From: Candidatus Saccharimonadota bacterium
Lineage (GTDB): Bacteria; Patescibacteriota; Saccharimonadia; Saccharimonadales; UBA4665
Direction of reading: 5' to 3'
DNA length: 64,000 nucleotides
Assembly (NCBI GenBank): GCA_024635495.1
Contig: JAGXIT010000004.1
Location: 186,001 to 250,000 of the forward strand
The notes beneath the pieces were generated by a model. The model saw only the letters and a list, made by a program, of their open reading frames with translations. It did no database searches and was not told where the DNA came from. Below, one piece after another: positions 1 to 64,000 of this stretch (its first letter is position 1; every line of letters begins with the position of its first letter). The translations under genes and the position numbers were made by a program.

Positions 1-2260
1 TGAGCCGCTCATCTTCACTCGTGGTACCATAGCGGATATATTGCAAGTTGGCTGGCAGACTTAGTTTGTTAGAACTACCGGTACTCGCATTTCCCCATAT
101 GTCATCATGCGCCTGCAGAATAAAGACGTGGTCAAATTCTAATCCTTTTGCCTTATATGCGGTCATTAGCTGCACGGCGTGAGTGCTCTGGGCGATTGGA
201 TGCGAATTGACAAGTGCAGCTTCTGCTGCCTCGTACATCGTGAAGAACTCTAGGAAGTCAGCAAGTTGAAGCTGATGGTCGCTGGCAACTTGGTGATCGC
301 GAAGTTTGGCCCGTATGACGCTGAGGTGTGAAACCGCCTCGTAATACTTTAGAGCGTCTTCTGCTCGTTGCTTCTCACCGAAGTAATATTGCTTGAGTGG
401 AGCGGTTCTGTCACCCTGCGGTGTAGCTACAGGTGAACTTCCGACAAGTTTGTCGAGAGTCAGCTCCAGCGGTTCGGCAGTGGTGACACCAGACAGTGCG
501 AGATAAAACGACACAGCTGGTGCTAGTGACCTTTTCTCAAGTGCAATTTCTGGCCAGGGCCGGGATTCGTCATGCTTAGCAAATTGCCAATTCACTTTCC
601 ATATTTCTGCCGGTTCGATGCGCCAGTACGGCAGGTTGAGTACGAGTGGAAAATATTCATTCGTGAGCGCTATATCATTCTTCGAGAGAGCCTGTAATAG
701 CTGAGCGGTGAGCCGAAGTCCTTGCACTATTTCCGTCTCCAGGATATTCTCTCGTTTCTCATAATTAACAGCGATATCGGCTTTATGCAAGAACGGTACA
801 AGGTTTTCAAGTAGGCGGTGTCGAGGTGCAAGTACAGCGATATCTGATGGATCAGTACCAGCACCTACAAGTTCGTTTATCTTGTGAGATACCCATGAGT
901 ATTCGCTTGCCTCAGCATCGAAAGCACGACGGCTAATTTCACTTTTTCCCGGCAACGATTCGTTCGCTGCTATAAGTAGCTTATCTATTCCCTCAATCTG
1001 TGTATGCAATCGGCCGCTAATCTGGCTTGCAATACGCTCCGCAACTCCCAATATGTCTTGATGTGAGCGGTAATTTTGTGTCAGATTGATGATGCTTACA
1101 TCACGAAATTTGCTCAAGAATTCCTGCATGTTTCCCAGATTAGCACCCTGAAATGCAAAAATAGCCTGATCGTCATCGCCGACAGCCATAATGTTTGGTC
1201 TGCCCTCGTGTACCGGGTGGTCGGCTATGCGCCGGACGAGTTCAAATTGTGATGGGTTTGTGTCCTGAAATTCGTCTAGTAAGATGTATTGGTATTGTTC
1301 TTGAAGGTTGTAGCGCAATTCGTCATTTTTTGTGATGCCCTCAATCGCCCTCAATATCATATCGTCAAAGTCATAGGCACTTTGACTCTGAAGAGCTGCT
1401 TCGTATGCTTCGTAGAGGTTGGCGAGTTCAGCCATCTTCTCACTCCGTGTCGGGTCGGTGAGAGTAAACTCATCCATGTCGTTCTTATGTAGCCAGGCAT
1501 CTTTCCATTCTCGCAATGGAGTTGGTGAGTTTTGCTCGTCGGCCTTTTCGTGGGCTTGTCTGAGCTCTGAGTATGCCTGCTCGGCTAGATCTCCTTTGAT
1601 TGTTCCCATGCCATCAAGTAGGCGCTGGTACTGACTCAATTTTTCAATCTTTTTTAGAGATATACCACCGGCGCTATTTACTATATCGTTGATGATGGGC
1701 TGCGCGGTCGCAATACAAACGAGGTTATCGTGAGCAATCCGGCGTAAATTATCTGGCGAGATTAGGTGCTGCTTGAGGTCGCTTATGGTGCCGACTACAC
1801 TTTTTATGTAATAACGCGCTGATAGTAGCGGGCTATCGAACGGTAGTTGACCGACGATATGTTCGATGATTTTGATTTGAGATAGCTCGTCAATCGGTCG
1901 TTCCATGCGGACATCGTCAGAACGTTCAAGGCCGACTTGTTGGAAGTATTCGCTGTAGCGTTTGATTATATCGCTGCCGAAGCTGTGATAGGTGCTGATC
2001 GTTACATCGTAAGCGGCGCTACCGATGAATCGCGTTAGACGTTCTCGCATGTTTTGTGCTCCATTCTCGGTGAATGTCAGACACAGAATATTAGCCGGAT
2101 TAACATCTGTTTTCTGGAGAATGTTCGCTACGCGGGCACTCAATAGTTGTGTTTTGCCAGTACCAGGACCAGCCAAGACGAGCAATGGTCCGTCGATCGC
2201 ATCGACAGCCTCTCGCTGAGCTGTATTCAGGCCCTTGTATACTTTTGCAAACTCACTCAT
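1..2260 (-). CDS. UvrD/PcrA/Rep-like superfamily I DNA helicase (3' end beyond window)
   Basis: Reverse-strand reading from ATG at 2260 gives MSEFAKVYKGLNTAQREAVDAIDGPLLVLAGPGTGKTQLLSARVANIL... with Walker A GPGTGKT, LLDEFQDTNPSQ and AVGDDDQAIFAFQGA motifs; open to window edge, so absent from ORF track. Confidence 0.93.
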   Translation of the reverse strand, partial: MSEFAKVYKGLNTAQREAVDAIDGPLLVLAGPGTGKTQLLSARVANILQKTDVNPANILCLTFTENGAQNMRERLTRFIGSAAYDVTISTYHSFGSDIIKRYSEYFQQVGLERSDDVRMERPIDELSQIKIIEHIVGQLPFDSPLLSARYYIKSVVGTISDLKQHLISPDNLRRIAHDNLVCIATAQPIINDIVNSAGGISLKKIEKLSQYQRLLDGMGTIKGDLAEQAYSELRQAHEKADEQNSPTPLREWKDAWLHKNDMDEFTLTDPTRSEKMAELANLYEAYEAALQSQSAYDFDDMILRAIEGITKNDELRYNLQEQYQYILLDEFQDTNPSQFELVRRIADHPVHEGRPNIMAVGDDDQAIFAFQGANLGNMQEFLSKFRDVSIINLTQNYRSHQDILGVAERIASQISGRLHTQIEGIDKLLIAANESLPGKSEISRRAFDAEASEYSWVSHKINELVGAGTDPSDIAVLAPRHRLLENLVPFLHKADIAVNYEKRENILETEIVQGLRLTAQLLQALSKNDIALTNEYFPLVLNLPYWRIEPAEIWKVNWQFAKHDESRPWPEIALEKRSLAPAVSFYLALSGVTTAEPLELTLDKLVGSSPVATPQGDRTAPLKQYYFGEKQRAEDALKYYEAVSHLSVIRAKLRDHQVASDHQLQLADFLEFFTMYEAAEAALVNSHPIAQSTHAVQLMTAYKAKGLEFDHVFILQAHDDIWGNASTGSSNKLSLPANLQYIRYGTTSEDERL

Positions 2261-2294
2261 TACCTATATTGTAGCAAGAAGCGAGTAAATACTA

Positions 2295-3500
2295 TTACGA
2301 GGTGCCACAGATTGGGCAAAGGTCTTCATGATCAAACTCAGCGGCCCACTGTTCAGCAGCGGCAGGAATAGATTCAAGCTCTAGAAATCCGCGTAAATCA
2401 GCGACGTCTCGCAAAAGCCAGCCAGCCCATCCATAGAAATGCATGCTCTTCCATACGAACGACGCCCAACGACGCCCAACGGGTGTGATATAGAATGGTT
2501 CTTTTGCTCGGTAAGCCAATTTTGGTCGGCCCTCGCGTTCAAATCGTAAATTGTGCACCACGAAATCTGCATCGTGCAGCGCAGTTTGTGCCATGCCGCT
2601 ATTTTTCGTCTCAGCATTGTCTCCAATGACAAAAATATCTTTTTGGCCTTCTGCTCGCAAAAACTCATCGACGAGAATTTTTTTGCGGGGGCTAAAAGTG
2701 AAATTATCTGGAGTAAAAAATGGATTGTTTGCCATGCCCGCAGTCCAGACGATAGTATGACTGCTAATCGGTTTACCCGACACGGTCAGCTCATTTGCAC
2801 TAGCTCCCTCGACTTTTGAATTGAGGTATAGTTTTACGCCAAGCTTACGTAATCGACGTTCAATCTTTCGACCAATGTACTTTGGCATACGTGGCATTAG
2901 GTGTGGCATTGCTTCGACGAGATCAATATGGACCGCGCGGTGTTTGATATGGTGGCGTCGCATCAACTCTCTCAGGTATGAACCCATGTCGCCCGCAAGT
3001 TCGATACCCGTTGGGCCGCCACCAACTATGATGTAATTCAGGTCTGGCTCGTGTGTTGCGATAAGTTGAGAATGCAAATGTCGCTTAAACGCCTCAACTT
3101 CGTGCAGTGACTTGATACCATATGAATTCTCAGCTAGTCCTGGTATGCCAAAATAGTTTGTAATAACCCCGAGAGCGATAATGAGCTTGTCATATAAAAT
3201 CGTCGATTTGTCATCAAGCATGATGGTGTGTCCTGCGGAATCGACACTTTCTAGTCGGGCAATTTTGAGTTCGATACCTTTGTTCTTTACAAGCCTTGCA
3301 AGTGGAATGATTGCACTATGCTCCGATCCACCGGTGGCCGTGTGATACAAGCGAGGGTAGAAATAGAAATCTTCCCTGTCAGATACAAGTGTGATCTCGG
3401 CAAAACTTTCTTTGGCGAGCTGCAGGGCGGCACGAACGCCGCCAAAACCACCGCCAACAATAACAATCTTTTGTTTTTCGCCACCCTGTTTATCAGACAT
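2295..3500 (-). CDS. ndh: Type II NADH dehydrogenase (NDH-2), NAD(P)/FAD-dependent oxidoreductase
   Basis: IVIVGGGFGGVRAA N-terminal dinucleotide fold, second YIIVGGGPTGIELAGDM fold, VIGDNAE motif. Confidence 0.88.
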   Translation of the reverse strand: MSDKQGGEKQKIVIVGGGFGGVRAALQLAKESFAEITLVSDREDFYFYPRLYHTATGGSEHSAIIPLARLVKNKGIELKIARLESVDSAGHTIMLDDKSTILYDKLIIALGVITNYFGIPGLAENSYGIKSLHEVEAFKRHLHSQLIATHEPDLNYIIVGGGPTGIELAGDMGSYLRELMRRHHIKHRAVHIDLVEAMPHLMPRMPKYIGRKIERRLRKLGVKLYLNSKVEGASANELTVSGKPISSHTIVWTAGMANNPFFTPDNFTFSPRKKILVDEFLRAEGQKDIFVIGDNAETKNSGMAQTALHDADFVVHNLRFEREGRPKLAYRAKEPFYITPVGRRWASFVWKSMHFYGWAGWLLRDVADLRGFLELESIPAAAEQWAAEFDHEDLCPICGTS

Positions 3501-3570
3501 ATTAAACTAATTGTAGCAATAAGCATGAGCAGCTTGCAAATGCATCGTTTTGCCCATAAGCTATAGGTAT

Positions 3571-5235
3571 ATGAAAAATCTCAAAGAAGCGCTACAAAAA
3601 TATGGTTTTCAAGGTGAGCTCGACGACTCAATCGAAGCGCTCGACTGGGCAAGCCATGATGCCAGTATGTATGAATTACGCCCCCAGATTGTGGCTCGTC
3701 CTTTAGATAGCCTTGATGTCCAACGCCTAGTGCGTTTCGTGACCGCCAATAAGAAAAAGAATGCTGACCTTTCGCTGACGGGTCGCTCCGCCGGAACTGA
3801 TATGTCAGGTGGTGCAATCAATGATTCCATCATCGTAGATTTTGGCGCACACCTTACCAAGGTAGGCCCTGTCTCAACCACCAGTGCTGTCACTCAGCCG
3901 GGTGTTTACTACCGCAATTTTGAAAAAGAGACCCTCAAGAAGCATTTGATTATGCCCTCCTATCCTGCTTCACGTGAGCTTGCGATGATGGGCGGGTTAG
4001 TAGCAAATAACTCTGGTGGAGAAAAATCACTTGAGTACGGAAAAGTTGAAGATTTTGTCATGGAGCTGAAAGTTGTTTTTGCTGATGGTAAAGAATATGT
4101 CGTCAAGCCGCTGACAAAAAAAGAGCTAGATGCCAAAATCAATCAAGGTGATTATGAGTCGAAGATTTATAAACGTGTATTTGATCTTTGTGAAGAACAC
4201 TATGACGAGATTAAGGCCGCCAAACCGGGAGTAAGTAAAAATAGCATGGGTTATATACTGTGGCGTGTCTGGGATCGTGAGACAGGCATATTTGACCTTA
4301 GTAAACTCATAGTAGGCTCTGAGGGCACGCTTGGGCTTGTCACTGAAGCGAAGCTTCGACTCGTGCCACATCGTGCACACTCGGGTTTGCTCGTATTGTT
4401 CCTCAAGAACATCAACGATCTCGGAGAGCTCATACCAAAAGTACTCGAATCGAAGCCTGCCACCTTTGAGAGCTTTGATGATCAGACACTGCTACTGAGC
4501 CTTAGGTTCATGCCAGCATTTTATAAATTGCTTGGATTTAAGCGGTTCATTCACCTGCTCTTCACTCTTATACCGGACGGCTTGCAGCTACTACGTGGGG
4601 TCCCTAAGCTTATACTTTTGATTGAGTTTAACGGTCACACAGAAGAAGAGGTCCGCCATAAAGTCCGTACGCTCCATACTACTTTGAAAAAATATCGCGC
4701 GCGCTATGAGATTAATGGTTTTGAAGAGGATGCTACAGAAGGTAAAAGTGAAAAGTTCTGGATCATGCGACGAAATAGTTTTCAAATATTACGTAGCAAG
4801 GTCAAAGACAAGCACACAGCACCATATATTGATGACTTCGTGGTCCCGCCAGAACACCTAGTCGAATTCTTGCCTGAGTTGCAAAAGATTATCAAGAAAT
4901 ACAAATTGTTTGCCACCATCGCTGGCCATATGGGTGACGGTAACTTCCATGTCATTCCTCTGATGAAAATTGAGGACAAAAAAGAGCGCGCTAAGTTGCA
5001 GCCTTCTCAGCGTGAAGTGAATAATCTTGTGCTCAAATATGGTGGTTCACTCAGCGGTGAGCACAATGACGGTATGGTACGTGGCCCGTGGCTCGAAGCG
5101 CAGTTCGGCAAGAATGTCTTTCAGATGTTCAAGGAAGTTAAAGAAATCTTCGATCCAGAAAATATATTCAACCCTCACAAAAAAACCGACGCTGATTGGG
5201 ACTACTCGTTCAAGCACATTCGTGAGCATTTTTAG
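3571..5235 (+). CDS. FAD-binding oxidase, GlcD/D-lactate dehydrogenase-like
   Basis: FAD_binding_4-like GRSAGTDMSGGA, VGSEGTLGLVTE, GHMGDGNFHV, GEHNDGMVRG; ORF track start 3550 is TTG, ATG at 3571 more likely. Confidence 0.85.
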   Translation: MKNLKEALQKYGFQGELDDSIEALDWASHDASMYELRPQIVARPLDSLDVQRLVRFVTANKKKNADLSLTGRSAGTDMSGGAINDSIIVDFGAHLTKVGPVSTTSAVTQPGVYYRNFEKETLKKHLIMPSYPASRELAMMGGLVANNSGGEKSLEYGKVEDFVMELKVVFADGKEYVVKPLTKKELDAKINQGDYESKIYKRVFDLCEEHYDEIKAAKPGVSKNSMGYILWRVWDRETGIFDLSKLIVGSEGTLGLVTEAKLRLVPHRAHSGLLVLFLKNINDLGELIPKVLESKPATFESFDDQTLLLSLRFMPAFYKLLGFKRFIHLLFTLIPDGLQLLRGVPKLILLIEFNGHTEEEVRHKVRTLHTTLKKYRARYEINGFEEDATEGKSEKFWIMRRNSFQILRSKVKDKHTAPYIDDFVVPPEHLVEFLPELQKIIKKYKLFATIAGHMGDGNFHVIPLMKIEDKKERAKLQPSQREVNNLVLKYGGSLSGEHNDGMVRGPWLEAQFGKNVFQMFKEVKEIFDPENIFNPHKKTDADWDYSFKHIREHF

Positions 5236-5284
5236 ATGCTAGATTTATAGCATAAACAAGATAGCCAGTGTACAATTGCTATAG

Positions 5285-6247
5285 ATGAAATGGGTGCTCA
5301 AGAGATTGTCGCAAATACAAATACCACGAATACCAATCGTGCCTCGCGTGGTTGTCCTTTTGGCTTGGTTACTAGGGCTGTGTTTGATCGCATTTGTCTT
5401 GTGGTTCGCTATGCATGGTCAGACAGTTGATGTGCTCCAAACTAGGGGTGAAATAGGTAATAGACAAAGAGATTTGCTCGTTTTCGCAAGCCTACTTGCG
5501 GTAGTCGTACTCATGCCTGTCTACATCATGCTTTTTGTGTTTGCCTGGAGATACAAGGAAGGTCATCACCGAAAATATACCCCGAAATGGGATGGCAACA
5601 AACGGTATGAAACGATTTGGTGGTCTGTACCTATCCTTATAGTATCGGTGCTTGCAGTCATTACATGGGTCACGTCTCACAGCCTTGATCCATACAAACC
5701 ACTGGCCTCCGATAAGAAACCATTACAAGTACAAGTTATTGCACTCGATTGGAAATGGCTTTTTATATATCCTGAATATCAAATAGCAAGTGTCAATGAG
5801 CTACAGATACCCGTTAACCGACCGGTAGAGTTCACCATTACTTCCGATGCGCCGATGAATTCGTTTTGGATTCCTCAGCTTGGCGGTCAAATTTATGCGA
5901 TGAGTGGCATGCAAACCAAACTACATCTCATTGCTGACGAGCCGGGAGAATACCGCGGCATGTCAGCCAATATTAGCGGTGAAGGTTTTGCGGATATGCA
6001 TTTTAAAACTTATGCAGAATCGCAAACTGATTTTAACCAATGGATCGACAAGGTGCATGGCTACGAGAACACCCGAGATCTTGATATGAGTTCATATAGT
6101 CATCTCGCGGAACCTGGTACTAGTGTCGTGCAGTATTATCACCTGCAAGACCAACAGCTCTTCTATAATGTTATGATGAAGTATATGGGTCATAGCATCG
6201 GAAGAGAGCAAACGAGCGAGATGACTAACATGGAGTACTCAAACTAA
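5285..6247 (+). CDS. cyoA: Cytochrome o ubiquinol oxidase subunit II
   Basis: MNSFWIPQLGGQIYAMSGMQTKLHLIADEPGEY block resembling E. coli CyoA; CuA ligands absent; operon with cyoBCDE. Confidence 0.92.
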   Translation: MKWVLKRLSQIQIPRIPIVPRVVVLLAWLLGLCLIAFVLWFAMHGQTVDVLQTRGEIGNRQRDLLVFASLLAVVVLMPVYIMLFVFAWRYKEGHHRKYTPKWDGNKRYETIWWSVPILIVSVLAVITWVTSHSLDPYKPLASDKKPLQVQVIALDWKWLFIYPEYQIASVNELQIPVNRPVEFTITSDAPMNSFWIPQLGGQIYAMSGMQTKLHLIADEPGEYRGMSANISGEGFADMHFKTYAESQTDFNQWIDKVHGYENTRDLDMSSYSHLAEPGTSVVQYYHLQDQQLFYNVMMKYMGHSIGREQTSEMTNMEYSN

Positions 6248-8223
6248 TGGAATTTTTTGCAAACCTACTTGGACGCATGGATCTGAGCTATTTTTGGCAC
6301 GGTTGGGTACAATTTGGCGCACAACTTACTCTCATAGGTGCCGTAGTGCTAGTCATTGGCTTGCTGACATATTTCAAAAAATGGAAGTGGCTGTGGCGAG
6401 AATGGTTGACGACACAAGATGCAAAACGTATTGGCGTTATGTATATTATTGTCGCGGTTGGGATGTTACTTCGAGGTGCCTCTGATGCTCTGATGCTGCG
6501 CCTCCAGCAAGCCCTCGCCAGCGGAAACTCCGAAGGATTTATTAGTTCTGATCACTTCCAGCAGATATTTACAGCTCATGGTACCATTATGATTTTCTTC
6601 GTTGCGATGGGGCTTATGTTTGGGCTCATAAACCTAGTCCTACCTCTGATGATTGGCAGTCGAGATGTCGCATTCCCAACACTAAACTCAACAAGCTTCT
6701 ATCTATTTCTTGCGGGCGTTGTACTAACAAACCTTTCACTTATTTATGGTGAATTCGGTTCAGCTGGCTGGCTAGCATATCCTCCGCTGAGTGAGCTTGC
6801 CTATAGCCCCGGGCCAGGTATTGACTATTGGCTTTGGAGCATACAGATAGCCGGTGTCGGCAGTTTACTGAGTGGCATTAATTTCCTGGTCACTATTCTT
6901 AAACATCGTGCCAAAGGGATGACACTTATGAAGATGCCAGTCTTCGTCTGGAGTGTCTTGGGTGCAATGATCTTGGTTGTTTTCGCCTTTCCGATACTGA
7001 CAGGCACGTTATTTATGCTATCACTCGACAGAAGCATGGGAATGCATTTCTTCACATCTGACTTCGGCGGTAACCCAATGATGTATATAAATCTCATTTG
7101 GGCATGGGGTCATCCGGAGGTATATATATTGATTTTGCCAGCGTTTGGGCTATTTGGTGAAGTCGTCGCGACCTTCAGCCGCAAGCGTCTATTTGGATAC
7201 AAGAGCATGGTTTGGGCACTGATGGCTATCACCGTATTATCCTATACCGTTTGGCTACACCACTTCTTTACCATGGGCGCAGGAGGTAACGTGAATGCGT
7301 TCTTTGGCATAATGACGATGATTATCGCCGTGCCGACTGGCGTAAAGGTATTTAATTGGCTTTTCACCATGTATCGCGGCAAGATATCGTTTGCCTCGCC
7401 GATGTGGTGGTTTATGGCCTTCGTCGCAACCTTCGCTTTGGGCGGTGCAACGGGTGTGCTGCTGTCTATCCCGGCTATCGATTTCCAGGTACACAACAGC
7501 CTCTTTTTGGTCGCTCATTTCCACAATGTCATCGTCGGTGGCGTCGTATTTGGCTACTTTGCAGGTCTTACCTATTGGTTCCCGAAGATTTTTGGCTTCC
7601 GTTTGCACGAGCGACTAGGCAAGGCTGCGGTAACACTATGGACGAGCGGATTCTTGCTTGCTTTCATTCCTCTGTATATCCTAGGCTTGCTAGGCGCAAC
7701 ACGTCGTCTTGATCATTACGACCCAAGCCTTGGCTGGCAACCGCTCTTTATAGTCTCGGGCATAGGTGCACTGCTCATCGGCCTTGGTATTGTCGTGCAG
7801 CTTGCACAGGTTGTCTACAGTATATGGAAGCGTCGCCAGCTGCGAGATACAACTGGGGACCCTTGGGATGGACGTACACTTGAATGGTCAGTTCCCTCGC
7901 CTGCCCCACATTATAATTTTGCTCGGTTACCAATAGTCTCAACTCGTGATGCTTGGTACGAAGCGAAACACGGTGGCAATCAGGTGTTTAGTGGCGAGTA
8001 TAAGGATATAGAACTTCCACGGAATACTGGGTTCGGTGTTTACGTTGGTATTCTCTCGGTACTGTTTGGATTTGGTTTTATTTGGCACCTATGGTGGCTG
8101 GTACTGCTCTCGTCAGTTGCTCTCATCTACGTAATCATTCGCCGCACCTATGATGAGAATATCACCTATGTTATTCCTGCCGCGGACGTTGAACGACTTG
8201 ATACTAGAAAGGCGGCCATATGA
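6247..8223 (+). CDS. cyoB: Cytochrome o ubiquinol oxidase subunit I
   Basis: WGHPEVYILILPAFG, VWLHHFFTMGAGGNVNAFFGIMTMIIAVPTGVKVFNWLFTMYRG, HFHNVIVGG heme-copper oxidase signatures. Confidence 0.97.
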   Translation: MEFFANLLGRMDLSYFWHGWVQFGAQLTLIGAVVLVIGLLTYFKKWKWLWREWLTTQDAKRIGVMYIIVAVGMLLRGASDALMLRLQQALASGNSEGFISSDHFQQIFTAHGTIMIFFVAMGLMFGLINLVLPLMIGSRDVAFPTLNSTSFYLFLAGVVLTNLSLIYGEFGSAGWLAYPPLSELAYSPGPGIDYWLWSIQIAGVGSLLSGINFLVTILKHRAKGMTLMKMPVFVWSVLGAMILVVFAFPILTGTLFMLSLDRSMGMHFFTSDFGGNPMMYINLIWAWGHPEVYILILPAFGLFGEVVATFSRKRLFGYKSMVWALMAITVLSYTVWLHHFFTMGAGGNVNAFFGIMTMIIAVPTGVKVFNWLFTMYRGKISFASPMWWFMAFVATFALGGATGVLLSIPAIDFQVHNSLFLVAHFHNVIVGGVVFGYFAGLTYWFPKIFGFRLHERLGKAAVTLWTSGFLLAFIPLYILGLLGATRRLDHYDPSLGWQPLFIVSGIGALLIGLGIVVQLAQVVYSIWKRRQLRDTTGDPWDGRTLEWSVPSPAPHYNFARLPIVSTRDAWYEAKHGGNQVFSGEYKDIELPRNTGFGVYVGILSVLFGFGFIWHLWWLVLLSSVALIYVIIRRTYDENITYVIPAADVERLDTRKAAI

Positions 8224-8819
8224 CTGACGTGAAGAATACTGTCGCGCCGGCGCTGGAAGACGAATCACAAAAACCTTCAATCTTTGGTTTTTGGTTGTAC
8301 CTCATGACCGACACAGTGCTTTTCGCTAGCTTATTTGCAACATTCATTGTACTCAGGGGGCGCACAGCCGGTGGCGTATCTGGAGAGGAAATATTTAGTC
8401 TGCCTTACGTATTCATCGAGACGCTTATACTGCTTATCAGTAGTTTTGTGGCCGGCCTGGCGCTGTTTACGGCTCGTGCTAGGCGTAAGGCTCTCACTAT
8501 CAGCCTCCTGCTGGTTACTGGGCTGCTTGGGCTCGCCTTCCTCGCTATGGAGATTCATGAGTTCCGCACACTGGTCACAGAAGGTCATGGCTGGGGTACG
8601 AGCGCCTTCTTGTCGTCATACTTCACGCTTGTTGGTACACACGGCCTGCACATACTGATTGGTTTAATCTGGCTGGGCGTATCCATTATGTTTATCTTGC
8701 AGCGAGGATTTACCGACAGATTTTTGACGAGGCTTACTATGTGGTCAATGTTCTGGCACTTCCTTGATGTCATTTGGATTGGTATTTTCACTATCGTGTA
8801 TCTCGTGGGGATTGTCTAA
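8220..8819 (+). CDS. cyoC: Cytochrome o ubiquinol oxidase subunit III
   Basis: GFWLYLMTDTVLFASLFATF, GTHGLHILIGLIW, WHFLDVIWIGIFTIVYL; overlaps cyoB stop. Confidence 0.94.
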   Translation: MTDVKNTVAPALEDESQKPSIFGFWLYLMTDTVLFASLFATFIVLRGRTAGGVSGEEIFSLPYVFIETLILLISSFVAGLALFTARARRKALTISLLLVTGLLGLAFLAMEIHEFRTLVTEGHGWGTSAFLSSYFTLVGTHGLHILIGLIWLGVSIMFILQRGFTDRFLTRLTMWSMFWHFLDVIWIGIFTIVYLVGIV

Positions 8820-9220
8820 TGAAAAAGCACATTCAGCCATTACCAGATCACCGTAAGCCTACCATTACTGCCTACATTACCGGCTTTGTGCTGTCGCTCA
8901 CGCTCAGTGGTGCGGCTTTTGCACTGGTATGGGCATACCACATTAGTGATAACGAGCTGATGAGCCGAGGCTTGCTCCTCGCAATACTCACACTGTTTGC
9001 GATTGCGCAGATAGTTGTGCAGGCGACGTATTTCCTCCACATGTCAGCCGAGCGCCGAGCTCGTATGACGCTCGTGTCTGCCGCCTTTACCCTTGTCGTT
9101 ATTTTTGCAATTATCGTAGGTTCGATGTGGATTATGTACAATCTTGATTACAATATGATACCCGAGGACCCAACTCAGTACATCCAAAACGAAGAAAACA
9201 TTCACGTCACGAGTCAATAA
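8819..9220 (+). CDS. cyoD: Cytochrome o ubiquinol oxidase subunit IV
   Basis: Start ATG at 8819 (MKKHIQPLPDHRKPTITAYITGFVLSLTLSG), AQIVVQATYFLHM; between cyoC and cyoE. Confidence 0.9.
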   Translation: MKKHIQPLPDHRKPTITAYITGFVLSLTLSGAAFALVWAYHISDNELMSRGLLLAILTLFAIAQIVVQATYFLHMSAERRARMTLVSAAFTLVVIFAIIVGSMWIMYNLDYNMIPEDPTQYIQNEENIHVTSQ

Positions 9221-10086
9221 TGAAACAGACCATTCCCTTTCGAGCACTAATCGTGCTCACGAAGCCAGGCATAGTTGTTGGCAATGTGCTGGCGGCCATG
9301 GGTGGTTATGCAGTGGGGGCGACTGAGTTTTCATTGGTAACATTCCTGGCAACTATCGTCGGGGTGGCTGCAATAATTGCTGGTTCATGTGTGATAAATA
9401 ATTATCTTGACCGTGAAATTGACTCGCACATGTCCCGTACCGCTATGCGACCATCAGTGACGGGAGTTGTCTCGATGGCTTTCGGTATGTGGTACGCCGC
9501 AGCCCTACTAATTCTTGGTTTTGGTACTTTGCTATGGTTTACACCGTTTCTCACTGCTCTTATCGGACTATTTGGCGCTGTATTTTACGTAGTAGTCTAT
9601 GGCTATGCAAAAAGAAAAAGCTATTGGGGCACACTGGTTGGAGCGTTGCCTGGAGCGACACCTCCACTCGCTGGTTATGTTGCGGCTACAGCCGGGTTTG
9701 ATGCCGGCGCATGGCTTCTTTTTCTTATCATGATGGCCTGGCAGATGCCACATTTTTATGCCATCGCAATCTTTCGCCGAAAAGAATATGCTCGAGCTAA
9801 CATACCTGTTATCTCGGTGGCGAAAAGTATAGCAAGAGCTATATGGGAGATGCGATTCTACGGTGTACTCTTTGTCGTCCTAAACGTGTATTTTGTTTAT
9901 CTAGGCTATGCAGGTATAGTCTACGCCGTTTCGATGGTAGTTATCAGCCTGTACTGGCTACAGCCACTTCTCGGCAGCAACTGGCAAATTAATCCAGAAA
10001 AATCAGCACGTATCGTCTTCAGGCGCTCGCTTCTTGTGCTTTTTGCCTTCAGTATCTTATGGATGGCGACAGGTATCCTACGGTGA
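9220..10086 (+). CDS. cyoE: Protoheme IX farnesyltransferase (heme O synthase)
   Basis: TKPGIVVGNVLAAMGGY, NNYLDREIDSHMSRT, GALPGATPPLAGY, AWQMPHFYAIAIFRRKEY. Confidence 0.95.
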   Translation: MKQTIPFRALIVLTKPGIVVGNVLAAMGGYAVGATEFSLVTFLATIVGVAAIIAGSCVINNYLDREIDSHMSRTAMRPSVTGVVSMAFGMWYAAALLILGFGTLLWFTPFLTALIGLFGAVFYVVVYGYAKRKSYWGTLVGALPGATPPLAGYVAATAGFDAGAWLLFLIMMAWQMPHFYAIAIFRRKEYARANIPVISVAKSIARAIWEMRFYGVLFVVLNVYFVYLGYAGIVYAVSMVVISLYWLQPLLGSNWQINPEKSARIVFRRSLLVLFAFSILWMATGILR

Positions 10087-10122
10087 TATTGCTGTCAGGA
10101 AAATCAGCGGTACACTTAGTAC

Positions 10123-11049
10123 ATGAGTAAAATACAGTCACATCTGATTCGCTATGTTGTATCACTCTGTGTACTCTCGGGTATTGTATGGCTTGGATGG
10201 CGCAATTGGCCTGTTCTTTACGCAAGTTTTTCGGTGATTGCTGATATATCTGTAGCTCACTTTTCGATCGGCATAGGTCTTGTACTACTCACTTTCGTTT
10301 TGGCTGCGCTGAGCTACCGAATGCTTGCCTTCCGCCAGTTGCGGTTGAGTGAACTGTTGACCGTCGAACTTGCATCAGCATTTATAAATAGATTAGTTCC
10401 TTCGGGTATCGGTGGCCTTAGCATTCATGGTTTATATCTGCACAAACGTAAACATACGGTGGCTGAAGCCACGGCCGTGGTGAGTGTGAACAATCTAACG
10501 GGCATAATCGTACATGTAACACTGCTCTGTCTTGTGCTTATACTCGTAGGCGGTGGCGCCCTGTTTTCAGGTGCGTTTACGACTAAGCAACTAGTACTGC
10601 CGGCCATACTCCTCACCACCGCCCTCTTTCTCCTATATATACCAAGAGCTAGGGCAAAAGTTGTAGGATTTCTACACAACTTAGGCAAAAGCCTGCGATT
10701 ATACGCCAAGGAGCCACGCAGGGTACTTTTTGCGGCTTCTGCGCTCGTGGCGCTGACATTCACGAATGTATTAATTCTCTATGTTATGACTCGTGCAGTT
10801 GGCATCTCGCTGGAGCTGCCACAGTTATTTATAATATTTAGTGCGGGTATACTTGTCGGTGCAGCCGTGCCTACACCTGGTGGTTTGGCGGGCGTTGAAG
10901 CTGGCTTAATTGCAGGCTTCCTTGCTTACGGCGTGGGTAGCGAACTTGCTATCGCCACGACACTCGCATTCCGTCTAATAACCTATTGGTTTCCCCTCGT
11001 TCCCGGGGGTATTGTTCTACTTTTTTCGAGAAAGAAATTATTCGGTTAG
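10123..11049 (+). CDS. Lysylphosphatidylglycerol synthase TM-region/UPF0104-like membrane protein
   Basis: Multi-TM; NRLVPSGIGGLSIHGLYLHK and AAVPTPGGLAGVEAGLIAGFLAYG typical of the family. Confidence 0.75.
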   Translation: MSKIQSHLIRYVVSLCVLSGIVWLGWRNWPVLYASFSVIADISVAHFSIGIGLVLLTFVLAALSYRMLAFRQLRLSELLTVELASAFINRLVPSGIGGLSIHGLYLHKRKHTVAEATAVVSVNNLTGIIVHVTLLCLVLILVGGGALFSGAFTTKQLVLPAILLTTALFLLYIPRARAKVVGFLHNLGKSLRLYAKEPRRVLFAASALVALTFTNVLILYVMTRAVGISLELPQLFIIFSAGILVGAAVPTPGGLAGVEAGLIAGFLAYGVGSELAIATTLAFRLITYWFPLVPGGIVLLFSRKKLFG

Positions 11050-11114
11050 TCTCCTATAAACAGCTCAGGTTTACCCTTATAAGACATAAGCGCTAGGAAA
11101 AATAATGATTCTAT

Positions 11115-11148
11115 GGTATTATTAGTGCAAGCAAGTGGTAATAATACC
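11115..11148. promoter_or_regulatory. Inverted repeat GGTATTATTA-N14-TAATAATACC upstream of RRM gene
   Basis: Perfect 10-bp arms read directly from sequence, no U-tract after it. Confidence 0.5.
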
Positions 11149-11246
11149 TCTCCGTCGACATAATTTGTGCTTCAAAATACTTACTATATCATCTTCGGTT
11201 AGCGATACTAAGCGCGTGTGATATTAGTTTAAAAAAGGATAAAATT

Positions 11247-11540
11247 ATGTCAATGAAACTATATGTAGGCGGATTGCCTTACTCAAGTACAGAAAAAGAA
11301 CTAGAAGATTTATTTGCTACGCACGGTACGGTTACCAGCGTAACAATTATCAAGGATCGTGACTCTGGCCAGTCAAAAGGATTTGGCTTTATTGAAATGT
11401 CAGAAGACGACGCAGCTCAAGCAGCTATTAAAGCTCTTGATGGTTACGAATTAGGCGGCCGAAAGCTCAATGTTAATCAGGCTCGTGAGCGTGATGACAA
11501 AGGTCCTCGTACTGGTGGCGGCTACCGCGACTCTCGCTAA
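11247..11540 (+). CDS. RRM-domain RNA-binding protein
   Basis: LYVGGLPYS (RNP2) and KGFGFIEM (RNP1), Gly/Arg C-terminus. Confidence 0.95.
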   Translation: MSMKLYVGGLPYSSTEKELEDLFATHGTVTSVTIIKDRDSGQSKGFGFIEMSEDDAAQAAIKALDGYELGGRKLNVNQARERDDKGPRTGGGYRDSR

Positions 11541-11615
11541 TCTAGCTACATACACTATATAAATAGTCAGACACTTCTTGGTGCCTCAAACCTAAAACTT
11601 GAAGGTGGATATATA

Positions 11616-12668
11616 ATGCCGAAAATCAATAAGCATATTGAAATCGTGAGCTCTACTCAGAGTGTTCTTAGCTCTATGAGCAAAGAATCGCGAGATGAAA
11701 TCTACACTGTTCTTTCTCGGCATTATTCGAGGGTTGGCATCACTATTATTAATAATCTGACCGACTTGCAGGCCCTTGTCGCTCTGCGCCCTGACCTTGT
11801 ATTTCTCGGCATGAAGTTTATTCCTCTGGGCGATGATCTTCGAGGCGATGACAGGATTTGGCTGAGTGACCACCTAGAATCTGAAGGCATCTCACATACT
11901 GGGTCTAATAGCTCCGCGCACGAGCTTGAGCTTAATAAGCATTTATCAAAACAGCGCATGAACGATAGCGGCGTTATGACATCACCATCATTTATCTATC
12001 GTCAAAATGAGTCCACTATCACAAGCACACGCCTTACCTTTCCGCTTTTTGTGAAACCAAATGACAGAGGTGGCGGGCTAGGTATCGACGCTAATTCAGT
12101 AGCTTATGATATAGCTAGCATGAATTCAAAAATTGAGTATATTAGCAGTAAACTTGATTCTGATTCTCTTGTCGAAGAGTATTTGCCTGGCCGTGAGTTT
12201 AGCGTAGCGGTACTCAAGGATGAACATTCTGACGAATTTTCAGTCATGCCCATCGAACTAGTGGCTCCTACTGATGCGCAAGGCCACAGCATGCTGAGCG
12301 GCAAGGTAAAGATGTCGAATGTCGAGCAGGTGCATGAAGTGACAGACAAAACTCTTAGAGGTGAAGTCTGCACTCTCGCACTCGAAGCCTTTCACGCTCT
12401 CGGGGCTCGGGACTATGGGCGTATCGACATTCGCGTAGACGGTGCCGGTGTGCCGCACTTTCTTGAGGCAAATCTGCTACCAAGTTTAATAGGCGGCTAC
12501 GGCTCCTTCCCTAAGTCTTGTAAGCTAAACCTAGGCCTCCCGCACGAAGCTATGGTCGTCAGGATAGCCAACCTGGGGTTAGCTCATGGAAGCTCTGATA
12601 CTGCAGATAGCTTCGAGCAAGCACTAAGAAGCTCGTTTTTGCCGCAACTGAAACTCAGTTCTAACTAG
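11616..12668 (+). CDS. ATP-grasp protein, D-alanine--D-alanine ligase-like
   Basis: GSNSSAHELELNKHLSKQ, FVKPNDRGGGLGI, VEEYLPGREFSVAVL, ARDYGRIDIRVD..PHFLEANLLPSL. Confidence 0.82.
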   Translation: MPKINKHIEIVSSTQSVLSSMSKESRDEIYTVLSRHYSRVGITIINNLTDLQALVALRPDLVFLGMKFIPLGDDLRGDDRIWLSDHLESEGISHTGSNSSAHELELNKHLSKQRMNDSGVMTSPSFIYRQNESTITSTRLTFPLFVKPNDRGGGLGIDANSVAYDIASMNSKIEYISSKLDSDSLVEEYLPGREFSVAVLKDEHSDEFSVMPIELVAPTDAQGHSMLSGKVKMSNVEQVHEVTDKTLRGEVCTLALEAFHALGARDYGRIDIRVDGAGVPHFLEANLLPSLIGGYGSFPKSCKLNLGLPHEAMVVRIANLGLAHGSSDTADSFEQALRSSFLPQLKLSSN

Positions 12669-12727
12669 CATTTACCGGGCTTTAAAACTTATATAAGGAC
12701 TTATATAAGTCTGCCAAATATACTCTG

Positions 12728-12976
12728 TTATTTACGAAAAACTTTCACGATACCTATGAGGACTATCGCGCCGACGACTGCTACCCAGAAACTGTACCAG
12801 TTGAACCCAGTTACACCTGTGTTGCCGAACAGCCCGTAGACGAAGCCACCAATGACCGCACCGACGATGCCGGTGAGGATATTGAGTAACACCCCCATAG
12901 ATTTATCTACGCCCATGACTAAGGACGCCAGCCAGCCAGCGAATCCACCCAAGATTATCCATGATAAAATTCCCAT
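12728..12976 (-). CDS. GlsB/YeaQ/YmgE-family stress-response membrane protein
   Basis: GILSWIILGGFAGWLASLVMG, NILTGIVGAVIGGFV. Confidence 0.88.
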   Translation of the reverse strand: MGILSWIILGGFAGWLASLVMGVDKSMGVLLNILTGIVGAVIGGFVYGLFGNTGVTGFNWYSFWVAVVGAIVLIGIVKVFRK

Positions 12977-13037
12977 ATATCCTCCTGTATTACGTAAACG
13001 ATGCTAGGTACTTAGAAACAGATTCAAAAAGTTTGTT

Positions 13038-13352
13038 TTATTTCTTGGTCGACTTAGAAGTAGCGCCAGTCAAGAAGTCTAGTAGTGCGACTAGTAGCAA
13101 TGCGATTATTGCGTACATGACGATGGCAAATAGTGTCGAGAACTCAAACACAAATTTATTTTCAAATACTGTGGTTGGGAATATTCCTCGAAAAGGTTCA
13201 AGCAATACGCTACTCATATTATATAGCCAGCCTACGAATGCATTGCCAGCATTTGCACCGAATAGTTTGAGTATAAACCTCAGACCTAGAAATAGTTCTA
13301 CGAGACTAAAAACTACGTAGATTAAATTATTCGTCAGATATCGTACATTCAT
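13038..13352 (-). CDS. YggT-family-like small membrane protein
   Basis: VVFSLVELFLGLRFILKLFGANAGNAFVGWLYNMSSVLLEPFRGIF. Confidence 0.7.
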   Translation of the reverse strand: MNVRYLTNNLIYVVFSLVELFLGLRFILKLFGANAGNAFVGWLYNMSSVLLEPFRGIFPTTVFENKFVFEFSTLFAIVMYAIIALLLVALLDFLTGATSKSTKK

Positions 13353-13449
13353 ACTACCTCCTTGATTGATACTTTACATTATAGTCCTGTCCGTCAAACC
13401 TATGGTATTTGATACCAGTTAACATTCAACCTCAACCTCGCTATTAACA

Positions 13450-13484
13450 ACGAAATAACACCACACGAGGTGGTGTTATTTCGT
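13450..13484. terminator. Perfect 15-bp stem / 5-nt loop hairpin
   Basis: ACGAAATAACACCAC-acgag-GTGGTGTTATTTCGT. Confidence 0.65.
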
Positions 13485-13500
13485 AGCTGAGAGTCTGGGT

Positions 13501-13674
13501 CTAGAGCCCAATATGTAGGTTTACTCCAAGTAGCAGAAGTGGCCAGACAACGACTGCAAGTATAGCTGAAAGTAGATCAGGAATTGACCCTAAATCTCCA
13601 AAGTATCCTCGATTACTTGCCACGATAACTCCAATAACAAAGTAAATGGTACTGCCTATAGATAAAAGATTCAT
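13501..13674 (-). CDS. Small membrane protein, 57 aa
   Basis: MNLLSIGSTIYFVIGVIVASNRGYFGDLGSIPDLLSAILAVVVWPLLLLGVNLHIGL; not in ORF track (below length cutoff). Confidence 0.65.
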   Translation of the reverse strand: MNLLSIGSTIYFVIGVIVASNRGYFGDLGSIPDLLSAILAVVVWPLLLLGVNLHIGL

Positions 13675-13694
13675 GACATACCCTTGCTGAGAGA

Positions 13695-14084
13695 TTAATC
13701 TCGATTAAGCGTAACCAACCTAACGATTCCCCAGGCAATAAGTGAATAGACTATCATTGCGACCAGAGTATAAACCTCGAAGTGAGAAGTACCATAAGTA
13801 TAGTTATCGTAGTTGAACAAGCTAAAAAACGGCGCAACAAACGGATGGGACGTGCTATAGACAAAATCAGCGAAGCCATTGGTCGCATTAGCACCGAGTA
13901 GAGTTAGTACGAACCTTAGCCCAAGTACTACTAGAAGTAGGCCGGCTATATACCAAACTACTCTTGAGATTACATTTGTCTTATGCTCAGCATCGTCTTG
14001 TGAATTACTCGTTTCAGTGTTTTTCTGTACAGTATCACCGGTCCTGGTAGTTGTTTCTCTTACATTCTGCGTATCTTCAGTCAT
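13695..14084 (-). CDS. YggT-family-like membrane protein (second copy)
   Basis: VVLGLRFVLTLLGANATNGFADFVYSTSHPFVAPFFSLF; similar to 13038..13352 product. Confidence 0.7.
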   Translation of the reverse strand: MTEDTQNVRETTTRTGDTVQKNTETSNSQDDAEHKTNVISRVVWYIAGLLLVVLGLRFVLTLLGANATNGFADFVYSTSHPFVAPFFSLFNYDNYTYGTSHFEVYTLVAMIVYSLIAWGIVRLVTLNRD

Positions 14085-14198
14085 ATTAGTCTCCCTTTGT
14101 TCTCAAAATAACACCTATCCACGAGTCAGTCTGTGCGCTAGGACACAAAGGCCAGAACAACCCCGTAATTAATAAGCTACTTCACTTCTAAGTCTTTG

Positions 14199-14876
14199 CT
14201 ATGCAAGTGCTTGCCGTAGTTTGGATAAATCAAGGATAGTAAGGAGATGGTCTGATTGATCAACTAATCCTTCTTCAAAAAGCACTTCCAATGCTCTGCT
14301 TGCCGTCTCCCTGGTCATATTGATAGAGTCGGCAATATCTTGATGAGTTATCGGAGCATTAATTAAGACTTGCTTGCCGTGCTTTTCACCAAATCTTTCA
14401 GACAAATTCAATAATTCAGCTATCATCCTTCCACGAGCTGATCTGAATTCTAATGTTTGTATCCTCTGGGTGTAGACAGTAATGATATTAACCGCCTGTC
14501 TCATTACTTCTTGAGATAGCCAAGTATTGGTACCCATAGCAGCACGGAGATTTTCTTTAGAAGCTCTGAGAACCGTCACGTCAGTCATCGCCTCGTAGTA
14601 CAACCCCGTCGTGTGAGCTCCATCTAGGGCCCATGGAAGCGGTATGAATTCATCAGGCTGGTGAATCAATAACAGATTACCATTACCAGCTTTTGATAAA
14701 GAAAACGCCTTCACGAAGCCTTCTTTGATGAGATACACTCCTTCAGGCTTATCGATGCCGTTGATTATCGTTTCGCCACTTGTAAACCGCAGCTCTACCC
14801 CATCACTAAAATGGGCGACAATACTCTCGTCCTTAGTTTCCTCCGTCGGTATACCAGCCAGTGGACTCATGGTCAT
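14199..14876 (-). CDS. Crp/Fnr-family transcriptional regulator
   Basis: cNMP-binding-like N-terminus (GVYLIKEGFVKAF), HTH ITHQDIADSINMTRETASRALEVLFEEGLV; no Fe-S cysteines. Confidence 0.88.
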   Translation of the reverse strand: MTMSPLAGIPTEETKDESIVAHFSDGVELRFTSGETIINGIDKPEGVYLIKEGFVKAFSLSKAGNGNLLLIHQPDEFIPLPWALDGAHTTGLYYEAMTDVTVLRASKENLRAAMGTNTWLSQEVMRQAVNIITVYTQRIQTLEFRSARGRMIAELLNLSERFGEKHGKQVLINAPITHQDIADSINMTRETASRALEVLFEEGLVDQSDHLLTILDLSKLRQALA

Positions 14877-15055
14877 GTTATGTAGTATATACCCCTGGAC
14901 ACTTTTTATGTGTGATGTGGCGCACAGACTGCTCGGGGGCAGTTTCGATATGATTATACGTACAAGCTACCATTATGACGTACATCAGGGGGGTAAGGTG
15001 CTACGGGGACTGCTGGGCTATGTTCAATAACGAATCCAAATGAAAGGAGACAATT

Positions 15056-15271
15056 ATGTCCCATTCAGTTAGAGTAATATCGAACAAAAACCAAAGGCAA
15101 TCAAAAGTACATTTTCGACACTACATGGGTAATACTGATGAGCCAGACGATACCTCGTATCCTGGTGCGATGCAAGGGCAGCGAACGAGATCTCTTGAGC
15201 AATCAGATGGGTACTACGCGGTTGCGAGGAGACAGATTCGGCGAAGTGCTCAAAAATTAAGGACAAGTTAA
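15056..15271 (+). CDS. Hypothetical small basic protein, 71 aa
   Basis: Strong RBS AAAGGAG before ATG, followed by intrinsic terminator. Confidence 0.6.
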   Translation: MSHSVRVISNKNQRQSKVHFRHYMGNTDEPDDTSYPGAMQGQRTRSLEQSDGYYAVARRQIRRSAQKLRTS

Positions 15272-15279
15272 TAATAAAT

Positions 15280-15306
15280 AAAGGCCTCCAATCACGGAGG
15301 CCTTTT
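15280..15306 (+). terminator. Intrinsic terminator
   Basis: AAAGGCCTCC-aatcac-GGAGGCCTTTT. Confidence 0.85.
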
Positions 15307-15345
15307 AGTCACAAAAAGCCGGGTCAAAAGATCCGACGTTTCGTA

Positions 15346-15377
15346 TGGCTGGGACGTTAGGATAGCGCTTCCCTCGC
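15346..15377 (-). repeat. tRNA-Gln 3'-end-like fragment plus AGGATAGCGCTTCCCTCGC repeat (copy A)
   Basis: TGGCTGGGACGtTAGGAT matches 17 of 18 nt of the tRNA-Gln 3' end at 18548-18565; AGGATAGCGCTTCCCTCGC recurs at 17225. Confidence 0.7.
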
Positions 15378-15452
15378 CTAAGCCGAACCCGTTCTATAGC
15401 CCCGAGAGGACTTAGGATAGCATATTTGGGTAAAAAGTTTGTGACTATAAGA

Positions 15453-16799
15453 CTACGGGTTAGTCTGGCCCAGCTGGTGCTTTATGTCTTTTAAGCGCTT
15501 ATCAATGTCTTTTCGATCGGCTGTGGAAGCAGATGATTCCCGAAGATAATGTCGAGCATTTTTTAGTAAACGTTCTAGTGGCTTGGCATGTGGTCTATCT
15601 GGTATTTGTTGAGCAAGTTCCGACAGCACATCTAATAAAGCATGTGTTACTACTATATTCTCACGTGCTTCAGTTTGTATTTGTGCAAAAGATTGGGTTA
15701 CGAAATCGTCCCAAGTTGGTCTGTTTAGAACGAGCAGCATCTTGCTATCTTTCAGCTCGCGGACCTGGCTAGGAAATTCCCTCTGCAAAAGTTGCGTCAG
15801 TCCATCACCCAAATACCATATGCAATAGGTAGCAGTCGTTGGGTCGTTGATTCCTGGAGACATTGCCTTTATGCCTATATCGACAAGTTGCCGTATAGCA
15901 AATAAAGGATCTTGTAGAAGTGACCGTTGACCATCTACAGTTACAGCAGAACGGATGAGGTTCCTGTTTTTTTTATCAAGCCGCTTATAGCCATATAGTT
16001 TTGCCAATGCTTGACCTTGCATGATAAAATCACCAATTCGCGGCAAGATATGCAATTGGTTGTTCTTCTTCAGGCTAAGTTTTTCTAAGACACCATCACT
16101 GATATATAGAACAAACCCAGCAAAGTCCGATTTAATAGTAATAAATTCCTTGCTCTTTGAGGGTGCGCTTATACGCTTTTTTTTGGATGAATCGACTCCT
16201 GAACCAATGCGGCTTGGGTATAGCTTGTTAATTTGATTCAACAGCTCACGATGAATCTTTTCTAGGATGGTGTTAGTCTGGAGAGAGGTCGCGGTATGGC
16301 TAATAAAATATATCAAAAGCCCGATACATATCAGCGCAAACATGATTGCAGCGGTGGTAGCAATTGGGGGGGCAAAACCTACACCGCCAACTTCTGCAGG
16401 GTCACGCACCGCTTTCAATATAAGTAGAGAATAGACAAACGTGGCGACGAAGGCACCAAGCACGATCTGGTTACCCCTGTCTGAGGTGAAATTACGCATA
16501 ACACGAGGCGTAAACTGTGCTGACGCTTGCTGTAGGGCTATGATGGTCAGCGAAAAGGCTATAGAAATAGTTGTAATAACGGAACCGGCTATTGTAGACA
16601 GAACATTTCTCGTGGCGCTTGGTGCGCCACCAAATAGCCACGATAGATTACTGCTCAGGTACGCGCTATATTGTCGGTCAAGATATAGAAGGAAATATGA
16701 CAGTATAACCGCGAATATAACTAGCACGGTTGGGGTGAACCAGAGCTTGGCTCTGACATTCTCCCACGTAGCACGTAGTTTTGCGAGAGTAACATCCAT
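15453..16799 (-). CDS. DUF2254-type predicted membrane protein
   Basis: AGSVITTISIAFSLTIIALQQASAQFTPRVMRNFTSDRGNQIVLGAF, DIGIKAMSPGINDPTTA. Confidence 0.8.
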   Translation of the reverse strand: MDVTLAKLRATWENVRAKLWFTPTVLVIFAVILSYFLLYLDRQYSAYLSSNLSWLFGGAPSATRNVLSTIAGSVITTISIAFSLTIIALQQASAQFTPRVMRNFTSDRGNQIVLGAFVATFVYSLLILKAVRDPAEVGGVGFAPPIATTAAIMFALICIGLLIYFISHTATSLQTNTILEKIHRELLNQINKLYPSRIGSGVDSSKKKRISAPSKSKEFITIKSDFAGFVLYISDGVLEKLSLKKNNQLHILPRIGDFIMQGQALAKLYGYKRLDKKNRNLIRSAVTVDGQRSLLQDPLFAIRQLVDIGIKAMSPGINDPTTATYCIWYLGDGLTQLLQREFPSQVRELKDSKMLLVLNRPTWDDFVTQSFAQIQTEARENIVVTHALLDVLSELAQQIPDRPHAKPLERLLKNARHYLRESSASTADRKDIDKRLKDIKHQLGQTNP

Positions 16800-16829
16800 T
16801 TATATATAATACACCAAAAGTTGAATATG

Positions 16830-17066
16830 TCAATGTATAGTTATTAAGTGGCGCTGGATTATCTGCGTAATAAGAGACCCATTAATTGTGTAATATAACC
16901 CCAGAAGTACTGCTGCTGCGATTAACTTGTATGGCCCTATTATATTCGGCTTATACTTGCTCAGCAGTTTATAAATAGCCCAAGTTAAGAAAATAGTCTA
17001 ATCTCCTAACACAAAGAGAAAGTTTGGACCATTAACGCATATAACAAGTACGATAAAGTCTGGCAT
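16830..17066 (-). pseudogene. Small membrane-protein-like ORF interrupted by in-frame TAG
   Basis: MPDFIVLVICVNGPNFLFVLGD*TIFLTWAIYKLLSKYKPNIIGPYKLIAAAVLLGLYYTINGSLITQIIQRHLITIH*; TAG at 17000-16998. Confidence 0.45.
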
Positions 17067-17132
17067 CACTGTAAGTTTAGCAGCCTGTATTAGGCGTAAG
17101 GCAGTACATTCTTAAAACATCAAAATTCAAAA

Positions 17133-17150
17133 TGGCTGGGACGGTAGGAT
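17133..17150 (-). repeat. tRNA-Gln 3'-end fragment (copy B)
   Basis: TGGCTGGGACGGTAGGAT identical to tRNA-Gln 18548-18565, followed by hairpin TGCACGGTATTC...GAATACattCGTGCA (17161-17195). Confidence 0.75.
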
Positions 17151-17221
17151 GCGCTTCGCTTGCACGGTATTCGCTTTTCGGAATACATTCGTGCACACTC
17201 ATACCTGTACTTCAAATGCAT

Positions 17222-17243
17222 GGTAGGATAGCGCTTCCCTCGC
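17222..17243 (-). repeat. Partial repeat (copy C): GGTAGGATAGCGCTTCCCTCGC
   Basis: Matches copy A except one base. Confidence 0.7.
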
Positions 17244-17381
17244 TTGCAGCTCGTCGTTTCTCCTTTCGCTTCGCTCACATACGCCGCCGAATCTATCTTG
17301 TTTCAAAAAACTTTTCTGGAGCTCAGATACTCCGACCTAAGCAATAAATAGGCCGAACATGTTGGGCCGTAGCGACTACTA

Positions 17382-17555
17382 TTACTCCCCGTCTTTCGCT
17401 CTAGTTATCAAGAGGATTGTCATAATAAACAATAATGCAGTGGCTAAATAATAAATAAAATTACTTTCCGGTTCTGGAAAGAAGAATAGCGTCAGGAGCC
17501 CAAGGAACGCTAGGGTTACAGCAATATATTTCTTATTCTTCGTTATAAACTTCAT
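17382..17555 (-). CDS. Small membrane protein, 57 aa
   Basis: MKFITKNKKYIAVTLAFLGLLTLFFFPEPESNFIYYLATALLFIMTILLITRAKDGE. Confidence 0.5.
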   Translation of the reverse strand: MKFITKNKKYIAVTLAFLGLLTLFFFPEPESNFIYYLATALLFIMTILLITRAKDGE

Positions 17556-17650
17556 GATACTTAATAATCTTATACCATTACCGATCAGAATACACTATAC
17601 GTAGGTGGCCCTGGCGCATCTGATCGGTAAATCAGGTTTACGTGAAATAA

Positions 17651-17681
17651 CTAAAAAGCCTCCACCATTACAGTGGAGACT
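17651..17681 (-). terminator. Intrinsic terminator downstream of the 17709 gene
   Basis: Minus strand AGTCTCCAC-tgtaatg-GTGGAGGCTTTTT. Confidence 0.75.
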
Positions 17682-17708
17682 ATTTAAAACTTTTGATTGT
17701 ATAGAAGT

Positions 17709-17900
17709 TTAGTAAGCTTTTGTTGCGCCGTCTTCTAGTGCTTTTTCGGCATTATCTTTAGACATCATCGCACAAACAGTCGTTCCACAGTGCTCGTGCT
17801 TTCCCTTGGCCATGAAACCACCTTTTTTAGTCTGATGAATCTCTGGTGCTGACAAATCAACGCCTTTTTCCTTACATTTGACACAGTATCCTGTAACCAT
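17709..17900 (-). CDS. DUF5679-like small Cys-rich protein
   Basis: MVTGYCVKCKEKGVDLSAPEIHQTKKGGFMAKGKHEHCGTTVC. Confidence 0.7.
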   Translation of the reverse strand: MVTGYCVKCKEKGVDLSAPEIHQTKKGGFMAKGKHEHCGTTVCAMMSKDNAEKALEDGATKAY

Positions 17901-18111
17901 AGCAATCTCCTTTAATTCAATTCACTGCTATTATAGCAGAGTTAATCATACCGCTTTTTCACTATATAGCCTAAACAGAGGTGATACATACAAGCTCTTA
18001 AGTAATATGTGACAGTTAAGACCGTGATTCATTCTCGTGGCTGGGGATGTGGGCCAGGAACTTTATAGAATGTGCTTAGCTTCTATGAAATAGAATACCG
18101 AAAAACTAGCG

Positions 18112-18282
18112 CTACTTTTCGACTCTGACGTCTTTGAAGGGAGTCCTATCGGACTTAATTTTAATAAATCTTCCGGTTTTCGTGTCACGCTCTGTATACT
18201 TCTTATTTCTGGGATTTAATACCTGCGAGCGCTCTTTAATACGGCCTATTCTTCCGTCACCTTTTGGTCCATTCTTTGCCAT
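18112..18282 (-). CDS. Conserved-looking small basic protein, 56 aa
   Basis: MAKNGPKGDGRIGRIKERSQVLNPRNKKYTERDTKTGRFIKIKSDRTPFKDVRVEK; below ORF-track cutoff; NPRN..WTERDTKTGRF-type motif seen in other CPR small proteins. Confidence 0.7.
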   Translation of the reverse strand: MAKNGPKGDGRIGRIKERSQVLNPRNKKYTERDTKTGRFIKIKSDRTPFKDVRVEK

Positions 18283-18450
18283 AATTACCTCAATCAGTGT
18301 GTAATATTCTGCTACTATTATTATAACACCAAGCAGAATAGCTGAACAGGAATCTATTCTGTCTTTGTTTGGACTACTCTTGTAAGCTTAGGCTTTACGG
18401 GCTTTTACGACATAGCATCTTTTGGCCGAGCATGTAGGTCTGGTACCAAA

Positions 18451-18472
18451 AAACCGACTTTGCAGTCGGTTT
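18451..18472. terminator. Hairpin terminator
   Basis: AAACCGACTTTGCAGTCGGTTT. Confidence 0.7.
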
Positions 18473-18547
18473 GATGTTTACTGAGACTTATATCAAAACA
18501 GATTGATTTTGCTTAATATGCAATACTGTCATGTTTGGTGCAAGTCG

Positions 18548-18622
18548 TGGCTGGGACGGTAGGATTCGAACCTACGAATGCCAGTACCAAAAACTGGTGC
18601 CTTACCACTTGGCCACGTCCCA
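18548..18622 (-). tRNA. tRNA-Gln (anticodon TTG), CCA encoded
   Basis: TGGGACG acceptor, CCAGT-TTTTGGT-ACTGG anticodon arm, GGTTCGAATCC T-arm, CGTCCCAGCCA 3' end. Confidence 0.95.
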
Positions 18623-18785
18623 TTATGTTTTGAATGATTTTAAATTGTTAATGTCAGCAACAGCTTTGGTACTGTTACAAAGTAACTATTATCACGCGCT
18701 TTGCACTCGGACAGCCAGTGTCTTACTACTTGGTTTCATCCCATCGGTAAGCGTTTGGTATTATACCGAAAACTGCCGATGATGG

Positions 18786-19526
18786 CTAGTAAGAAGCACC
18801 ACCGGACACGTCGAAGTACTCCTCTAATGTCGTAATACCCTGGGTATGCATGTCTGTGGCAAGTTTTGTGCCAATGTATCGGAAATGCCAAGCCTCGTGT
18901 TTGTACCCTGTTATCGCTGTCTTATCTGCTGGGTAGCGTAGCAGGAAGCCATATGTATATGCGTTCGCTGCGAGCCACTTCCCCTGTGCAGTATCTGCGA
19001 AGCAATTGTCGAGTGAGCAGCCACCGCCCTGAATATCAATTGTTAGACCAGTCTGGTGTTCGCTGTAGCCTGGCCGTGCGCTAAAAGTGTCCGTCTCGGC
19101 CATCCCGTATTGCGATACATAGCTATCATAGACTGTTTTTTGGTAAGAATACGAGCGGTAGCCACTCGTTGCCGCAATTGGGGCGTCAGCTGTGGCTGCA
19201 GCTGCTTGCATGTTCAGAAAAGCCTCTGCTGCTTCTGTGCGCATTCGCTGGCCATTACCAACGCTCGTGAGAGAAATGGGTGCATAATCGATTTGCTTTA
19301 GCGGATGTTGTTTGTTTACGATCACCTGAATACTTTTTGCAGATGTCGTATCATAAGTTGGCTTCACATCAGCGACAGGCTTATTTTGTGTCGGCGTAGT
19401 ATTCTTCGTGTCTTGGAGGCTTGGGGCTGTGGCTGTGTCTCTGATAAGCATCAAGACTGTGCCAATTACAATGATTCCTACTATGATGATAACAACGGTT
19501 CGAATACTTGTATTACGCATAGTCAT
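18786..19526 (-). CDS. D-alanyl-D-alanine carboxypeptidase, VanY/M15 family
   Basis: SGYRSYSYQKTVYDSYV, SARPGYSEHQTGLTIDI, HEAWHFRYIG. Confidence 0.92.
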   Translation of the reverse strand: MTMRNTSIRTVVIIIVGIIVIGTVLMLIRDTATAPSLQDTKNTTPTQNKPVADVKPTYDTTSAKSIQVIVNKQHPLKQIDYAPISLTSVGNGQRMRTEAAEAFLNMQAAAATADAPIAATSGYRSYSYQKTVYDSYVSQYGMAETDTFSARPGYSEHQTGLTIDIQGGGCSLDNCFADTAQGKWLAANAYTYGFLLRYPADKTAITGYKHEAWHFRYIGTKLATDMHTQGITTLEEYFDVSGGASY

Positions 19527-19636
19527 GTTCTTACTATAGCAAACAAGTCTATAGAGACAGAGGGTTTCAGTACATCTCTGAGGAGTGTTATACTGCCAGT
19601 TAGAGAATCTATCAAAACTAAGGATATTGTTGTCAC

Positions 19637-20593
19637 ATGATTCAAAATGTAGCAGATGCTGCGGAATTCATTTCGCCGCTCCATATAAATGGCATGGACG
19701 GTCGTATGCTCCGCCTGCCAGCCAAAAAGAAGCACACTCGCGAAATACTCGTTATCTACGGACATCACTCATCACTTGAGCGTTGGTGGGGACTGGCGCA
19801 GAACTTTAATGATTATGGCGCGGTTACCATGCCAGACCTGCCGGGTTTTGGCGCCATGGATAGTTTCTATAAGATTGGCCGGTCAGCAACTCTCGATAGT
19901 TATGCGGATTATCTGGCTGCATTTATCAAAATGCAATATAGACGCAAAAAGGTCACTATTGTAGGAATTTCATTCGGTTTTCTTGTGGCAACACGTATGC
20001 TGCAACGCTATCCGGAATTAACATCCAGGGTTGAGCTACTCATAAGTGCTATGGGTTTTATGCATCAGGATAATTTCAAGTTTACAAAAACTCGCTTAAA
20101 TTTCTATGTGTACAGTGCGAAAATCATCTCGATACTGCCACTGCCTTTTATTTTTCGGCATACACTGCTGACGGCTCCACTGCTTCGTGCGTTTTATGCT
20201 CGGACTAGTAATGCAAGACACAAATTTGCTCAAGCGGGTGGTGAAGAAGAAGTCAATGCAATGATGGATATGGAGGTTGACCTCTGGCAAAATAATGATG
20301 TGCGAACGTATATGCGTACGACTATTGAGTTATTGACTGTTAATCACACGGAGGAAAAGATAAGTTTGCCAGTTTGGCATGTACACACCCTGAAGGATAA
20401 TTATTTTGATAATGAGATTATTGAACAGCAAATGAGAGTTATTTTTAGCGAGTTCAACCCCGCTCCAATTACTGCAAGGGCGCATGCACCAAGCGTAGTT
20501 GCTACCAAAATAGAATCTGCCGTATTTATTCCTAAGGATGTGCGCAAAATGTTTGGTCTTGCGTCAAAAAAGTCGGTGATGAAACTCAAATGA
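19637..20593 (+). CDS. Alpha/beta hydrolase
   Basis: VTMPDLPGFGAMD, VTIVGISFGFLVATRML nucleophile elbow. Confidence 0.8.
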   Translation: MIQNVADAAEFISPLHINGMDGRMLRLPAKKKHTREILVIYGHHSSLERWWGLAQNFNDYGAVTMPDLPGFGAMDSFYKIGRSATLDSYADYLAAFIKMQYRRKKVTIVGISFGFLVATRMLQRYPELTSRVELLISAMGFMHQDNFKFTKTRLNFYVYSAKIISILPLPFIFRHTLLTAPLLRAFYARTSNARHKFAQAGGEEEVNAMMDMEVDLWQNNDVRTYMRTTIELLTVNHTEEKISLPVWHVHTLKDNYFDNEIIEQQMRVIFSEFNPAPITARAHAPSVVATKIESAVFIPKDVRKMFGLASKKSVMKLK

Positions 20594-20609
20594 TATACTG
20601 GTACCAATC

Positions 20610-21749
20610 ATGAAAATTGGATTAATCTGCCCATACAGTCTGACCAAAGGTGGTGGCGTACAGGAAGTGGTGAAGGCATTGCAAACTGAGTACGAAAAGC
20701 TTGGCCACGAAGCTATTATTATTACGCCGCAACCAAAAGAGCCCTATAGTAAACACGATCGAAAGCTCATATTCCTAGGCTCTGCCGCAGACTTTAAGTC
20801 ACCTCTCGCGACAACTACACAGATTAGTGCCAGTGTGTTGACAGATGAAATAGATGCGATGCTAGAGTACGAGCAATTTGATGTTCTCCATTTTCATGAA
20901 CCATGGGTGCCGGTACTTAGTCGACAGATTTTGAGTCGAAGTCAAACAGCGAATGTCGCTACGTTTCACGCAAAGCTTCCCGAAACAATTGCGAGCCGTG
21001 CTCTTGCAAGAGTCATTACTCCTTACACGAAACCCCTACTGCGACACATAGACTTGTTTACTGCAGTCTCGGATGCTGCCTCAGACTATGTAAAGACTCT
21101 CACTGAGGCTGAAATTGAGATTGTGCCAAACGGTATTCACCTGGGTCATTATCGAAAGCCAGCTAATCTACAGCGAGCCCGAGGCCCCAAAACAATTCTT
21201 TACATAGGACGACTCGAGAAACGAAAAGGCGTCAAATATTTGCTTCAGGCATTTCAGTTGCTTGAAGAGCAGATCCCGGGTGTACGTTTGCTCATCGGTG
21301 GCGACGGCGTTGATCGCGAGAAACTCGAGGAGTTATCGGAAGAGCTTGAGCTAAAAAATATCGAATTTATGGGCTATATCGATGATCAAAAGAAGCGAGA
21401 GCTTCTACATACAACCGATTTATTCTGTTCGCCAGCAATCTTCGGAGAAAGTTTCGGTATTGTGCTACTTGAAGCAATGTCGAGTGGGCTAGTGACTGTG
21501 GCGGGAAATAATCCTGGCTACACTGCTGTTATGACAGGCCTCGGTCAATTATCTATGGTCGATCCTCGCGATACAAAAGAGTTTGCTCATCGGCTTAATC
21601 TATTATTGTCAGATGAAGGCCTCAGAGAACTCTGGAAATCGTGGGCAAAAAAACATGTCAGACAATTTGACTATCCGAAAGTTGCTCGCATGTATATTGA
21701 TGTCTATGAGCGGGCTATTGTTGAAGCTAATACGTCACAGACGGAGTAA
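20610..21749 (+). CDS. Glycosyltransferase family 4 (PimA-like)
   Basis: ICPYSLTKGGGVQEVVKAL, VPNGIHLGHY, LYIGRLEKRKGVKYLLQAF, SPAIFGESFGIVLLEAMSSGL. Confidence 0.9.
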   Translation: MKIGLICPYSLTKGGGVQEVVKALQTEYEKLGHEAIIITPQPKEPYSKHDRKLIFLGSAADFKSPLATTTQISASVLTDEIDAMLEYEQFDVLHFHEPWVPVLSRQILSRSQTANVATFHAKLPETIASRALARVITPYTKPLLRHIDLFTAVSDAASDYVKTLTEAEIEIVPNGIHLGHYRKPANLQRARGPKTILYIGRLEKRKGVKYLLQAFQLLEEQIPGVRLLIGGDGVDREKLEELSEELELKNIEFMGYIDDQKKRELLHTTDLFCSPAIFGESFGIVLLEAMSSGLVTVAGNNPGYTAVMTGLGQLSMVDPRDTKEFAHRLNLLLSDEGLRELWKSWAKKHVRQFDYPKVARMYIDVYERAIVEANTSQTE

Positions 21750-21752
21750 CCA

Positions 21753-22877
21753 ATGCGGATTGGCATAGTACTTGATGAATCGCTGGATGGCACCGATGGG
21801 GTTCAGCAGTATGTACTGCGGCTGACGGAGAGATTGAGGGCAGAAGGCCACGAAATATTCTATCTGGTTGGTGAGACTAGCAGACAAGACGTACCGAATA
21901 TTTATAGCCTAAGCAGGAACTTACACGTACGGTTCAATGGCAACAAACTATCAACACCCCTCCCTGCTTCTCGAAAACGCCTAAAAGCACTACTGGCTGA
22001 ACTAAATCTCGACGTATTGCATGTACAGGTACCCTACAGCCCCTTCTTGGCCGGAAGACTCATGAAACTTGCACCCAAAACTACTGCTGTCGTCGGTACG
22101 TTTCATATTTTGCCTTACTCACGCACGGCAACTATAGCTAATTGGATTCTCGGGCGCCTAAATCATCGCACTGCTCATCGTTTTAAAGAAATGATAGCAG
22201 TATCCAAGCCGGCTGCAGAGTTTGCGAAGCAGTATTACTCACTTGATTGTCAGGTGATACCAAATTGCTTTGATCTTAAGCATTTTTTGGTCCCGACACC
22301 GACCGTAAAAACGAAAAGTATCGTGTTTCTAGGACGGCTTGTTGAGCGTAAAGGGCCAATGGAGCTACTAAAGGCGGTTGCGTGGTTAGTTGAGCATGAA
22401 CTATGGCCGACCGGCTGGAAGGTTGTACTCGGTGGTAAGGGTGGCCTCATGCCGGCCCTCGCGGCCTACAGCGAACACATAGGCCTGGAGGACATCGTAG
22501 AGCTTACAGGATTTATAGCAGAGGAAGACAAGCCCGCATTTCTCGCGCAGGCCGATATCGCAGTATTTCCTAGTATCGCGGGAGAAAGTTTTGGTATAAG
22601 TCTACTGGAAGCTATGGCAGCTTCTCGTGGGGTTGTGCTCGCTGGTGATAATCCAGGATATAGATCAGTGATGGTTGGCTTTGAGGACCAATTATTTGAC
22701 CCTAGACAGACAGAGCAATTTGCTCAGCTATTACACAAGTGGATAGCCAAAAATGATGCACGCTCTGTTGTTTCTCAGGCCCAAAAAACATACGTACATC
22801 GCTTTGATGCTGCCGTTGTTGGAGATGAGGTTACCGATATATACACGAAAGCTTTGCAAAAAACCCGCACATCGTGA
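21753..22877 (+). CDS. Glycosyltransferase family 4
   Basis: FLGRLVERKGPMELLKAV, FPSIAGESFGISLLEAMAASRGVVLAGDNPGY. Confidence 0.9.
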   Translation: MRIGIVLDESLDGTDGVQQYVLRLTERLRAEGHEIFYLVGETSRQDVPNIYSLSRNLHVRFNGNKLSTPLPASRKRLKALLAELNLDVLHVQVPYSPFLAGRLMKLAPKTTAVVGTFHILPYSRTATIANWILGRLNHRTAHRFKEMIAVSKPAAEFAKQYYSLDCQVIPNCFDLKHFLVPTPTVKTKSIVFLGRLVERKGPMELLKAVAWLVEHELWPTGWKVVLGGKGGLMPALAAYSEHIGLEDIVELTGFIAEEDKPAFLAQADIAVFPSIAGESFGISLLEAMAASRGVVLAGDNPGYRSVMVGFEDQLFDPRQTEQFAQLLHKWIAKNDARSVVSQAQKTYVHRFDAAVVGDEVTDIYTKALQKTRTS

Positions 22878-22890
22878 CATAATTACTGTA

Positions 22891-23985
22891 ATGTCAGCAC
22901 TTTTTTCTCGAAATCCTCAAGATGTTAATCTCAACGTTTCAGTTAGGACAATTGTTCGTATCCTTTTGACTGTATTTGCAGGCTTGCTACTTGTGATAGC
23001 TATATCTAATAGTCTCCACAGCCTAACCTTGATTGGCATTGCGTTCTTCCTTAGTCTCGCACTTAACGCACCGGTGCATTGGCTCTCGGAGCATCTTCCT
23101 GGCCGACGTCGAGGTAGCCGTACAATGGCAACGGTCATATCAGTACTTCTTATCTTGGGGATTCTCGGTGGCTTTATAACTGCGTTCGCTCCACCACTAG
23201 CTCGACAGACGACTAAGTTTATCCAAAGCGTTCCACAAATCGTTAGTGACACCCGAAATGGTGACGGCCCAATTGGTCAATTTGTCGAGCGATATAATCT
23301 TCAGCCCCAAGTCGAAAATATATCACAAGATCTATCAAGTCGAGTTGGCAATATAAGTACAACTGCGATCGATGCTGTCGGTAAGGTGGGTAGCAGTATC
23401 ATATCCGTTTTGACCGTGCTAGTTCTAACTATCATGATGTTGCTCGAAGGACCCCGCTGGCGCTCTTTGTTCGAGAAACTCATACCACCAAAGCAAAAGA
23501 AACACGTGTTGAGCCTAGCCGACCAAATGAACAAAGTTATTCAAGGGTTCGTAAATGGACAAGTTACACTAGCTGCAATTGCTGCCGTGCTAATACTACC
23601 GGTATTTCTCATTATGGATGTCAGCTATCCTATAGCCTTGATGGTTATTGTGTTCATAGCTGGGCTCATTCCGATGGTTGGCCATATTATCGGCGCAACT
23701 ATCGTGACCACTGTTTCGCTCTTTCATTCATTGCCTGCAGCGATTGTTGTATTAGGATATTACATCTTGTATCAGCAAATCGAAAATTACGTAGTACAAC
23801 CCCGTATCCAGGCGAATACAACTAATCTATCGCCTTTGCTTGTGCTGATCTCAGTAGTTATTGGAGTGAACTTCGGTGGCTTACTAGGCGGGCTTGTCTC
23901 GATTCCTGTCGCTGGCTGTCTCCGTATCTTGGTTATCGATTATCTTGAGCGTCGAGACATGATAAACCAAGAACCTGTACTTTAG
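22891..23985 (+). CDS. AI-2E family transporter (PerM-like)
   Basis: FVNGQVTLAAIAAVL, LIPMVGHIIGATIVT, YYILYQQIENYVVQPRI; ATG at 22891 preferred over track start 22753. Confidence 0.9.
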   Translation: MSALFSRNPQDVNLNVSVRTIVRILLTVFAGLLLVIAISNSLHSLTLIGIAFFLSLALNAPVHWLSEHLPGRRRGSRTMATVISVLLILGILGGFITAFAPPLARQTTKFIQSVPQIVSDTRNGDGPIGQFVERYNLQPQVENISQDLSSRVGNISTTAIDAVGKVGSSIISVLTVLVLTIMMLLEGPRWRSLFEKLIPPKQKKHVLSLADQMNKVIQGFVNGQVTLAAIAAVLILPVFLIMDVSYPIALMVIVFIAGLIPMVGHIIGATIVTTVSLFHSLPAAIVVLGYYILYQQIENYVVQPRIQANTTNLSPLLVLISVVIGVNFGGLLGGLVSIPVAGCLRILVIDYLERRDMINQEPVL

Positions 23986-24006
23986 TTTTTTGAGAACCGA
24001 ACTTAT

Positions 24007-25407
24007 TTAAAGCCAATACCAGAGCGCTCCATTGGAGCTGTCCCGGACCCCAACACCCTGGGTTGTTAATTGTTCTCTGATTGCGTCCGATTGAGCCCAA
24101 TCTTGTTGTGCTCTAGCCTGCTCACGGCTCTCTATGAGCTGTTTTTGCCCCGGAGTGATGTCTTTCACTGCTGCAAGCTGTAAGCCCAGTAGCCTATCGA
24201 TTACGTTCAATATAGCGATGAATTCATCTGCGTTCGATACACAGCTACTATCAATTTGGTTAAAGACGGTATCGAGATACGCAAGAGCACCAGGTGTGTC
24301 TAGATCGTTCGTTAGTTTTACGAGTAGTTTCGAGCTGACATCTTGAGCATTCAGCGGCATAGGGACGCTGTCTCGAGCGCATGCTTGATAGCGCAACACA
24401 ACGACCGCTTGCCAATTCTTCAGTCTATTTGCGGCCGCTTCGAGGTTTTCCCACGTAAAATTACCCTCAGTACGATAGTGCTTTGCAAGCGTAAACATAC
24501 GGAAGTCATCTGTTCCATAGTCTTTATTCAAAATATCTTGAATGGTATAGATATTTCCAATAGATTTAGCCATTTTCTGGCCATCAGCCTTAAGGTGATT
24601 GTTGTGTATCCAGAATTGTGAAAATGGTTTGTCGGTGACTGCTTCTGTTTGCGCGATCTCATTGCTGTGGTGGACGGGTATATGATCGATTCCACCGGTG
24701 TGTATGTCGATTTGATCGCCGAGGGTTTCTCGTGCAATCGTCGAACATTCTAAGTGCCAACCCGGGAAACCAACTCCCCACGGGCTCTCCCACTCCATGT
24801 CACGCTTACTTCCCTTGTGGCTAAATTTCCAGATAGCAAAATCCGTTATATTCTTTTTTCCCTCAACGGGTACACGGGCGCCAGCCTCAAGCCCAGAAAT
24901 GTCGAGTCGAGCGAGCGCTCCATATTGATCCAGTTTGCTTGTATCAAAATACAGTCCATCGTCAGGAACAACATAGGTGAAGCCTTTTTCCTCAAGTATC
25001 TGAGCGAATACGATTTGCTGCTTTATGAAGTCAGTCGCTCGTTCAAGGCGTTCTGGCGGTAGCAGATTTAATAAGTCATATGCTTCGTGATTTGCTACGT
25101 CTATATACTTCCGAGCAATATCCCAAGCCGTGACGCCCTCTTGTCGTGCGCCTTTTTCCATCTTATCCTCACCGCTATCGTCGTCACTGGTTAAGTGCCC
25201 AACATCGGTGATATTCTGGGTGCGCTGAACTTTGTAACCGTTTGCTAGTAAGGTTCGGACCAATACGTCCCAGTAGATATACCCCAACCAATTACCAATG
25301 TGGGGCTGGCTATACACGGTAAGACCGCAAGTATACATTTTGACCGTATTATCTTGTAGGGGCTGTAAGTCGTCTATTTGTCTGGTAAGTGTATTGTACA
25401 GTTTCAT
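24007..25407 (-). CDS. cysS: Cysteinyl-tRNA synthetase
   Basis: MYTCGLTVYSQPHIGNW, GWHLECSTIA, HHSNEIAQTEAVT, KMAKSIGN (KMSKS variant). Confidence 0.97.
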   Translation of the reverse strand: MKLYNTLTRQIDDLQPLQDNTVKMYTCGLTVYSQPHIGNWLGYIYWDVLVRTLLANGYKVQRTQNITDVGHLTSDDDSGEDKMEKGARQEGVTAWDIARKYIDVANHEAYDLLNLLPPERLERATDFIKQQIVFAQILEEKGFTYVVPDDGLYFDTSKLDQYGALARLDISGLEAGARVPVEGKKNITDFAIWKFSHKGSKRDMEWESPWGVGFPGWHLECSTIARETLGDQIDIHTGGIDHIPVHHSNEIAQTEAVTDKPFSQFWIHNNHLKADGQKMAKSIGNIYTIQDILNKDYGTDDFRMFTLAKHYRTEGNFTWENLEAAANRLKNWQAVVVLRYQACARDSVPMPLNAQDVSSKLLVKLTNDLDTPGALAYLDTVFNQIDSSCVSNADEFIAILNVIDRLLGLQLAAVKDITPGQKQLIESREQARAQQDWAQSDAIREQLTTQGVGVRDSSNGALWYWL

Positions 25408-25423
25408 AGTTATAGTATACCGC

Positions 25424-26434
25424 TCAAGCGTCTATTTCGTGGGTGAGTTCATCGAGTAGTTCCCCAGCTCGCTTCATGCATGCATTGTAGACTGTATCGT
25501 AGTCTCTACCGTCGGTTACTTTGAATCCAGCAGCATGCGCATGACCGCCACCACCTAATGATTCTGCAAGCTTGCCACAGACTGGATAACCGCTATTTGA
25601 GCGTAATGCCGCAGTAATGCGACCATCATCGTACGTTTTAAATACAATCGCGAGAGCGACGTCACGAGTCTGCAACATATCGGTTTGGATGAGTGGAGCC
25701 GGGTTATAGAGCGGACTGAACTCATAAATTTCAGACTGAGGTATACGCACAGAAGCTATTTGCGTGTCATGCGTAAACGAGGTTCGAGCAAGAAGTACAG
25801 CTTTGTAGCGATAAATCTTTTCAGGCATTTTACTGTATTCTCGGCGGGCTTCTTCGAGTGCAGGCCGGTTAACACCAATATCAGTGAGCTCAGCCATAAC
25901 CCGGTAGGTTTGCGCTGTAGTAAGTTCGTTCGTCAACCCCTGAGTATCACCGAGTATAGAGCTCATTATGAAGCCTCCTGAGACTGCATCAACTGTCCAA
26001 GAAAGCTTATTCGCGAGGGTAAATATGATTTCACCTGTTGAAGCAGCCTGCCCGTCAATAATTTGTACGTCAGTAAAGTCCAGTGGCCGTTCGACGGTTG
26101 CGTGGTGGTCGAGTACTATGCAAGGCTTCGACTTCACCCAGCTCAACTGCCCTGCGGTATCGAGGCGCTCTAATAAGGTATAAGTGCTTGCATCTACGAT
26201 GATACTGGCGTCAAATTGGTTCGGAAGGCTATCCACCACCCTGTCCCAACCCAATAAGTGACGAAGATACTCTGGCATCGTGACGCCGCAATACATCGTG
26301 ATATCCTTGCCAAGATTGCCCAAGATCTGTTCTAGAGCGAGTGCACTGCCTAGTGAATCAGCGTCAGGGTTATCTGCCTGAATAACGACAATATGCTGCG
26401 CAGCGCCAATAAGAGACTTAATATTATCTTCCAT
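25424..26434 (-). CDS. DHH/DHHA1 phosphoesterase (NrnA/RecJ-like)
   Basis: IQADNPDADSLGSALAL, VLDHHATVERP, GGGGHAHAAGF. Confidence 0.9.
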   Translation of the reverse strand: MEDNIKSLIGAAQHIVVIQADNPDADSLGSALALEQILGNLGKDITMYCGVTMPEYLRHLLGWDRVVDSLPNQFDASIIVDASTYTLLERLDTAGQLSWVKSKPCIVLDHHATVERPLDFTDVQIIDGQAASTGEIIFTLANKLSWTVDAVSGGFIMSSILGDTQGLTNELTTAQTYRVMAELTDIGVNRPALEEARREYSKMPEKIYRYKAVLLARTSFTHDTQIASVRIPQSEIYEFSPLYNPAPLIQTDMLQTRDVALAIVFKTYDDGRITAALRSNSGYPVCGKLAESLGGGGHAHAAGFKVTDGRDYDTVYNACMKRAGELLDELTHEIDA

Positions 26435-26521
26435 CTCCTAGTATTGTACCCGCCAAAGCATATAGAAACAAAAAACAATCAAGTTAGAGCACTACTCTAT
26501 ACCAATTATGTAAGTAGCGAG

Positions 26522-27130
26522 TTACAAAAGTTGTTGTCTACCCTCGAGCGCTCGACTAAGCGAGATTTGGTCAGCATATTCAAGGTCAACACCTATAGCC
26601 AATCCTCGAGCAAGTCGTGATATCTTAGTATCCCTATCACCAATTTGCTGTTGAATGTATAGCGCAGTAGACTCACCCTCGACGCTCGCATTTGTTGCGA
26701 GAATAATCTCCGTTACTTCATCTTCATCGATACGTTGTATCAGCTCTGCGATACGAAGATGTTCTGGCGTGACATTATCTATAGGAGATACAAGTCCGCC
26801 CAAGACGTGGTATGTTCCCTTGAAGCTGCCTGTCTTTTCTATCGCTATGATATCGAGTGGCTCTGCGACGACAGCAACGAGCTTTTTGTCACGCTTCGGG
26901 TCGTCGTATAGAGGTGAAACTTTTTCATTTGCGCCGATGATGGCGAATGTTTTTGGGCAATAGGCAATACCATCATGTAAGCTGGTGAGCGCCTCTGCGA
27001 TTGCGACTGATTTGCGTTGGTCTTGGCGTAGCAGATAATAGGCATATCGCTCTGCTGTGCGCGAGCCTACACCAGGTAGCGTTCCTAGTGTTCGTATCAA
27101 TTCTTCCAGAGCTGGAGGTAATAAATTCAT
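26522..27130 (-). CDS. recR: Recombination protein RecR (zinc-finger cysteines mostly absent)
   Basis: LGTLPGVGSRTAERYAYYLL, YHVLGGLVSPIDNVTPEHLRI, ILATNASVEGESTALYI, ARGLAIGVDLEYAD. Confidence 0.93.
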   Translation of the reverse strand: MNLLPPALEELIRTLGTLPGVGSRTAERYAYYLLRQDQRKSVAIAEALTSLHDGIAYCPKTFAIIGANEKVSPLYDDPKRDKKLVAVVAEPLDIIAIEKTGSFKGTYHVLGGLVSPIDNVTPEHLRIAELIQRIDEDEVTEIILATNASVEGESTALYIQQQIGDRDTKISRLARGLAIGVDLEYADQISLSRALEGRQQLL

Positions 27131-27147
27131 TGAGTCCTAAATCGGGA

Positions 27148-27441
27148 TTACATACCAAGATTGCCGAGCATACCCATGAACGGCTGCATTTTTTCGGCTG
27201 CGATTCGCTGACTCTCGTTGATAGCGTCTTTCACTGCGTCTTCAATCCAACGCTCTAGCTCAGTAATATCTTCTACATCAATACGTGTTGGGTCGATATG
27301 AACCTTCTTAATTTTCTGTTCACCAGTAATCTCAACTCTTACTGCGCCATCACCTTGTTCAACGGTAATTGTTAGCTTCTGAAGCTCTTTTTGAACTTTC
27401 TTTACTTGCATAAGCATCTTAGCTTGGTCGAATCGGCTCAT
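27148..27441 (-). CDS. YbaB/EbfC nucleoid-associated protein
   Basis: MSRFDQAKMLMQVKKVQKELQKL, upstream of recR. Confidence 0.9.
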   Translation of the reverse strand: MSRFDQAKMLMQVKKVQKELQKLTITVEQGDGAVRVEITGEQKIKKVHIDPTRIDVEDITELERWIEDAVKDAINESQRIAAEKMQPFMGMLGNLGM

Positions 27442-27483
27442 AGTCTACTCCCTTTATTATTTCAACACTTATTGTACCAGATG

Positions 27484-28671
27484 TTACTCTGATTTTATGA
27501 TGTACACCTGCTTGGTTTCTGGTGCGCTTGGCCACGCAACATAGTATGCCCTAAGATGATACATTACCGAAAATGCAACTACGATGATGAGCAATGCGAC
27601 TCCTGCTGCCCGAGCGATTGGGTTTCTTGGAAAAACAGTCAGCCATTGATCTAGAATGAAATAGATACCTGCAGCGATGGTGAGATAAATAAATGGCATT
27701 AGTATTGTGAGATTCATGCCTCCGTTTGCTATCACAAGCAAGAGTGCTATGAGTATCGAACCTAGCAAGAAGTAGTTACTGTGTAGACGTGGACGCAACC
27801 ACAACGTCACCAAACCTGCGAGTAATAAAGTAACTTCCGCAATGTTAAGTAGCGGTGCGCCATATAGCGTATATTCTGAAGAGTAGTACCCACGATATAT
27901 AAGCGCTTCGCCAATATTTTTTGCATTATCGACTAGTCGATCCCAACTTGGCATAGTAGACGGCAAACCAGCGGCACCAGTAAATATCGACGTGTCTCTC
28001 GCGCCCGCCAAGATAAGCGGTGAAAGAAGTATCAAAAAGAGCAATGTTAATAAAACGGTGTGGAGTAGTCCTTGCTTGCGTATAAATGTAGCGGTTCGTG
28101 TGCCAAGTATGATGAGGCCGAGTACGGTGAACCAAATAGCTCCAGGTATGTAGAGTGAAAAACCAATCAATGCAACCAATACATATGCCGCAAGTGTTTG
28201 TCTGCGCGTGCGCTGGTACAAGAGTATGCTAGCCACAAGAACCAAAGGCACTAGAGACAGTATGAGTGGTTCACCGTAGCGTGCTACATGAAGAAACATG
28301 CTCGAGCCGACAAAGAGTGCAAGCCCAAGGATCGCAATCCTTTTAGAAAACCAATATCGTGCCACCCAGTAAAATAGTGCGACAAAGCCTATCGCAAAGA
28401 ATCCAGATATAATCCTTGTTGCAGCAAGATTATCTTGCCCGAGTGATGAAAGTCCTAAAACGAGAAGCTTAAACGGTGCATTGATGGGGTTGTGAATGAT
28501 TGTTTGTAGGCTTGCAGCGTCATTCTTGGCCGCCAACTCACCAGCAGTATACATGCCCTTTGTCGTATCGTTAGTCGCATACAGCAGCGCAGCTACCACT
28601 AACAATGCGCATAGTACTGCAACGATCCCTCGCCAATTTCTTTGAGCAAAATTTCGGATTTTATTAATCAT
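27484..28671 (-). CDS. Multi-TM membrane protein, GT-C/PMT-like
   Basis: Multi-TM, PLLNIAEVTLL..; glycosyltransferase 39-like topology. Confidence 0.55.
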   Translation of the reverse strand: MINKIRNFAQRNWRGIVAVLCALLVVAALLYATNDTTKGMYTAGELAAKNDAASLQTIIHNPINAPFKLLVLGLSSLGQDNLAATRIISGFFAIGFVALFYWVARYWFSKRIAILGLALFVGSSMFLHVARYGEPLILSLVPLVLVASILLYQRTRRQTLAAYVLVALIGFSLYIPGAIWFTVLGLIILGTRTATFIRKQGLLHTVLLTLLFLILLSPLILAGARDTSIFTGAAGLPSTMPSWDRLVDNAKNIGEALIYRGYYSSEYTLYGAPLLNIAEVTLLLAGLVTLWLRPRLHSNYFLLGSILIALLLVIANGGMNLTILMPFIYLTIAAGIYFILDQWLTVFPRNPIARAAGVALLIIVVAFSVMYHLRAYYVAWPSAPETKQVYIIKSE

Positions 28672-28713
28672 ATCTGCACGCTCCAGTATACACTACATCT
28701 GGTCTGCACCTGG

Positions 28714-30066
28714 TTATTCAGCGAAAGGATTTGCGTGGTTACTATCGATTGAGCGAATACGTTGCTTCTCTCGGTCGAAGTACAGCTCTATGGCACCTGT
28801 TGGCCCATTTCTGTGCTTCTTAATAAGTACATCCATGATGTTTTTGCGTTCACTGTCAGGCTCATAATAATCTTCGCGGTAGAGAAATGCGACAACATCT
28901 GCGTCTTGCTCGATAGAGCCAGACTCACGGAGGTCTGCAAGTTGTGGAATTTTAGGAGTACGACTTTCTACCGAGCGACTCAGCTGACTTAGGGCTATAA
29001 CCGGCACGTTCAATTCGCGGGCAATTCCTTTTAGTCCACGTGATATCTCTGATATTTCCTGTACCCTATTGCCTTCAGATGAAAATCGACTACCTCCACT
29101 CATCAGCTGTAAGTAATCAACAATAATAAGCCCAATGTTCTTTGTGTGTGCTTCTCTACGAGATTTTGTACGCAAATCACTGACTGTGATACCAGGGGTA
29201 TCATCAATAAAAATTTTCGCTTCAGAAAGAGTCCCCATCGCCTCGCCAAGCTTCTCGAAGTCTTTGTCGGTAAGTTTCCCTGTACGAAGTGCCCATGCAT
29301 CGACGCCAGATTCCATGGCTAGGAGTCGATCAACAAGCTGCTCTTTACTCATCTCGAGGCTGAATAACAGTACTGATTCTTTCGCTTTCGTCGCAATGCT
29401 ATGTGCGAGGTTAAGCACAAAAGCTGTTTTACCCATCGATGGGCGAGCAGCCAGGATAAATAGGTCTGAACGTTGAAGCCCTGCGAGTATATTATCTAGG
29501 TCACGGTAGCCTGTCGGAACGCCTCGAAGTTTATCTTTATCTTTATGTAAATCATCAAGACGTTCAAAACTTTCCGCTAGTACAGACTCAAGACTGACGA
29601 CAGTTTGTTTGATATGGTTTTGGCTCACCTCAAATAATCGAGATTCAGCTTCTTCTATTAGCTCACGCAAGTCTTTTGACTCGTCTTTGCCCAGATCTGC
29701 CATATCTGCACTTGCCGCAATCAGGCGTCGTCGGAGGGACGTTTGAGCGACGATATCAGCGTACTGCTCAACATGAGTGGCTGTCGGTACGAAGTTGGTT
29801 AGCTCAGTAAGATAGGTTGGGCCACCTATCATATCCAGGAACCCGCTGCCTTTTAGCTGATTTGCTAGCGTCAGAACATCTATAGGAGTGCGTTTTTCGT
29901 ATAATGCACTCATCGCTTCATAAATGCGTGCATGTTTTGAGTCAAAAAAATCGGTAGGGTTGATGCTGTCGGCTATCTTAACGATAGCATCGGTATCAAT
30001 AAGGATCGCACCAAGCAAGCTTGCTTCTGCGTCGGTATTTTGTGGTTGTGCTTGAGTTGTCGCCAT
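28714..30066 (-). CDS. dnaB: Replicative DNA helicase DnaB
   Basis: NTDAEASLLGAILID, LFILAARPSMGKTAFVLNLA, IIVDYLQLM, LADLRESGSIEQDADVVAFLYR. Confidence 0.97.
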   Translation of the reverse strand: MATTQAQPQNTDAEASLLGAILIDTDAIVKIADSINPTDFFDSKHARIYEAMSALYEKRTPIDVLTLANQLKGSGFLDMIGGPTYLTELTNFVPTATHVEQYADIVAQTSLRRRLIAASADMADLGKDESKDLRELIEEAESRLFEVSQNHIKQTVVSLESVLAESFERLDDLHKDKDKLRGVPTGYRDLDNILAGLQRSDLFILAARPSMGKTAFVLNLAHSIATKAKESVLLFSLEMSKEQLVDRLLAMESGVDAWALRTGKLTDKDFEKLGEAMGTLSEAKIFIDDTPGITVSDLRTKSRREAHTKNIGLIIVDYLQLMSGGSRFSSEGNRVQEISEISRGLKGIARELNVPVIALSQLSRSVESRTPKIPQLADLRESGSIEQDADVVAFLYREDYYEPDSERKNIMDVLIKKHRNGPTGAIELYFDREKQRIRSIDSNHANPFAE

Positions 30067-30090
30067 ATATTTCTAAATCACTTCCCGTGA

Positions 30091-31563
30091 CTATGATTCT
30101 AGCAGTTCGGCGCTGCCAAAAATATTGCTTATGGTTTTAACTGAGTCATTTGAGGGGCCATTCTGTGTATTTTTCTCTACGACGACGCATACAATCTTGG
30201 TCGGTTTCTTTCGTATCTCTTCAACGATAGCAGAGATAACGGCTCTATTGTTTGGTTCTGTAAATCGTTTCTGATGAAACGCGAATTTGAACTCGAGGGT
30301 CAAAGTATCGTCTGATATTTGCGGTTTAGCCATTCGGGCGATCCCATATAGAGTGTTGTGTGACTTCCTGATTGACTCTAGGACGGTCTGCCATAGAGCT
30401 GCTTCATCTGCGGACATTTGCTGAGCAGCTTCTTTTTGCCCATCATCTCGCTCTACTAGAACCTCTTGTGATTGAGCCGGTTCTGGCGCGACGGTATCAG
30501 TAGCAAGTGGCTTAGGTTCTGGCTTGGGTGGGGTTTGTTTCTGCATCGTGGGATCTTTGGGCTCTGCTGGGGTGGAATCATGAGTAGTACGCTGTTGAAT
30601 GGGCGTCGTGGCCTCGCCAGCGTAGGCATATTTAAGTATTGTTATTTCAAGAAGCGCCTTGGGCTTCCTGGATGCAGGTACGTCTATAAGATCTTTTAGT
30701 ATGTCTAACGTATTACGATCGAATGTATTATCTATGATCCCTCCACGAAGTATCTGGCTGATCTGTATTGCAATCATCGCAGGCTCATAGCCCTGGTTGT
30801 ATAGCTTATCGAGCTCTTGTGTACATTTGGCCGTATCATGACCCAGCATTGCTTCTACGAGTAAACGGATGAGCGTCGTTGGTGCTAGTCCCAAGAGACG
30901 CTCGACGTCGGCAACAGTGATAGCATCCGAACTGTTGCTGACTTGGTCAAGTAAGCTAATACTATCGCGGAAGCTACCATCACCGTGCTCTGCTATAAGC
31001 GTCAAGGCATCATCGTTAATCTGGATCTTTTCTTTTCCAGCGATATACTTGAGGTGTTCTACAACTTCTTCTGTAGAGACTGGGCGGAAAGTAAAGCGTT
31101 GCGTACGGCTTACAATCGTTTCTGGCAATTTGTAGGCCTCTGTTGTCGCTAGAATGAATATAACGTGGGCTGGTGGCTCTTCAAGCGTCTTCAGGAGGGC
31201 ATTGAATGCAGCTTTGCTGAGCATATGGACCTCATCGATGATAAATACTTTGTATGTAGCGCTGACCGGAGCGGCCGGAATCTTATCGCGCAAATCACGA
31301 ACGTCCTCAACTCCGTTATTGCTAGCAGCATCGATCTCAATGATATCCAGGTTGGAGTCTTCGCTATAGGGTATGCCGTTGACTTCGTGGGCGAGAATAC
31401 GAGCTATAGACGTCTTGCCAACACCCTTTGGGCCTGTCAATAAATACGCGTGCGCAATTTTGCCTGATTTCAGTGCGTTTGCGAGCGTGGTAGTGATGTG
31501 TTCTTGGCCGATAATTTCATTTAACGACTTCGAACGGTACTTTCGATATAAAGCCTTCCCCAT
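30091..31563 (-). CDS. dnaX: DNA polymerase III gamma/tau subunit (zinc module absent)
   Basis: LYRKYRSKSLNEIIGQEHI, GPKGVGKTSIARILA, IIEIDAASNNGVEDVRDLRDKI, IIDEVHMLSKAAFNALLKTLEEPP. Confidence 0.95.
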   Translation of the reverse strand: MGKALYRKYRSKSLNEIIGQEHITTTLANALKSGKIAHAYLLTGPKGVGKTSIARILAHEVNGIPYSEDSNLDIIEIDAASNNGVEDVRDLRDKIPAAPVSATYKVFIIDEVHMLSKAAFNALLKTLEEPPAHVIFILATTEAYKLPETIVSRTQRFTFRPVSTEEVVEHLKYIAGKEKIQINDDALTLIAEHGDGSFRDSISLLDQVSNSSDAITVADVERLLGLAPTTLIRLLVEAMLGHDTAKCTQELDKLYNQGYEPAMIAIQISQILRGGIIDNTFDRNTLDILKDLIDVPASRKPKALLEITILKYAYAGEATTPIQQRTTHDSTPAEPKDPTMQKQTPPKPEPKPLATDTVAPEPAQSQEVLVERDDGQKEAAQQMSADEAALWQTVLESIRKSHNTLYGIARMAKPQISDDTLTLEFKFAFHQKRFTEPNNRAVISAIVEEIRKKPTKIVCVVVEKNTQNGPSNDSVKTISNIFGSAELLES

Positions 31564-31622
31564 TGCTTTATCTAGTATAGAGGTTTTGCCGCTCAAGAAC
31601 GAGTGTAGTTATTACAATTGCG

Positions 31623-32192
31623 CTATTTTACGAGTTTTTTATAACAGTTTGCACACAAGGATTCGTAGTCGACATTATCTTGACCATCTATAGCCACCTG
31701 TTCACCTTCGGCGGTAAATATTCCATTAATCTTGCGACCATTAAAGACCGCCTTCTTGCCGCATCGACAAATAGTTTTTATCTCTTGGATATCATGAGCA
31801 ATCTCCAATAGACGAGATGCGCCCGGAAAACCAATGGTTTGGAAATCGGTTCGAAGCCCGTACGCCATAAACGGGATATTCTTTTCAATAGAAAGCCAAA
31901 AAATCTCATCAACTTGTTTTGGGGTTAAAAACTGCGCCTCATCGATAAGTACACATGCGATATCTCGTAAATCACCAAGCTGTTTAGTAACAGACTCGGC
32001 CGGACCAACAAGTACATCAACTTCTCTGTCGATTCCAAGCCGTGAGATGATCTTCGTATCACCTTTCGTGTCAGTTGTGGGCTTCATTAAAAGAACGTGC
32101 ATGCCGCGTTCTTCATAATTGTGAGCTACTTGCATGATAGCAGTCGTTTTACCGCTATTCATTGCACTAAAACGAAAGTATAGTTTTGCCAT
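31623..32192 (-). CDS. tdk: Thymidine kinase
   Basis: FRFSAMNSGKTT, VLIDEAQFL, YGLRTDF, ICRCGKKA...LCANCY. Confidence 0.95.
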   Translation of the reverse strand: MAKLYFRFSAMNSGKTTAIMQVAHNYEERGMHVLLMKPTTDTKGDTKIISRLGIDREVDVLVGPAESVTKQLGDLRDIACVLIDEAQFLTPKQVDEIFWLSIEKNIPFMAYGLRTDFQTIGFPGASRLLEIAHDIQEIKTICRCGKKAVFNGRKINGIFTAEGEQVAIDGQDNVDYESLCANCYKKLVK

Positions 32193-32210
32193 GCGCTTCC
32201 GTATATCTCG

Positions 32211-32720
32211 CTATAGCGCTGCTTCGAGTGCTGCCCATTCGGCTGCGCCATCGTCTTCTGGCAAGTTTACGCTTACTTGGTCACCTGGCTTAGCTTTGAA
32301 ATACGTCACACTTGCGAGTAATACTCTGAAATCTTTCTTGCCTACAGTCACGAAATAGTGACCATTCTCAAGCTTAAGACCACCGACGACTTGCTTACGA
32401 GGAATTGGCCCAATCTGCTTATACAAAAATGCACCGTCTTCAGCGATAGTAAGTTTAAGGATGTCACCTTGTACAAGTTTAGACTTGCTAGCGTAGTTTG
32501 CTGGAACCGGATAGACTTTGCCGTCGCTACCAACCATGTTTTGACCATCAAATACACCTTCGATGATTTTGCCGAGTATTTCATCGCTCACCTTAGCTTG
32601 TATTTTATCGTCATCTCCAACTAAACTGATCAGCAGTTCATTCGCTGCAGCTAAATTTGTTTCAGCTTCTTGTAACAAAGCTCGCAATCTTTTGATTTGT
32701 TTCTCTGGTATGTCGGCCAT
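32211..32720 (-). CDS. Hypothetical protein conserved-looking in CPR
   Basis: Coiled-coil N-terminus then VFDGQNMVGSDGKVYPVPANYASKSKLVQGD. Confidence 0.65.
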   Translation of the reverse strand: MADIPEKQIKRLRALLQEAETNLAAANELLISLVGDDDKIQAKVSDEILGKIIEGVFDGQNMVGSDGKVYPVPANYASKSKLVQGDILKLTIAEDGAFLYKQIGPIPRKQVVGGLKLENGHYFVTVGKKDFRVLLASVTYFKAKPGDQVSVNLPEDDGAAEWAALEAAL

Positions 32721-32877
32721 ACTTGCCTGCTTTCTGTTCTAGTTCCTCACACAGTTTATTGTGTATTCAATAAATCTTACTATAAAAGTATCATAGTGAC
32801 TACTCCAAGTCAAAATGCTGATTACAAAATACTAACACTTTTTTCCGCGTTTGTGGATAAATAATTTGTTTACAATA

Positions 32878-32910
32878 CTAAATCCACGCCCATTGAGAGC
32901 GTGGATTTAG
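32878..32910. terminator. Intrinsic terminator after rplL
   Basis: CTAAATCCACGC-N9-GCGTGGATTTAG. Confidence 0.8.
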
Positions 32911-32926
32911 TAGCTTAGATACTAAC

Positions 32927-33304
32927 TTAGCCGAGTTCGACTGTAGCGCCAGCAGCTTCGAGAGCTTTCTTGGCAGCTTCAGCGTCATCTTTGTTAGCCT
33001 TTTCGAGGACTACCTTTGGTACGCCGTCGACGATAGCTTTAGCTTCGCCGAGACCGAGACCTGTCAATTCCTTGACAGCCTTAATGACTGCAACTTTTTG
33101 CGCGCCTGCGTCCTTAAGTGTGACATCAAATTCACTCTTTTCGTCAGCAGCATCTGCGTCACCTGCAGCGGCAGGACCAGCAACAGCGACAGCTGCAGCA
33201 GCTGGCTCGATGCCGTATTCATCCTTGAGGATGGTCTTAAGTTCGTTTACTTCGAGAACGGTAAGCTTGGTTAGCTCTTCGGCGAGTTTCTTTACGTCAG
33301 CCAT
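32927..33304 (-). CDS. rplL: 50S ribosomal protein L7/L12
   Basis: [45 protein letters not shown]. Confidence 0.98.
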
Positions 33305-33336
33305 GATTATCTCCTAATTAATTTACGTTATATAAC

Positions 33337-33861
33337 TTAGGCCGAGGCCTTAGCTTCAACACCATCAAGCAACGCATGTAGGTTGCCGGAAAGTGCATTT
33401 GTGATGTCATTGACAGGTGAAAGCAGCATGGCGATAGCTTGAGCGATAAGCTGATCCTTGCCAGGCAATACTGCGAGCGCCTTAACATCTTCTGCGCCCA
33501 TGAAGGTGCCAGCTGCGTCAATCGCACCGACAAATTCTAGGGTTGGGTTTGCCTTAGCGAAGTTGTGCAATGCTTGCGCAGGTGCAACTTCGTCCTCAGC
33601 GTTAAACGCGTACAGCAACATACCTTCGAGGGCACTGGTGTCAGCGCCTCTGAGGGCTTCACTTTGCTGTACTGCTTTGATGACCAAGCGGTTCTTGATT
33701 ACCTTGACCTTCGTGCCATTGTCCTTAGCATCCTTGCGGAGCTGTTGGATTGCCTTCACGGTAGTGCCCTGGTACTTTGCAACCACGGTCATCTTGGAGG
33801 ATGAAAGTAAGTCAACAATTTCTGCGACTACTTCATCCTTTTGTAGTTTCGATAAAGCCAT
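33337..33861 (-). CDS. rplJ: 50S ribosomal protein L10
   Basis: YQGTTVKAIQQLRKDAKDNGTKVKVIKNRL; upstream of rplL. Confidence 0.95.
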   Translation of the reverse strand: MALSKLQKDEVVAEIVDLLSSSKMTVVAKYQGTTVKAIQQLRKDAKDNGTKVKVIKNRLVIKAVQQSEALRGADTSALEGMLLYAFNAEDEVAPAQALHNFAKANPTLEFVGAIDAAGTFMGAEDVKALAVLPGKDQLIAQAIAMLLSPVNDITNALSGNLHALLDGVEAKASA

Positions 33862-34040
33862 TCAGTGTTCCTTCCGGCTTTACTTAATATTGTGTGGCGT
33901 ACGATCGACCGTATACACCCCTGTTACATAAAGAAAACGCTCTTGTGTACCAAAAGCGTTTGTGCAATTCGAAATAATAATTTCATCGCCTCGGTGGCAT
34001 TCTTAGTCCGTTATTCACGGTCGCCACTGTCTTTGGTAAC
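33862..34040 (-). promoter_or_regulatory. Candidate L10-type ribosomal protein leader with terminator-like hairpin
   Basis: Minus strand GTGGC-gaCCGTgaataACGG-actaagaat-GCCAC structure, then AACGCTTTTG..CAAGAGCGTTTTCTTT hairpin before rplJ. Confidence 0.6.
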
Positions 34041-34058
34041 AGATGCATTATAGCTGTT

Positions 34059-35093
34059 TTAACTGATTTTTGCAAGAACTGATTTGGCTGCAGCAAGTTT
34101 ACCTAAGGCAAGTCTATTACGCGGGTATTCATCAAGTATGTCGTTGTACTCCGCGATGGCTTTTGAAAGAAACTCAGTATCTTTTTGTTGAACACCAATC
34201 TTTCGTAATTGGTCTGCGGGCCATAGCGCGAGATTTATGTTTGGAATCCCCTCATAACTTTCACTAACATCTGCAATTACTTGCTGAGCGAGAGTGTTAT
34301 CACCCTTTTTCGCAAGGTGTAAAACAAGACTACCGAGCTGTTTTGCTTTCTGGATATTGCGCGGATCAACCTCTGGATATATGCCCTTCATGAAATGTAA
34401 TTCAGAAGCAGCTGCCTCGTACTTTCCTCCTTCCAGAAAAAGATACAAGCGGTTGCGCCTCTCGATAATCTGACGTCCAAGAGTGGGGTTATAGAGGGCT
34501 ACAGTTAGAATATGGTTAAAATATTCCTTCCGTTCGTTAATAGGACGCTTTTCCAGGCGCTCCATCTCAGAACCATGGCTTAACCATGGATTAACAGTAA
34601 CCAATTCTTCAAATGAACGATTAAACCTTGAGTTTTGGACCACAAAACTACTGTCCATCTTAGCGATGGCTCGACGATTTTCTTCAATCTGTGCTGGAAC
34701 ACTCATGAGTTGTGTCTGTGTAAAAGCGCCTGTAATATTCCCATTGAAATCGGGTGAGTGGGCATCAATAAGATGAGCTAGGGAACCATTATTCACTGCA
34801 ATCGTGAAGACATGGTCATTCGCAAAAGCAACGTAGTGCGGCACTTTTGCAATTTCTAGCGCTTCAGAAAGCACGATATTGCTACCGTAGCAATTACTCT
34901 GCTGAGCTCTGCTGATAGCGTCAGGGCTTATTTCGATAGTACCGGCTCGTGCCCGCATGGGGGTAATACCTGCTCTCACAATATTACATACATCCTGTGC
35001 ACGCTCAAAAACATCTGGGTCATTACAGGCATTAACCGCTTCAAGCATTGTCGGTTCATCTTCGTTTGGAAGTTTGAGTCTATCAATATACAT
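34059..35093 (-). CDS. Protein with transglutaminase-like Cys-His-Asp N-terminus and TPR-like C-terminus
   Basis: SNCYGSNIVLSEALEIAKVPHYVAFANDHVFTIAVNN..LIDAHSP; TPR-like helical C-terminal repeats. Confidence 0.5.
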   Translation of the reverse strand: MYIDRLKLPNEDEPTMLEAVNACNDPDVFERAQDVCNIVRAGITPMRARAGTIEISPDAISRAQQSNCYGSNIVLSEALEIAKVPHYVAFANDHVFTIAVNNGSLAHLIDAHSPDFNGNITGAFTQTQLMSVPAQIEENRRAIAKMDSSFVVQNSRFNRSFEELVTVNPWLSHGSEMERLEKRPINERKEYFNHILTVALYNPTLGRQIIERRNRLYLFLEGGKYEAAASELHFMKGIYPEVDPRNIQKAKQLGSLVLHLAKKGDNTLAQQVIADVSESYEGIPNINLALWPADQLRKIGVQQKDTEFLSKAIAEYNDILDEYPRNRLALGKLAAAKSVLAKIS

Positions 35094-35202
35094 AGGTTTC
35101 TTACGATAAAAAATCGGCTATTTACGCCGAAGCATTTATATATAAAATACCCATGACGTCTCCATGTCAATATTTGAGAAGAGAATGGCGTATACTTTGG
35201 TC

Positions 35203-35688
35203 ATGATATCTATGATTGCTGCAGTGAGTGAAAACGGTGTGATTGCACGTAACGGTGCTCTTCCTTGGCGCGTACCCACGGATGTACAATATTTTTTAGA
35301 CAAAACACTCGGAAAAACAGTACTTACCGGGCGTAAAACCTTTGAAACTATAGTCGCAAAACGTGGTAGTTCGTTTCAGTCTGATAGACGAGTGTATGTC
35401 CTGACCCGTGACGTTAGCTATACCTGTTCAGATGTCACGATTCTCCATGACATAGCGGATGTCGATACTACCGGCGACGTGTGGGTGGTGGGTGGTGGTG
35501 AGATATACGGTGAAATGATTGAGGATGCCGACAGGCTCTACATCACCGAAATACATACAGTAGTAGACGGAGATACGTACTTTCCTGCTATTGATAAGTC
35601 AGTTTGGCATGAAATCTCCCGTGAGCCGCACAAAGCAGATACACAGAACGAGTTTGATTTCGACTTCATCATTTACGAAAGAAAATAG
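35203..35688 (+). CDS. folA: Dihydrofolate reductase
   Basis: MISMIAAVSENGVIARNGALPWRVPTDVQYFLDKTLGKTVLTGRKTFE, VWVVGGGEIY; ATG at 35203. Confidence 0.95.
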   Translation: MISMIAAVSENGVIARNGALPWRVPTDVQYFLDKTLGKTVLTGRKTFETIVAKRGSSFQSDRRVYVLTRDVSYTCSDVTILHDIADVDTTGDVWVVGGGEIYGEMIEDADRLYITEIHTVVDGDTYFPAIDKSVWHEISREPHKADTQNEFDFDFIIYERK

Positions 35689-38031
35689 TTATTTAGTATC
35701 AAGATTGGTGAGTTTGTACTGCGTGTATCTTTCGGCAGCAAGTCTAGTTAGCTCTGGATCTTCGTCTTTGTTCACAAACTTCATACCCGCCGCAATGAGT
35801 GGGTGTACTTCTGCAATCTTCTCGTACATTTCATAGACAAGCTTGCGATAGCCAGGGTGCCCCTGAGGAGCAGTACGCAGCTCAATGAAGTGAAAAGCTT
35901 CGCGGGCATTCATAGTGACACGCCAACGCATCTTGTGGCCGAGAAGCGTCGCGTATTGAGCCTCAAGAGCATAACCCGCAGCCTGGAGTTGGCTATAGAG
36001 ATCAAGACTGATATCGAAACAACGCTCGTACTCATCACTCAAGCCAGCCTCTTCGACAAGTTTTGGTACGTCATAGCCGTGACGAGGTGTTAATTGCTGC
36101 CAACGTAGGTCATCGACAATACGGTGACGTTGCAGGTCACGAAAAATGCCGTAGTCACACATAAGATCGAAAGTGTAATGTATGTTTTCGAGGGCTCGTC
36201 CCGGGCGGTGGCGACGATTGAGCCGCTCGCCGATGTAACTCTTGAGGATTGATTCCTTCTTCGCGTAGGGCAACGCATCGGTTGCAGTTCTTATATCTGC
36301 CATCGATAGCTCGCTGTGGTCGTAGAGAATATCTGCGCTTACCTCTAGCTCATTACGTGGAACGTAAGACACAAGCTCTACCGCAGATGAGTCGCTCGTG
36401 GCATGTTTTGTCGACAATACACTATCTGCTATGTCCTTGACTGAATCGCGAGTATTTGCACGGTATGCGACCAATGCTCCACCACGCTCCGGTTTGTCGG
36501 CTCGCTCGAGGAAAGCTGGAATGACCTTCCGTGCCTCTTTGAGAATAGCTTTGCCAGTCTTTTGTGCTTCTGGCAGTTCGTCACTCAGCAAGTGCATGAT
36601 TAGGCTCTCGAGTGCTTGCCCGGAAGCATAAATGCCCACGGTCGATTTGGTTGCGACTGGCAGTATAGGCCTAATTGCATCACAGGCTTGAGCCTTCGTG
36701 GCGCTTTTCCACGCACCATCGTGCTCTTCTTGAGGTGTTTTCGAGTTTATGCGGACATATTCCGTCAGTTTCTTAACGAGGTCAGAGTATATCTCGAAGA
36801 TTGCATCCATCGACTGGACGTAACGTATTCTCACGTCTTTTTTGAGGCCGGTCGGTACGTGATAACGATAGTGACCTTGAGCGTCCTTTTGATCGAAATA
36901 TATATAGCGAGTTGACTGCTCGAGATAAGCGGCCAGGCGCCCCCACTCAAGCTTCTTCGTTAGAAGGTTGCTCGCGTTCTCAACCACGATGTGCTGGCCC
37001 ACAAGTTGTTGAACGGAATCATCGCCGTAGGCTGTGATGACGCGGTGCAGGAGTTGGCCATCCTTATCTTCTTTGCCAATAAACTCATCAAGCAGTGTGA
37101 TGCGCATATCATCACCCCGACGACTTAGCCGGGCCATGGCGGCCGCAACCGTAAGCGGCGCGATATTATTCGTGAAGGCATAGACGTTATCAGTCGTGTT
37201 CGTAACAAGTGGAGCAAGTGTTGCACGACCACTATCAGTAATCTCGTTGAGTCCTTGTGAGTTTTTAATGACCAGTGCGTTGTCTACGGAATTTTGTTCC
37301 GATGTTGCGGTGGCCACCGGCGGCTCTATAACGGGGGTAGTCTTTGCTGGTGGATTTGCAGCCAGGACTTCGGCAATGGATTGCGGCTCAGATTTTTGTC
37401 TTGTTGCCATTGCTGAACTTACGTGTCCCCATACTTCTTTGAATACTTCTTCGATACTGCCTGTTGCATGCACGACCGGTAAATTACGCTGCTTAGCTTC
37501 CCAGAGGTAGCCTGCTCGAACTCGTTCGTAGAAACCTTCGTCGAGGTTACCGAACTTGCCATGGCTCACTTTGCGTGCTCCTAATCGGTCGACGAGCACT
37601 TGTACTGGCGCATCGAGTACAACCATCATATCTGGCTGCATGTCACCAACGGCAAAGTCAATAATCTCATTAATGCGTTTGTAATCAGTAATGTCGCCAC
37701 GGCCATAATACTGATTTGCAAGCGTTGTCAGGTAGCTTCTATCAACCAGGCACGTGACCCCATTTGCGACGGCGTTACGAATAACCTCCAGTGACTGCAC
37801 TCGTGCAGCATTAAAGAGTAGGACTTCAGTTTCGGTCTTAGTGGGATAACGAGGATCAAGTAGTATGTGTCGAAGCGCTCGGGCGGTTAAATCATTTTGG
37901 CTGTCTGGTTCGCGCATAATCTTCACCGGTAAGCCAGCTTTTCTGAGCATGTCACCGACCATATTCACCATAGTCGTTTTACCGACACCTTCAGCACCTT
38001 CTATGACTATGTATTTACCAATTTGGGTCAT
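35689..38031 (-). CDS. Fusion: dTMP kinase (N-term) + double ThyX-like thymidylate synthase (C-term)
   Basis: IVIEGAEGVGKTTMV, REPD, DRSYLTT (Tmk); QHIVVENASNLLTKKLEWGRLAAYLEQSTRY and YGIFRDLQRHRIVDDLRWQQLTPRHGY (ThyX-like). Confidence 0.88.
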   Translation of the reverse strand: MTQIGKYIVIEGAEGVGKTTMVNMVGDMLRKAGLPVKIMREPDSQNDLTARALRHILLDPRYPTKTETEVLLFNAARVQSLEVIRNAVANGVTCLVDRSYLTTLANQYYGRGDITDYKRINEIIDFAVGDMQPDMMVVLDAPVQVLVDRLGARKVSHGKFGNLDEGFYERVRAGYLWEAKQRNLPVVHATGSIEEVFKEVWGHVSSAMATRQKSEPQSIAEVLAANPPAKTTPVIEPPVATATSEQNSVDNALVIKNSQGLNEITDSGRATLAPLVTNTTDNVYAFTNNIAPLTVAAAMARLSRRGDDMRITLLDEFIGKEDKDGQLLHRVITAYGDDSVQQLVGQHIVVENASNLLTKKLEWGRLAAYLEQSTRYIYFDQKDAQGHYRYHVPTGLKKDVRIRYVQSMDAIFEIYSDLVKKLTEYVRINSKTPQEEHDGAWKSATKAQACDAIRPILPVATKSTVGIYASGQALESLIMHLLSDELPEAQKTGKAILKEARKVIPAFLERADKPERGGALVAYRANTRDSVKDIADSVLSTKHATSDSSAVELVSYVPRNELEVSADILYDHSELSMADIRTATDALPYAKKESILKSYIGERLNRRHRPGRALENIHYTFDLMCDYGIFRDLQRHRIVDDLRWQQLTPRHGYDVPKLVEEAGLSDEYERCFDISLDLYSQLQAAGYALEAQYATLLGHKMRWRVTMNAREAFHFIELRTAPQGHPGYRKLVYEMYEKIAEVHPLIAAGMKFVNKDEDPELTRLAAERYTQYKLTNLDTK

Positions 38032-38055
38032 ATGCTAGTCACCTTTCGAAAGCTA

Positions 38056-38769
38056 TCAGTCATAACTCATGCCTTCGATTTTTGTGGGCATACGTCGCTC
38101 GTCACGGTATGCTTGCGGCAGCATGAGACTTGGCGACCAGCTTTTGATAAGTGTATCGATATCTGTGCCTGTCTGGTACTTGCCACTGAAGCCACCGTCA
38201 CGACCGGCACCGTAATTGCCATCGACTTCGCCGGTTTCGTGGAAGATGATCTGTGCAATGCGTTCGCCTACGGGCAAGACGACCATTTCACGATTGTTCA
38301 GGTTGTAGATTTCAAGGGTTAGACGGTTGATATAGCCTGGATCAATCCAGCCTGCATCGAAGCAGACTGCCACGCCATTGCGTCCCCAACTACTTCGGCT
38401 GCGTACTTCACAAGCTCCTGGTGGTTTAATGCCGAAAAATTCATGTGTATGTGCGAGAATCCTCTCGCCCGGTTTGAGCGCAATGACTGGATGATCGAGC
38501 GGAATGCCCTCTATTGGTCGGTGCCCATTCAGCTTCGCCCACTCACCATGCGCCATGGCTCTATACGGTCCATCGAAATATCGTTCAACATCTTCGCGGT
38601 CAAATGGGTTATATATCGTCCGCTCATTAGCAGGCTCAATTCTGTAAAAATAATAACCAAGTGTTACGTCGAGACTAGCATGACTGACATGTTTGTCATC
38701 AAAAGGATGGCATACGATGTGGTTGTCATTGATAGCTTGCCGAATCTGTTTATTGCTGTAGACGCTCAT
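38056..38769 (-). CDS. dcd: dCTP deaminase / dUTPase-family protein
   Basis: EVRSRSSWGRNGVAVCFDAGWIDPGYINRLTLEIYNLN, LPVGERIAQIIF; ATG at 38769. Confidence 0.93.
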   Translation of the reverse strand: MSVYSNKQIRQAINDNHIVCHPFDDKHVSHASLDVTLGYYFYRIEPANERTIYNPFDREDVERYFDGPYRAMAHGEWAKLNGHRPIEGIPLDHPVIALKPGERILAHTHEFFGIKPPGACEVRSRSSWGRNGVAVCFDAGWIDPGYINRLTLEIYNLNNREMVVLPVGERIAQIIFHETGEVDGNYGAGRDGGFSGKYQTGTDIDTLIKSWSPSLMLPQAYRDERRMPTKIEGMSYD

Positions 38770-38855
38770 AGTGAAGCGAAACCCTCCATTACCTCTTGAT
38801 GAGCTCCCACCTGCCCTGTTGCTCTCTATTGTAAATTTCAAAAAGATATATAGCA

Positions 38856-38892
38856 ATACAGTCGGCACAATTTTACAACTGGCCGACTGTAT
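38856..38892. terminator. Hairpin with 11-bp arms after rplA
   Basis: ATACAGTCGGC-N15-GCCGACTGTAT. Confidence 0.65.
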
Positions 38893-38907
38893 AGAGACGA
38901 ATGAAAC

Positions 38908-39924
38908 TTATTCGTTTGGATTTACGGTTACGCTCGGACCCATCGTGGTAGTGACATGTACAGCCTTGATGTAGACGCCCTTTACGCTAGCTGGCTTAGC
39001 ATTTTTTATACTAGTCATGACAGCGTTTGCATTTTCGAGTAATCGCTTACCACCGAAGCTTACCTTGCCAATAGCGAGGTGCACGATACCAGTTGTATCG
39101 ACGCGGAACTCAACTCGCCCGGCCTTGGCTTCTGCTACTGCCCTCTGGAGGTCAGTTGTGACGGTACCACTCTTAGGGTTTGGCATAAGGCCTCGTGGAC
39201 CAAGCAATCGAGCGTACTTGCCCAACTGAGCCATATTTGCTGGTGTTGAGACAAGAATGTCGAAATCAATTGTGCCCTTTTCAAGCAATTTCTTGATAGT
39301 TTCGATGCCCGAGACATCAGCACCTTCGATATTTTCCTCAGCGAATACCGCGACGCGGACGGTTTTACCGGTTCCTTGTGGCAGGGTGAGGTTGGTACGA
39401 ATGTTTTGATCAGCTTGTCGTGGATCGACGCCAAGGTTTACATGCAGTTCAACGCTCGCGTCGAACTTAACACCGCTAGTCTTGGTCGCTAACTCTACCG
39501 CCTCTTTGAGACTGTAGACTTTGTCTTTTTCGATAAGCTCAGCTGATTTGCGGTAACCTTTGCTGCGGCGCTCTAGTAAACTACGAGCTGGTTTGACTGG
39601 CTGTTTTGGCTTGTCGGCTGCAGCAGCTTCTGCTTCATCACGGTGTTTTTGGCTTTCAATCTTCTCAGCTTTTGCTTCGGCTTCTTCGAGGCCTTTTGCA
39701 CTTCGTTTGCCAGCTTTTGCAAGCTTAGTTTCAGCGTCAGCTTCTTCTGCTTGAATCTTTTCACCTTCTTCTGCAACTTCTAAATTGCCTGCCTCGACTG
39801 GCTCAACTGGTGTTTGGCTCATTGCAGCGATTGCTGCAGTTATCTGTGCGACGGTGTCTTTGCTCGTAACTTTTAAACCCATTTCCTGAGCCTCTTTAAG
39901 TAGATCTGCTTTTTTGACTGCCAT
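38908..39924 (-). CDS. rplA: 50S ribosomal protein L1 with ~120-aa N-terminal extension
   Basis: L1 core ...[57 protein letters not shown]; extension begins [19 protein letters not shown]. Confidence 0.95.
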
Positions 39925-40002
39925 GATTATCAACTCCTTTCGTGGTGCATGCGGCGTATCGCCTCCCACGTTAATATTTACTCTATAATTAAGCCTGTAA
40001 AA

Positions 40003-40431
40003 TTAGGCTTCTACTTCGACACCCATACTGCGCGCAGTACCAGCTACCATCTTCATGACAGCTTCGACATCATCAGTATTCATGTCCATTGCCTTATCTT
40101 CGGCGATTTTGCGTAAGTCAGCTTGGCTGAGCTTCTTTGCGATCTTTTCGCTATTAGGCTTGCCAGAACCCTTTTGTATGCCAAGCGCCGCACGTATGCG
40201 GTCGTCGGTTGGTTCTGCGACAACACGGAATGTCATAGTTTTGTCATCATATACAGTGATATGTGCAGTAACCATTTTGCCCATCATGTCTCGAGTAGCA
40301 TCATTAAACGGATTAATAAAATCCATCATGTTGACTCCGTATTGACCGAGGGTACTACCAACTGGGGGCGCAGCGGATGCCTGGCCACCTTTAATTTTTA
40401 GTTTCAAGTTTGCTTTGACGACTTTTGCCAT
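40003..40431 (-). CDS. rplK: 50S ribosomal protein L11
   Basis: KLKIKGGQASAAPPVGSTLGQYGVNMMDFINPFNDAT. Confidence 0.98.
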   Translation of the reverse strand: MAKVVKANLKLKIKGGQASAAPPVGSTLGQYGVNMMDFINPFNDATRDMMGKMVTAHITVYDDKTMTFRVVAEPTDDRIRAALGIQKGSGKPNSEKIAKKLSQADLRKIAEDKAMDMNTDDVEAVMKMVAGTARSMGVEVEA

Positions 40432-40646
40432 CTATTTCTCCTTATAATTACGAATATTCGCCACCCAGCGAGTGCCGGTTTGAAGCGTGGTTACTAATTC
40501 TCCTACCTTTTAGTAGTGCGTAACTGCGTTATTTTAGCAGTTTCTACCATAAAATACTAGGGTGGACAGCTAACACAGAAACTTTTCTTACTATATATTA
40601 TAACACAAAAGTCAATTGTATCAAAATAGCTTCGTAAACTATACTG

Positions 40647-40895
40647 CTATATATCATTAGTTTTTTGGGACTGGTGTCTGTATTCCACGGCTAAGGCACT
40701 GAGACCGATTCCAGCTAGTGCACAAGCACCCGCTGTTATACCCAAGAACGCGGCCGAAGGCACCGACTCGGCTGTAAAAGCAAAATAGGTAGCAGCTGAA
40801 CCTGCAACGAAAGCTATCGAAGAAGCACTCGTAAACTCAAGTGACCGTTTTTTGGCATGCTCGGTGTCGATTTCACGAGGTTCTTTTTCGTTCAT
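40647..40895 (-). CDS. Small two-TM hypothetical protein
   Basis: Acidic N-terminus and two hydrophobic segments, between rplK and nusG. Confidence 0.55.
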   Translation of the reverse strand: MNEKEPREIDTEHAKKRSLEFTSASSIAFVAGSAATYFAFTAESVPSAAFLGITAGACALAGIGLSALAVEYRHQSQKTNDI

Positions 40896-40899
40896 GGGG

Positions 40900-41445
40900 C
40901 TACACTCGTTTTACTTGAAGGCTGTCGAGTTCGACTGGTGTTTCACGGCCAAACATATTGACGAGAACTTTGAGCTTACCTTTTTGTGGGTCAATCTCAT
41001 TAACAGATCCGTCGAAGCCTTTGAATGGCCCGTCGATGATACTGACAACTTCGCCAATGGCAAAATCTATCTTGTGCTTTGGTTGCTCGAGGCCCATGCG
41101 TTTTTGAATCTTCTCGATTTCATCTGGGTCGACTGGAGTTGGCTCCGTGCCGCTACCGACGAAACCAGTCACGCTTGGAGTGTTACGTACGATGTACCAA
41201 GCATCTTCGCTCATCTTCATCTGTACGAGTACGTAGCCCTGGAATATGCGCTTCTCGACGATTTTACGCTTACCATTTTTAATCTCGATCTGCTTTTCTT
41301 TCGGTACAAGTGCCTGGAAAATCTTATCTTTCATGTCAAGTGACTCGGCGCGTTGGCGGATACTCTCGGCAACTTTCTCTTCGTAGCCGCTGTAGGTGTG
41401 GATTGCATACCACTGCTTGCTTGTGTCGTAACGCTTATTATTCAT
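40900..41445 (-). CDS. nusG: Transcription termination/antitermination protein NusG
   Basis: QWYAIHTYSGYEEKVAESI, FQGYVLVQMKM, GPFKGFDGSV. Confidence 0.97.
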   Translation of the reverse strand: MNNKRYDTSKQWYAIHTYSGYEEKVAESIRQRAESLDMKDKIFQALVPKEKQIEIKNGKRKIVEKRIFQGYVLVQMKMSEDAWYIVRNTPSVTGFVGSGTEPTPVDPDEIEKIQKRMGLEQPKHKIDFAIGEVVSIIDGPFKGFDGSVNEIDPQKGKLKVLVNMFGRETPVELDSLQVKRV

Positions 41446-41460
41446 ATCTCTTAGTACTCC

Positions 41461-41892
41461 TTAATTCAACAATATCTGTCTAAATAATTTATCAAGTCCG
41501 TAATCTACCAAAGCAATGAATAAGCCGAAAGCTACTGAAAATATAAGGACTGCGCCGGTAAGCCGGAAGCTTTCGTGCCTGGTTGGCCAAGTAACTTGCT
41601 TCAGCTCTTTCCAGCTTGACTTAAAATATCCAAAACCAAGCATGCGGCCAATAAATTGTATGGCTCGGAGGCGGAAGAACCATCGTAGTCCGTGGCCAAT
41701 TTGCTTGAGAGGTGGCTTGTGACTAACCCATGCAAATACTTTTCCGACGTACTTCAGTGCCTGCAATAAATAACGTACTGGCCAAAAGAAACCAGTCCAA
41801 AATGCTTTGCCCAAATCTTGGTTCTCGCTTGTGTTCTTATTAGAAGTTTTCTTCGCCACTCCCTTTTCTCTCTTTCTGGATTTACGTGGCAC
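41461..41892 (-). CDS. secE: Preprotein translocase subunit SecE (extended N-terminus)
   Basis: FKSSWKELKQVTWPTRHESFRLTGAVLIFSVAFGLFIALVDYGLDKL. Confidence 0.9.
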   Translation of the reverse strand: MPRKSRKREKGVAKKTSNKNTSENQDLGKAFWTGFFWPVRYLLQALKYVGKVFAWVSHKPPLKQIGHGLRWFFRLRAIQFIGRMLGFGYFKSSWKELKQVTWPTRHESFRLTGAVLIFSVAFGLFIALVDYGLDKLFRQILLN

Positions 41893-41999
41893 ATGGCGTG
41901 CGTTGTCTTACCAAATTAAAAAACCTACAGTTAGTTGTAGGCGTTCATGTCAATAATACGCTATTCGTTAAGGCAAATCAAGATGGTATAGTAGTGTCT

Positions 42000-43508
42000 A
42001 TGCACCTATGGCTATTGCTCTGGCTGATTGTAGCCGTCTCTGAAACATTGCTCTATGTATTTTCAAGCACCAGCTTTTTTGCCCGTAAAAACGTACGTGT
42101 ATTTTTGGGTACGGTACTCCTCATTTCTATACTTGCTACAGCGATTGGGATATTGGCTGCAGACTGGAGGGTTTGGTTGGCGCCAGCTTTCGTGACTCCC
42201 TATCGATTAGTTAACGTCGCTCGATATATGAAATACCGTCTGCAGCCAGACAGACTCAGATCAGTTTCGCTACAAGCTCACATATGGCTGATAGTCTTGC
42301 AGATTTTGCTATTTGCGATTGGATGGTTTGCCTTTCAAATATCAGTGGTAACGCTTTTCGGCGTCATTTTGAGCGTGCAGCTGGTCGTCATACTAGTACT
42401 ACTTCGTTCGACTATCCAGACGTGGGAAAACGCCAAGCCTACGAAAACAGAGCACCACTACACCGACAAGGAACTGCCTTCACTGAGTGTGCTGATACCG
42501 GCGAGGAATGAAACAGAAGAACTGCAGCGCTGCCTCTCAAGCCTGACGAGAAGTGATTATCCCAAGCTCGAAATCTTAGTCTTGGATGACTGCTCACAAG
42601 AAAGACGCACACCTGAGATTATTCGCAGTTTTGCGCAAAGCGGTGTTCGATTCATTAAGGGCGTCGAACCAGAAGAAGCAAACTGGGTTGCAAAAAACCA
42701 TGCCTGTGAGCAATTGCGCACTGAGGCTAGCGGCTCGATGCTGCTCTTTACTAGTGCAGATACGGAATTTGATCCAGGTACACTTCGTGTCATGGTTGAG
42801 CATATGCTCACCGAGAACGACGATATGTTAAGCGTTCTTCCACGAAGGTTGCCGCAGGATGTACGCACTATGTCATTCCTACAGCCCATGCGGTACTATT
42901 GGGAGCTTTGTCTGCCGAGGCGCATGTCTAAGCGGCCGCCAGTACTGAGCACCTGTTGGATGATACGCTCAGACAGGCTAGACGAATATGGTGGTTTTGA
43001 TTCTGTTAGGCAAAGCATATCTCCAGAGTCACATTTTGCTCGCAAGGCAGTGATTGCAGACGCCTACAGTTTCTTGCGCTCAAGTGACGGCTTGGAGGTC
43101 TATAGCATTAAAGATCAGGCTACTCAGTACAATACGACGATACGACTTCGCTACCCACAGTTGCATCGAAGACTCGAGCTTGTGACGCTTACATCATTAT
43201 TTGAATTACTGTTCTTAGCTGGTCCATTTGCCGGTATGGTGCTCAGCTTCTTCTTGCCATACACAATGGCGTTTGGACTCGCTTGGGCTGCGGCAGCGCT
43301 CGCGATTGAGGTGACATACTATTACGCTGCTGTCGAGACTCGCCATGCCACTTTCTTTGTAGCGTTAGTAACTGCGCCATTCGCAATTCTCGTAGACATT
43401 TACATGTTGCACACATCATTGCTCAAATACGAATTCGATGACGTGTATTGGCGCGGTAGAAGCGTTTGTGTACCAGTAATGCGCGTTGAGTCACGCTCAA
43501 AAATTTAG
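42000..43508 (+). CDS. Membrane glycosyltransferase family 2
   Basis: LSVLIPARNETEELQRCLSSLTRSDYPKLEILVLDD, FTSADTEFDPGTL, C-terminal TMs; ATG at 42000. Confidence 0.85.
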   Translation: MHLWLLLWLIVAVSETLLYVFSSTSFFARKNVRVFLGTVLLISILATAIGILAADWRVWLAPAFVTPYRLVNVARYMKYRLQPDRLRSVSLQAHIWLIVLQILLFAIGWFAFQISVVTLFGVILSVQLVVILVLLRSTIQTWENAKPTKTEHHYTDKELPSLSVLIPARNETEELQRCLSSLTRSDYPKLEILVLDDCSQERRTPEIIRSFAQSGVRFIKGVEPEEANWVAKNHACEQLRTEASGSMLLFTSADTEFDPGTLRVMVEHMLTENDDMLSVLPRRLPQDVRTMSFLQPMRYYWELCLPRRMSKRPPVLSTCWMIRSDRLDEYGGFDSVRQSISPESHFARKAVIADAYSFLRSSDGLEVYSIKDQATQYNTTIRLRYPQLHRRLELVTLTSLFELLFLAGPFAGMVLSFFLPYTMAFGLAWAAAALAIEVTYYYAAVETRHATFFVALVTAPFAILVDIYMLHTSLLKYEFDDVYWRGRSVCVPVMRVESRSKI

Positions 43509-43509
43509 A

Positions 43510-44616
43510 TTATTTCATATTTGGGATGAAGATTGTAAAAGTCGAACCTTCATTTAAGACGCTTTCAAGATTGACTTCAGCATGAATTAGGCGCGCTAAT
43601 TTAAGCGCTACATAGAGACCAAGCCCCGTGCCGCTGGTGCCCTTCAGCCGATAATCTTCTGAGCGATAAAACTTATCAAAGACACGTTCTTGATCTGCTT
43701 TACTTATACCAATGCCTGTGTCAGAAACGGTAAAAAGCACGCCGTCTGGTTTAGGCTTTGCACCGATAACCACGCTACCCTTTTCAGTATATTTGATAGA
43801 GTTCGTAATGAAATTCTGTAATACCTCACGTACGTACAGCTCACTGGAGGTGATTGATTCGAGGTGCGGGTCAATGTCCCCACGTAGCGCTAATCCTTTA
43901 GCTTTAGCCTCTTCCTGATAGCTTTGAATTAGATCTGTTGTAAGCTCGTGTGGATTAATGCTCCCAATTTCAAGAGTAAGCTTGCCTCGCTCGGCACGAC
44001 TTAGTGTCGATAGATCATTGACCATACCTGCAAGAAATATTACTTGTTCATGGGCTACTTTGAGAGCTTCTGCAACAACAGGGTTAATATTTGGCTCACG
44101 GCCGATGATAAACTCAGCGTTGCTAATATTGCCTTCCGCAATTGCAATTGGAGTGCGTAGTTCGTGGCTGACGACACTTATGAACTCATCACGCTCCTCT
44201 TCGAGTGATTTCTCGTGCGTAATATCGCGGAGTAGTATGACATAGCCCTTGTCACCCTTTTCGCCGTAGCCTAGGTGTACTGGTGCGATAGAAAGGTACA
44301 TGTTACTGCGACTACCATCTGTGTAATGGAGTAATAAGTCACGGTTACTTGTCGCGCGTTTGGTGCTTTTTATGAGTTCATCAACTTCAACTACTTGGCC
44401 GTTTTTATCGTATAAGTTTAGATATTTACCCAGGCGTCGGCCTTTGATGCTTCCATTTATATCGAGAATATTCAATGCGGCGCCGTTATATAGTACAACT
44501 CGAAATGCATCATCGACGGCTATCACGCCATCGGCCATACTACCGATAAGACTTTCGAGGCGCTCGTGCTCTAAGGCCACTTCAAGATTTTCGTTTGTGC
44601 CACCCTTGTTCATCAT
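43510..44616 (-). CDS. PAS sensor histidine kinase
   Basis: VVSHELRTPIAIAEG H-box, NFITNSIKYTEKG N-box, DTGIGISKADQERVFDKFYR, GTSGTGLGLYVA. Confidence 0.95.
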   Translation of the reverse strand: MMNKGGTNENLEVALEHERLESLIGSMADGVIAVDDAFRVVLYNGAALNILDINGSIKGRRLGKYLNLYDKNGQVVEVDELIKSTKRATSNRDLLLHYTDGSRSNMYLSIAPVHLGYGEKGDKGYVILLRDITHEKSLEEERDEFISVVSHELRTPIAIAEGNISNAEFIIGREPNINPVVAEALKVAHEQVIFLAGMVNDLSTLSRAERGKLTLEIGSINPHELTTDLIQSYQEEAKAKGLALRGDIDPHLESITSSELYVREVLQNFITNSIKYTEKGSVVIGAKPKPDGVLFTVSDTGIGISKADQERVFDKFYRSEDYRLKGTSGTGLGLYVALKLARLIHAEVNLESVLNEGSTFTIFIPNMK

Positions 44617-44621
44617 AGTAA

Positions 44622-45368
44622 CTAGTATGCCATATCATCATCTAAAGCAGTAGCACTTTGTCTTGGCGTTAAGGCGGGCTGCGTGTGACGTACCAATTTT
44701 GCTGTCGAGCGTGCATAGGGCAGTAGTTCTTCTAAGCGTGCCCAAAAGTCGGGGCCATGATTCATCTGTTCCGTGTGAGTTAACTCGTGAGCTATCACAT
44801 AGTCGATTTGGCTCCACGGCAGCTGAAGAAGGTATATGTTGAATATGAGGTTTTTGTGGCTGTCACAGCTTCCCCATCTGCGTTTGAGCTCTTTGGCCTG
44901 TATAGTCGAATACGTCATATTATGAGCCGCTGCGAAATATGCAACTCTATCTGGGAGAAGCTGTAATGCTTCCTTTTTAAGCGCCCGTTTGGCCGCTGTA
45001 GTCGCTCGAAGCTGTACTAGCGAGCTAGTAATTGATTCTCGAGGATGTACACGTATCAGGACTCTTGTACTTGTAACCCTGGAAGAAGTACTCGAGCCTA
45101 AAGCTACCGTTTCGAACACGATGGTGTGTTGCTTACCGATTTTGCTGCCATTTTCGAGTAGTGTCTCGACTTGAGCTTGCGGTAGTTTCGCTTGAATCCA
45201 GTCTGCTTGCTGGGCGACAAATTTTACTGCTGTCCGGTAGGCAACCCAGGGCGGTAAGGATACTCTCACTCCACTTTGGGTGAGGCTTAGTCGAATAGAC
45301 CGTGAACTCGCCCGCTTCGTAAATGCAACGCTACCAACTCCGGGTACGTCTATGTGTCTTGCTGGCAT
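44622..45368 (-). CDS. YgjP/DUF45-like zinc metallopeptidase
   Basis: RRWGSCDSHKNLIFNIYLLQLPWSQIDYVIAHELTHTEQMNHGPDFW. Confidence 0.93.
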   Translation of the reverse strand: MPARHIDVPGVGSVAFTKRASSRSIRLSLTQSGVRVSLPPWVAYRTAVKFVAQQADWIQAKLPQAQVETLLENGSKIGKQHTIVFETVALGSSTSSRVTSTRVLIRVHPRESITSSLVQLRATTAAKRALKKEALQLLPDRVAYFAAAHNMTYSTIQAKELKRRWGSCDSHKNLIFNIYLLQLPWSQIDYVIAHELTHTEQMNHGPDFWARLEELLPYARSTAKLVRHTQPALTPRQSATALDDDMAY

Positions 45369-45375
45369 AGAATGC

Positions 45376-46038
45376 CTACTGTATGTTGATATTCCGGCGG
45401 TTCATGTCTACTCGACCCGCACCAGGATTAGGTATCAAATTTATGAGTCCAGGCCTGCCGGTTTTCACCGCATGCACATCTAGCTGTATAAGACGTTTTT
45501 CCATCAAGTGACGCATAATTGCATTCTTCTGCATATTGAATACATGCTTACCACTCAAAACAACATATCGCTCAGTCATTTCAGGGTTTTGCATACCACT
45601 GAGTAGCTCACGGAAAGTAGCGGGGTCAATTTCTTGAGCGTATTTATCATCATGTTTGCGACGATCTCGGTTTGTTGCTCTCTGAAATGCAGAATCTGGA
45701 TCAATCTGGAGCCAAAGAAGAACTGGTTCTGCGCCGAGCTTTAGTGCCATATTACGAAGTGAACGACGCTGGCTGAGCCGCATAACATTTGTATCGAACA
45801 CTACGCTCATCCCTGCGCTCAAAAACTCACCAGACATATAGGTCATCAGACTATTTACAATATGGTTTTCGTCATTACTGTACGTGGGCTTCTCGAATAA
45901 CTCAGCTCGGATGCGGTCAGCCTGTACATGAGCAGCGTTGAGTTGTGAGCAAATTTGACGTGATACGAATGTCTTGCCTGAGCCTGGCATTCCATACAAT
46001 AAAATCAAAAGGGGTTTGGTGGGCTGTAATTTTGCCAT
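45376..46038 (-). CDS. P-loop kinase-like ATPase (AAA_33/zeta-toxin-like fold)
   Basis: LLILLYGMPGSGKTFVSRQI, VVFDTNVMRLSQRRSLRNMA. Confidence 0.8.
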   Translation of the reverse strand: MAKLQPTKPLLILLYGMPGSGKTFVSRQICSQLNAAHVQADRIRAELFEKPTYSNDENHIVNSLMTYMSGEFLSAGMSVVFDTNVMRLSQRRSLRNMALKLGAEPVLLWLQIDPDSAFQRATNRDRRKHDDKYAQEIDPATFRELLSGMQNPEMTERYVVLSGKHVFNMQKNAIMRHLMEKRLIQLDVHAVKTGRPGLINLIPNPGAGRVDMNRRNINIQ

Positions 46039-46145
46039 GTCTGCATATATGTATAGCAAAAAACTCCTCTCACGACAAGCAAGCAAATCTATAACTTGTA
46101 CGCAAGTCGGTTTTCAATGCTAATTATTTCGATAATATACATACA

Positions 46146-46173
46146 AAAAGCCCATCTTTCGATGGACTCTTTG
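46146..46173 (-). terminator. Terminator after tRNA-Val
   Basis: Minus strand AAAGAGTCCATC-gaaa-GATGGGCTTTTTG. Confidence 0.75.
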
Positions 46174-46175
46174 TA

Positions 46176-46252
46176 TGGTGGGTGATGAGGGACTCGAACC
46201 CCCGACCCTCTCGGTGTAAACGAGATGCTCTAGCCAACTGAGCTAATCACCC
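46176..46252 (-). tRNA. tRNA-Val (anticodon TAC), CCA encoded
   Basis: GGGTGATTAGCTCAGTTGGCTAGAGCATCTCGTTTACACCGAGAGGGTCGGGGGTTCGAGTCCCTCATCACCCACCA-type sequence. Confidence 0.96.
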
Positions 46253-46260
46253 GTGATTTA

Positions 46261-46345
46261 TGGTGCGAACGAGAGGACTTGAACCTCCACCCATTGCTGG
46301 ACTACCACCTCAAGGTAGCGCGTCTACCAATTTCGCCACGTCCGC
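46261..46345 (-). tRNA. tRNA-Leu (anticodon GAG), CCA encoded
   Basis: GCGGACGTGGCGAAATTGGTAGACGCGCTACCTTGAGGTGGTAG...GGTTCAAGTCCTCTCGTTCGCACCA. Confidence 0.95.
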
Positions 46346-46397
46346 ACGAATAAAAAGGAGAATAACTACGTTATGTTATCTGTTTTTTGCTAAAAAC

Positions 46398-46724
46398 TCA
46401 AGTGGTACGATGTTTTTTCTTTCTTTGAGTGACTGAGCGTCCCCTGCGGTAGCCTCTGCGAAAGTTTTTGTCATGCATCATACGGCGCTCAGCAAAAGAA
46501 CTGAGCCCTCGGAGTGCAACGTACAGCCAGATTATGTTTAGTAAACTACTTATGTAGACATGCTTGTTCCAAGTGTAGGTTAGCATTAATACGCTACCCA
46601 GTATATTGTCTAACTCGTACCAAGCCGATGATACTTTCCAGTATCCACTATTTATGCGCCAAAAACCAAAGAGTATTAATAAACCACCAGCTAATCCTAT
46701 GTAATCGTAGTGATCAAAAGACAT
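46398..46724 (-). CDS. Small hydrophobic membrane protein
   Basis: YIGLAGGLLILFGFWRINSGYWKVSSAWYELDNILGSVLMLTYTW. Confidence 0.65.
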   Translation of the reverse strand: MSFDHYDYIGLAGGLLILFGFWRINSGYWKVSSAWYELDNILGSVLMLTYTWNKHVYISSLLNIIWLYVALRGLSSFAERRMMHDKNFRRGYRRGRSVTQRKKKHRTT

Positions 46725-46730
46725 AGGTGT

Positions 46731-48368
46731 TTAGCTGCGGGGCATGTGGTTATAGAGGTGTCCAAGGCTATATGAATTGCGTAAAAGTGAACGGACGTTT
46801 TCTTTTGTGGCGCTTACTTTGACGCCTGGGTTCATAATCTCATAGGGATCAAATATCTTTTTTAAGGCTTCGAAGATAGCTATGACTTCCGGGCTATACA
46901 ATGTGCTTAGATATGGTCCGCGCAATCGTCCATCGTTGTGCTGAGCTGAGATTGAGCCACCAAGCTTAGTGACAAGGCTGTAGTATTCATCCATGAGCTT
47001 GAATGCCTTTTGCCTATCGCCTATTTCGGACAAGTTCAAGAATGGGTATAGGTGTAAATTACCCTCGCCTATCGGGCCCCAGAGTGCAACCTCAAGTTGC
47101 AATGTTTTACAAAGTGCGTACGTAGCGGTAATGAGTTCGTAGAGTTTGTCTACAGGAACTATTGCATCTTCGATGAGTGGTAATGGTTTTACTTCTTTAT
47201 TACTATGTGACAACAATGTTGCCGTGGCGTGTCGAATCTTCCACAATTTACCTATTTCGTGTGGGTCTGACTCTTCTTTAGTCTCGACCGAATATTCTTC
47301 TAGTATTTTTCGAATGTGCTTCAGGGTCTTTTTGCGCTGCCTGTCTGCCGGATCGTCAACCTCTATTATAAGCGCAGCTCCTGGCATGGTTCCGGGCAGT
47401 ACTTCTTTCAACTGGTTTGGGTTGAGCTCTTGAACTTTTCGGAGTAGATTACCATCAACGAATTCGATAGCGCTTGGTCTTTGTGCCAAGTCACGTAATT
47501 TTTTACTAGCATCACAGGCTTTTTGCACCTCATCAAAGAAAGCAGCGAAAACTATTGTTTCGGGGTTGTAAGCTTCAGTTTCACTGGTGATTTCAGTGAC
47601 AATACCAAGTGTACCTTGCGAACCAACGAATAACGGAGTGAGGTCAAAGCTTCCGTCTTTCAGCTTGATGCCTGCTAGATTATATCCTGCAGTGTTGTAG
47701 GCTACGCTGGGATATCCCTTTTCGATAACTTCTTTATGTTCTTCTATGAGCTTGTCGACAGATCGATATATCTCACCCTCGAACGTAGTCAGGCCAAGTT
47801 TCTTATTGAACTCGCGCTTATGCAAGCGCTTGGTTTCGATAACTTCTCCGTTCGCCAGCACCACACGGAGTGATTTTACATAGTCACCCGTCACGCCGTA
47901 TTTAATAGATTTATGACCTGCGGCGTTATTTGCAACTGCTCCACCAATAGTGCTGTACTCGATACTTGCTGGGTAGGCCGGCAAAAACCGTTCGTGCGTG
48001 TGAAGCGTTTGCTGCGCACGTCCATAATTAAGGCCAGGTTCCATCGTAATGATGCCTGACTTAGAATCAAGCTCAACAATCCTATTCATATGAGCCGGAA
48101 ACGCCATGATGATGCCATTTCCTATCGCAGCACCTGTCATATCTGTGCCACTGCCACGGGCTGTGATCGGTATCATTCGACCACGCTCAGCGAGCTGCCA
48201 AGCAAAACGTGCAGTCTTGCGGACATCGTTTTCGTTCCGCGGATAGACCACGATACTTGGGGCTAGAGTAAATATACTGTTATCAGTCGCAAAGTGCCGA
48301 CGGGCATCAGCGCTCGTCATCACTTCACCCAGTAAATGTTCTTGTAGATAATGTGCGACTTTGCTCAT
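46731..48368 (-). CDS. FAD-binding oxidase, GlcD/D-lactate dehydrogenase-like (second copy)
   Basis: TARGSGTDMTGAAIGNG, VGSQGTLGIVTEITSE, WGPIGEGNLHLYPF, QHNDGRLRGPY. Confidence 0.88.
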   Translation of the reverse strand: MSKVAHYLQEHLLGEVMTSADARRHFATDNSIFTLAPSIVVYPRNENDVRKTARFAWQLAERGRMIPITARGSGTDMTGAAIGNGIIMAFPAHMNRIVELDSKSGIITMEPGLNYGRAQQTLHTHERFLPAYPASIEYSTIGGAVANNAAGHKSIKYGVTGDYVKSLRVVLANGEVIETKRLHKREFNKKLGLTTFEGEIYRSVDKLIEEHKEVIEKGYPSVAYNTAGYNLAGIKLKDGSFDLTPLFVGSQGTLGIVTEITSETEAYNPETIVFAAFFDEVQKACDASKKLRDLAQRPSAIEFVDGNLLRKVQELNPNQLKEVLPGTMPGAALIIEVDDPADRQRKKTLKHIRKILEEYSVETKEESDPHEIGKLWKIRHATATLLSHSNKEVKPLPLIEDAIVPVDKLYELITATYALCKTLQLEVALWGPIGEGNLHLYPFLNLSEIGDRQKAFKLMDEYYSLVTKLGGSISAQHNDGRLRGPYLSTLYSPEVIAIFEALKKIFDPYEIMNPGVKVSATKENVRSLLRNSYSLGHLYNHMPRS

Positions 48369-48446
48369 GCCTAATCTATTCCTCCAAGTAATGTTTAATC
48401 TGTCGTTATCATACCATAACCAGTTTACGCGTGTGTAGGCATAATT

Positions 48447-48567
48447 TTGGTGCGGACGAGAGGACTTGCATTGATAAGCTCGCTACCGCGCAAAAGCGCT
48501 GACTGCTCGGCCAAGCTTTGACTTCGAGCACAGCCACAGGTTATTCACGCCTCCGGTTCAAGTCTTC
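48447..48567. repeat. Orphan tRNA-Leu 3'-end fragment and inverted T-arm fragment enclosing ~85 bp
   Basis: TTGGTGCGGACGAGAGGACTTG (48447-48468) and CCGGTTCAAGTCTTC (48553-48567) without an intervening tRNA body. Confidence 0.6.
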
Positions 48568-48572
48568 TAACG

Positions 48573-48614
48573 ACAATACAACAAAACGACCATAAAGGTC
48601 GCTTGGTTGTATTG
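48573..48614 (-). terminator. Terminator after tRNA-Leu(CAG)
   Basis: Minus strand GCGACC-tttat-GGTCGTTTTGTTGT within a longer CAATACAAC/GTTGTATTG pairing. Confidence 0.65.
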
Positions 48615-48698
48615 GTGCGGATGAGAGGACTTGAACCTCCACAGAGTTGCCCCTACTAGTCTCTGAAACTAGCGCGTCTACCATTTCGCCACATCCGC
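48613..48698 (-). tRNA. tRNA-Leu (anticodon CAG), CCA encoded
   Basis: GCGGATGTGGCGAAATGGTAGACGCGCTAGTTTCAGAGACTAG...GGTTCAAGTCCTCTCATCCGCACCA. Confidence 0.95.
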
Positions 48699-48805
48699 AT
48701 AGTGTCTAAAGCTTAAACTAGACGTTAGTTTACTATCATTACCGACAAAAATAATAACCTAGTGTTGCCAGCCTATGGTAGCCGTTTTTAAGATTATAGG
48801 CAAGA

Positions 48806-50596
48806 TTACTTTGGTATTTTGCCGGTTTTGATTTGCCAGTTCTGGACTGAGTAATAACGGTCCGAATCACTATTTATTGAGTGTTCGACAAGCCCAACCA
48901 CTTTACCTCTAGTAATATAAATATCGTTAGGTTGGAACAATGCGATTGCTGGTACGTCTTTTTGCCATGCTTTTAAGAACGCTGCGTACTTTAACGTACG
49001 AGTCGTCGAGTCACTACGGGTTCTGCCCGACTCAAGAGCAGTATCGGCCTCTGCTGAATTGTATTCCGAGAAGTTCAAGCGATTAGCACTTCTGAGATCG
49101 GCTTCTGAGCTGTCCCAGTATACGAACACGTCAGGGTCGACTCCTATGGATATGGTGTGAAGGACCGCCGTATAGTCGTGTCGGTTTACGGTTGCTCTAA
49201 AGTCAGCAGAAATTTGCGGCACTAATTGCATTTCTACCCCAAGCTTCTTCCAAGCATCTTTCAGGTAGGTACCAACTGCCCGACCCTCTGGTGTATTTTC
49301 GATAATAAGCTGAAAGCGTAGGTCCTGCTTTTCTTTACTTCGTATCATACTACCTTCAGAGTATTTCCAGCCGGCCTTGTCGAGAATCGTTTTTGCGCTT
49401 TCGAGGTTATAAGACGCTTGATCAAATTTCTTGTCATAGCCTAATTGTCCTATAAGGAGTGGGCCTCGTGCGGGCGTCACCTGAAAATCAAAAATTTTTA
49501 AGATCTCTACTTGGCTAACGCTAAGTTGTAGTGCGCTTCGGACAGCCTTATCTTTCATGACACCTTCACTATTTTTGAAAAATACCATTGTTTCGGCGGT
49601 AAGTGGAAACCGATACACGTATGAGTCTGAGGTGTAATGTAGCTCTTCGGGAATTGTTTCTAGTCCTGCGATGGCAATAATGGCGCGCTTTTGATACGCA
49701 GATACAAGCTGCTCACGAGATTCATAGGTGTGCAATATAAAACTTGCGAGCTTTGGTGCTCCATCATGATACTTATCATAAGGTTTAAGCTGGATAAGAT
49801 CGGTAGCGATACCTGACGCGGTATCACTACCAAATTGCAATCCATCCCATTCGAATGGCCCGGTGCCAATTGGTGCGGTAGAATTAAATTTACTCGCTTG
49901 AATGTCTTCGGCCGGAATACCTGCTAGTTTGTGCTGCGGAACGATGCCAGTGGTAAGACTGTATGGAAATGACGTCAGTATGTTCGGAAGCGTAAAACGT
50001 ACGCTAAAATCATCTATTTTATCTATGCGGATTCCCTGCCAACTGTTGAAGAATGGCGACTGTACGTCAGGATTTTGGATTAATTTATAGGTGAAAACCA
50101 CATCATCGGCAGTAAATGGCTTACCGTCATGCCAACGTATATTTTGCTTGAGGTGAACTGTGTATTTTTTGGCACTTGCATCGACATCATAATTTGAAGC
50201 GAGGTCACTCACAAGTTTGTTTGAATCATCATACTTGAATAAGCCAGAAAAAATGAGATGCGATACGCTGGCGTCAACCTTGCTGGTCGCAAACAATGGA
50301 CTTGCGGTTGAATATGTACCTATTATCCCTTCATCATATACACCACCAGGAACAGGCCCTGAAGTCAAAAAGTACTGATTGAGATTTACGGTCTGAAAAA
50401 CAGTTAATATTGGCAGTAGAAGCACGAGAAAAACCCAACCGACAATGAATCGTTTCACCTGCCAGAGATGTATAAACCTATCGAAAAAGTTGTCGTTAAA
50501 TCTCTCGTCAGCATACGAGCGAGCTTCCTCGACTTGCTTGCGATGACGACGAAACAACCTGCGCATACGTAAACGGGTTCGTCGATCTACTATCAT
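48806..50596 (-). CDS. ABC transporter substrate-binding protein, peptide/nickel type (SBP family 5), membrane-anchored
   Basis: ASPLFATSKVDASVSHLIFSGLFKYD, KQNIRWHDGKPFTADDVVFTYKLI; N-terminal TM. Confidence 0.9.
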   Translation of the reverse strand: MIVDRRTRLRMRRLFRRHRKQVEEARSYADERFNDNFFDRFIHLWQVKRFIVGWVFLVLLLPILTVFQTVNLNQYFLTSGPVPGGVYDEGIIGTYSTASPLFATSKVDASVSHLIFSGLFKYDDSNKLVSDLASNYDVDASAKKYTVHLKQNIRWHDGKPFTADDVVFTYKLIQNPDVQSPFFNSWQGIRIDKIDDFSVRFTLPNILTSFPYSLTTGIVPQHKLAGIPAEDIQASKFNSTAPIGTGPFEWDGLQFGSDTASGIATDLIQLKPYDKYHDGAPKLASFILHTYESREQLVSAYQKRAIIAIAGLETIPEELHYTSDSYVYRFPLTAETMVFFKNSEGVMKDKAVRSALQLSVSQVEILKIFDFQVTPARGPLLIGQLGYDKKFDQASYNLESAKTILDKAGWKYSEGSMIRSKEKQDLRFQLIIENTPEGRAVGTYLKDAWKKLGVEMQLVPQISADFRATVNRHDYTAVLHTISIGVDPDVFVYWDSSEADLRSANRLNFSEYNSAEADTALESGRTRSDSTTRTLKYAAFLKAWQKDVPAIALFQPNDIYITRGKVVGLVEHSINSDSDRYYSVQNWQIKTGKIPK

Positions 50597-50615
50597 GTTT
50601 CGAAATTACTCCGTT

Positions 50616-50831
50616 CTAGACTATGATGACACTGAGCAAAAGCGAGAGTGTGAAGACAAGTCCTGTGACAACAGTCAATTGATAGATGGTTTTATCAGTA
50701 CCACGACGTTCCGTGTTGACTTCACCCGTACTACCAATGCCTGCACCTAAAGACGCGCCTCTTGTCTGCACTAATATCAGTAATGTCAGTAATAACACTG
50801 ATACGATTGAAACGTAGTTATATATACTCAT
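50616..50831 (-). CDS. secG: Preprotein translocase subunit SecG
   Basis: LLTLLILVQTRGASLGAGIGSTGEVNTERRGTDKTIYQLTVVTG. Confidence 0.88.
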   Translation of the reverse strand: MSIYNYVSIVSVLLLTLLILVQTRGASLGAGIGSTGEVNTERRGTDKTIYQLTVVTGLVFTLSLLLSVIIV

Positions 50832-51205
50832 CGTCTTTCTAGTATAGCGGTCATAAGATAATTTACCAAGCCAATGATCAAACCAGTTAGTACTGCAGCG
50901 CCAAAGCCATATATGTGCAATGGATCATACAGTAATGCAGCTAGGTAAACCGTTATGCCATTGATAATTATCATAAATAGACCAAGAGTGAGTACTAGTG
51001 CGGGCACACTAATAATGACGAGGATTGGTCGTATGACGGCATTTAGTACTGCCAGGATTGCTCCGGCAATAATAATCACACCCAACTGTTGCTGAAAGTC
51101 GATAGCACCATTTAGTAAGCCTGCTGCGATCCATAGGCCAAGGCTGCTCACTAACCAGCGAAGGAGTAGTGAATATAGGATTCCTTTTTGATGACCTGTG
51201 CTCAT
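50828..51205 (-). CDS. Phage holin family 4 / YvlD-like membrane protein
   Basis: GAILAVLNAVIRPILVIISVPALVLTLGLFMIIINGITVYLAALL. Confidence 0.85.
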   Translation of the reverse strand: MSTGHQKGILYSLLLRWLVSSLGLWIAAGLLNGAIDFQQQLGVIIIAGAILAVLNAVIRPILVIISVPALVLTLGLFMIIINGITVYLAALLYDPLHIYGFGAAVLTGLIIGLVNYLMTAILERR

Positions 51206-51211
51206 AGCTCT

Positions 51212-52459
51212 CTATAGTAAAACATATGCACTATGCGAGCAATTGTCACTTAAATTACTATTTCCTGAGGAGGTAATGAGAATATCATCTTCTATCCTGA
51301 CACCAATGCCCTCTTCTGGAATATATATACCCGGTTCGCAAGTCAACACCATGTTTTCTGCTAGGGGCGCATCGTAGTTACCAACGTCGTGAACGTCTAG
51401 GCCTAAGAAATGAGACGTGGCATGAGGATAATAGTGTCTAATCTGATAAATATCTTTGGTATTATCGATAAGTTTTAGGCGAACAAGAGCTTCACCCATA
51501 TACGCCACGACCGTTTCTTCATAGTCGCGCAACATGGCTCCCGGCTTCAATAGAGCAAGCGCACGTGTTTGCACGCCTGTTACTTCATCTATGACAGCCT
51601 GTTGGCGAGCGGATGGTTTGCTCATCGAGACTGTGCGAGTTATATCGGCAGCATAGTGCTCTACTTCGGCGCCAATATCAATAACCGTCAGATCATGAGG
51701 GTCAATTACTTGGCTGTTTTCGATATAGTGCAACGTGGTGGCCCTCGAACCGCTTGCTACTATCGGTTGATAAGCATGATTCGCTATACCAGTTGAGCGA
51801 AAATGATTCGTGAAGGCCGCTTCAACCCCAAATTCAGTACCGATGTGTTTGAGTGTTTTACTATCACGAAGTGCGTCAAAGGTAGTGGTAGTAATATCTA
51901 TCGCGTGTCGCATAGCGTCAAGCTCTTGGGGCTGTTTGATTACACGAAGGTCCGAGAGCGCCGTCGTAATATCTTCGATAACGATCGAAGGGTGACCACG
52001 CCTCAGAGAGGATACTATTCGTTGTGCTGCAGGATTTGTGTACATACCCTCATCGCTGAGATATTTCTTCTCAGGCGGTATGGTGTACACATGCGCGTGT
52101 AAAGCTGCTTGTTCTCCGGCGAGCTTTATACCTTCGGATAGTGAAATAATAGTGTCTATACCAGATATTTCTTGCAGCATTCTTGTGTCTAATGCCCCAT
52201 CAAATACAGCCTTTGTTTCACTAATATTTGGAACGAGTAGGTATTCAGTACCATTTGCTTCGATGAGTAGCCCAAGATCAGGGATTGAAAGCCCTGTGAG
52301 GTACCAGAAATTACTCTCTTGCTGGAACGGATAGCTAGCGTCAGCAGTTCTTTGCAAAAGCCCGTTTCCTACGCAAAGTATTGGGTAAGGGCGTGTGAGT
52401 GAGTCTCGTAACTTTTTTCTGTTCAGGGAGAAGAAGTCGCTTGTAAAATGTGATTTCAT
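51212..52459 (-). CDS. M24 Xaa-Pro aminopeptidase
   Basis: TVIDIGAEVEHYAADITRTVSMSKPSARQQ, HATSHFLGLDVHDVGNYDAPLAENMVLTCEPGIYIPEEGIGVRIEDDILIT. Confidence 0.95.
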   Translation of the reverse strand: MKSHFTSDFFSLNRKKLRDSLTRPYPILCVGNGLLQRTADASYPFQQESNFWYLTGLSIPDLGLLIEANGTEYLLVPNISETKAVFDGALDTRMLQEISGIDTIISLSEGIKLAGEQAALHAHVYTIPPEKKYLSDEGMYTNPAAQRIVSSLRRGHPSIVIEDITTALSDLRVIKQPQELDAMRHAIDITTTTFDALRDSKTLKHIGTEFGVEAAFTNHFRSTGIANHAYQPIVASGSRATTLHYIENSQVIDPHDLTVIDIGAEVEHYAADITRTVSMSKPSARQQAVIDEVTGVQTRALALLKPGAMLRDYEETVVAYMGEALVRLKLIDNTKDIYQIRHYYPHATSHFLGLDVHDVGNYDAPLAENMVLTCEPGIYIPEEGIGVRIEDDILITSSGNSNLSDNCSHSAYVLL

Positions 52460-52477
52460 AGTCGCGCTTAGAGTATA

Positions 52478-53734
52478 TCAGAGATGTGGAATTCGCGAAG
52501 CACGCCACCACAAGCTTGGGCCTAAGGCAGCTCTGTCAATAAGAAGCGTTGTACTTGTCCTAATTGCTCCGGCATCTATCTCGAGTGCTCCTAAGGTCAC
52601 TATATCTGTTCCTATAGTCTCATGGACGGTGTATCTTGTGGAAACTTGGCTCCCTCTCCATCTCAAAATATTGACTGCATATTTCGAGACGATTTGGGTG
52701 GTGCTGCCCCATTCAGTCACAACCTTACCAAGCACGTCTCCCTTTTCGATCAATTGAATTGACTCAAAGTTCTGAGCAATACTTTTTACTAATGCCTCGC
52801 TACTGGTAATGGCATCAAGCAAGCTAGCTTGCCTCATGACCGCGCCGCTAATCTCAATCGTCTTACCGGCGACACGTATATCTGCCGTAAATGCCAAGGC
52901 ACCTTGATTGCCATCATTGTTCCCTGTTTTTAAGCCGTTTATGCCACCTACGCCCAGGGCACGATTATAATTGTAAACAAGTCCAACATTCGGCAATTCT
53001 ACGCTTTTTTTGGCAGCAATCTCCATAATGACCGGTTCTTGTCGGGCTATTTCTGCAAGCTCAGAGATGTCTTCAGCCGTACTGGTCGTAGAAACATCGA
53101 GCCCGGATGCGTCGCTACCGACATGAGTCTTAACCAGCTCGTTCCTCAATACAAAGTCATTGGCGTACGAAGCATAGGCATCAAGACTACCAAACGACCA
53201 AATTGCGAGGGAGTCTGCAATGTTATTCGCAGATGGGATTAACATAGCTTCGAGCGCTTCATATTCAGTCATCTGGCTACCTTCGTACACTGGAATATTT
53301 GAGCCGTTTTGCTCTAGCTGATATTTATATAGTGCGGCATCTCCTCTGCTAAATGTGATGGTTGGGCCCTGTTCGCCAAGCTCGAGCGGATGTTTTTCGA
53401 GCACACAAAGTGCAGTGATGACTTTAGCTATGCTTGCTGTTGCCACTGGTGTATTCGGACCGTTTGTACCGAGCAGCCCGTATCCTGTGGCTCGAATAGC
53501 AGCTTGACCCGTTGTCGGCCAGGCTAGATTAACTCTCTCGGCTTGTCTTGCGAGCTTGGCTGTGTCTAGCGTCAAGGCTGCCGAAGGTAAGGGTCTCAGG
53601 GCATTTATGAACAATAACGAGATAAACAAGCCCGCCACTAGTGCCGTAGAGATACGTAAAGTTCGATTACGTTTACGGACTCGAAGCTGCCGCTTTCTTT
53701 TTTCATATACTTTATCTGTGCGTATGAGTCTCAT
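52478..53734 (-). CDS. D-alanyl-D-alanine carboxypeptidase, S11 family
   Basis: ASIAKVITALCVLE (SxxK), PSANNIADSLA (SxN), NGLKTGNNDGNQGALAFTA (KTG). Confidence 0.9.
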   Translation of the reverse strand: MRLIRTDKVYEKRKRQLRVRKRNRTLRISTALVAGLFISLLFINALRPLPSAALTLDTAKLARQAERVNLAWPTTGQAAIRATGYGLLGTNGPNTPVATASIAKVITALCVLEKHPLELGEQGPTITFSRGDAALYKYQLEQNGSNIPVYEGSQMTEYEALEAMLIPSANNIADSLAIWSFGSLDAYASYANDFVLRNELVKTHVGSDASGLDVSTTSTAEDISELAEIARQEPVIMEIAAKKSVELPNVGLVYNYNRALGVGGINGLKTGNNDGNQGALAFTADIRVAGKTIEISGAVMRQASLLDAITSSEALVKSIAQNFESIQLIEKGDVLGKVVTEWGSTTQIVSKYAVNILRWRGSQVSTRYTVHETIGTDIVTLGALEIDAGAIRTSTTLLIDRAALGPSLWWRASRIPHL

Positions 53735-53819
53735 GTATAAATAATAATAGCATTACCTATACTTTGTTTTAGGTGCTTACGGTATACTAGTAGGGTAGAC
53801 ATATAAGCAAGGAGGAATC

Positions 53820-54386
53820 ATGATATTCGCAATAATTATTGTTGTATTCATACTAATCGCCGTATTGGTCGGTATATACAACGGACTCGTACGTACAAAC
53901 ATTCGCACCGAAGAAGCATGGAGTGATATAACAGTACAACTTAAGCGCCGTGCAGATTTGATTCCAAACCTTGTCAGCGCCGTCAAGGGGTACGCAAAGC
54001 ATGAGAGTAGCGTATTTGATGCTGTTACCAAAGCTCGTTCAGAGACAATCAACGCTACAAATAATGGCCCAGAAGCGACTGCTAAGGCTGAGGGCGGCTT
54101 CCAGCAAGCCCTAAAGAGCTTGTTCGCAGTAGCAGAAGCTTACCCAGATCTTAAAGCTTCTACAAACTTTCAGCAGCTACAAACAGAGCTCACCGACACC
54201 GAGGATAAAATCCAAGCTTCTCGCCGTTTCTACAACACGTCTGTCCGTGACTTCAATACAAAGCGCAAAGTCTTCCCGTCAAATATTTTTGCAAACATGC
54301 TTGGGTTTAAAGTAGACAAAGAGTTCTTCGATGTCGACGAAGCCGAAGCATCCAAGATACAAAACCCAACAGAAGTATCGTTCTAG
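53820..54386 (+). CDS. lemA: LemA family protein
   Basis: EAWSDITVQLKRRADLIPNLVSAVKGYAKHE, ASRRFYNTSVRDFNTKRKVFPSNIFA. Confidence 0.96.
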   Translation: MIFAIIIVVFILIAVLVGIYNGLVRTNIRTEEAWSDITVQLKRRADLIPNLVSAVKGYAKHESSVFDAVTKARSETINATNNGPEATAKAEGGFQQALKSLFAVAEAYPDLKASTNFQQLQTELTDTEDKIQASRRFYNTSVRDFNTKRKVFPSNIFANMLGFKVDKEFFDVDEAEASKIQNPTEVSF

Positions 54387-54423
54387 TTTAAAACTACTAT
54401 TAAACGAGTAATTTGTCTTTGAT

Positions 54424-55296
54424 ATGTATAGTGAAATAGCAAGCAATAAGCGTAAAACCATCTTTATTTTGATTGGTTTTGTCATATTTGTCGGTTTATT
54501 GGGTTATCTAATCGGCCTCATGTACGACAGCCCTTCACTGGCAATCGCTGGATTAGTATTTGGGGTGTCATATGCGCTCATTACGTATTTTAGCGGTATG
54601 AAGATGAGCCTGTCGGTCAACGGCGCAAAAGAGATACAAAAATCTGACAATCCTAGGTTGTGGCGTGTGGTCGAGAATCTCTCGATAACAGAAGGCATGC
54701 CTATGCCACGCGTATTCATCATGGATGACCCTGCCCCGAATGCCTTCGCAACTGGTAGAGACCCCTATCACGCAGCAGTTTGTACTACTACTGGATTGCT
54801 CTCTATCATGAACGATGCAGAGCTTGAGGGCGTAATGGCTCACGAGCTCGGACATGTCAAAAATTACGATGTACGTGTCAGTATGATTGCGTTCGCTTTG
54901 AGTGCTGCGATAGCTATATTGGCTGACTTCATATTGCGTATGACCTTATTCCGCGACAGAGACAGCAATACTAGCCCAGTCGTATTGCTCATAGGTGTTG
55001 CTGCAGCGATAGTTACTCCTCTGATAGCAGTGATGATTCGTATGTCTATTTCACGCAAACGAGAATATCTCGCCGATGCCACCGGCGCAATGACCACAAG
55101 ATACCCCGAAGGACTTGCAAATGCTCTCGAGAAGATTTCAAGTCATGGCAGTGCGACACGCAAGCAGAATACTTCAACCGCGCATTTATTCTTCGCCAAC
55201 CCTCTCAAGAAATCAGCTATCAGTAGTATGTTCGCCTCTCATCCGCCTATCGATGACCGGATAGCTAGATTACGAGAGATGAACACTCATGTCTAA
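54424..55296 (+). CDS. htpX: M48 metalloprotease HtpX
   Basis: GVMAHELGHVKNYDVR, PAPNAFATGRDP, REYLADATGA. Confidence 0.96.
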   Translation: MYSEIASNKRKTIFILIGFVIFVGLLGYLIGLMYDSPSLAIAGLVFGVSYALITYFSGMKMSLSVNGAKEIQKSDNPRLWRVVENLSITEGMPMPRVFIMDDPAPNAFATGRDPYHAAVCTTTGLLSIMNDAELEGVMAHELGHVKNYDVRVSMIAFALSAAIAILADFILRMTLFRDRDSNTSPVVLLIGVAAAIVTPLIAVMIRMSISRKREYLADATGAMTTRYPEGLANALEKISSHGSATRKQNTSTAHLFFANPLKKSAISSMFASHPPIDDRIARLREMNTHV

Positions 55297-56242
55297 AAAA
55301 CATTCAGGACCCAAAACAAAAACCTCAAAAAGCCCTAGACGACTCGCTGCACCTAAACGTGTACTGTGGCGCCCGAAGACTTGGCGCCGCAAACCTGTAA
55401 TACAATATCCCAAGCTACCCAAAGCCAGGCTGATACTCGTTGAGGCGTACCGAAATCTTATGCCCATGCGGTATGTCATGCTCGGTATAACTAGCATCTA
55501 TGGAATCGGTGTATTGCTATTTGTACGAGCGCTGTCGGCAGTGGTAGATATTCAATCATTAAGAAGCGCAGTAAATGACATCACAACCAATGCTTTTGAG
55601 TCAAAGATAGTAGAGCTTGGCGTCCTCTTCAACTCAAGCAGCTCATCTGCCAGCAGTAGTGGCACTCTATTTCAGATCATACTATTCATCATCTGTAGCC
55701 TTGCTCTTATCTGGGCGCTCCGAACTTCTATAGCGAAACACAAAGTCACAACCAAAGCCTCATTCTATGACGGCATGCAGCAGCTGATACCTTTTAGCCT
55801 TGTCTTGCTTATCGTGAGCCTGCAGATGCTGCCACTTATTATTAGTTCGTACCTATACTCGACACTTATTTATAATGGTATTGCCGTGACTGGTTCTGAG
55901 CAATTTATCGCGTTCTTGCTGATATCCATGATTGCTCTCTGGTCTCTTCGTATGCTAACTGGCGGTGTATTTGCGCTCTATATCTCAACCTTACCAGCAA
56001 TGACACCTATTATGGCACTTAGGAGCGCACGCGAGCTTGTACACGGACGAAGACTACTCATCTGGCGTAAGTTTATCTATATTATCTTCGTCATACTATT
56101 TGGTACAACCTTGCTTGTATTGCCGTTCTTATTTGCCTGGCCTTCGGCGTCCGTATGGGTATTCTACGTGGCATCAATTTTCTGGCTACCACTCGCCCAT
56201 GCATATTTGTATAGTCTTTATCGGGACATGCTCAAAAAATGA
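55289..56242 (+). CDS. Hypothetical multi-TM membrane protein
   Basis: Basic N-terminus, ~6 hydrophobic segments, overlaps htpX and ligA. Confidence 0.7.
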   Translation: MSKKHSGPKTKTSKSPRRLAAPKRVLWRPKTWRRKPVIQYPKLPKARLILVEAYRNLMPMRYVMLGITSIYGIGVLLFVRALSAVVDIQSLRSAVNDITTNAFESKIVELGVLFNSSSSSASSSGTLFQIILFIICSLALIWALRTSIAKHKVTTKASFYDGMQQLIPFSLVLLIVSLQMLPLIISSYLYSTLIYNGIAVTGSEQFIAFLLISMIALWSLRMLTGGVFALYISTLPAMTPIMALRSARELVHGRRLLIWRKFIYIIFVILFGTTLLVLPFLFAWPSASVWVFYVASIFWLPLAHAYLYSLYRDMLKK

Positions 56243-58266
56243 GTGGTTCTATACCGACGGAGATTCGCGACCGTGTAACGCAGCTACGTGCACTCATAAA
56301 TGACTATCGATATCACTATCACGTGCTTGATGAGTCTACTATGAGCGAAGCAGCAGCAGATAGCCTCAAACACGAGCTCACACAGCTCGAAACACAGTAC
56401 CCCGCTCTCGTGACTCCAGATAGCCCGACGCAGCGGGTAGCTGGTGTGGCTCTCGACAAGTTCACCAAGGTTGAGCACCAGATCCCTATGATTAGCCTAA
56501 ATGATGTTTTTGACCAGAAAGAGGTCGAAGCTTGGTTGGCTCGTATACATAAGCTTCTCCCGCAAGATAAACATGAATTCTTTTGCGATATTAAGATGGA
56601 CGGCCTCGCTTGTGCGCTCGTCTATGAAGACGGCATGCTCACTCAGGCGATTACGAGGGGTGACAGTCGTGTCGGTGAAGATGTGACGGCAAACATACGA
56701 ACTATTCAGAATATCCCCCTTAAACTACGTGTGGATGCTGCATATGCGCGTTTGCTCAAGGGACGAACAGAAATTCGCGGTGAGATTATCATGACTAAGT
56801 CAGACTTCGCTGCACTAAACGAGCGCCAGCGCGCCGAGGACAAAGCAGAGTTCGCAAACCCTCGCAACTTAGCTGCCGGCACTATCAGGCAGCTTGACCC
56901 AAAACTGGTTGCAGCTCGGCCGCTACAGTTCCGTGGCTACGATATGATTCGTGGCGATCAAGCCGATATTCCGAGCTACGATTATGCCTACGCAGCAATG
57001 CGAGCACTGGGTATTACTAATAATTCAAACGCAACCACGCTCAATTCACTCGAAGAAGTCATGAGCTATGTACATACCTGGGAAGAAAAACGTCAAAGTC
57101 TTGATTTCAATACCGACGGACTTGTCATAAAGATTAATGACAAGAAAATTTACAAAGACTTAGGTGTCGTGGGCAAGACCCCACGTGGTGCCGTCGCTTA
57201 CAAATATGCCGCCGAAGAAGCTACGACGACCATCACAGACATCGTAATATCTATAGGTCGCACTGGCGCAGCGACTCCTGTCGCAGTATTTAACCCCGTA
57301 CAGATTGCGGGTACGACCGTGCAGCATGCCAGTCTTCATAACGCCGATGAAATCGAAAGGCTTGATGCCCGGCGCGGGGACACCGTCATCATATATAAAG
57401 CTGGCGATATCATCCCGAAAGTTCAAGCGGTGTTGAAAGAACTACGACCGAAGGATACAAAACCTTTTGATTTCAAAGCAGAGCTGAATCGGCAATACCC
57501 AGAACTTGAGTTTGAGCGACTCGAGGGTGAAGTGGTCTACAGGGTAAAAGGAACCAATTCTGAGCTTATCTTGATGCGCTCTCTTGAGCACTTTGCATCA
57601 AAAGGTGCATTAGATATAGACACGTTAGGAGAAAAGAACGTCGAAGCGCTCGTAAATGCCGGCCTCGTAGAAGACCTAGCGGACATCTACACCCTCACAC
57701 GAGAGCGACTGCTTGGCATCGACCGTTTTGCGGCTATATCTACTGATAAGCTCATTGCTGCAATTGCCGCCAAGAAAACCCCACCACTCGAACGCTTTCT
57801 TTATGGTCTAGGTATCCGCCACGTCGGTGCGCAAACTGCAATCGACCTTGTAAATGCCTTTGGCTCAATCGAAACTCTCGAACATGCTACCCAGGATGAG
57901 CTTCTTGCAGTTGATGGCATAGGCGTCGTCGTCGCAGAGTCAATAGAAGCGTGGTTCGCGGACGAAGATAACGTCGCCTTGCTTACAAAGTTCACCGAAC
58001 TTGGCGTTCGGCCCTATTTCGAGAAAAAGTCCGGGAGCCTAAATGGCAAAAGCTTCGTTGTAACCGGTACACTCGAAAGTATGGGGCGAGATATTGCTGC
58101 TGACCGTATACGAGCTCTTGGAGGCACTTTTCAATCTTCAGTGGCGAAAGACACAACCTATCTAGTGGCCGGGGCAAATACTGGCGCTAGCAAACGCAAA
58201 AAGGCCGAAGCCTATGGCACTATTATTATCGATGAAGCCTCGTTTCTCGCCCTGCTACAGGCTTAG
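56239..58266 (+). CDS. ligA: NAD-dependent DNA ligase (zinc-finger cysteines absent)
   Basis: FCDIKMDGLACALVYEDG (KxDG), LEHFASKGALDIDTLGEKNVEALV, HhH repeats, BRCT C-terminus (GKSFVVTGTLESMGRDIAADRIRALGG). Confidence 0.96.
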   Translation: MSGSIPTEIRDRVTQLRALINDYRYHYHVLDESTMSEAAADSLKHELTQLETQYPALVTPDSPTQRVAGVALDKFTKVEHQIPMISLNDVFDQKEVEAWLARIHKLLPQDKHEFFCDIKMDGLACALVYEDGMLTQAITRGDSRVGEDVTANIRTIQNIPLKLRVDAAYARLLKGRTEIRGEIIMTKSDFAALNERQRAEDKAEFANPRNLAAGTIRQLDPKLVAARPLQFRGYDMIRGDQADIPSYDYAYAAMRALGITNNSNATTLNSLEEVMSYVHTWEEKRQSLDFNTDGLVIKINDKKIYKDLGVVGKTPRGAVAYKYAAEEATTTITDIVISIGRTGAATPVAVFNPVQIAGTTVQHASLHNADEIERLDARRGDTVIIYKAGDIIPKVQAVLKELRPKDTKPFDFKAELNRQYPELEFERLEGEVVYRVKGTNSELILMRSLEHFASKGALDIDTLGEKNVEALVNAGLVEDLADIYTLTRERLLGIDRFAAISTDKLIAAIAAKKTPPLERFLYGLGIRHVGAQTAIDLVNAFGSIETLEHATQDELLAVDGIGVVVAESIEAWFADEDNVALLTKFTELGVRPYFEKKSGSLNGKSFVVTGTLESMGRDIAADRIRALGGTFQSSVAKDTTYLVAGANTGASKRKKAEAYGTIIIDEASFLALLQA

Positions 58267-58272
58267 TAATAC

Positions 58273-58302
58273 TTGACAGTAACACCCTAAAAGGGTTATG
58301 TT
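58273..58302 (+). promoter_or_regulatory. Sigma70-like promoter with palindrome in spacer
   Basis: TTGACA - 18 nt - TATGTT; spacer contains ACCCTAAAAGGGT. Confidence 0.65.
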
Positions 58303-58308
58303 TATAGT

Positions 58309-58420
58309 AATTCGTGCGCTCATGCGGCGCTTGAAATAAAAACATTTAAAACAAAATGAGCTTCACCCGCCGCGGGTGGGCGCGCACGAAAAAAGGCCGG
58401 ATATACGTATTCGGCCTTTT
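58309..58420 (+). ncRNA. Candidate structured small RNA
   Basis: Closing stem TTCGTGCGC (58311-58319)/GCGCACGAA (58382-58390), internal CACCCG-ccg-CGGGTG hairpin, terminator AAAAGGCCG...CGGCCTTTT (58391-58420); no ORF. Confidence 0.5.
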
Positions 58421-58440
58421 AAATTGAAAATAACTATTTA

Positions 58441-58632
58441 CTATTCTTCGTCACGAACAATTGCTTCAAAGCTGTATCGATTCAAAATGTCTGTATCCGT
58501 TGGTGAGCGTTGGGCATTTGAGAGACTATCCCAAATGGCTTGCTGGCTAAACTGAGAAAAATCAGTAATAACTTCATTCACTTCTGCTGCCTCTATTGGA
58601 GGTGAAGGATATTGACTTTCAGGGTTGTTCAT
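58441..58632 (-). CDS. Small hypothetical protein, 63 aa
   Basis: Short acidic ORF ending at the shared hairpin; no family recognised. Confidence 0.45.
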   Translation of the reverse strand: MNNPESQYPSPPIEAAEVNEVITDFSQFSQQAIWDSLSNAQRSPTDTDILNRYSFEAIVRDEE

Positions 58633-58713
58633 AGTTTGATACTACTAAATTTGTATTCCTAGCACAAGACCCTATATCTTGGTACAATAACCGTTGTTAG
58701 CTCATGTACTTAT

Positions 58714-58789
58714 AGGGGAGTAGCTCAGTTGGTAGAGCACTGGTCTCCAAAACCAGGTGTCGCAGGTTCAAGTCCTGTCTCCCCTGCCA
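58714..58789 (+). tRNA. tRNA-Trp (anticodon CCA), CCA encoded
   Basis: AGGGGAGTAGCTCAGTTGGTAGAGCACTGGTCTCCAAAACCAGGTGTCGCAGGTTCAAGTCCTGTCTCCCCTGCCA. Confidence 0.97.
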
Positions 58790-58835
58790 TGATTAATTCT
58801 AAACCTCCTTCTTGGATGTTTGTTATGATAAGGAT

Positions 58836-59438
58836 ATGAAACAAGTAATTGTGATACATGGTGGAACGACGTTTGAAGATTACGACGACTATACGAAGTA
58901 CCTTGCCACCAAACCAATCTCGCTAGAACGCTTCGCCTACAAACCTATGTGGAAGGAACTTCTCCAAGAAAAGCTTGGGCATGATTATCAAGTCCTCTTA
59001 CCAAGTATGCCCAACAAGACGAATGCCCGCTACAGCGAGTGGGAAATATGGTTCAAGCACCTGACAGAGCTATTTACAGATGATTGTATACTCATCGGCC
59101 ACTCAATGGGTGGTATATTCCTAGCGAAGTACCTATCGAAGCACAAGTTTCCAGTCAAGATAAAGGCTACGATACTTATTGCAGCTCCGTACGAAGACGC
59201 TACGGAGGAGGACTTAACTGATTTTAAACTCGATGCCATATCTGCTTTGTTCGTTTCACAGGCGGGTGAAACAACGCTATTCTTTGGCTCTGATGATCCA
59301 GTTATAGTCATGAGTGAAGTCGAAAAATACCGACATAACCTCCCAGATGCTAGCTTCAATATCATGTCTGCCCCGGACCACTTCATGCGCGCAGAATTTC
59401 CTGAGCTTATACAGCATATTCGAAGTGTCTCAGACTGA
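58836..59438 (+). CDS. Alpha/beta hydrolase, RBBP9/YdeN-like
   Basis: VIVIHGGTTFEDYDDY, CILIGHSMGGIFLAKYL, SAPDHF. Confidence 0.75.
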   Translation: MKQVIVIHGGTTFEDYDDYTKYLATKPISLERFAYKPMWKELLQEKLGHDYQVLLPSMPNKTNARYSEWEIWFKHLTELFTDDCILIGHSMGGIFLAKYLSKHKFPVKIKATILIAAPYEDATEEDLTDFKLDAISALFVSQAGETTLFFGSDDPVIVMSEVEKYRHNLPDASFNIMSAPDHFMRAEFPELIQHIRSVSD

Positions 59439-59514
59439 GCACATAAGCTTAGTTATATTTTGCATTGTGCTCATACTTGCATACTGATCATCTATAGATG
59501 ACAATACTATAACT

Positions 59515-60117
59515 ATGACTGCATATAGGCCATCTAGACCCGGTACCCCCGAAGGGGGCTATTCTAGCCATGCTCAGAACGTTGGTGCAGAAATGGGTAG
59601 TAGATACCCTAACCTAACGAGGAAAATTGCTGCCGCAAAGGCTGATACTGAACGCTCGAAAATTTTCGATGACAATACTCCCATTCAAACAGATATTTCT
59701 GCCTTTGCAGCATTAACGCAGGGCGAACTACGATTGTTTGATTCATTCTCACGATGGAGTGACGGCATTGAACATGATAGAGCATTAACACCTGCGAGAG
59801 TCAGCCGACGACTCAACAAAGTATCTGAGAGGATAGGTAGCATATCAGTTGAAAATAGTATTCTTATCTTGAGCCAGGCCACACTACTCGAGAAACTTCC
59901 ACATAAAGAAACGGGCAATGTAACGTTATTGACCAGAAACGCGCTTGCTGAGGCAACGCTCACGGCTAAATACGGGCGAATTGCAGCCGCAGAAATACTC
60001 GACATACCTGAGGCTACGATATCGTCACGGTTGAGGGAATCTGTACAGCAGACTGAGATGGTGAACCTGAGCACATTGACGAGAGCTATTTTCAGCAGAG
60101 GTATGCTTGAATCGTAA
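59515..60117 (+). CDS. Hypothetical protein
   Basis: Long ORF downstream of tRNA-Trp/hydrolase; no family recognised. Confidence 0.6.
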   Translation: MTAYRPSRPGTPEGGYSSHAQNVGAEMGSRYPNLTRKIAAAKADTERSKIFDDNTPIQTDISAFAALTQGELRLFDSFSRWSDGIEHDRALTPARVSRRLNKVSERIGSISVENSILILSQATLLEKLPHKETGNVTLLTRNALAEATLTAKYGRIAAAEILDIPEATISSRLRESVQQTEMVNLSTLTRAIFSRGMLES

Positions 60118-60197
60118 TTGTACGCAATCATTAGTTACGAATGCCAAGAATACACTAAGAACTTCTTTAGTAACTTATCAGTACAATTTTATGAAGC

Positions 60198-60638
60198 ATG
60201 ATTGCACATATGCCGTCTCGTGAGACGTATATTCATACTGTAAATACAGCTATATTGGGAAGCACTGCGTTAGTTTCGAAGCTTCACCCGGAGTCCCCCG
60301 ATATTATTCCTCAAGTGGCTTACGATAGTATGGCGCACCCTTTGCTTGGATATATTGGAGCGTATGCCGCTTCTAAACTGGTTTCTTATCGACAGACGTT
60401 TTGTACTGCTTTTTATATGGCGGGTGCGACGACGGTTAATTTTTTAACTGAAATAAGCCAGGACGCAATACTGAAGCCTGAGCATCCATTTTATAGTCCT
60501 AGCCAGATGCCAGAAACTATCAAAGATTATAGTTTTACACTTGGGGGTGCAGCTATATTCGCTGGGATAGACCGGGTTATAAGAAGACGAAAAGAGAGTC
60601 AGGAGCTAACGACCATGCAATCTGCTCTAGACAGATAA
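60198..60638 (+). CDS. Hypothetical membrane protein
   Basis: Hydrophobic segments; no family recognised. Confidence 0.55.
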   Translation: MIAHMPSRETYIHTVNTAILGSTALVSKLHPESPDIIPQVAYDSMAHPLLGYIGAYAASKLVSYRQTFCTAFYMAGATTVNFLTEISQDAILKPEHPFYSPSQMPETIKDYSFTLGGAAIFAGIDRVIRRRKESQELTTMQSALDR

Positions 60639-60705
60639 CACTTCCCTGTCGTTAACCATCACGATAAAATTGGCGAACAGCGCCCAAAAAGCCTATACTG
60701 ACACT

Positions 60706-61386
60706 ATGATTTTCAAGACTGAGGGAGCTTCTGAGGCTGCAAAACATGTCGCCGCAACTATTGATCATGAGCTCAAACAACACCGAAAGGTACTTTGGCT
60801 TGTTTCTGGTGGATCTGCCATCGATATTCAAGTTAATGTTATGAGTCTACTCAGTAAATCGCATGAGCGGTATATAGAGAATCTCACCATACTCCCTGTG
60901 GATGAAAGATACGGCCCTTTCGATCATAAAGATTCAAATGCTGCACAATTAGGGCAAGCTGGATTCAACCCAACACCTGCATTGTGGCTCGATGTTTTAA
61001 GTGATAATTTGTCGTTTGAGCAAACAGTGTCCCGATACGATGCGCTCGCCAAAAAGCTTATCGAAAAATCCGACTATGTCGTCGCTACTCTAGGACTGGG
61101 CACAGACGGACACACCGCTGGTATTTTGCCACAGTCCCCCGCCATCAAGGAGGATATGGCAAGTGTCGTTGGCTATATTTGGAGAGATTATAAACGTATG
61201 ACTATTAGTCCAACCGTCTTTATGCGCATTGATGCGGCATATGTTTTTGCCTACGGCGATAAGAAGCAGGAAGCTCTACAGCGACTGTTTAATAACAGCG
61301 AAAGCGTCAGCAAACTGCCAGCAAAACTTCTCTATGATATTACAAATAGTACAGTCTATAATGATTACATAAAAAGTGAGGAGTAA
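60706..61386 (+). CDS. pgl: 6-phosphogluconolactonase
   Basis: WLVSGGSAIDIQVNVMSLL, LPVDERYGPFDHKDSN, ATLGLGTDGHTAGILPQS; ATG at 60706. Confidence 0.9.
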   Translation: MIFKTEGASEAAKHVAATIDHELKQHRKVLWLVSGGSAIDIQVNVMSLLSKSHERYIENLTILPVDERYGPFDHKDSNAAQLGQAGFNPTPALWLDVLSDNLSFEQTVSRYDALAKKLIEKSDYVVATLGLGTDGHTAGILPQSPAIKEDMASVVGYIWRDYKRMTISPTVFMRIDAAYVFAYGDKKQEALQRLFNNSESVSKLPAKLLYDITNSTVYNDYIKSEE

Positions 61387-61389
61387 CAG

Positions 61390-62310
61390 ATGAAAATTGC
61401 TATACACGGCCTTGGTCGTATGGGCATGCAGATTGCACGCAAATTGGCTGAGAGCGGGGACCACGAAGTCATCGTCCATAATCGGAGCAAAGAACCAATC
61501 GATTTAGCCGTCACTTATGGTGCAGTTGCAGCCTACTCATCAGAAGACGTCGTAGCGGCTTTCAAAGATGAGCGCGCTATCGTTTGGGTGATGTTACCAG
61601 CTGAAATAACTGATGCTGTTGTAGTAGACTGGACCTCGAAGCTCCCGCAGGATTCAATAGTAATCAATGGCGGAAACTCTGATTTTCGGCAGACGAAACT
61701 CCTCAACGAAAAAGTGAAAGCCGCAGGTTGCCATCTGATAGATATCGGTGTCAGTGGTGGTGTATGGGGTTATCAGAATGGCTTTCCACTTATGTGCGGT
61801 TCCGACGATGAAACTGTTTTTCAAGAAATTGAGTCTGCACTCAAAACATTAGCCCAACCGGGTGGCATGTATAAAAGATTTGGTGAGAGTGGCGCTGGCC
61901 ACTATGTCAAGATGGTGCACAACGCTATTGAATATGGCATGATGCAATCTCTCGGCGAAGGGTTCCGGATGCTTCACGATGGCCCTTACAAGTCGATTGA
62001 TTTGGCTGGTGCAGCAGATTTATGGCAGCACCACAGTGTTATTACGAGCTGGCTCACCGAGCTCAGTCGTGATGCTCTCGCTGAAGACCCAGAGCTTAGT
62101 ACAGTAAGTGGCTACGTCGCTGAAAGCGGTGAGGCGCGTTGGACCCTAGAGGCAGCTAAAGAACTTGGTATTGACCTCCCGGCAATTCAATCTGCTTTCG
62201 ACGTACGACTGGCGTCTCAGAATGGTGAGACAAACTTTGCTACCAAAGTTGTTGCAGCACAACGAAATAAATTCGGCGGGCACAATCTAAACGGCGAAGG
62301 TCGAGCATGA
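61390..62310 (+). CDS. gnd: 6-phosphogluconate dehydrogenase, decarboxylating (short form)
   Basis: IHGLGRMGMQIARKLAESGDHEVIVHNRS, GVSGGVWGYQNGFPLMCGS, GHYVKMVHNAIEYGMMQ. Confidence 0.93.
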   Translation: MKIAIHGLGRMGMQIARKLAESGDHEVIVHNRSKEPIDLAVTYGAVAAYSSEDVVAAFKDERAIVWVMLPAEITDAVVVDWTSKLPQDSIVINGGNSDFRQTKLLNEKVKAAGCHLIDIGVSGGVWGYQNGFPLMCGSDDETVFQEIESALKTLAQPGGMYKRFGESGAGHYVKMVHNAIEYGMMQSLGEGFRMLHDGPYKSIDLAGAADLWQHHSVITSWLTELSRDALAEDPELSTVSGYVAESGEARWTLEAAKELGIDLPAIQSAFDVRLASQNGETNFATKVVAAQRNKFGGHNLNGEGRA

Positions 62311-63692
62311 ATGAACAGCTAGACACCCCTCTAATCATTATAATATTTGGCATAAGCGGCGACTTGTCTCAGCGTAAGTTATTGCCAGCTCTCTACCACC
62401 TCATGAAACGCGATGAACTACCAAGTGATTTACGGATTGTTGGCGTTAGCCGACGCAATATTGAAGTCGCAAGCGTATACGAAAATCTGCATGAGCGTAT
62501 CGCCGAAGATGACCTTGATAGCGAAACACTGAGCCGCCTACAAGCATCTACTGAAATGTTTCAACTCGATACCGAATCCAAGGAAGCTTATGCAGCGTTC
62601 AAGGAACATCTCCGTAATGTGTCGGATAAACTTGGCGATGGAGTTAGCCGTATCTACTACCTCTCTATCCCGGCGCAGGCGTTTATGACTGCGGTGCACT
62701 ATCTAGGCGAGACCGGTCACCACGAACCCTTCGCAAGCGACAGCGAACGTCCACGAATCCTCATCGAAAAACCATTTGGTTATGACACTCATTCCGCGAA
62801 AGAACTAGTCAGCGTCGTCGACGAGCACTTTGGTGAGCTTCAGGCTTATCGAATCGACCACTATCTCGCAAAAGAGACGGCTCAAAATATCCTGACATTT
62901 CGATTCCGTAATCCGCTTTTCAAATCAATTTGGAACGCCAAACATATCGAGCAAATAAAAATTGTAGCGCATGAATCAATAGGCATCGAGAACCGTGTCT
63001 CTTTTTACGAACAAACGGGGGCCCTACGTGACTTTATTCAGAGCCACCTCATACAATTACTTGCCTTGGTTGTCATGGAAGAGCCTGACAGTTTCGAGAG
63101 CCATGACATACACGCCGCAAAGTTGCGACTTCTTGAAGACATCAAGACTATTTCTACAGATGAAGTTTCTGCGATAGCACTCAGGGGCCAATACGATAGC
63201 TACCGGCATGAGGTCGGCAACAAAGACAGCCTAACCGAAACGTTTGCACGGTTGACGCTGCACGTGCACAACGCACAGTGGCGGGACATTCCTATGGTAC
63301 TTGAGACCGGCAAAGGTCTGCGCGACAAGACATCCAAGATACTAGTTACCTTCAAAAATGAAGATCCCGAATGTGGGCCAAATATACTTACCTTCCGTAT
63401 TCAGCCGAGAGAAGGCATCACCATGTCACTTCAGGCAAAACGACCGGGTCTCGATAAAGACACCGAGACCGTAGAAATGGAATTTGATTACGAAAAATCC
63501 TATGGCAATACAACCGAAGCGTACGAAAGAGTGATTATCGATGCGATTCGGGCCGACCAGTCGTTGTTTGCCTCTGCTGACGAAGTTCTTTCGAGTTGGA
63601 GAATTATGGAAAATGTACTTACCTCATGGCAAAAAAATAGCCATGATTTGCGTATTTATCCTATCGGATCACCTGCTGAAGAAATAAACTAA
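62307..63692 (+). CDS. zwf: Glucose-6-phosphate dehydrogenase
   Basis: IIFGISGDLSQRKLLPALYHL, RILIEKPFGYD, YRIDHYLAKETAQNILTFRF. Confidence 0.97.
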   Translation: MNEQLDTPLIIIIFGISGDLSQRKLLPALYHLMKRDELPSDLRIVGVSRRNIEVASVYENLHERIAEDDLDSETLSRLQASTEMFQLDTESKEAYAAFKEHLRNVSDKLGDGVSRIYYLSIPAQAFMTAVHYLGETGHHEPFASDSERPRILIEKPFGYDTHSAKELVSVVDEHFGELQAYRIDHYLAKETAQNILTFRFRNPLFKSIWNAKHIEQIKIVAHESIGIENRVSFYEQTGALRDFIQSHLIQLLALVVMEEPDSFESHDIHAAKLRLLEDIKTISTDEVSAIALRGQYDSYRHEVGNKDSLTETFARLTLHVHNAQWRDIPMVLETGKGLRDKTSKILVTFKNEDPECGPNILTFRIQPREGITMSLQAKRPGLDKDTETVEMEFDYEKSYGNTTEAYERVIIDAIRADQSLFASADEVLSSWRIMENVLTSWQKNSHDLRIYPIGSPAEEIN

Positions 63693-63798
63693 TTATTTTG
63701 TAATTTCTCTTACAAAATTGCTTGTGCTTGTATCGAGAGAAGCGTATAATTCTCGTTGTAAACACAACCGCAATGCGGAAAAGAGAACAGACAAACAT

Positions 63799-64000
63799 AT
63801 GAAGGTACTTATGCTAGGGTGGGAGCTTCCCCCACATCATACAGGTGGAATGGGTATCGTATGCTATCAAATGTGTAGAGAACTTGCAAAAACTGGTGCC
63901 GAAATTGAATTTGTCCTCCCCTATACTGCCGATTTCTCACATATTAATTTTATGAAGATTAACCCCGCTGTACCTCATGATGTCGATGAAATTCACGGTG
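63799..64000 (+). CDS. Glycosyltransferase (GT4-like), 5' part only
   Basis: MKVLMLGWELPPHHTGGMGIVCYQMCRELAKTGAEIEFVLPYT; runs off window. Confidence 0.8.
   Translation, partial: MKVLMLGWELPPHHTGGMGIVCYQMCRELAKTGAEIEFVLPYTADFSHINFMKINPAVPHDVDEIHG

Follow-up and report, generated by a model that had tools for sequence, protein, structure and literature searches.

Thymidylate kinase fused to a tandem ThyX with complementary motif halves: a predicted dTMP synthase/dTMP kinase

Results

The window, by which we mean the whole stretch of 64,000 nucleotides analysed here, carries on its minus strand a 780-aa open reading frame that begins with ATG and contains no internal stop codon. Its product consists, in this order, of an intact thymidylate kinase (Tmk), a linker predicted to be disordered and a pair of ThyX (Thy1) domains (Table 1). 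The Thymidylate_kin profile (PF02223) matches residues 10-199 with an E-value of 1.4e-25, the dTMP_kinase equivalog TIGR00041 scores 97.5 bits against a cut-off of 83.25, and both the P-loop and the DR motif of a Tmk are present. The Thy1 profile matches the protein in two stretches (Pfam E 1.2e-37; 130 bits against a gathering score of 24.8), and each ThyX half taken alone is over the Thy1 cut-off, with 75.4 and 55.4 bits, respectively, in a search of its own genome; the protein is a tandem ThyX in having two Thy1 domains in one chain. Mean conservation is 0.26 in the linker versus 0.66-0.78 in the domains. In a structure model of the full-length protein (30 sequences; pTM 0.60) Tmk folds with high confidence, the linker is disordered and the loop of half 1 is of low confidence. 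A preliminary description, made from the letters of this stretch, had read the gene as Tmk in the first ~200 residues followed by two ThyX-like segments, and Pfam, TIGR00041 and the separate Thy1 scores all agree with that reading.

The coordinates and Pfam matches likewise bear out the arrangement of neighbours given there, with dcd directly upstream on the same strand and folA facing the 3' end of the fusion gene; the stop codons of the latter two genes abut. A dCTP deaminase-like Dcd produces dUTP/dUMP upstream of the synthase step, and thymidine kinase provides a salvage route to dTMP. Between folA and an rplJ-like gene lies a gene for a 344-aa protein (34059-35093, minus strand) that has no Pfam match.

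Table 1. Features of the fusion gene and its neighbours, with positions in the window
Feature	Position	Strand	Basis or remark
thymidine kinase	31623..32192	-	PF00265 E 2.6e-36; 3.5 kb from fusion gene
folA, dihydrofolate reductase	35164..35688	+	PF00186 E 1.1e-44; convergent with fusion gene
tmk::thyX::thyX fusion ORF, 780 aa	35689..38031	-	profiles; complete fused homologues in 40/60 relatives
Tmk domain, residues 1-210	37402..38031	-	P-loop EGAEGVGKTT and DRS motif intact
Tmk P-loop, residues 12-20	37972..37998	-	sequence; G12, G17, K18 invariant in alignment A3
Pro/Ala-rich linker, residues 211-265	37237..37401	-	poor conservation; predicted disordered ~211-248, pLDDT < 50
ThyX half 1, residues 266-545	36397..37236	-	Pfam/Thy1; E/S/R/Y loop and R147 side of predicted active site
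half-1 motif WGRLAAYLEQSTRY, residues 363-376	36904..36945	-	R80, E86, S88, R90, Y91 equivalents kept; R78, H79 lost
R454, Tm R147 equivalent	36670..36672	-	invariant in half 1; replaced in half 2 by Q or another residue
ThyX half 2, residues 546-780	35692..36396	-	Pfam/Thy1; R78/H79/R80, N163/R165, R174 side of predicted active site
half-2 RHR, residues 635-637	36121..36129	-	S88/R90/Y91 positions are Q645/L647/T648
half-2 NAR...ELR, residues 708-719	35875..35910	-	N163, R165, R174 equivalents
dcd, dCTP deaminase-like	38056..38868	-	PF22769 E 8.2e-35; upstream of fusion gene, same strand

Among 60 relatives, the window's own genome included, a complete and intact Tmk-ThyX-ThyX fusion was found in 40, a fusion cut by a contig end in six and an intact unfused tandem in four, which makes fusion to Tmk a trait of the order. 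The recurrence of complete fused frames rules out an artefact of assembly or frame, or chance, as the origin of the gene; an assembly join between tmk and thyX, named beforehand as something that would overturn the reading, is absent. In other members of the phylum, and among DPANN archaea, tmk is often a separate gene adjoining thyX or tandem thyX, and because of this the fusion looks like one of joined neighbours. The kinase part of the fusion is a divergent Tmk in several families (e.g. L027, L052), and has thus either diverged strongly or been replaced there.

To describe the distribution of catalytic residues between the two halves we used an alignment of 145 tandem ThyX proteins, of which 65, found via Pfam or by similarity, belong to the host phylum (the window protein among them) and 80 were supplied by scanning other genomes. 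Residue numbers are those of Thermotoga maritima ThyX (Tm) and were assigned from motif spacing, not from structure alignment. Half 1 keeps R80, E86, S88, R90, Y91 and R147 almost without exception, S88 and R90 each being present in 65/65 and 80/80, although the half-1 counts for the 80 are partly circular because the scan pattern overlaps the half-1 motif, an overlap that leaves the half-2 residues and the 65 unaffected. R78, H79 and R174 are lost from this half: R78 occurs in one of the 65 (it lies outside the residues listed for the 80), and the R174 position is mostly occupied by L or M. Half 2, whose motif in the window protein is QRHRIVDDLRWQQLT at residues 634-648, keeps R78, H79, R80, N163, R165 and R174, the last in 63/65 and 79/80, and has lost S88 (1/65 and 0/80), R90, Y91 and R147 across the tandems. 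As judged from these aligned sequences, the split between the halves is exactly complementary and holds generally. Single-domain ThyX proteins from the host phylum have both motif parts together in one motif; neither the window protein nor its tandem relatives contain an intact RHRxxSxNExSxRY in one domain, and the thyX equivalog TIGR02170 is not reached (63.5 versus 87.9 bits). The preliminary description had assigned the EQSTRY half of the motif to the first segment and RHR to the second, each with loss of the remainder. This is correct for the second segment, where Q645, L647 and T648 replace S88, R90 and Y91; in the first, the EQSTRY half is indeed kept, but RHR is not lost as a whole, its second Arg staying as R365 (Tm R80). 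The branch of the window protein has drifted further in that N163 and R165 are also gone from half 1, where many shorter tandems keep them, and in that, by eye in the alignments, the equivalent of H53 is missing from both halves and that of the M. tuberculosis (Mtb) dUMP-contact residue R87 from half 1.

An AlphaFold2 model of the tandem has a pLDDT of 92.1 and a pTM of 0.88. Its best matches among solved structures in the PDB are the ThyX proteins of M. tuberculosis and T. maritima, and TM-scores to solved ThyX chains, normalised by the target, are 0.61-0.73. The C-terminal region, whose placement outside ThyX would have spoken against the preliminary reading, is ThyX both by Pfam profile and by fold.

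The window's own genome (820 kb, 99.8% complete) was searched for a ThyA, a second ThyX and a second Tmk, and none was found; the only PF02223 match of the genome is the kinase domain of the fusion. A separate canonical ThyX or ThyA elsewhere in the genome, another finding by which the preliminary reading could have failed, is thus not present. Thy1 matches occur in 100 of 287 genomes from the phylum, a strong ThyA in 123 and both in two; ThyA occurs in 2 of the 100 genomes with ThyX versus 121 of the 187 without (Fisher p 3e-29, uncorrected for shared ancestry). ThyX and ThyA are nearly mutually exclusive across these genomes, the former taking the latter's place. The 60 relatives repeat the pattern at closer range. 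A full ThyA is present in nine of them, and an intact tandem was found in 48 of the 51 relatives without ThyA (a few of these tandems are cut by contig ends) versus two of the nine with it (p 1e-5, uncorrected for relatedness). In all eight relatives having both thyA and a tandem-derived gene, the two lie within 0.8-6.8 kb of each other. In six of them (G001, G003, G006, G010, G035, G037) the ThyX part lacks both residue sets, 6/6; the other two (G014, G017) combine thyA with an adjacent tandem that has kept its residues. Since three of the degenerate six belong to a single genus, the number of independent losses is about four.

Several proteins at the margin of this pattern deserve mention. 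Five from ThyA-bearing genomes (L033, L034 and L035 from G001, G003 and G006; L036 and L037 from G010 and G035) consist of Tmk and a ThyX-derived tail without catalytic residues, and these tails, partly conserved (LTPRYGY, EAQYATLLGH), have the look of a pseudoenzyme domain. G013, which is without ThyA, has a degenerate Tmk-ThyX-ThyX fusion (L042; half 1 reads YYEQSTKE, without RHR) and a separate intact 538-aa tandem (L041). Proteins of ~211 aa whose match to ThyA is confined to its middle and C-terminal portion (positions 105-226) occur beside full ThyA or intact ThyX (G010:C1:64517, G014:C33:2406, G049:C1:56831). One of the 60 relatives, G057 (97% complete), gave neither a ThyX nor a ThyA match at the thresholds used.

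Genome scans found tandem ThyX in Patescibacteria, in Woesearchaeota, Aenigmatarchaeota, Diapherotrites and Nanoarchaeota, and also in Chloroflexota, Methylomirabilota, Acidobacteria, Armatimonadota and others; a scan of IMG/VR gave one relative only. In a tree of single domains, the main family falls into one group of halves 1 and another of halves 2, and the halves of the window protein group with those of the other tandems, a topology that fits one ancient duplication for the main tandem family. Apart from this family stand four divergent tandems (L075, L077, L080 and L109, from G267, G063, G316 and G214), with SQRY in half 1 of L075 and L077 and RHR in half 2; G214 also has ThyA. Going by their sequences, these four may stem from a second duplication of their own that led to a split of the same type.

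Discussion

Our consideration of how the tandem might work starts from the solved structures of canonical ThyX, a 222 homotetramer whose active sites lie at subunit interfaces. In Mtb ThyX, the residues holding dUMP are R95 and R199 (Tm R78 and R174) on chain A together with S105, R107 and Y108 (Tm S88, R90 and Y91) on chain C (PMC6514825), and in the PBCV-1 enzyme monomer A supplies Gln75 and Arg182, and monomer B Ser88 and Gln89 (PMC3498832). The retained halves of the tandem match these two subunit roles, and for this reason we read it as a composite site. The FAD/dUMP side (R78, H79, R80, N163, R165, R174) would come from half 2, while E86, S88, R90, Y91 and R147 of half 1 would make up the loop and phosphate side. 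Since the chain-A-type set is in half 2 and the other set in half 1, one of two reciprocal site types appears to have been kept and the other, made of half-1 RHR with half-2 ESR, to have decayed. The C-terminal two-thirds of the protein would then be a flavin-dependent thymidylate synthase in the form of a ThyX pseudodimer, and two such chains might assemble into a ThyX-like pseudo-tetramer having, because the reciprocal site has decayed, two sites rather than four. The N-terminal third, the cell's only dTMP kinase, would phosphorylate the product of the synthase from the end of a flexible linker. A composite active site had been suggested in the preliminary description, and the suggestion has gained strength from the match of subunit roles and from the disappearance of both residue sets together in ThyA-bearing relatives. 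We consider it very probable that the window protein is a bifunctional dTMP synthase/dTMP kinase with composite ThyX sites. It belongs to the Thy1 superfamily and fold but lacks the canonical motif within one domain and falls short of the thyX equivalog, and we therefore regard it as a tandem, split-site form that most likely works like ThyX. Counting against this view are the TIGR02170 score below the cut-off, the missing equivalents of H53 and Mtb R87, and the salvage route offered by the thymidine kinase gene. The catalysis and stoichiometry of the tandem, as well as formation of the composite site within the chain as opposed to between chains, are what we infer from all this.

On the last point, a variant that leaves the catalytic claim unchanged is that the composite site forms in trans between two chains. 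PMC11940539 can be cited in its favour, and the single-chain model, in which the halves are confidently placed relative to each other (pTM 0.88), points the other way; on balance we hold formation in trans to be possible but doubtful.

Two further readings would take away the thymidylate synthase activity itself. The split site might act on another C5 modification of uracil, for example hydroxymethylation, or methylation of UMP as in PolB, a UMP/dUMP methylase of ThyX fold (PMC5003785); PDB 4p5b is among the fold matches of the tandem model, and the H53 and Mtb R87 positions differ in the window protein's branch. Fusion or adjacency to Tmk, the dcd neighbour and the presence of ThyA close to decayed ThyX genes all argue instead for dTMP as the product, and we regard another C5 reaction as very unlikely. 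Equally improbable, to our mind, is that the two ThyX domains catalyse nothing and act as a scaffold for Tmk or regulate it, with dTMP coming from thymidine salvage: a thymidine kinase gene is indeed close by and the tails of L033-L037 do persist on Tmk, but the two residue sets hardly vary among the 145 proteins and vanish together in copies from ThyA genomes, ThyX and ThyA exclude each other, and a strong match to thymidine kinase was seen in only ~5 of the 60 relatives, so that most are without the salvage route.

If the window protein is, as we prefer, a composite-site synthase joined to its kinase, the nature of the joint matters. The predicted flexibility of the linker argues for co-localisation and fixed stoichiometry of the two activities and against a fixed tunnel; that dTMP might be handed over, or channelled, from synthase to kinase domain is speculation on our part. 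Fusion of consecutive enzymes of the dTMP pathway is familiar from DHFR-TS of protists, in which a ThyA-type synthase is joined to DHFR; in the window protein it is instead ThyX that is joined, and to Tmk.

Canonical ThyX (T. maritima TM0449, M. tuberculosis ThyX) belongs to the same Thy1 family and fold and has the same catalytic residues as the two halves of the window protein summed, the latter differing in its two domains per chain, its complementary motif halves and the fused Tmk. That tandem ThyX might already be known had been guessed correctly: the ThyX of most Chloroflexi was noted in a single passage as an uncharacterized domain duplication (Valas and Bourne 2009, PMC3224940), a tandem like the window protein and of a family that our scans also found in Chloroflexota, DPANN, Patescibacteria and others, the passage containing neither the residue split nor a Tmk fusion. 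The thymidylate synthase of cyanophage Ma-LMM01 (gp020, 491 aa) and gp50 of Tunturiibacter phage Tunturi_5 are tandems with the same split (GQERSTRY, then RHR), ~25% identical to the window protein and without a Tmk domain. Plasmids of cultured bacteria (Euzebya, Miltoncostaea, Parabacteroides and Bacillus licheniformis) encode FAD-dependent thymidylate synthases that match it over tandem length, with 25-40% identity; no record covers 80% of the fusion protein. We found no report of the complementary split, its universality, the Tmk fusion or the ThyA-linked decay in the open-access literature searched, though absence from such a search proves little; the tandem itself has been known in Chloroflexi since 2009.

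Taken broadly, we lean towards the view that there is a second, very widespread thymidylate synthase architecture, an obligate two-domain ThyX whose active site was divided once in deep time, which operates in much of Patescibacteria, DPANN archaea and Chloroflexota, was further fused in this order to Tmk to cover dUMP to dTDP, and became a pseudoenzyme domain on Tmk where ThyA arrived. Such an architecture would define a dTMP source for candidate-phyla genomes without a canonical thymidylate synthase, and would account for tandem ThyX being missed by the standard synthase model. It would also be a clean case in which internal duplication is followed by complementary degeneration, so that a symmetric site shared by several subunits becomes fixed in one functional orientation; the repeated co-occurrence of ThyA and ThyX decay would serve as a natural loss-of-constraint control. 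A single obligatory site type would help to tell the subunit roles apart in the mechanism of ThyX.

Lastly, a gene for a ThyX-like protein with the motif NTHRVFSRNSASSRA adjoins rplA in a relative (L102:910-1833, G052), and a similar gene is present in L113 (G252). In the window, dcd and the fusion gene occupy the place beside rplA that this ThyX-like gene has in L102.
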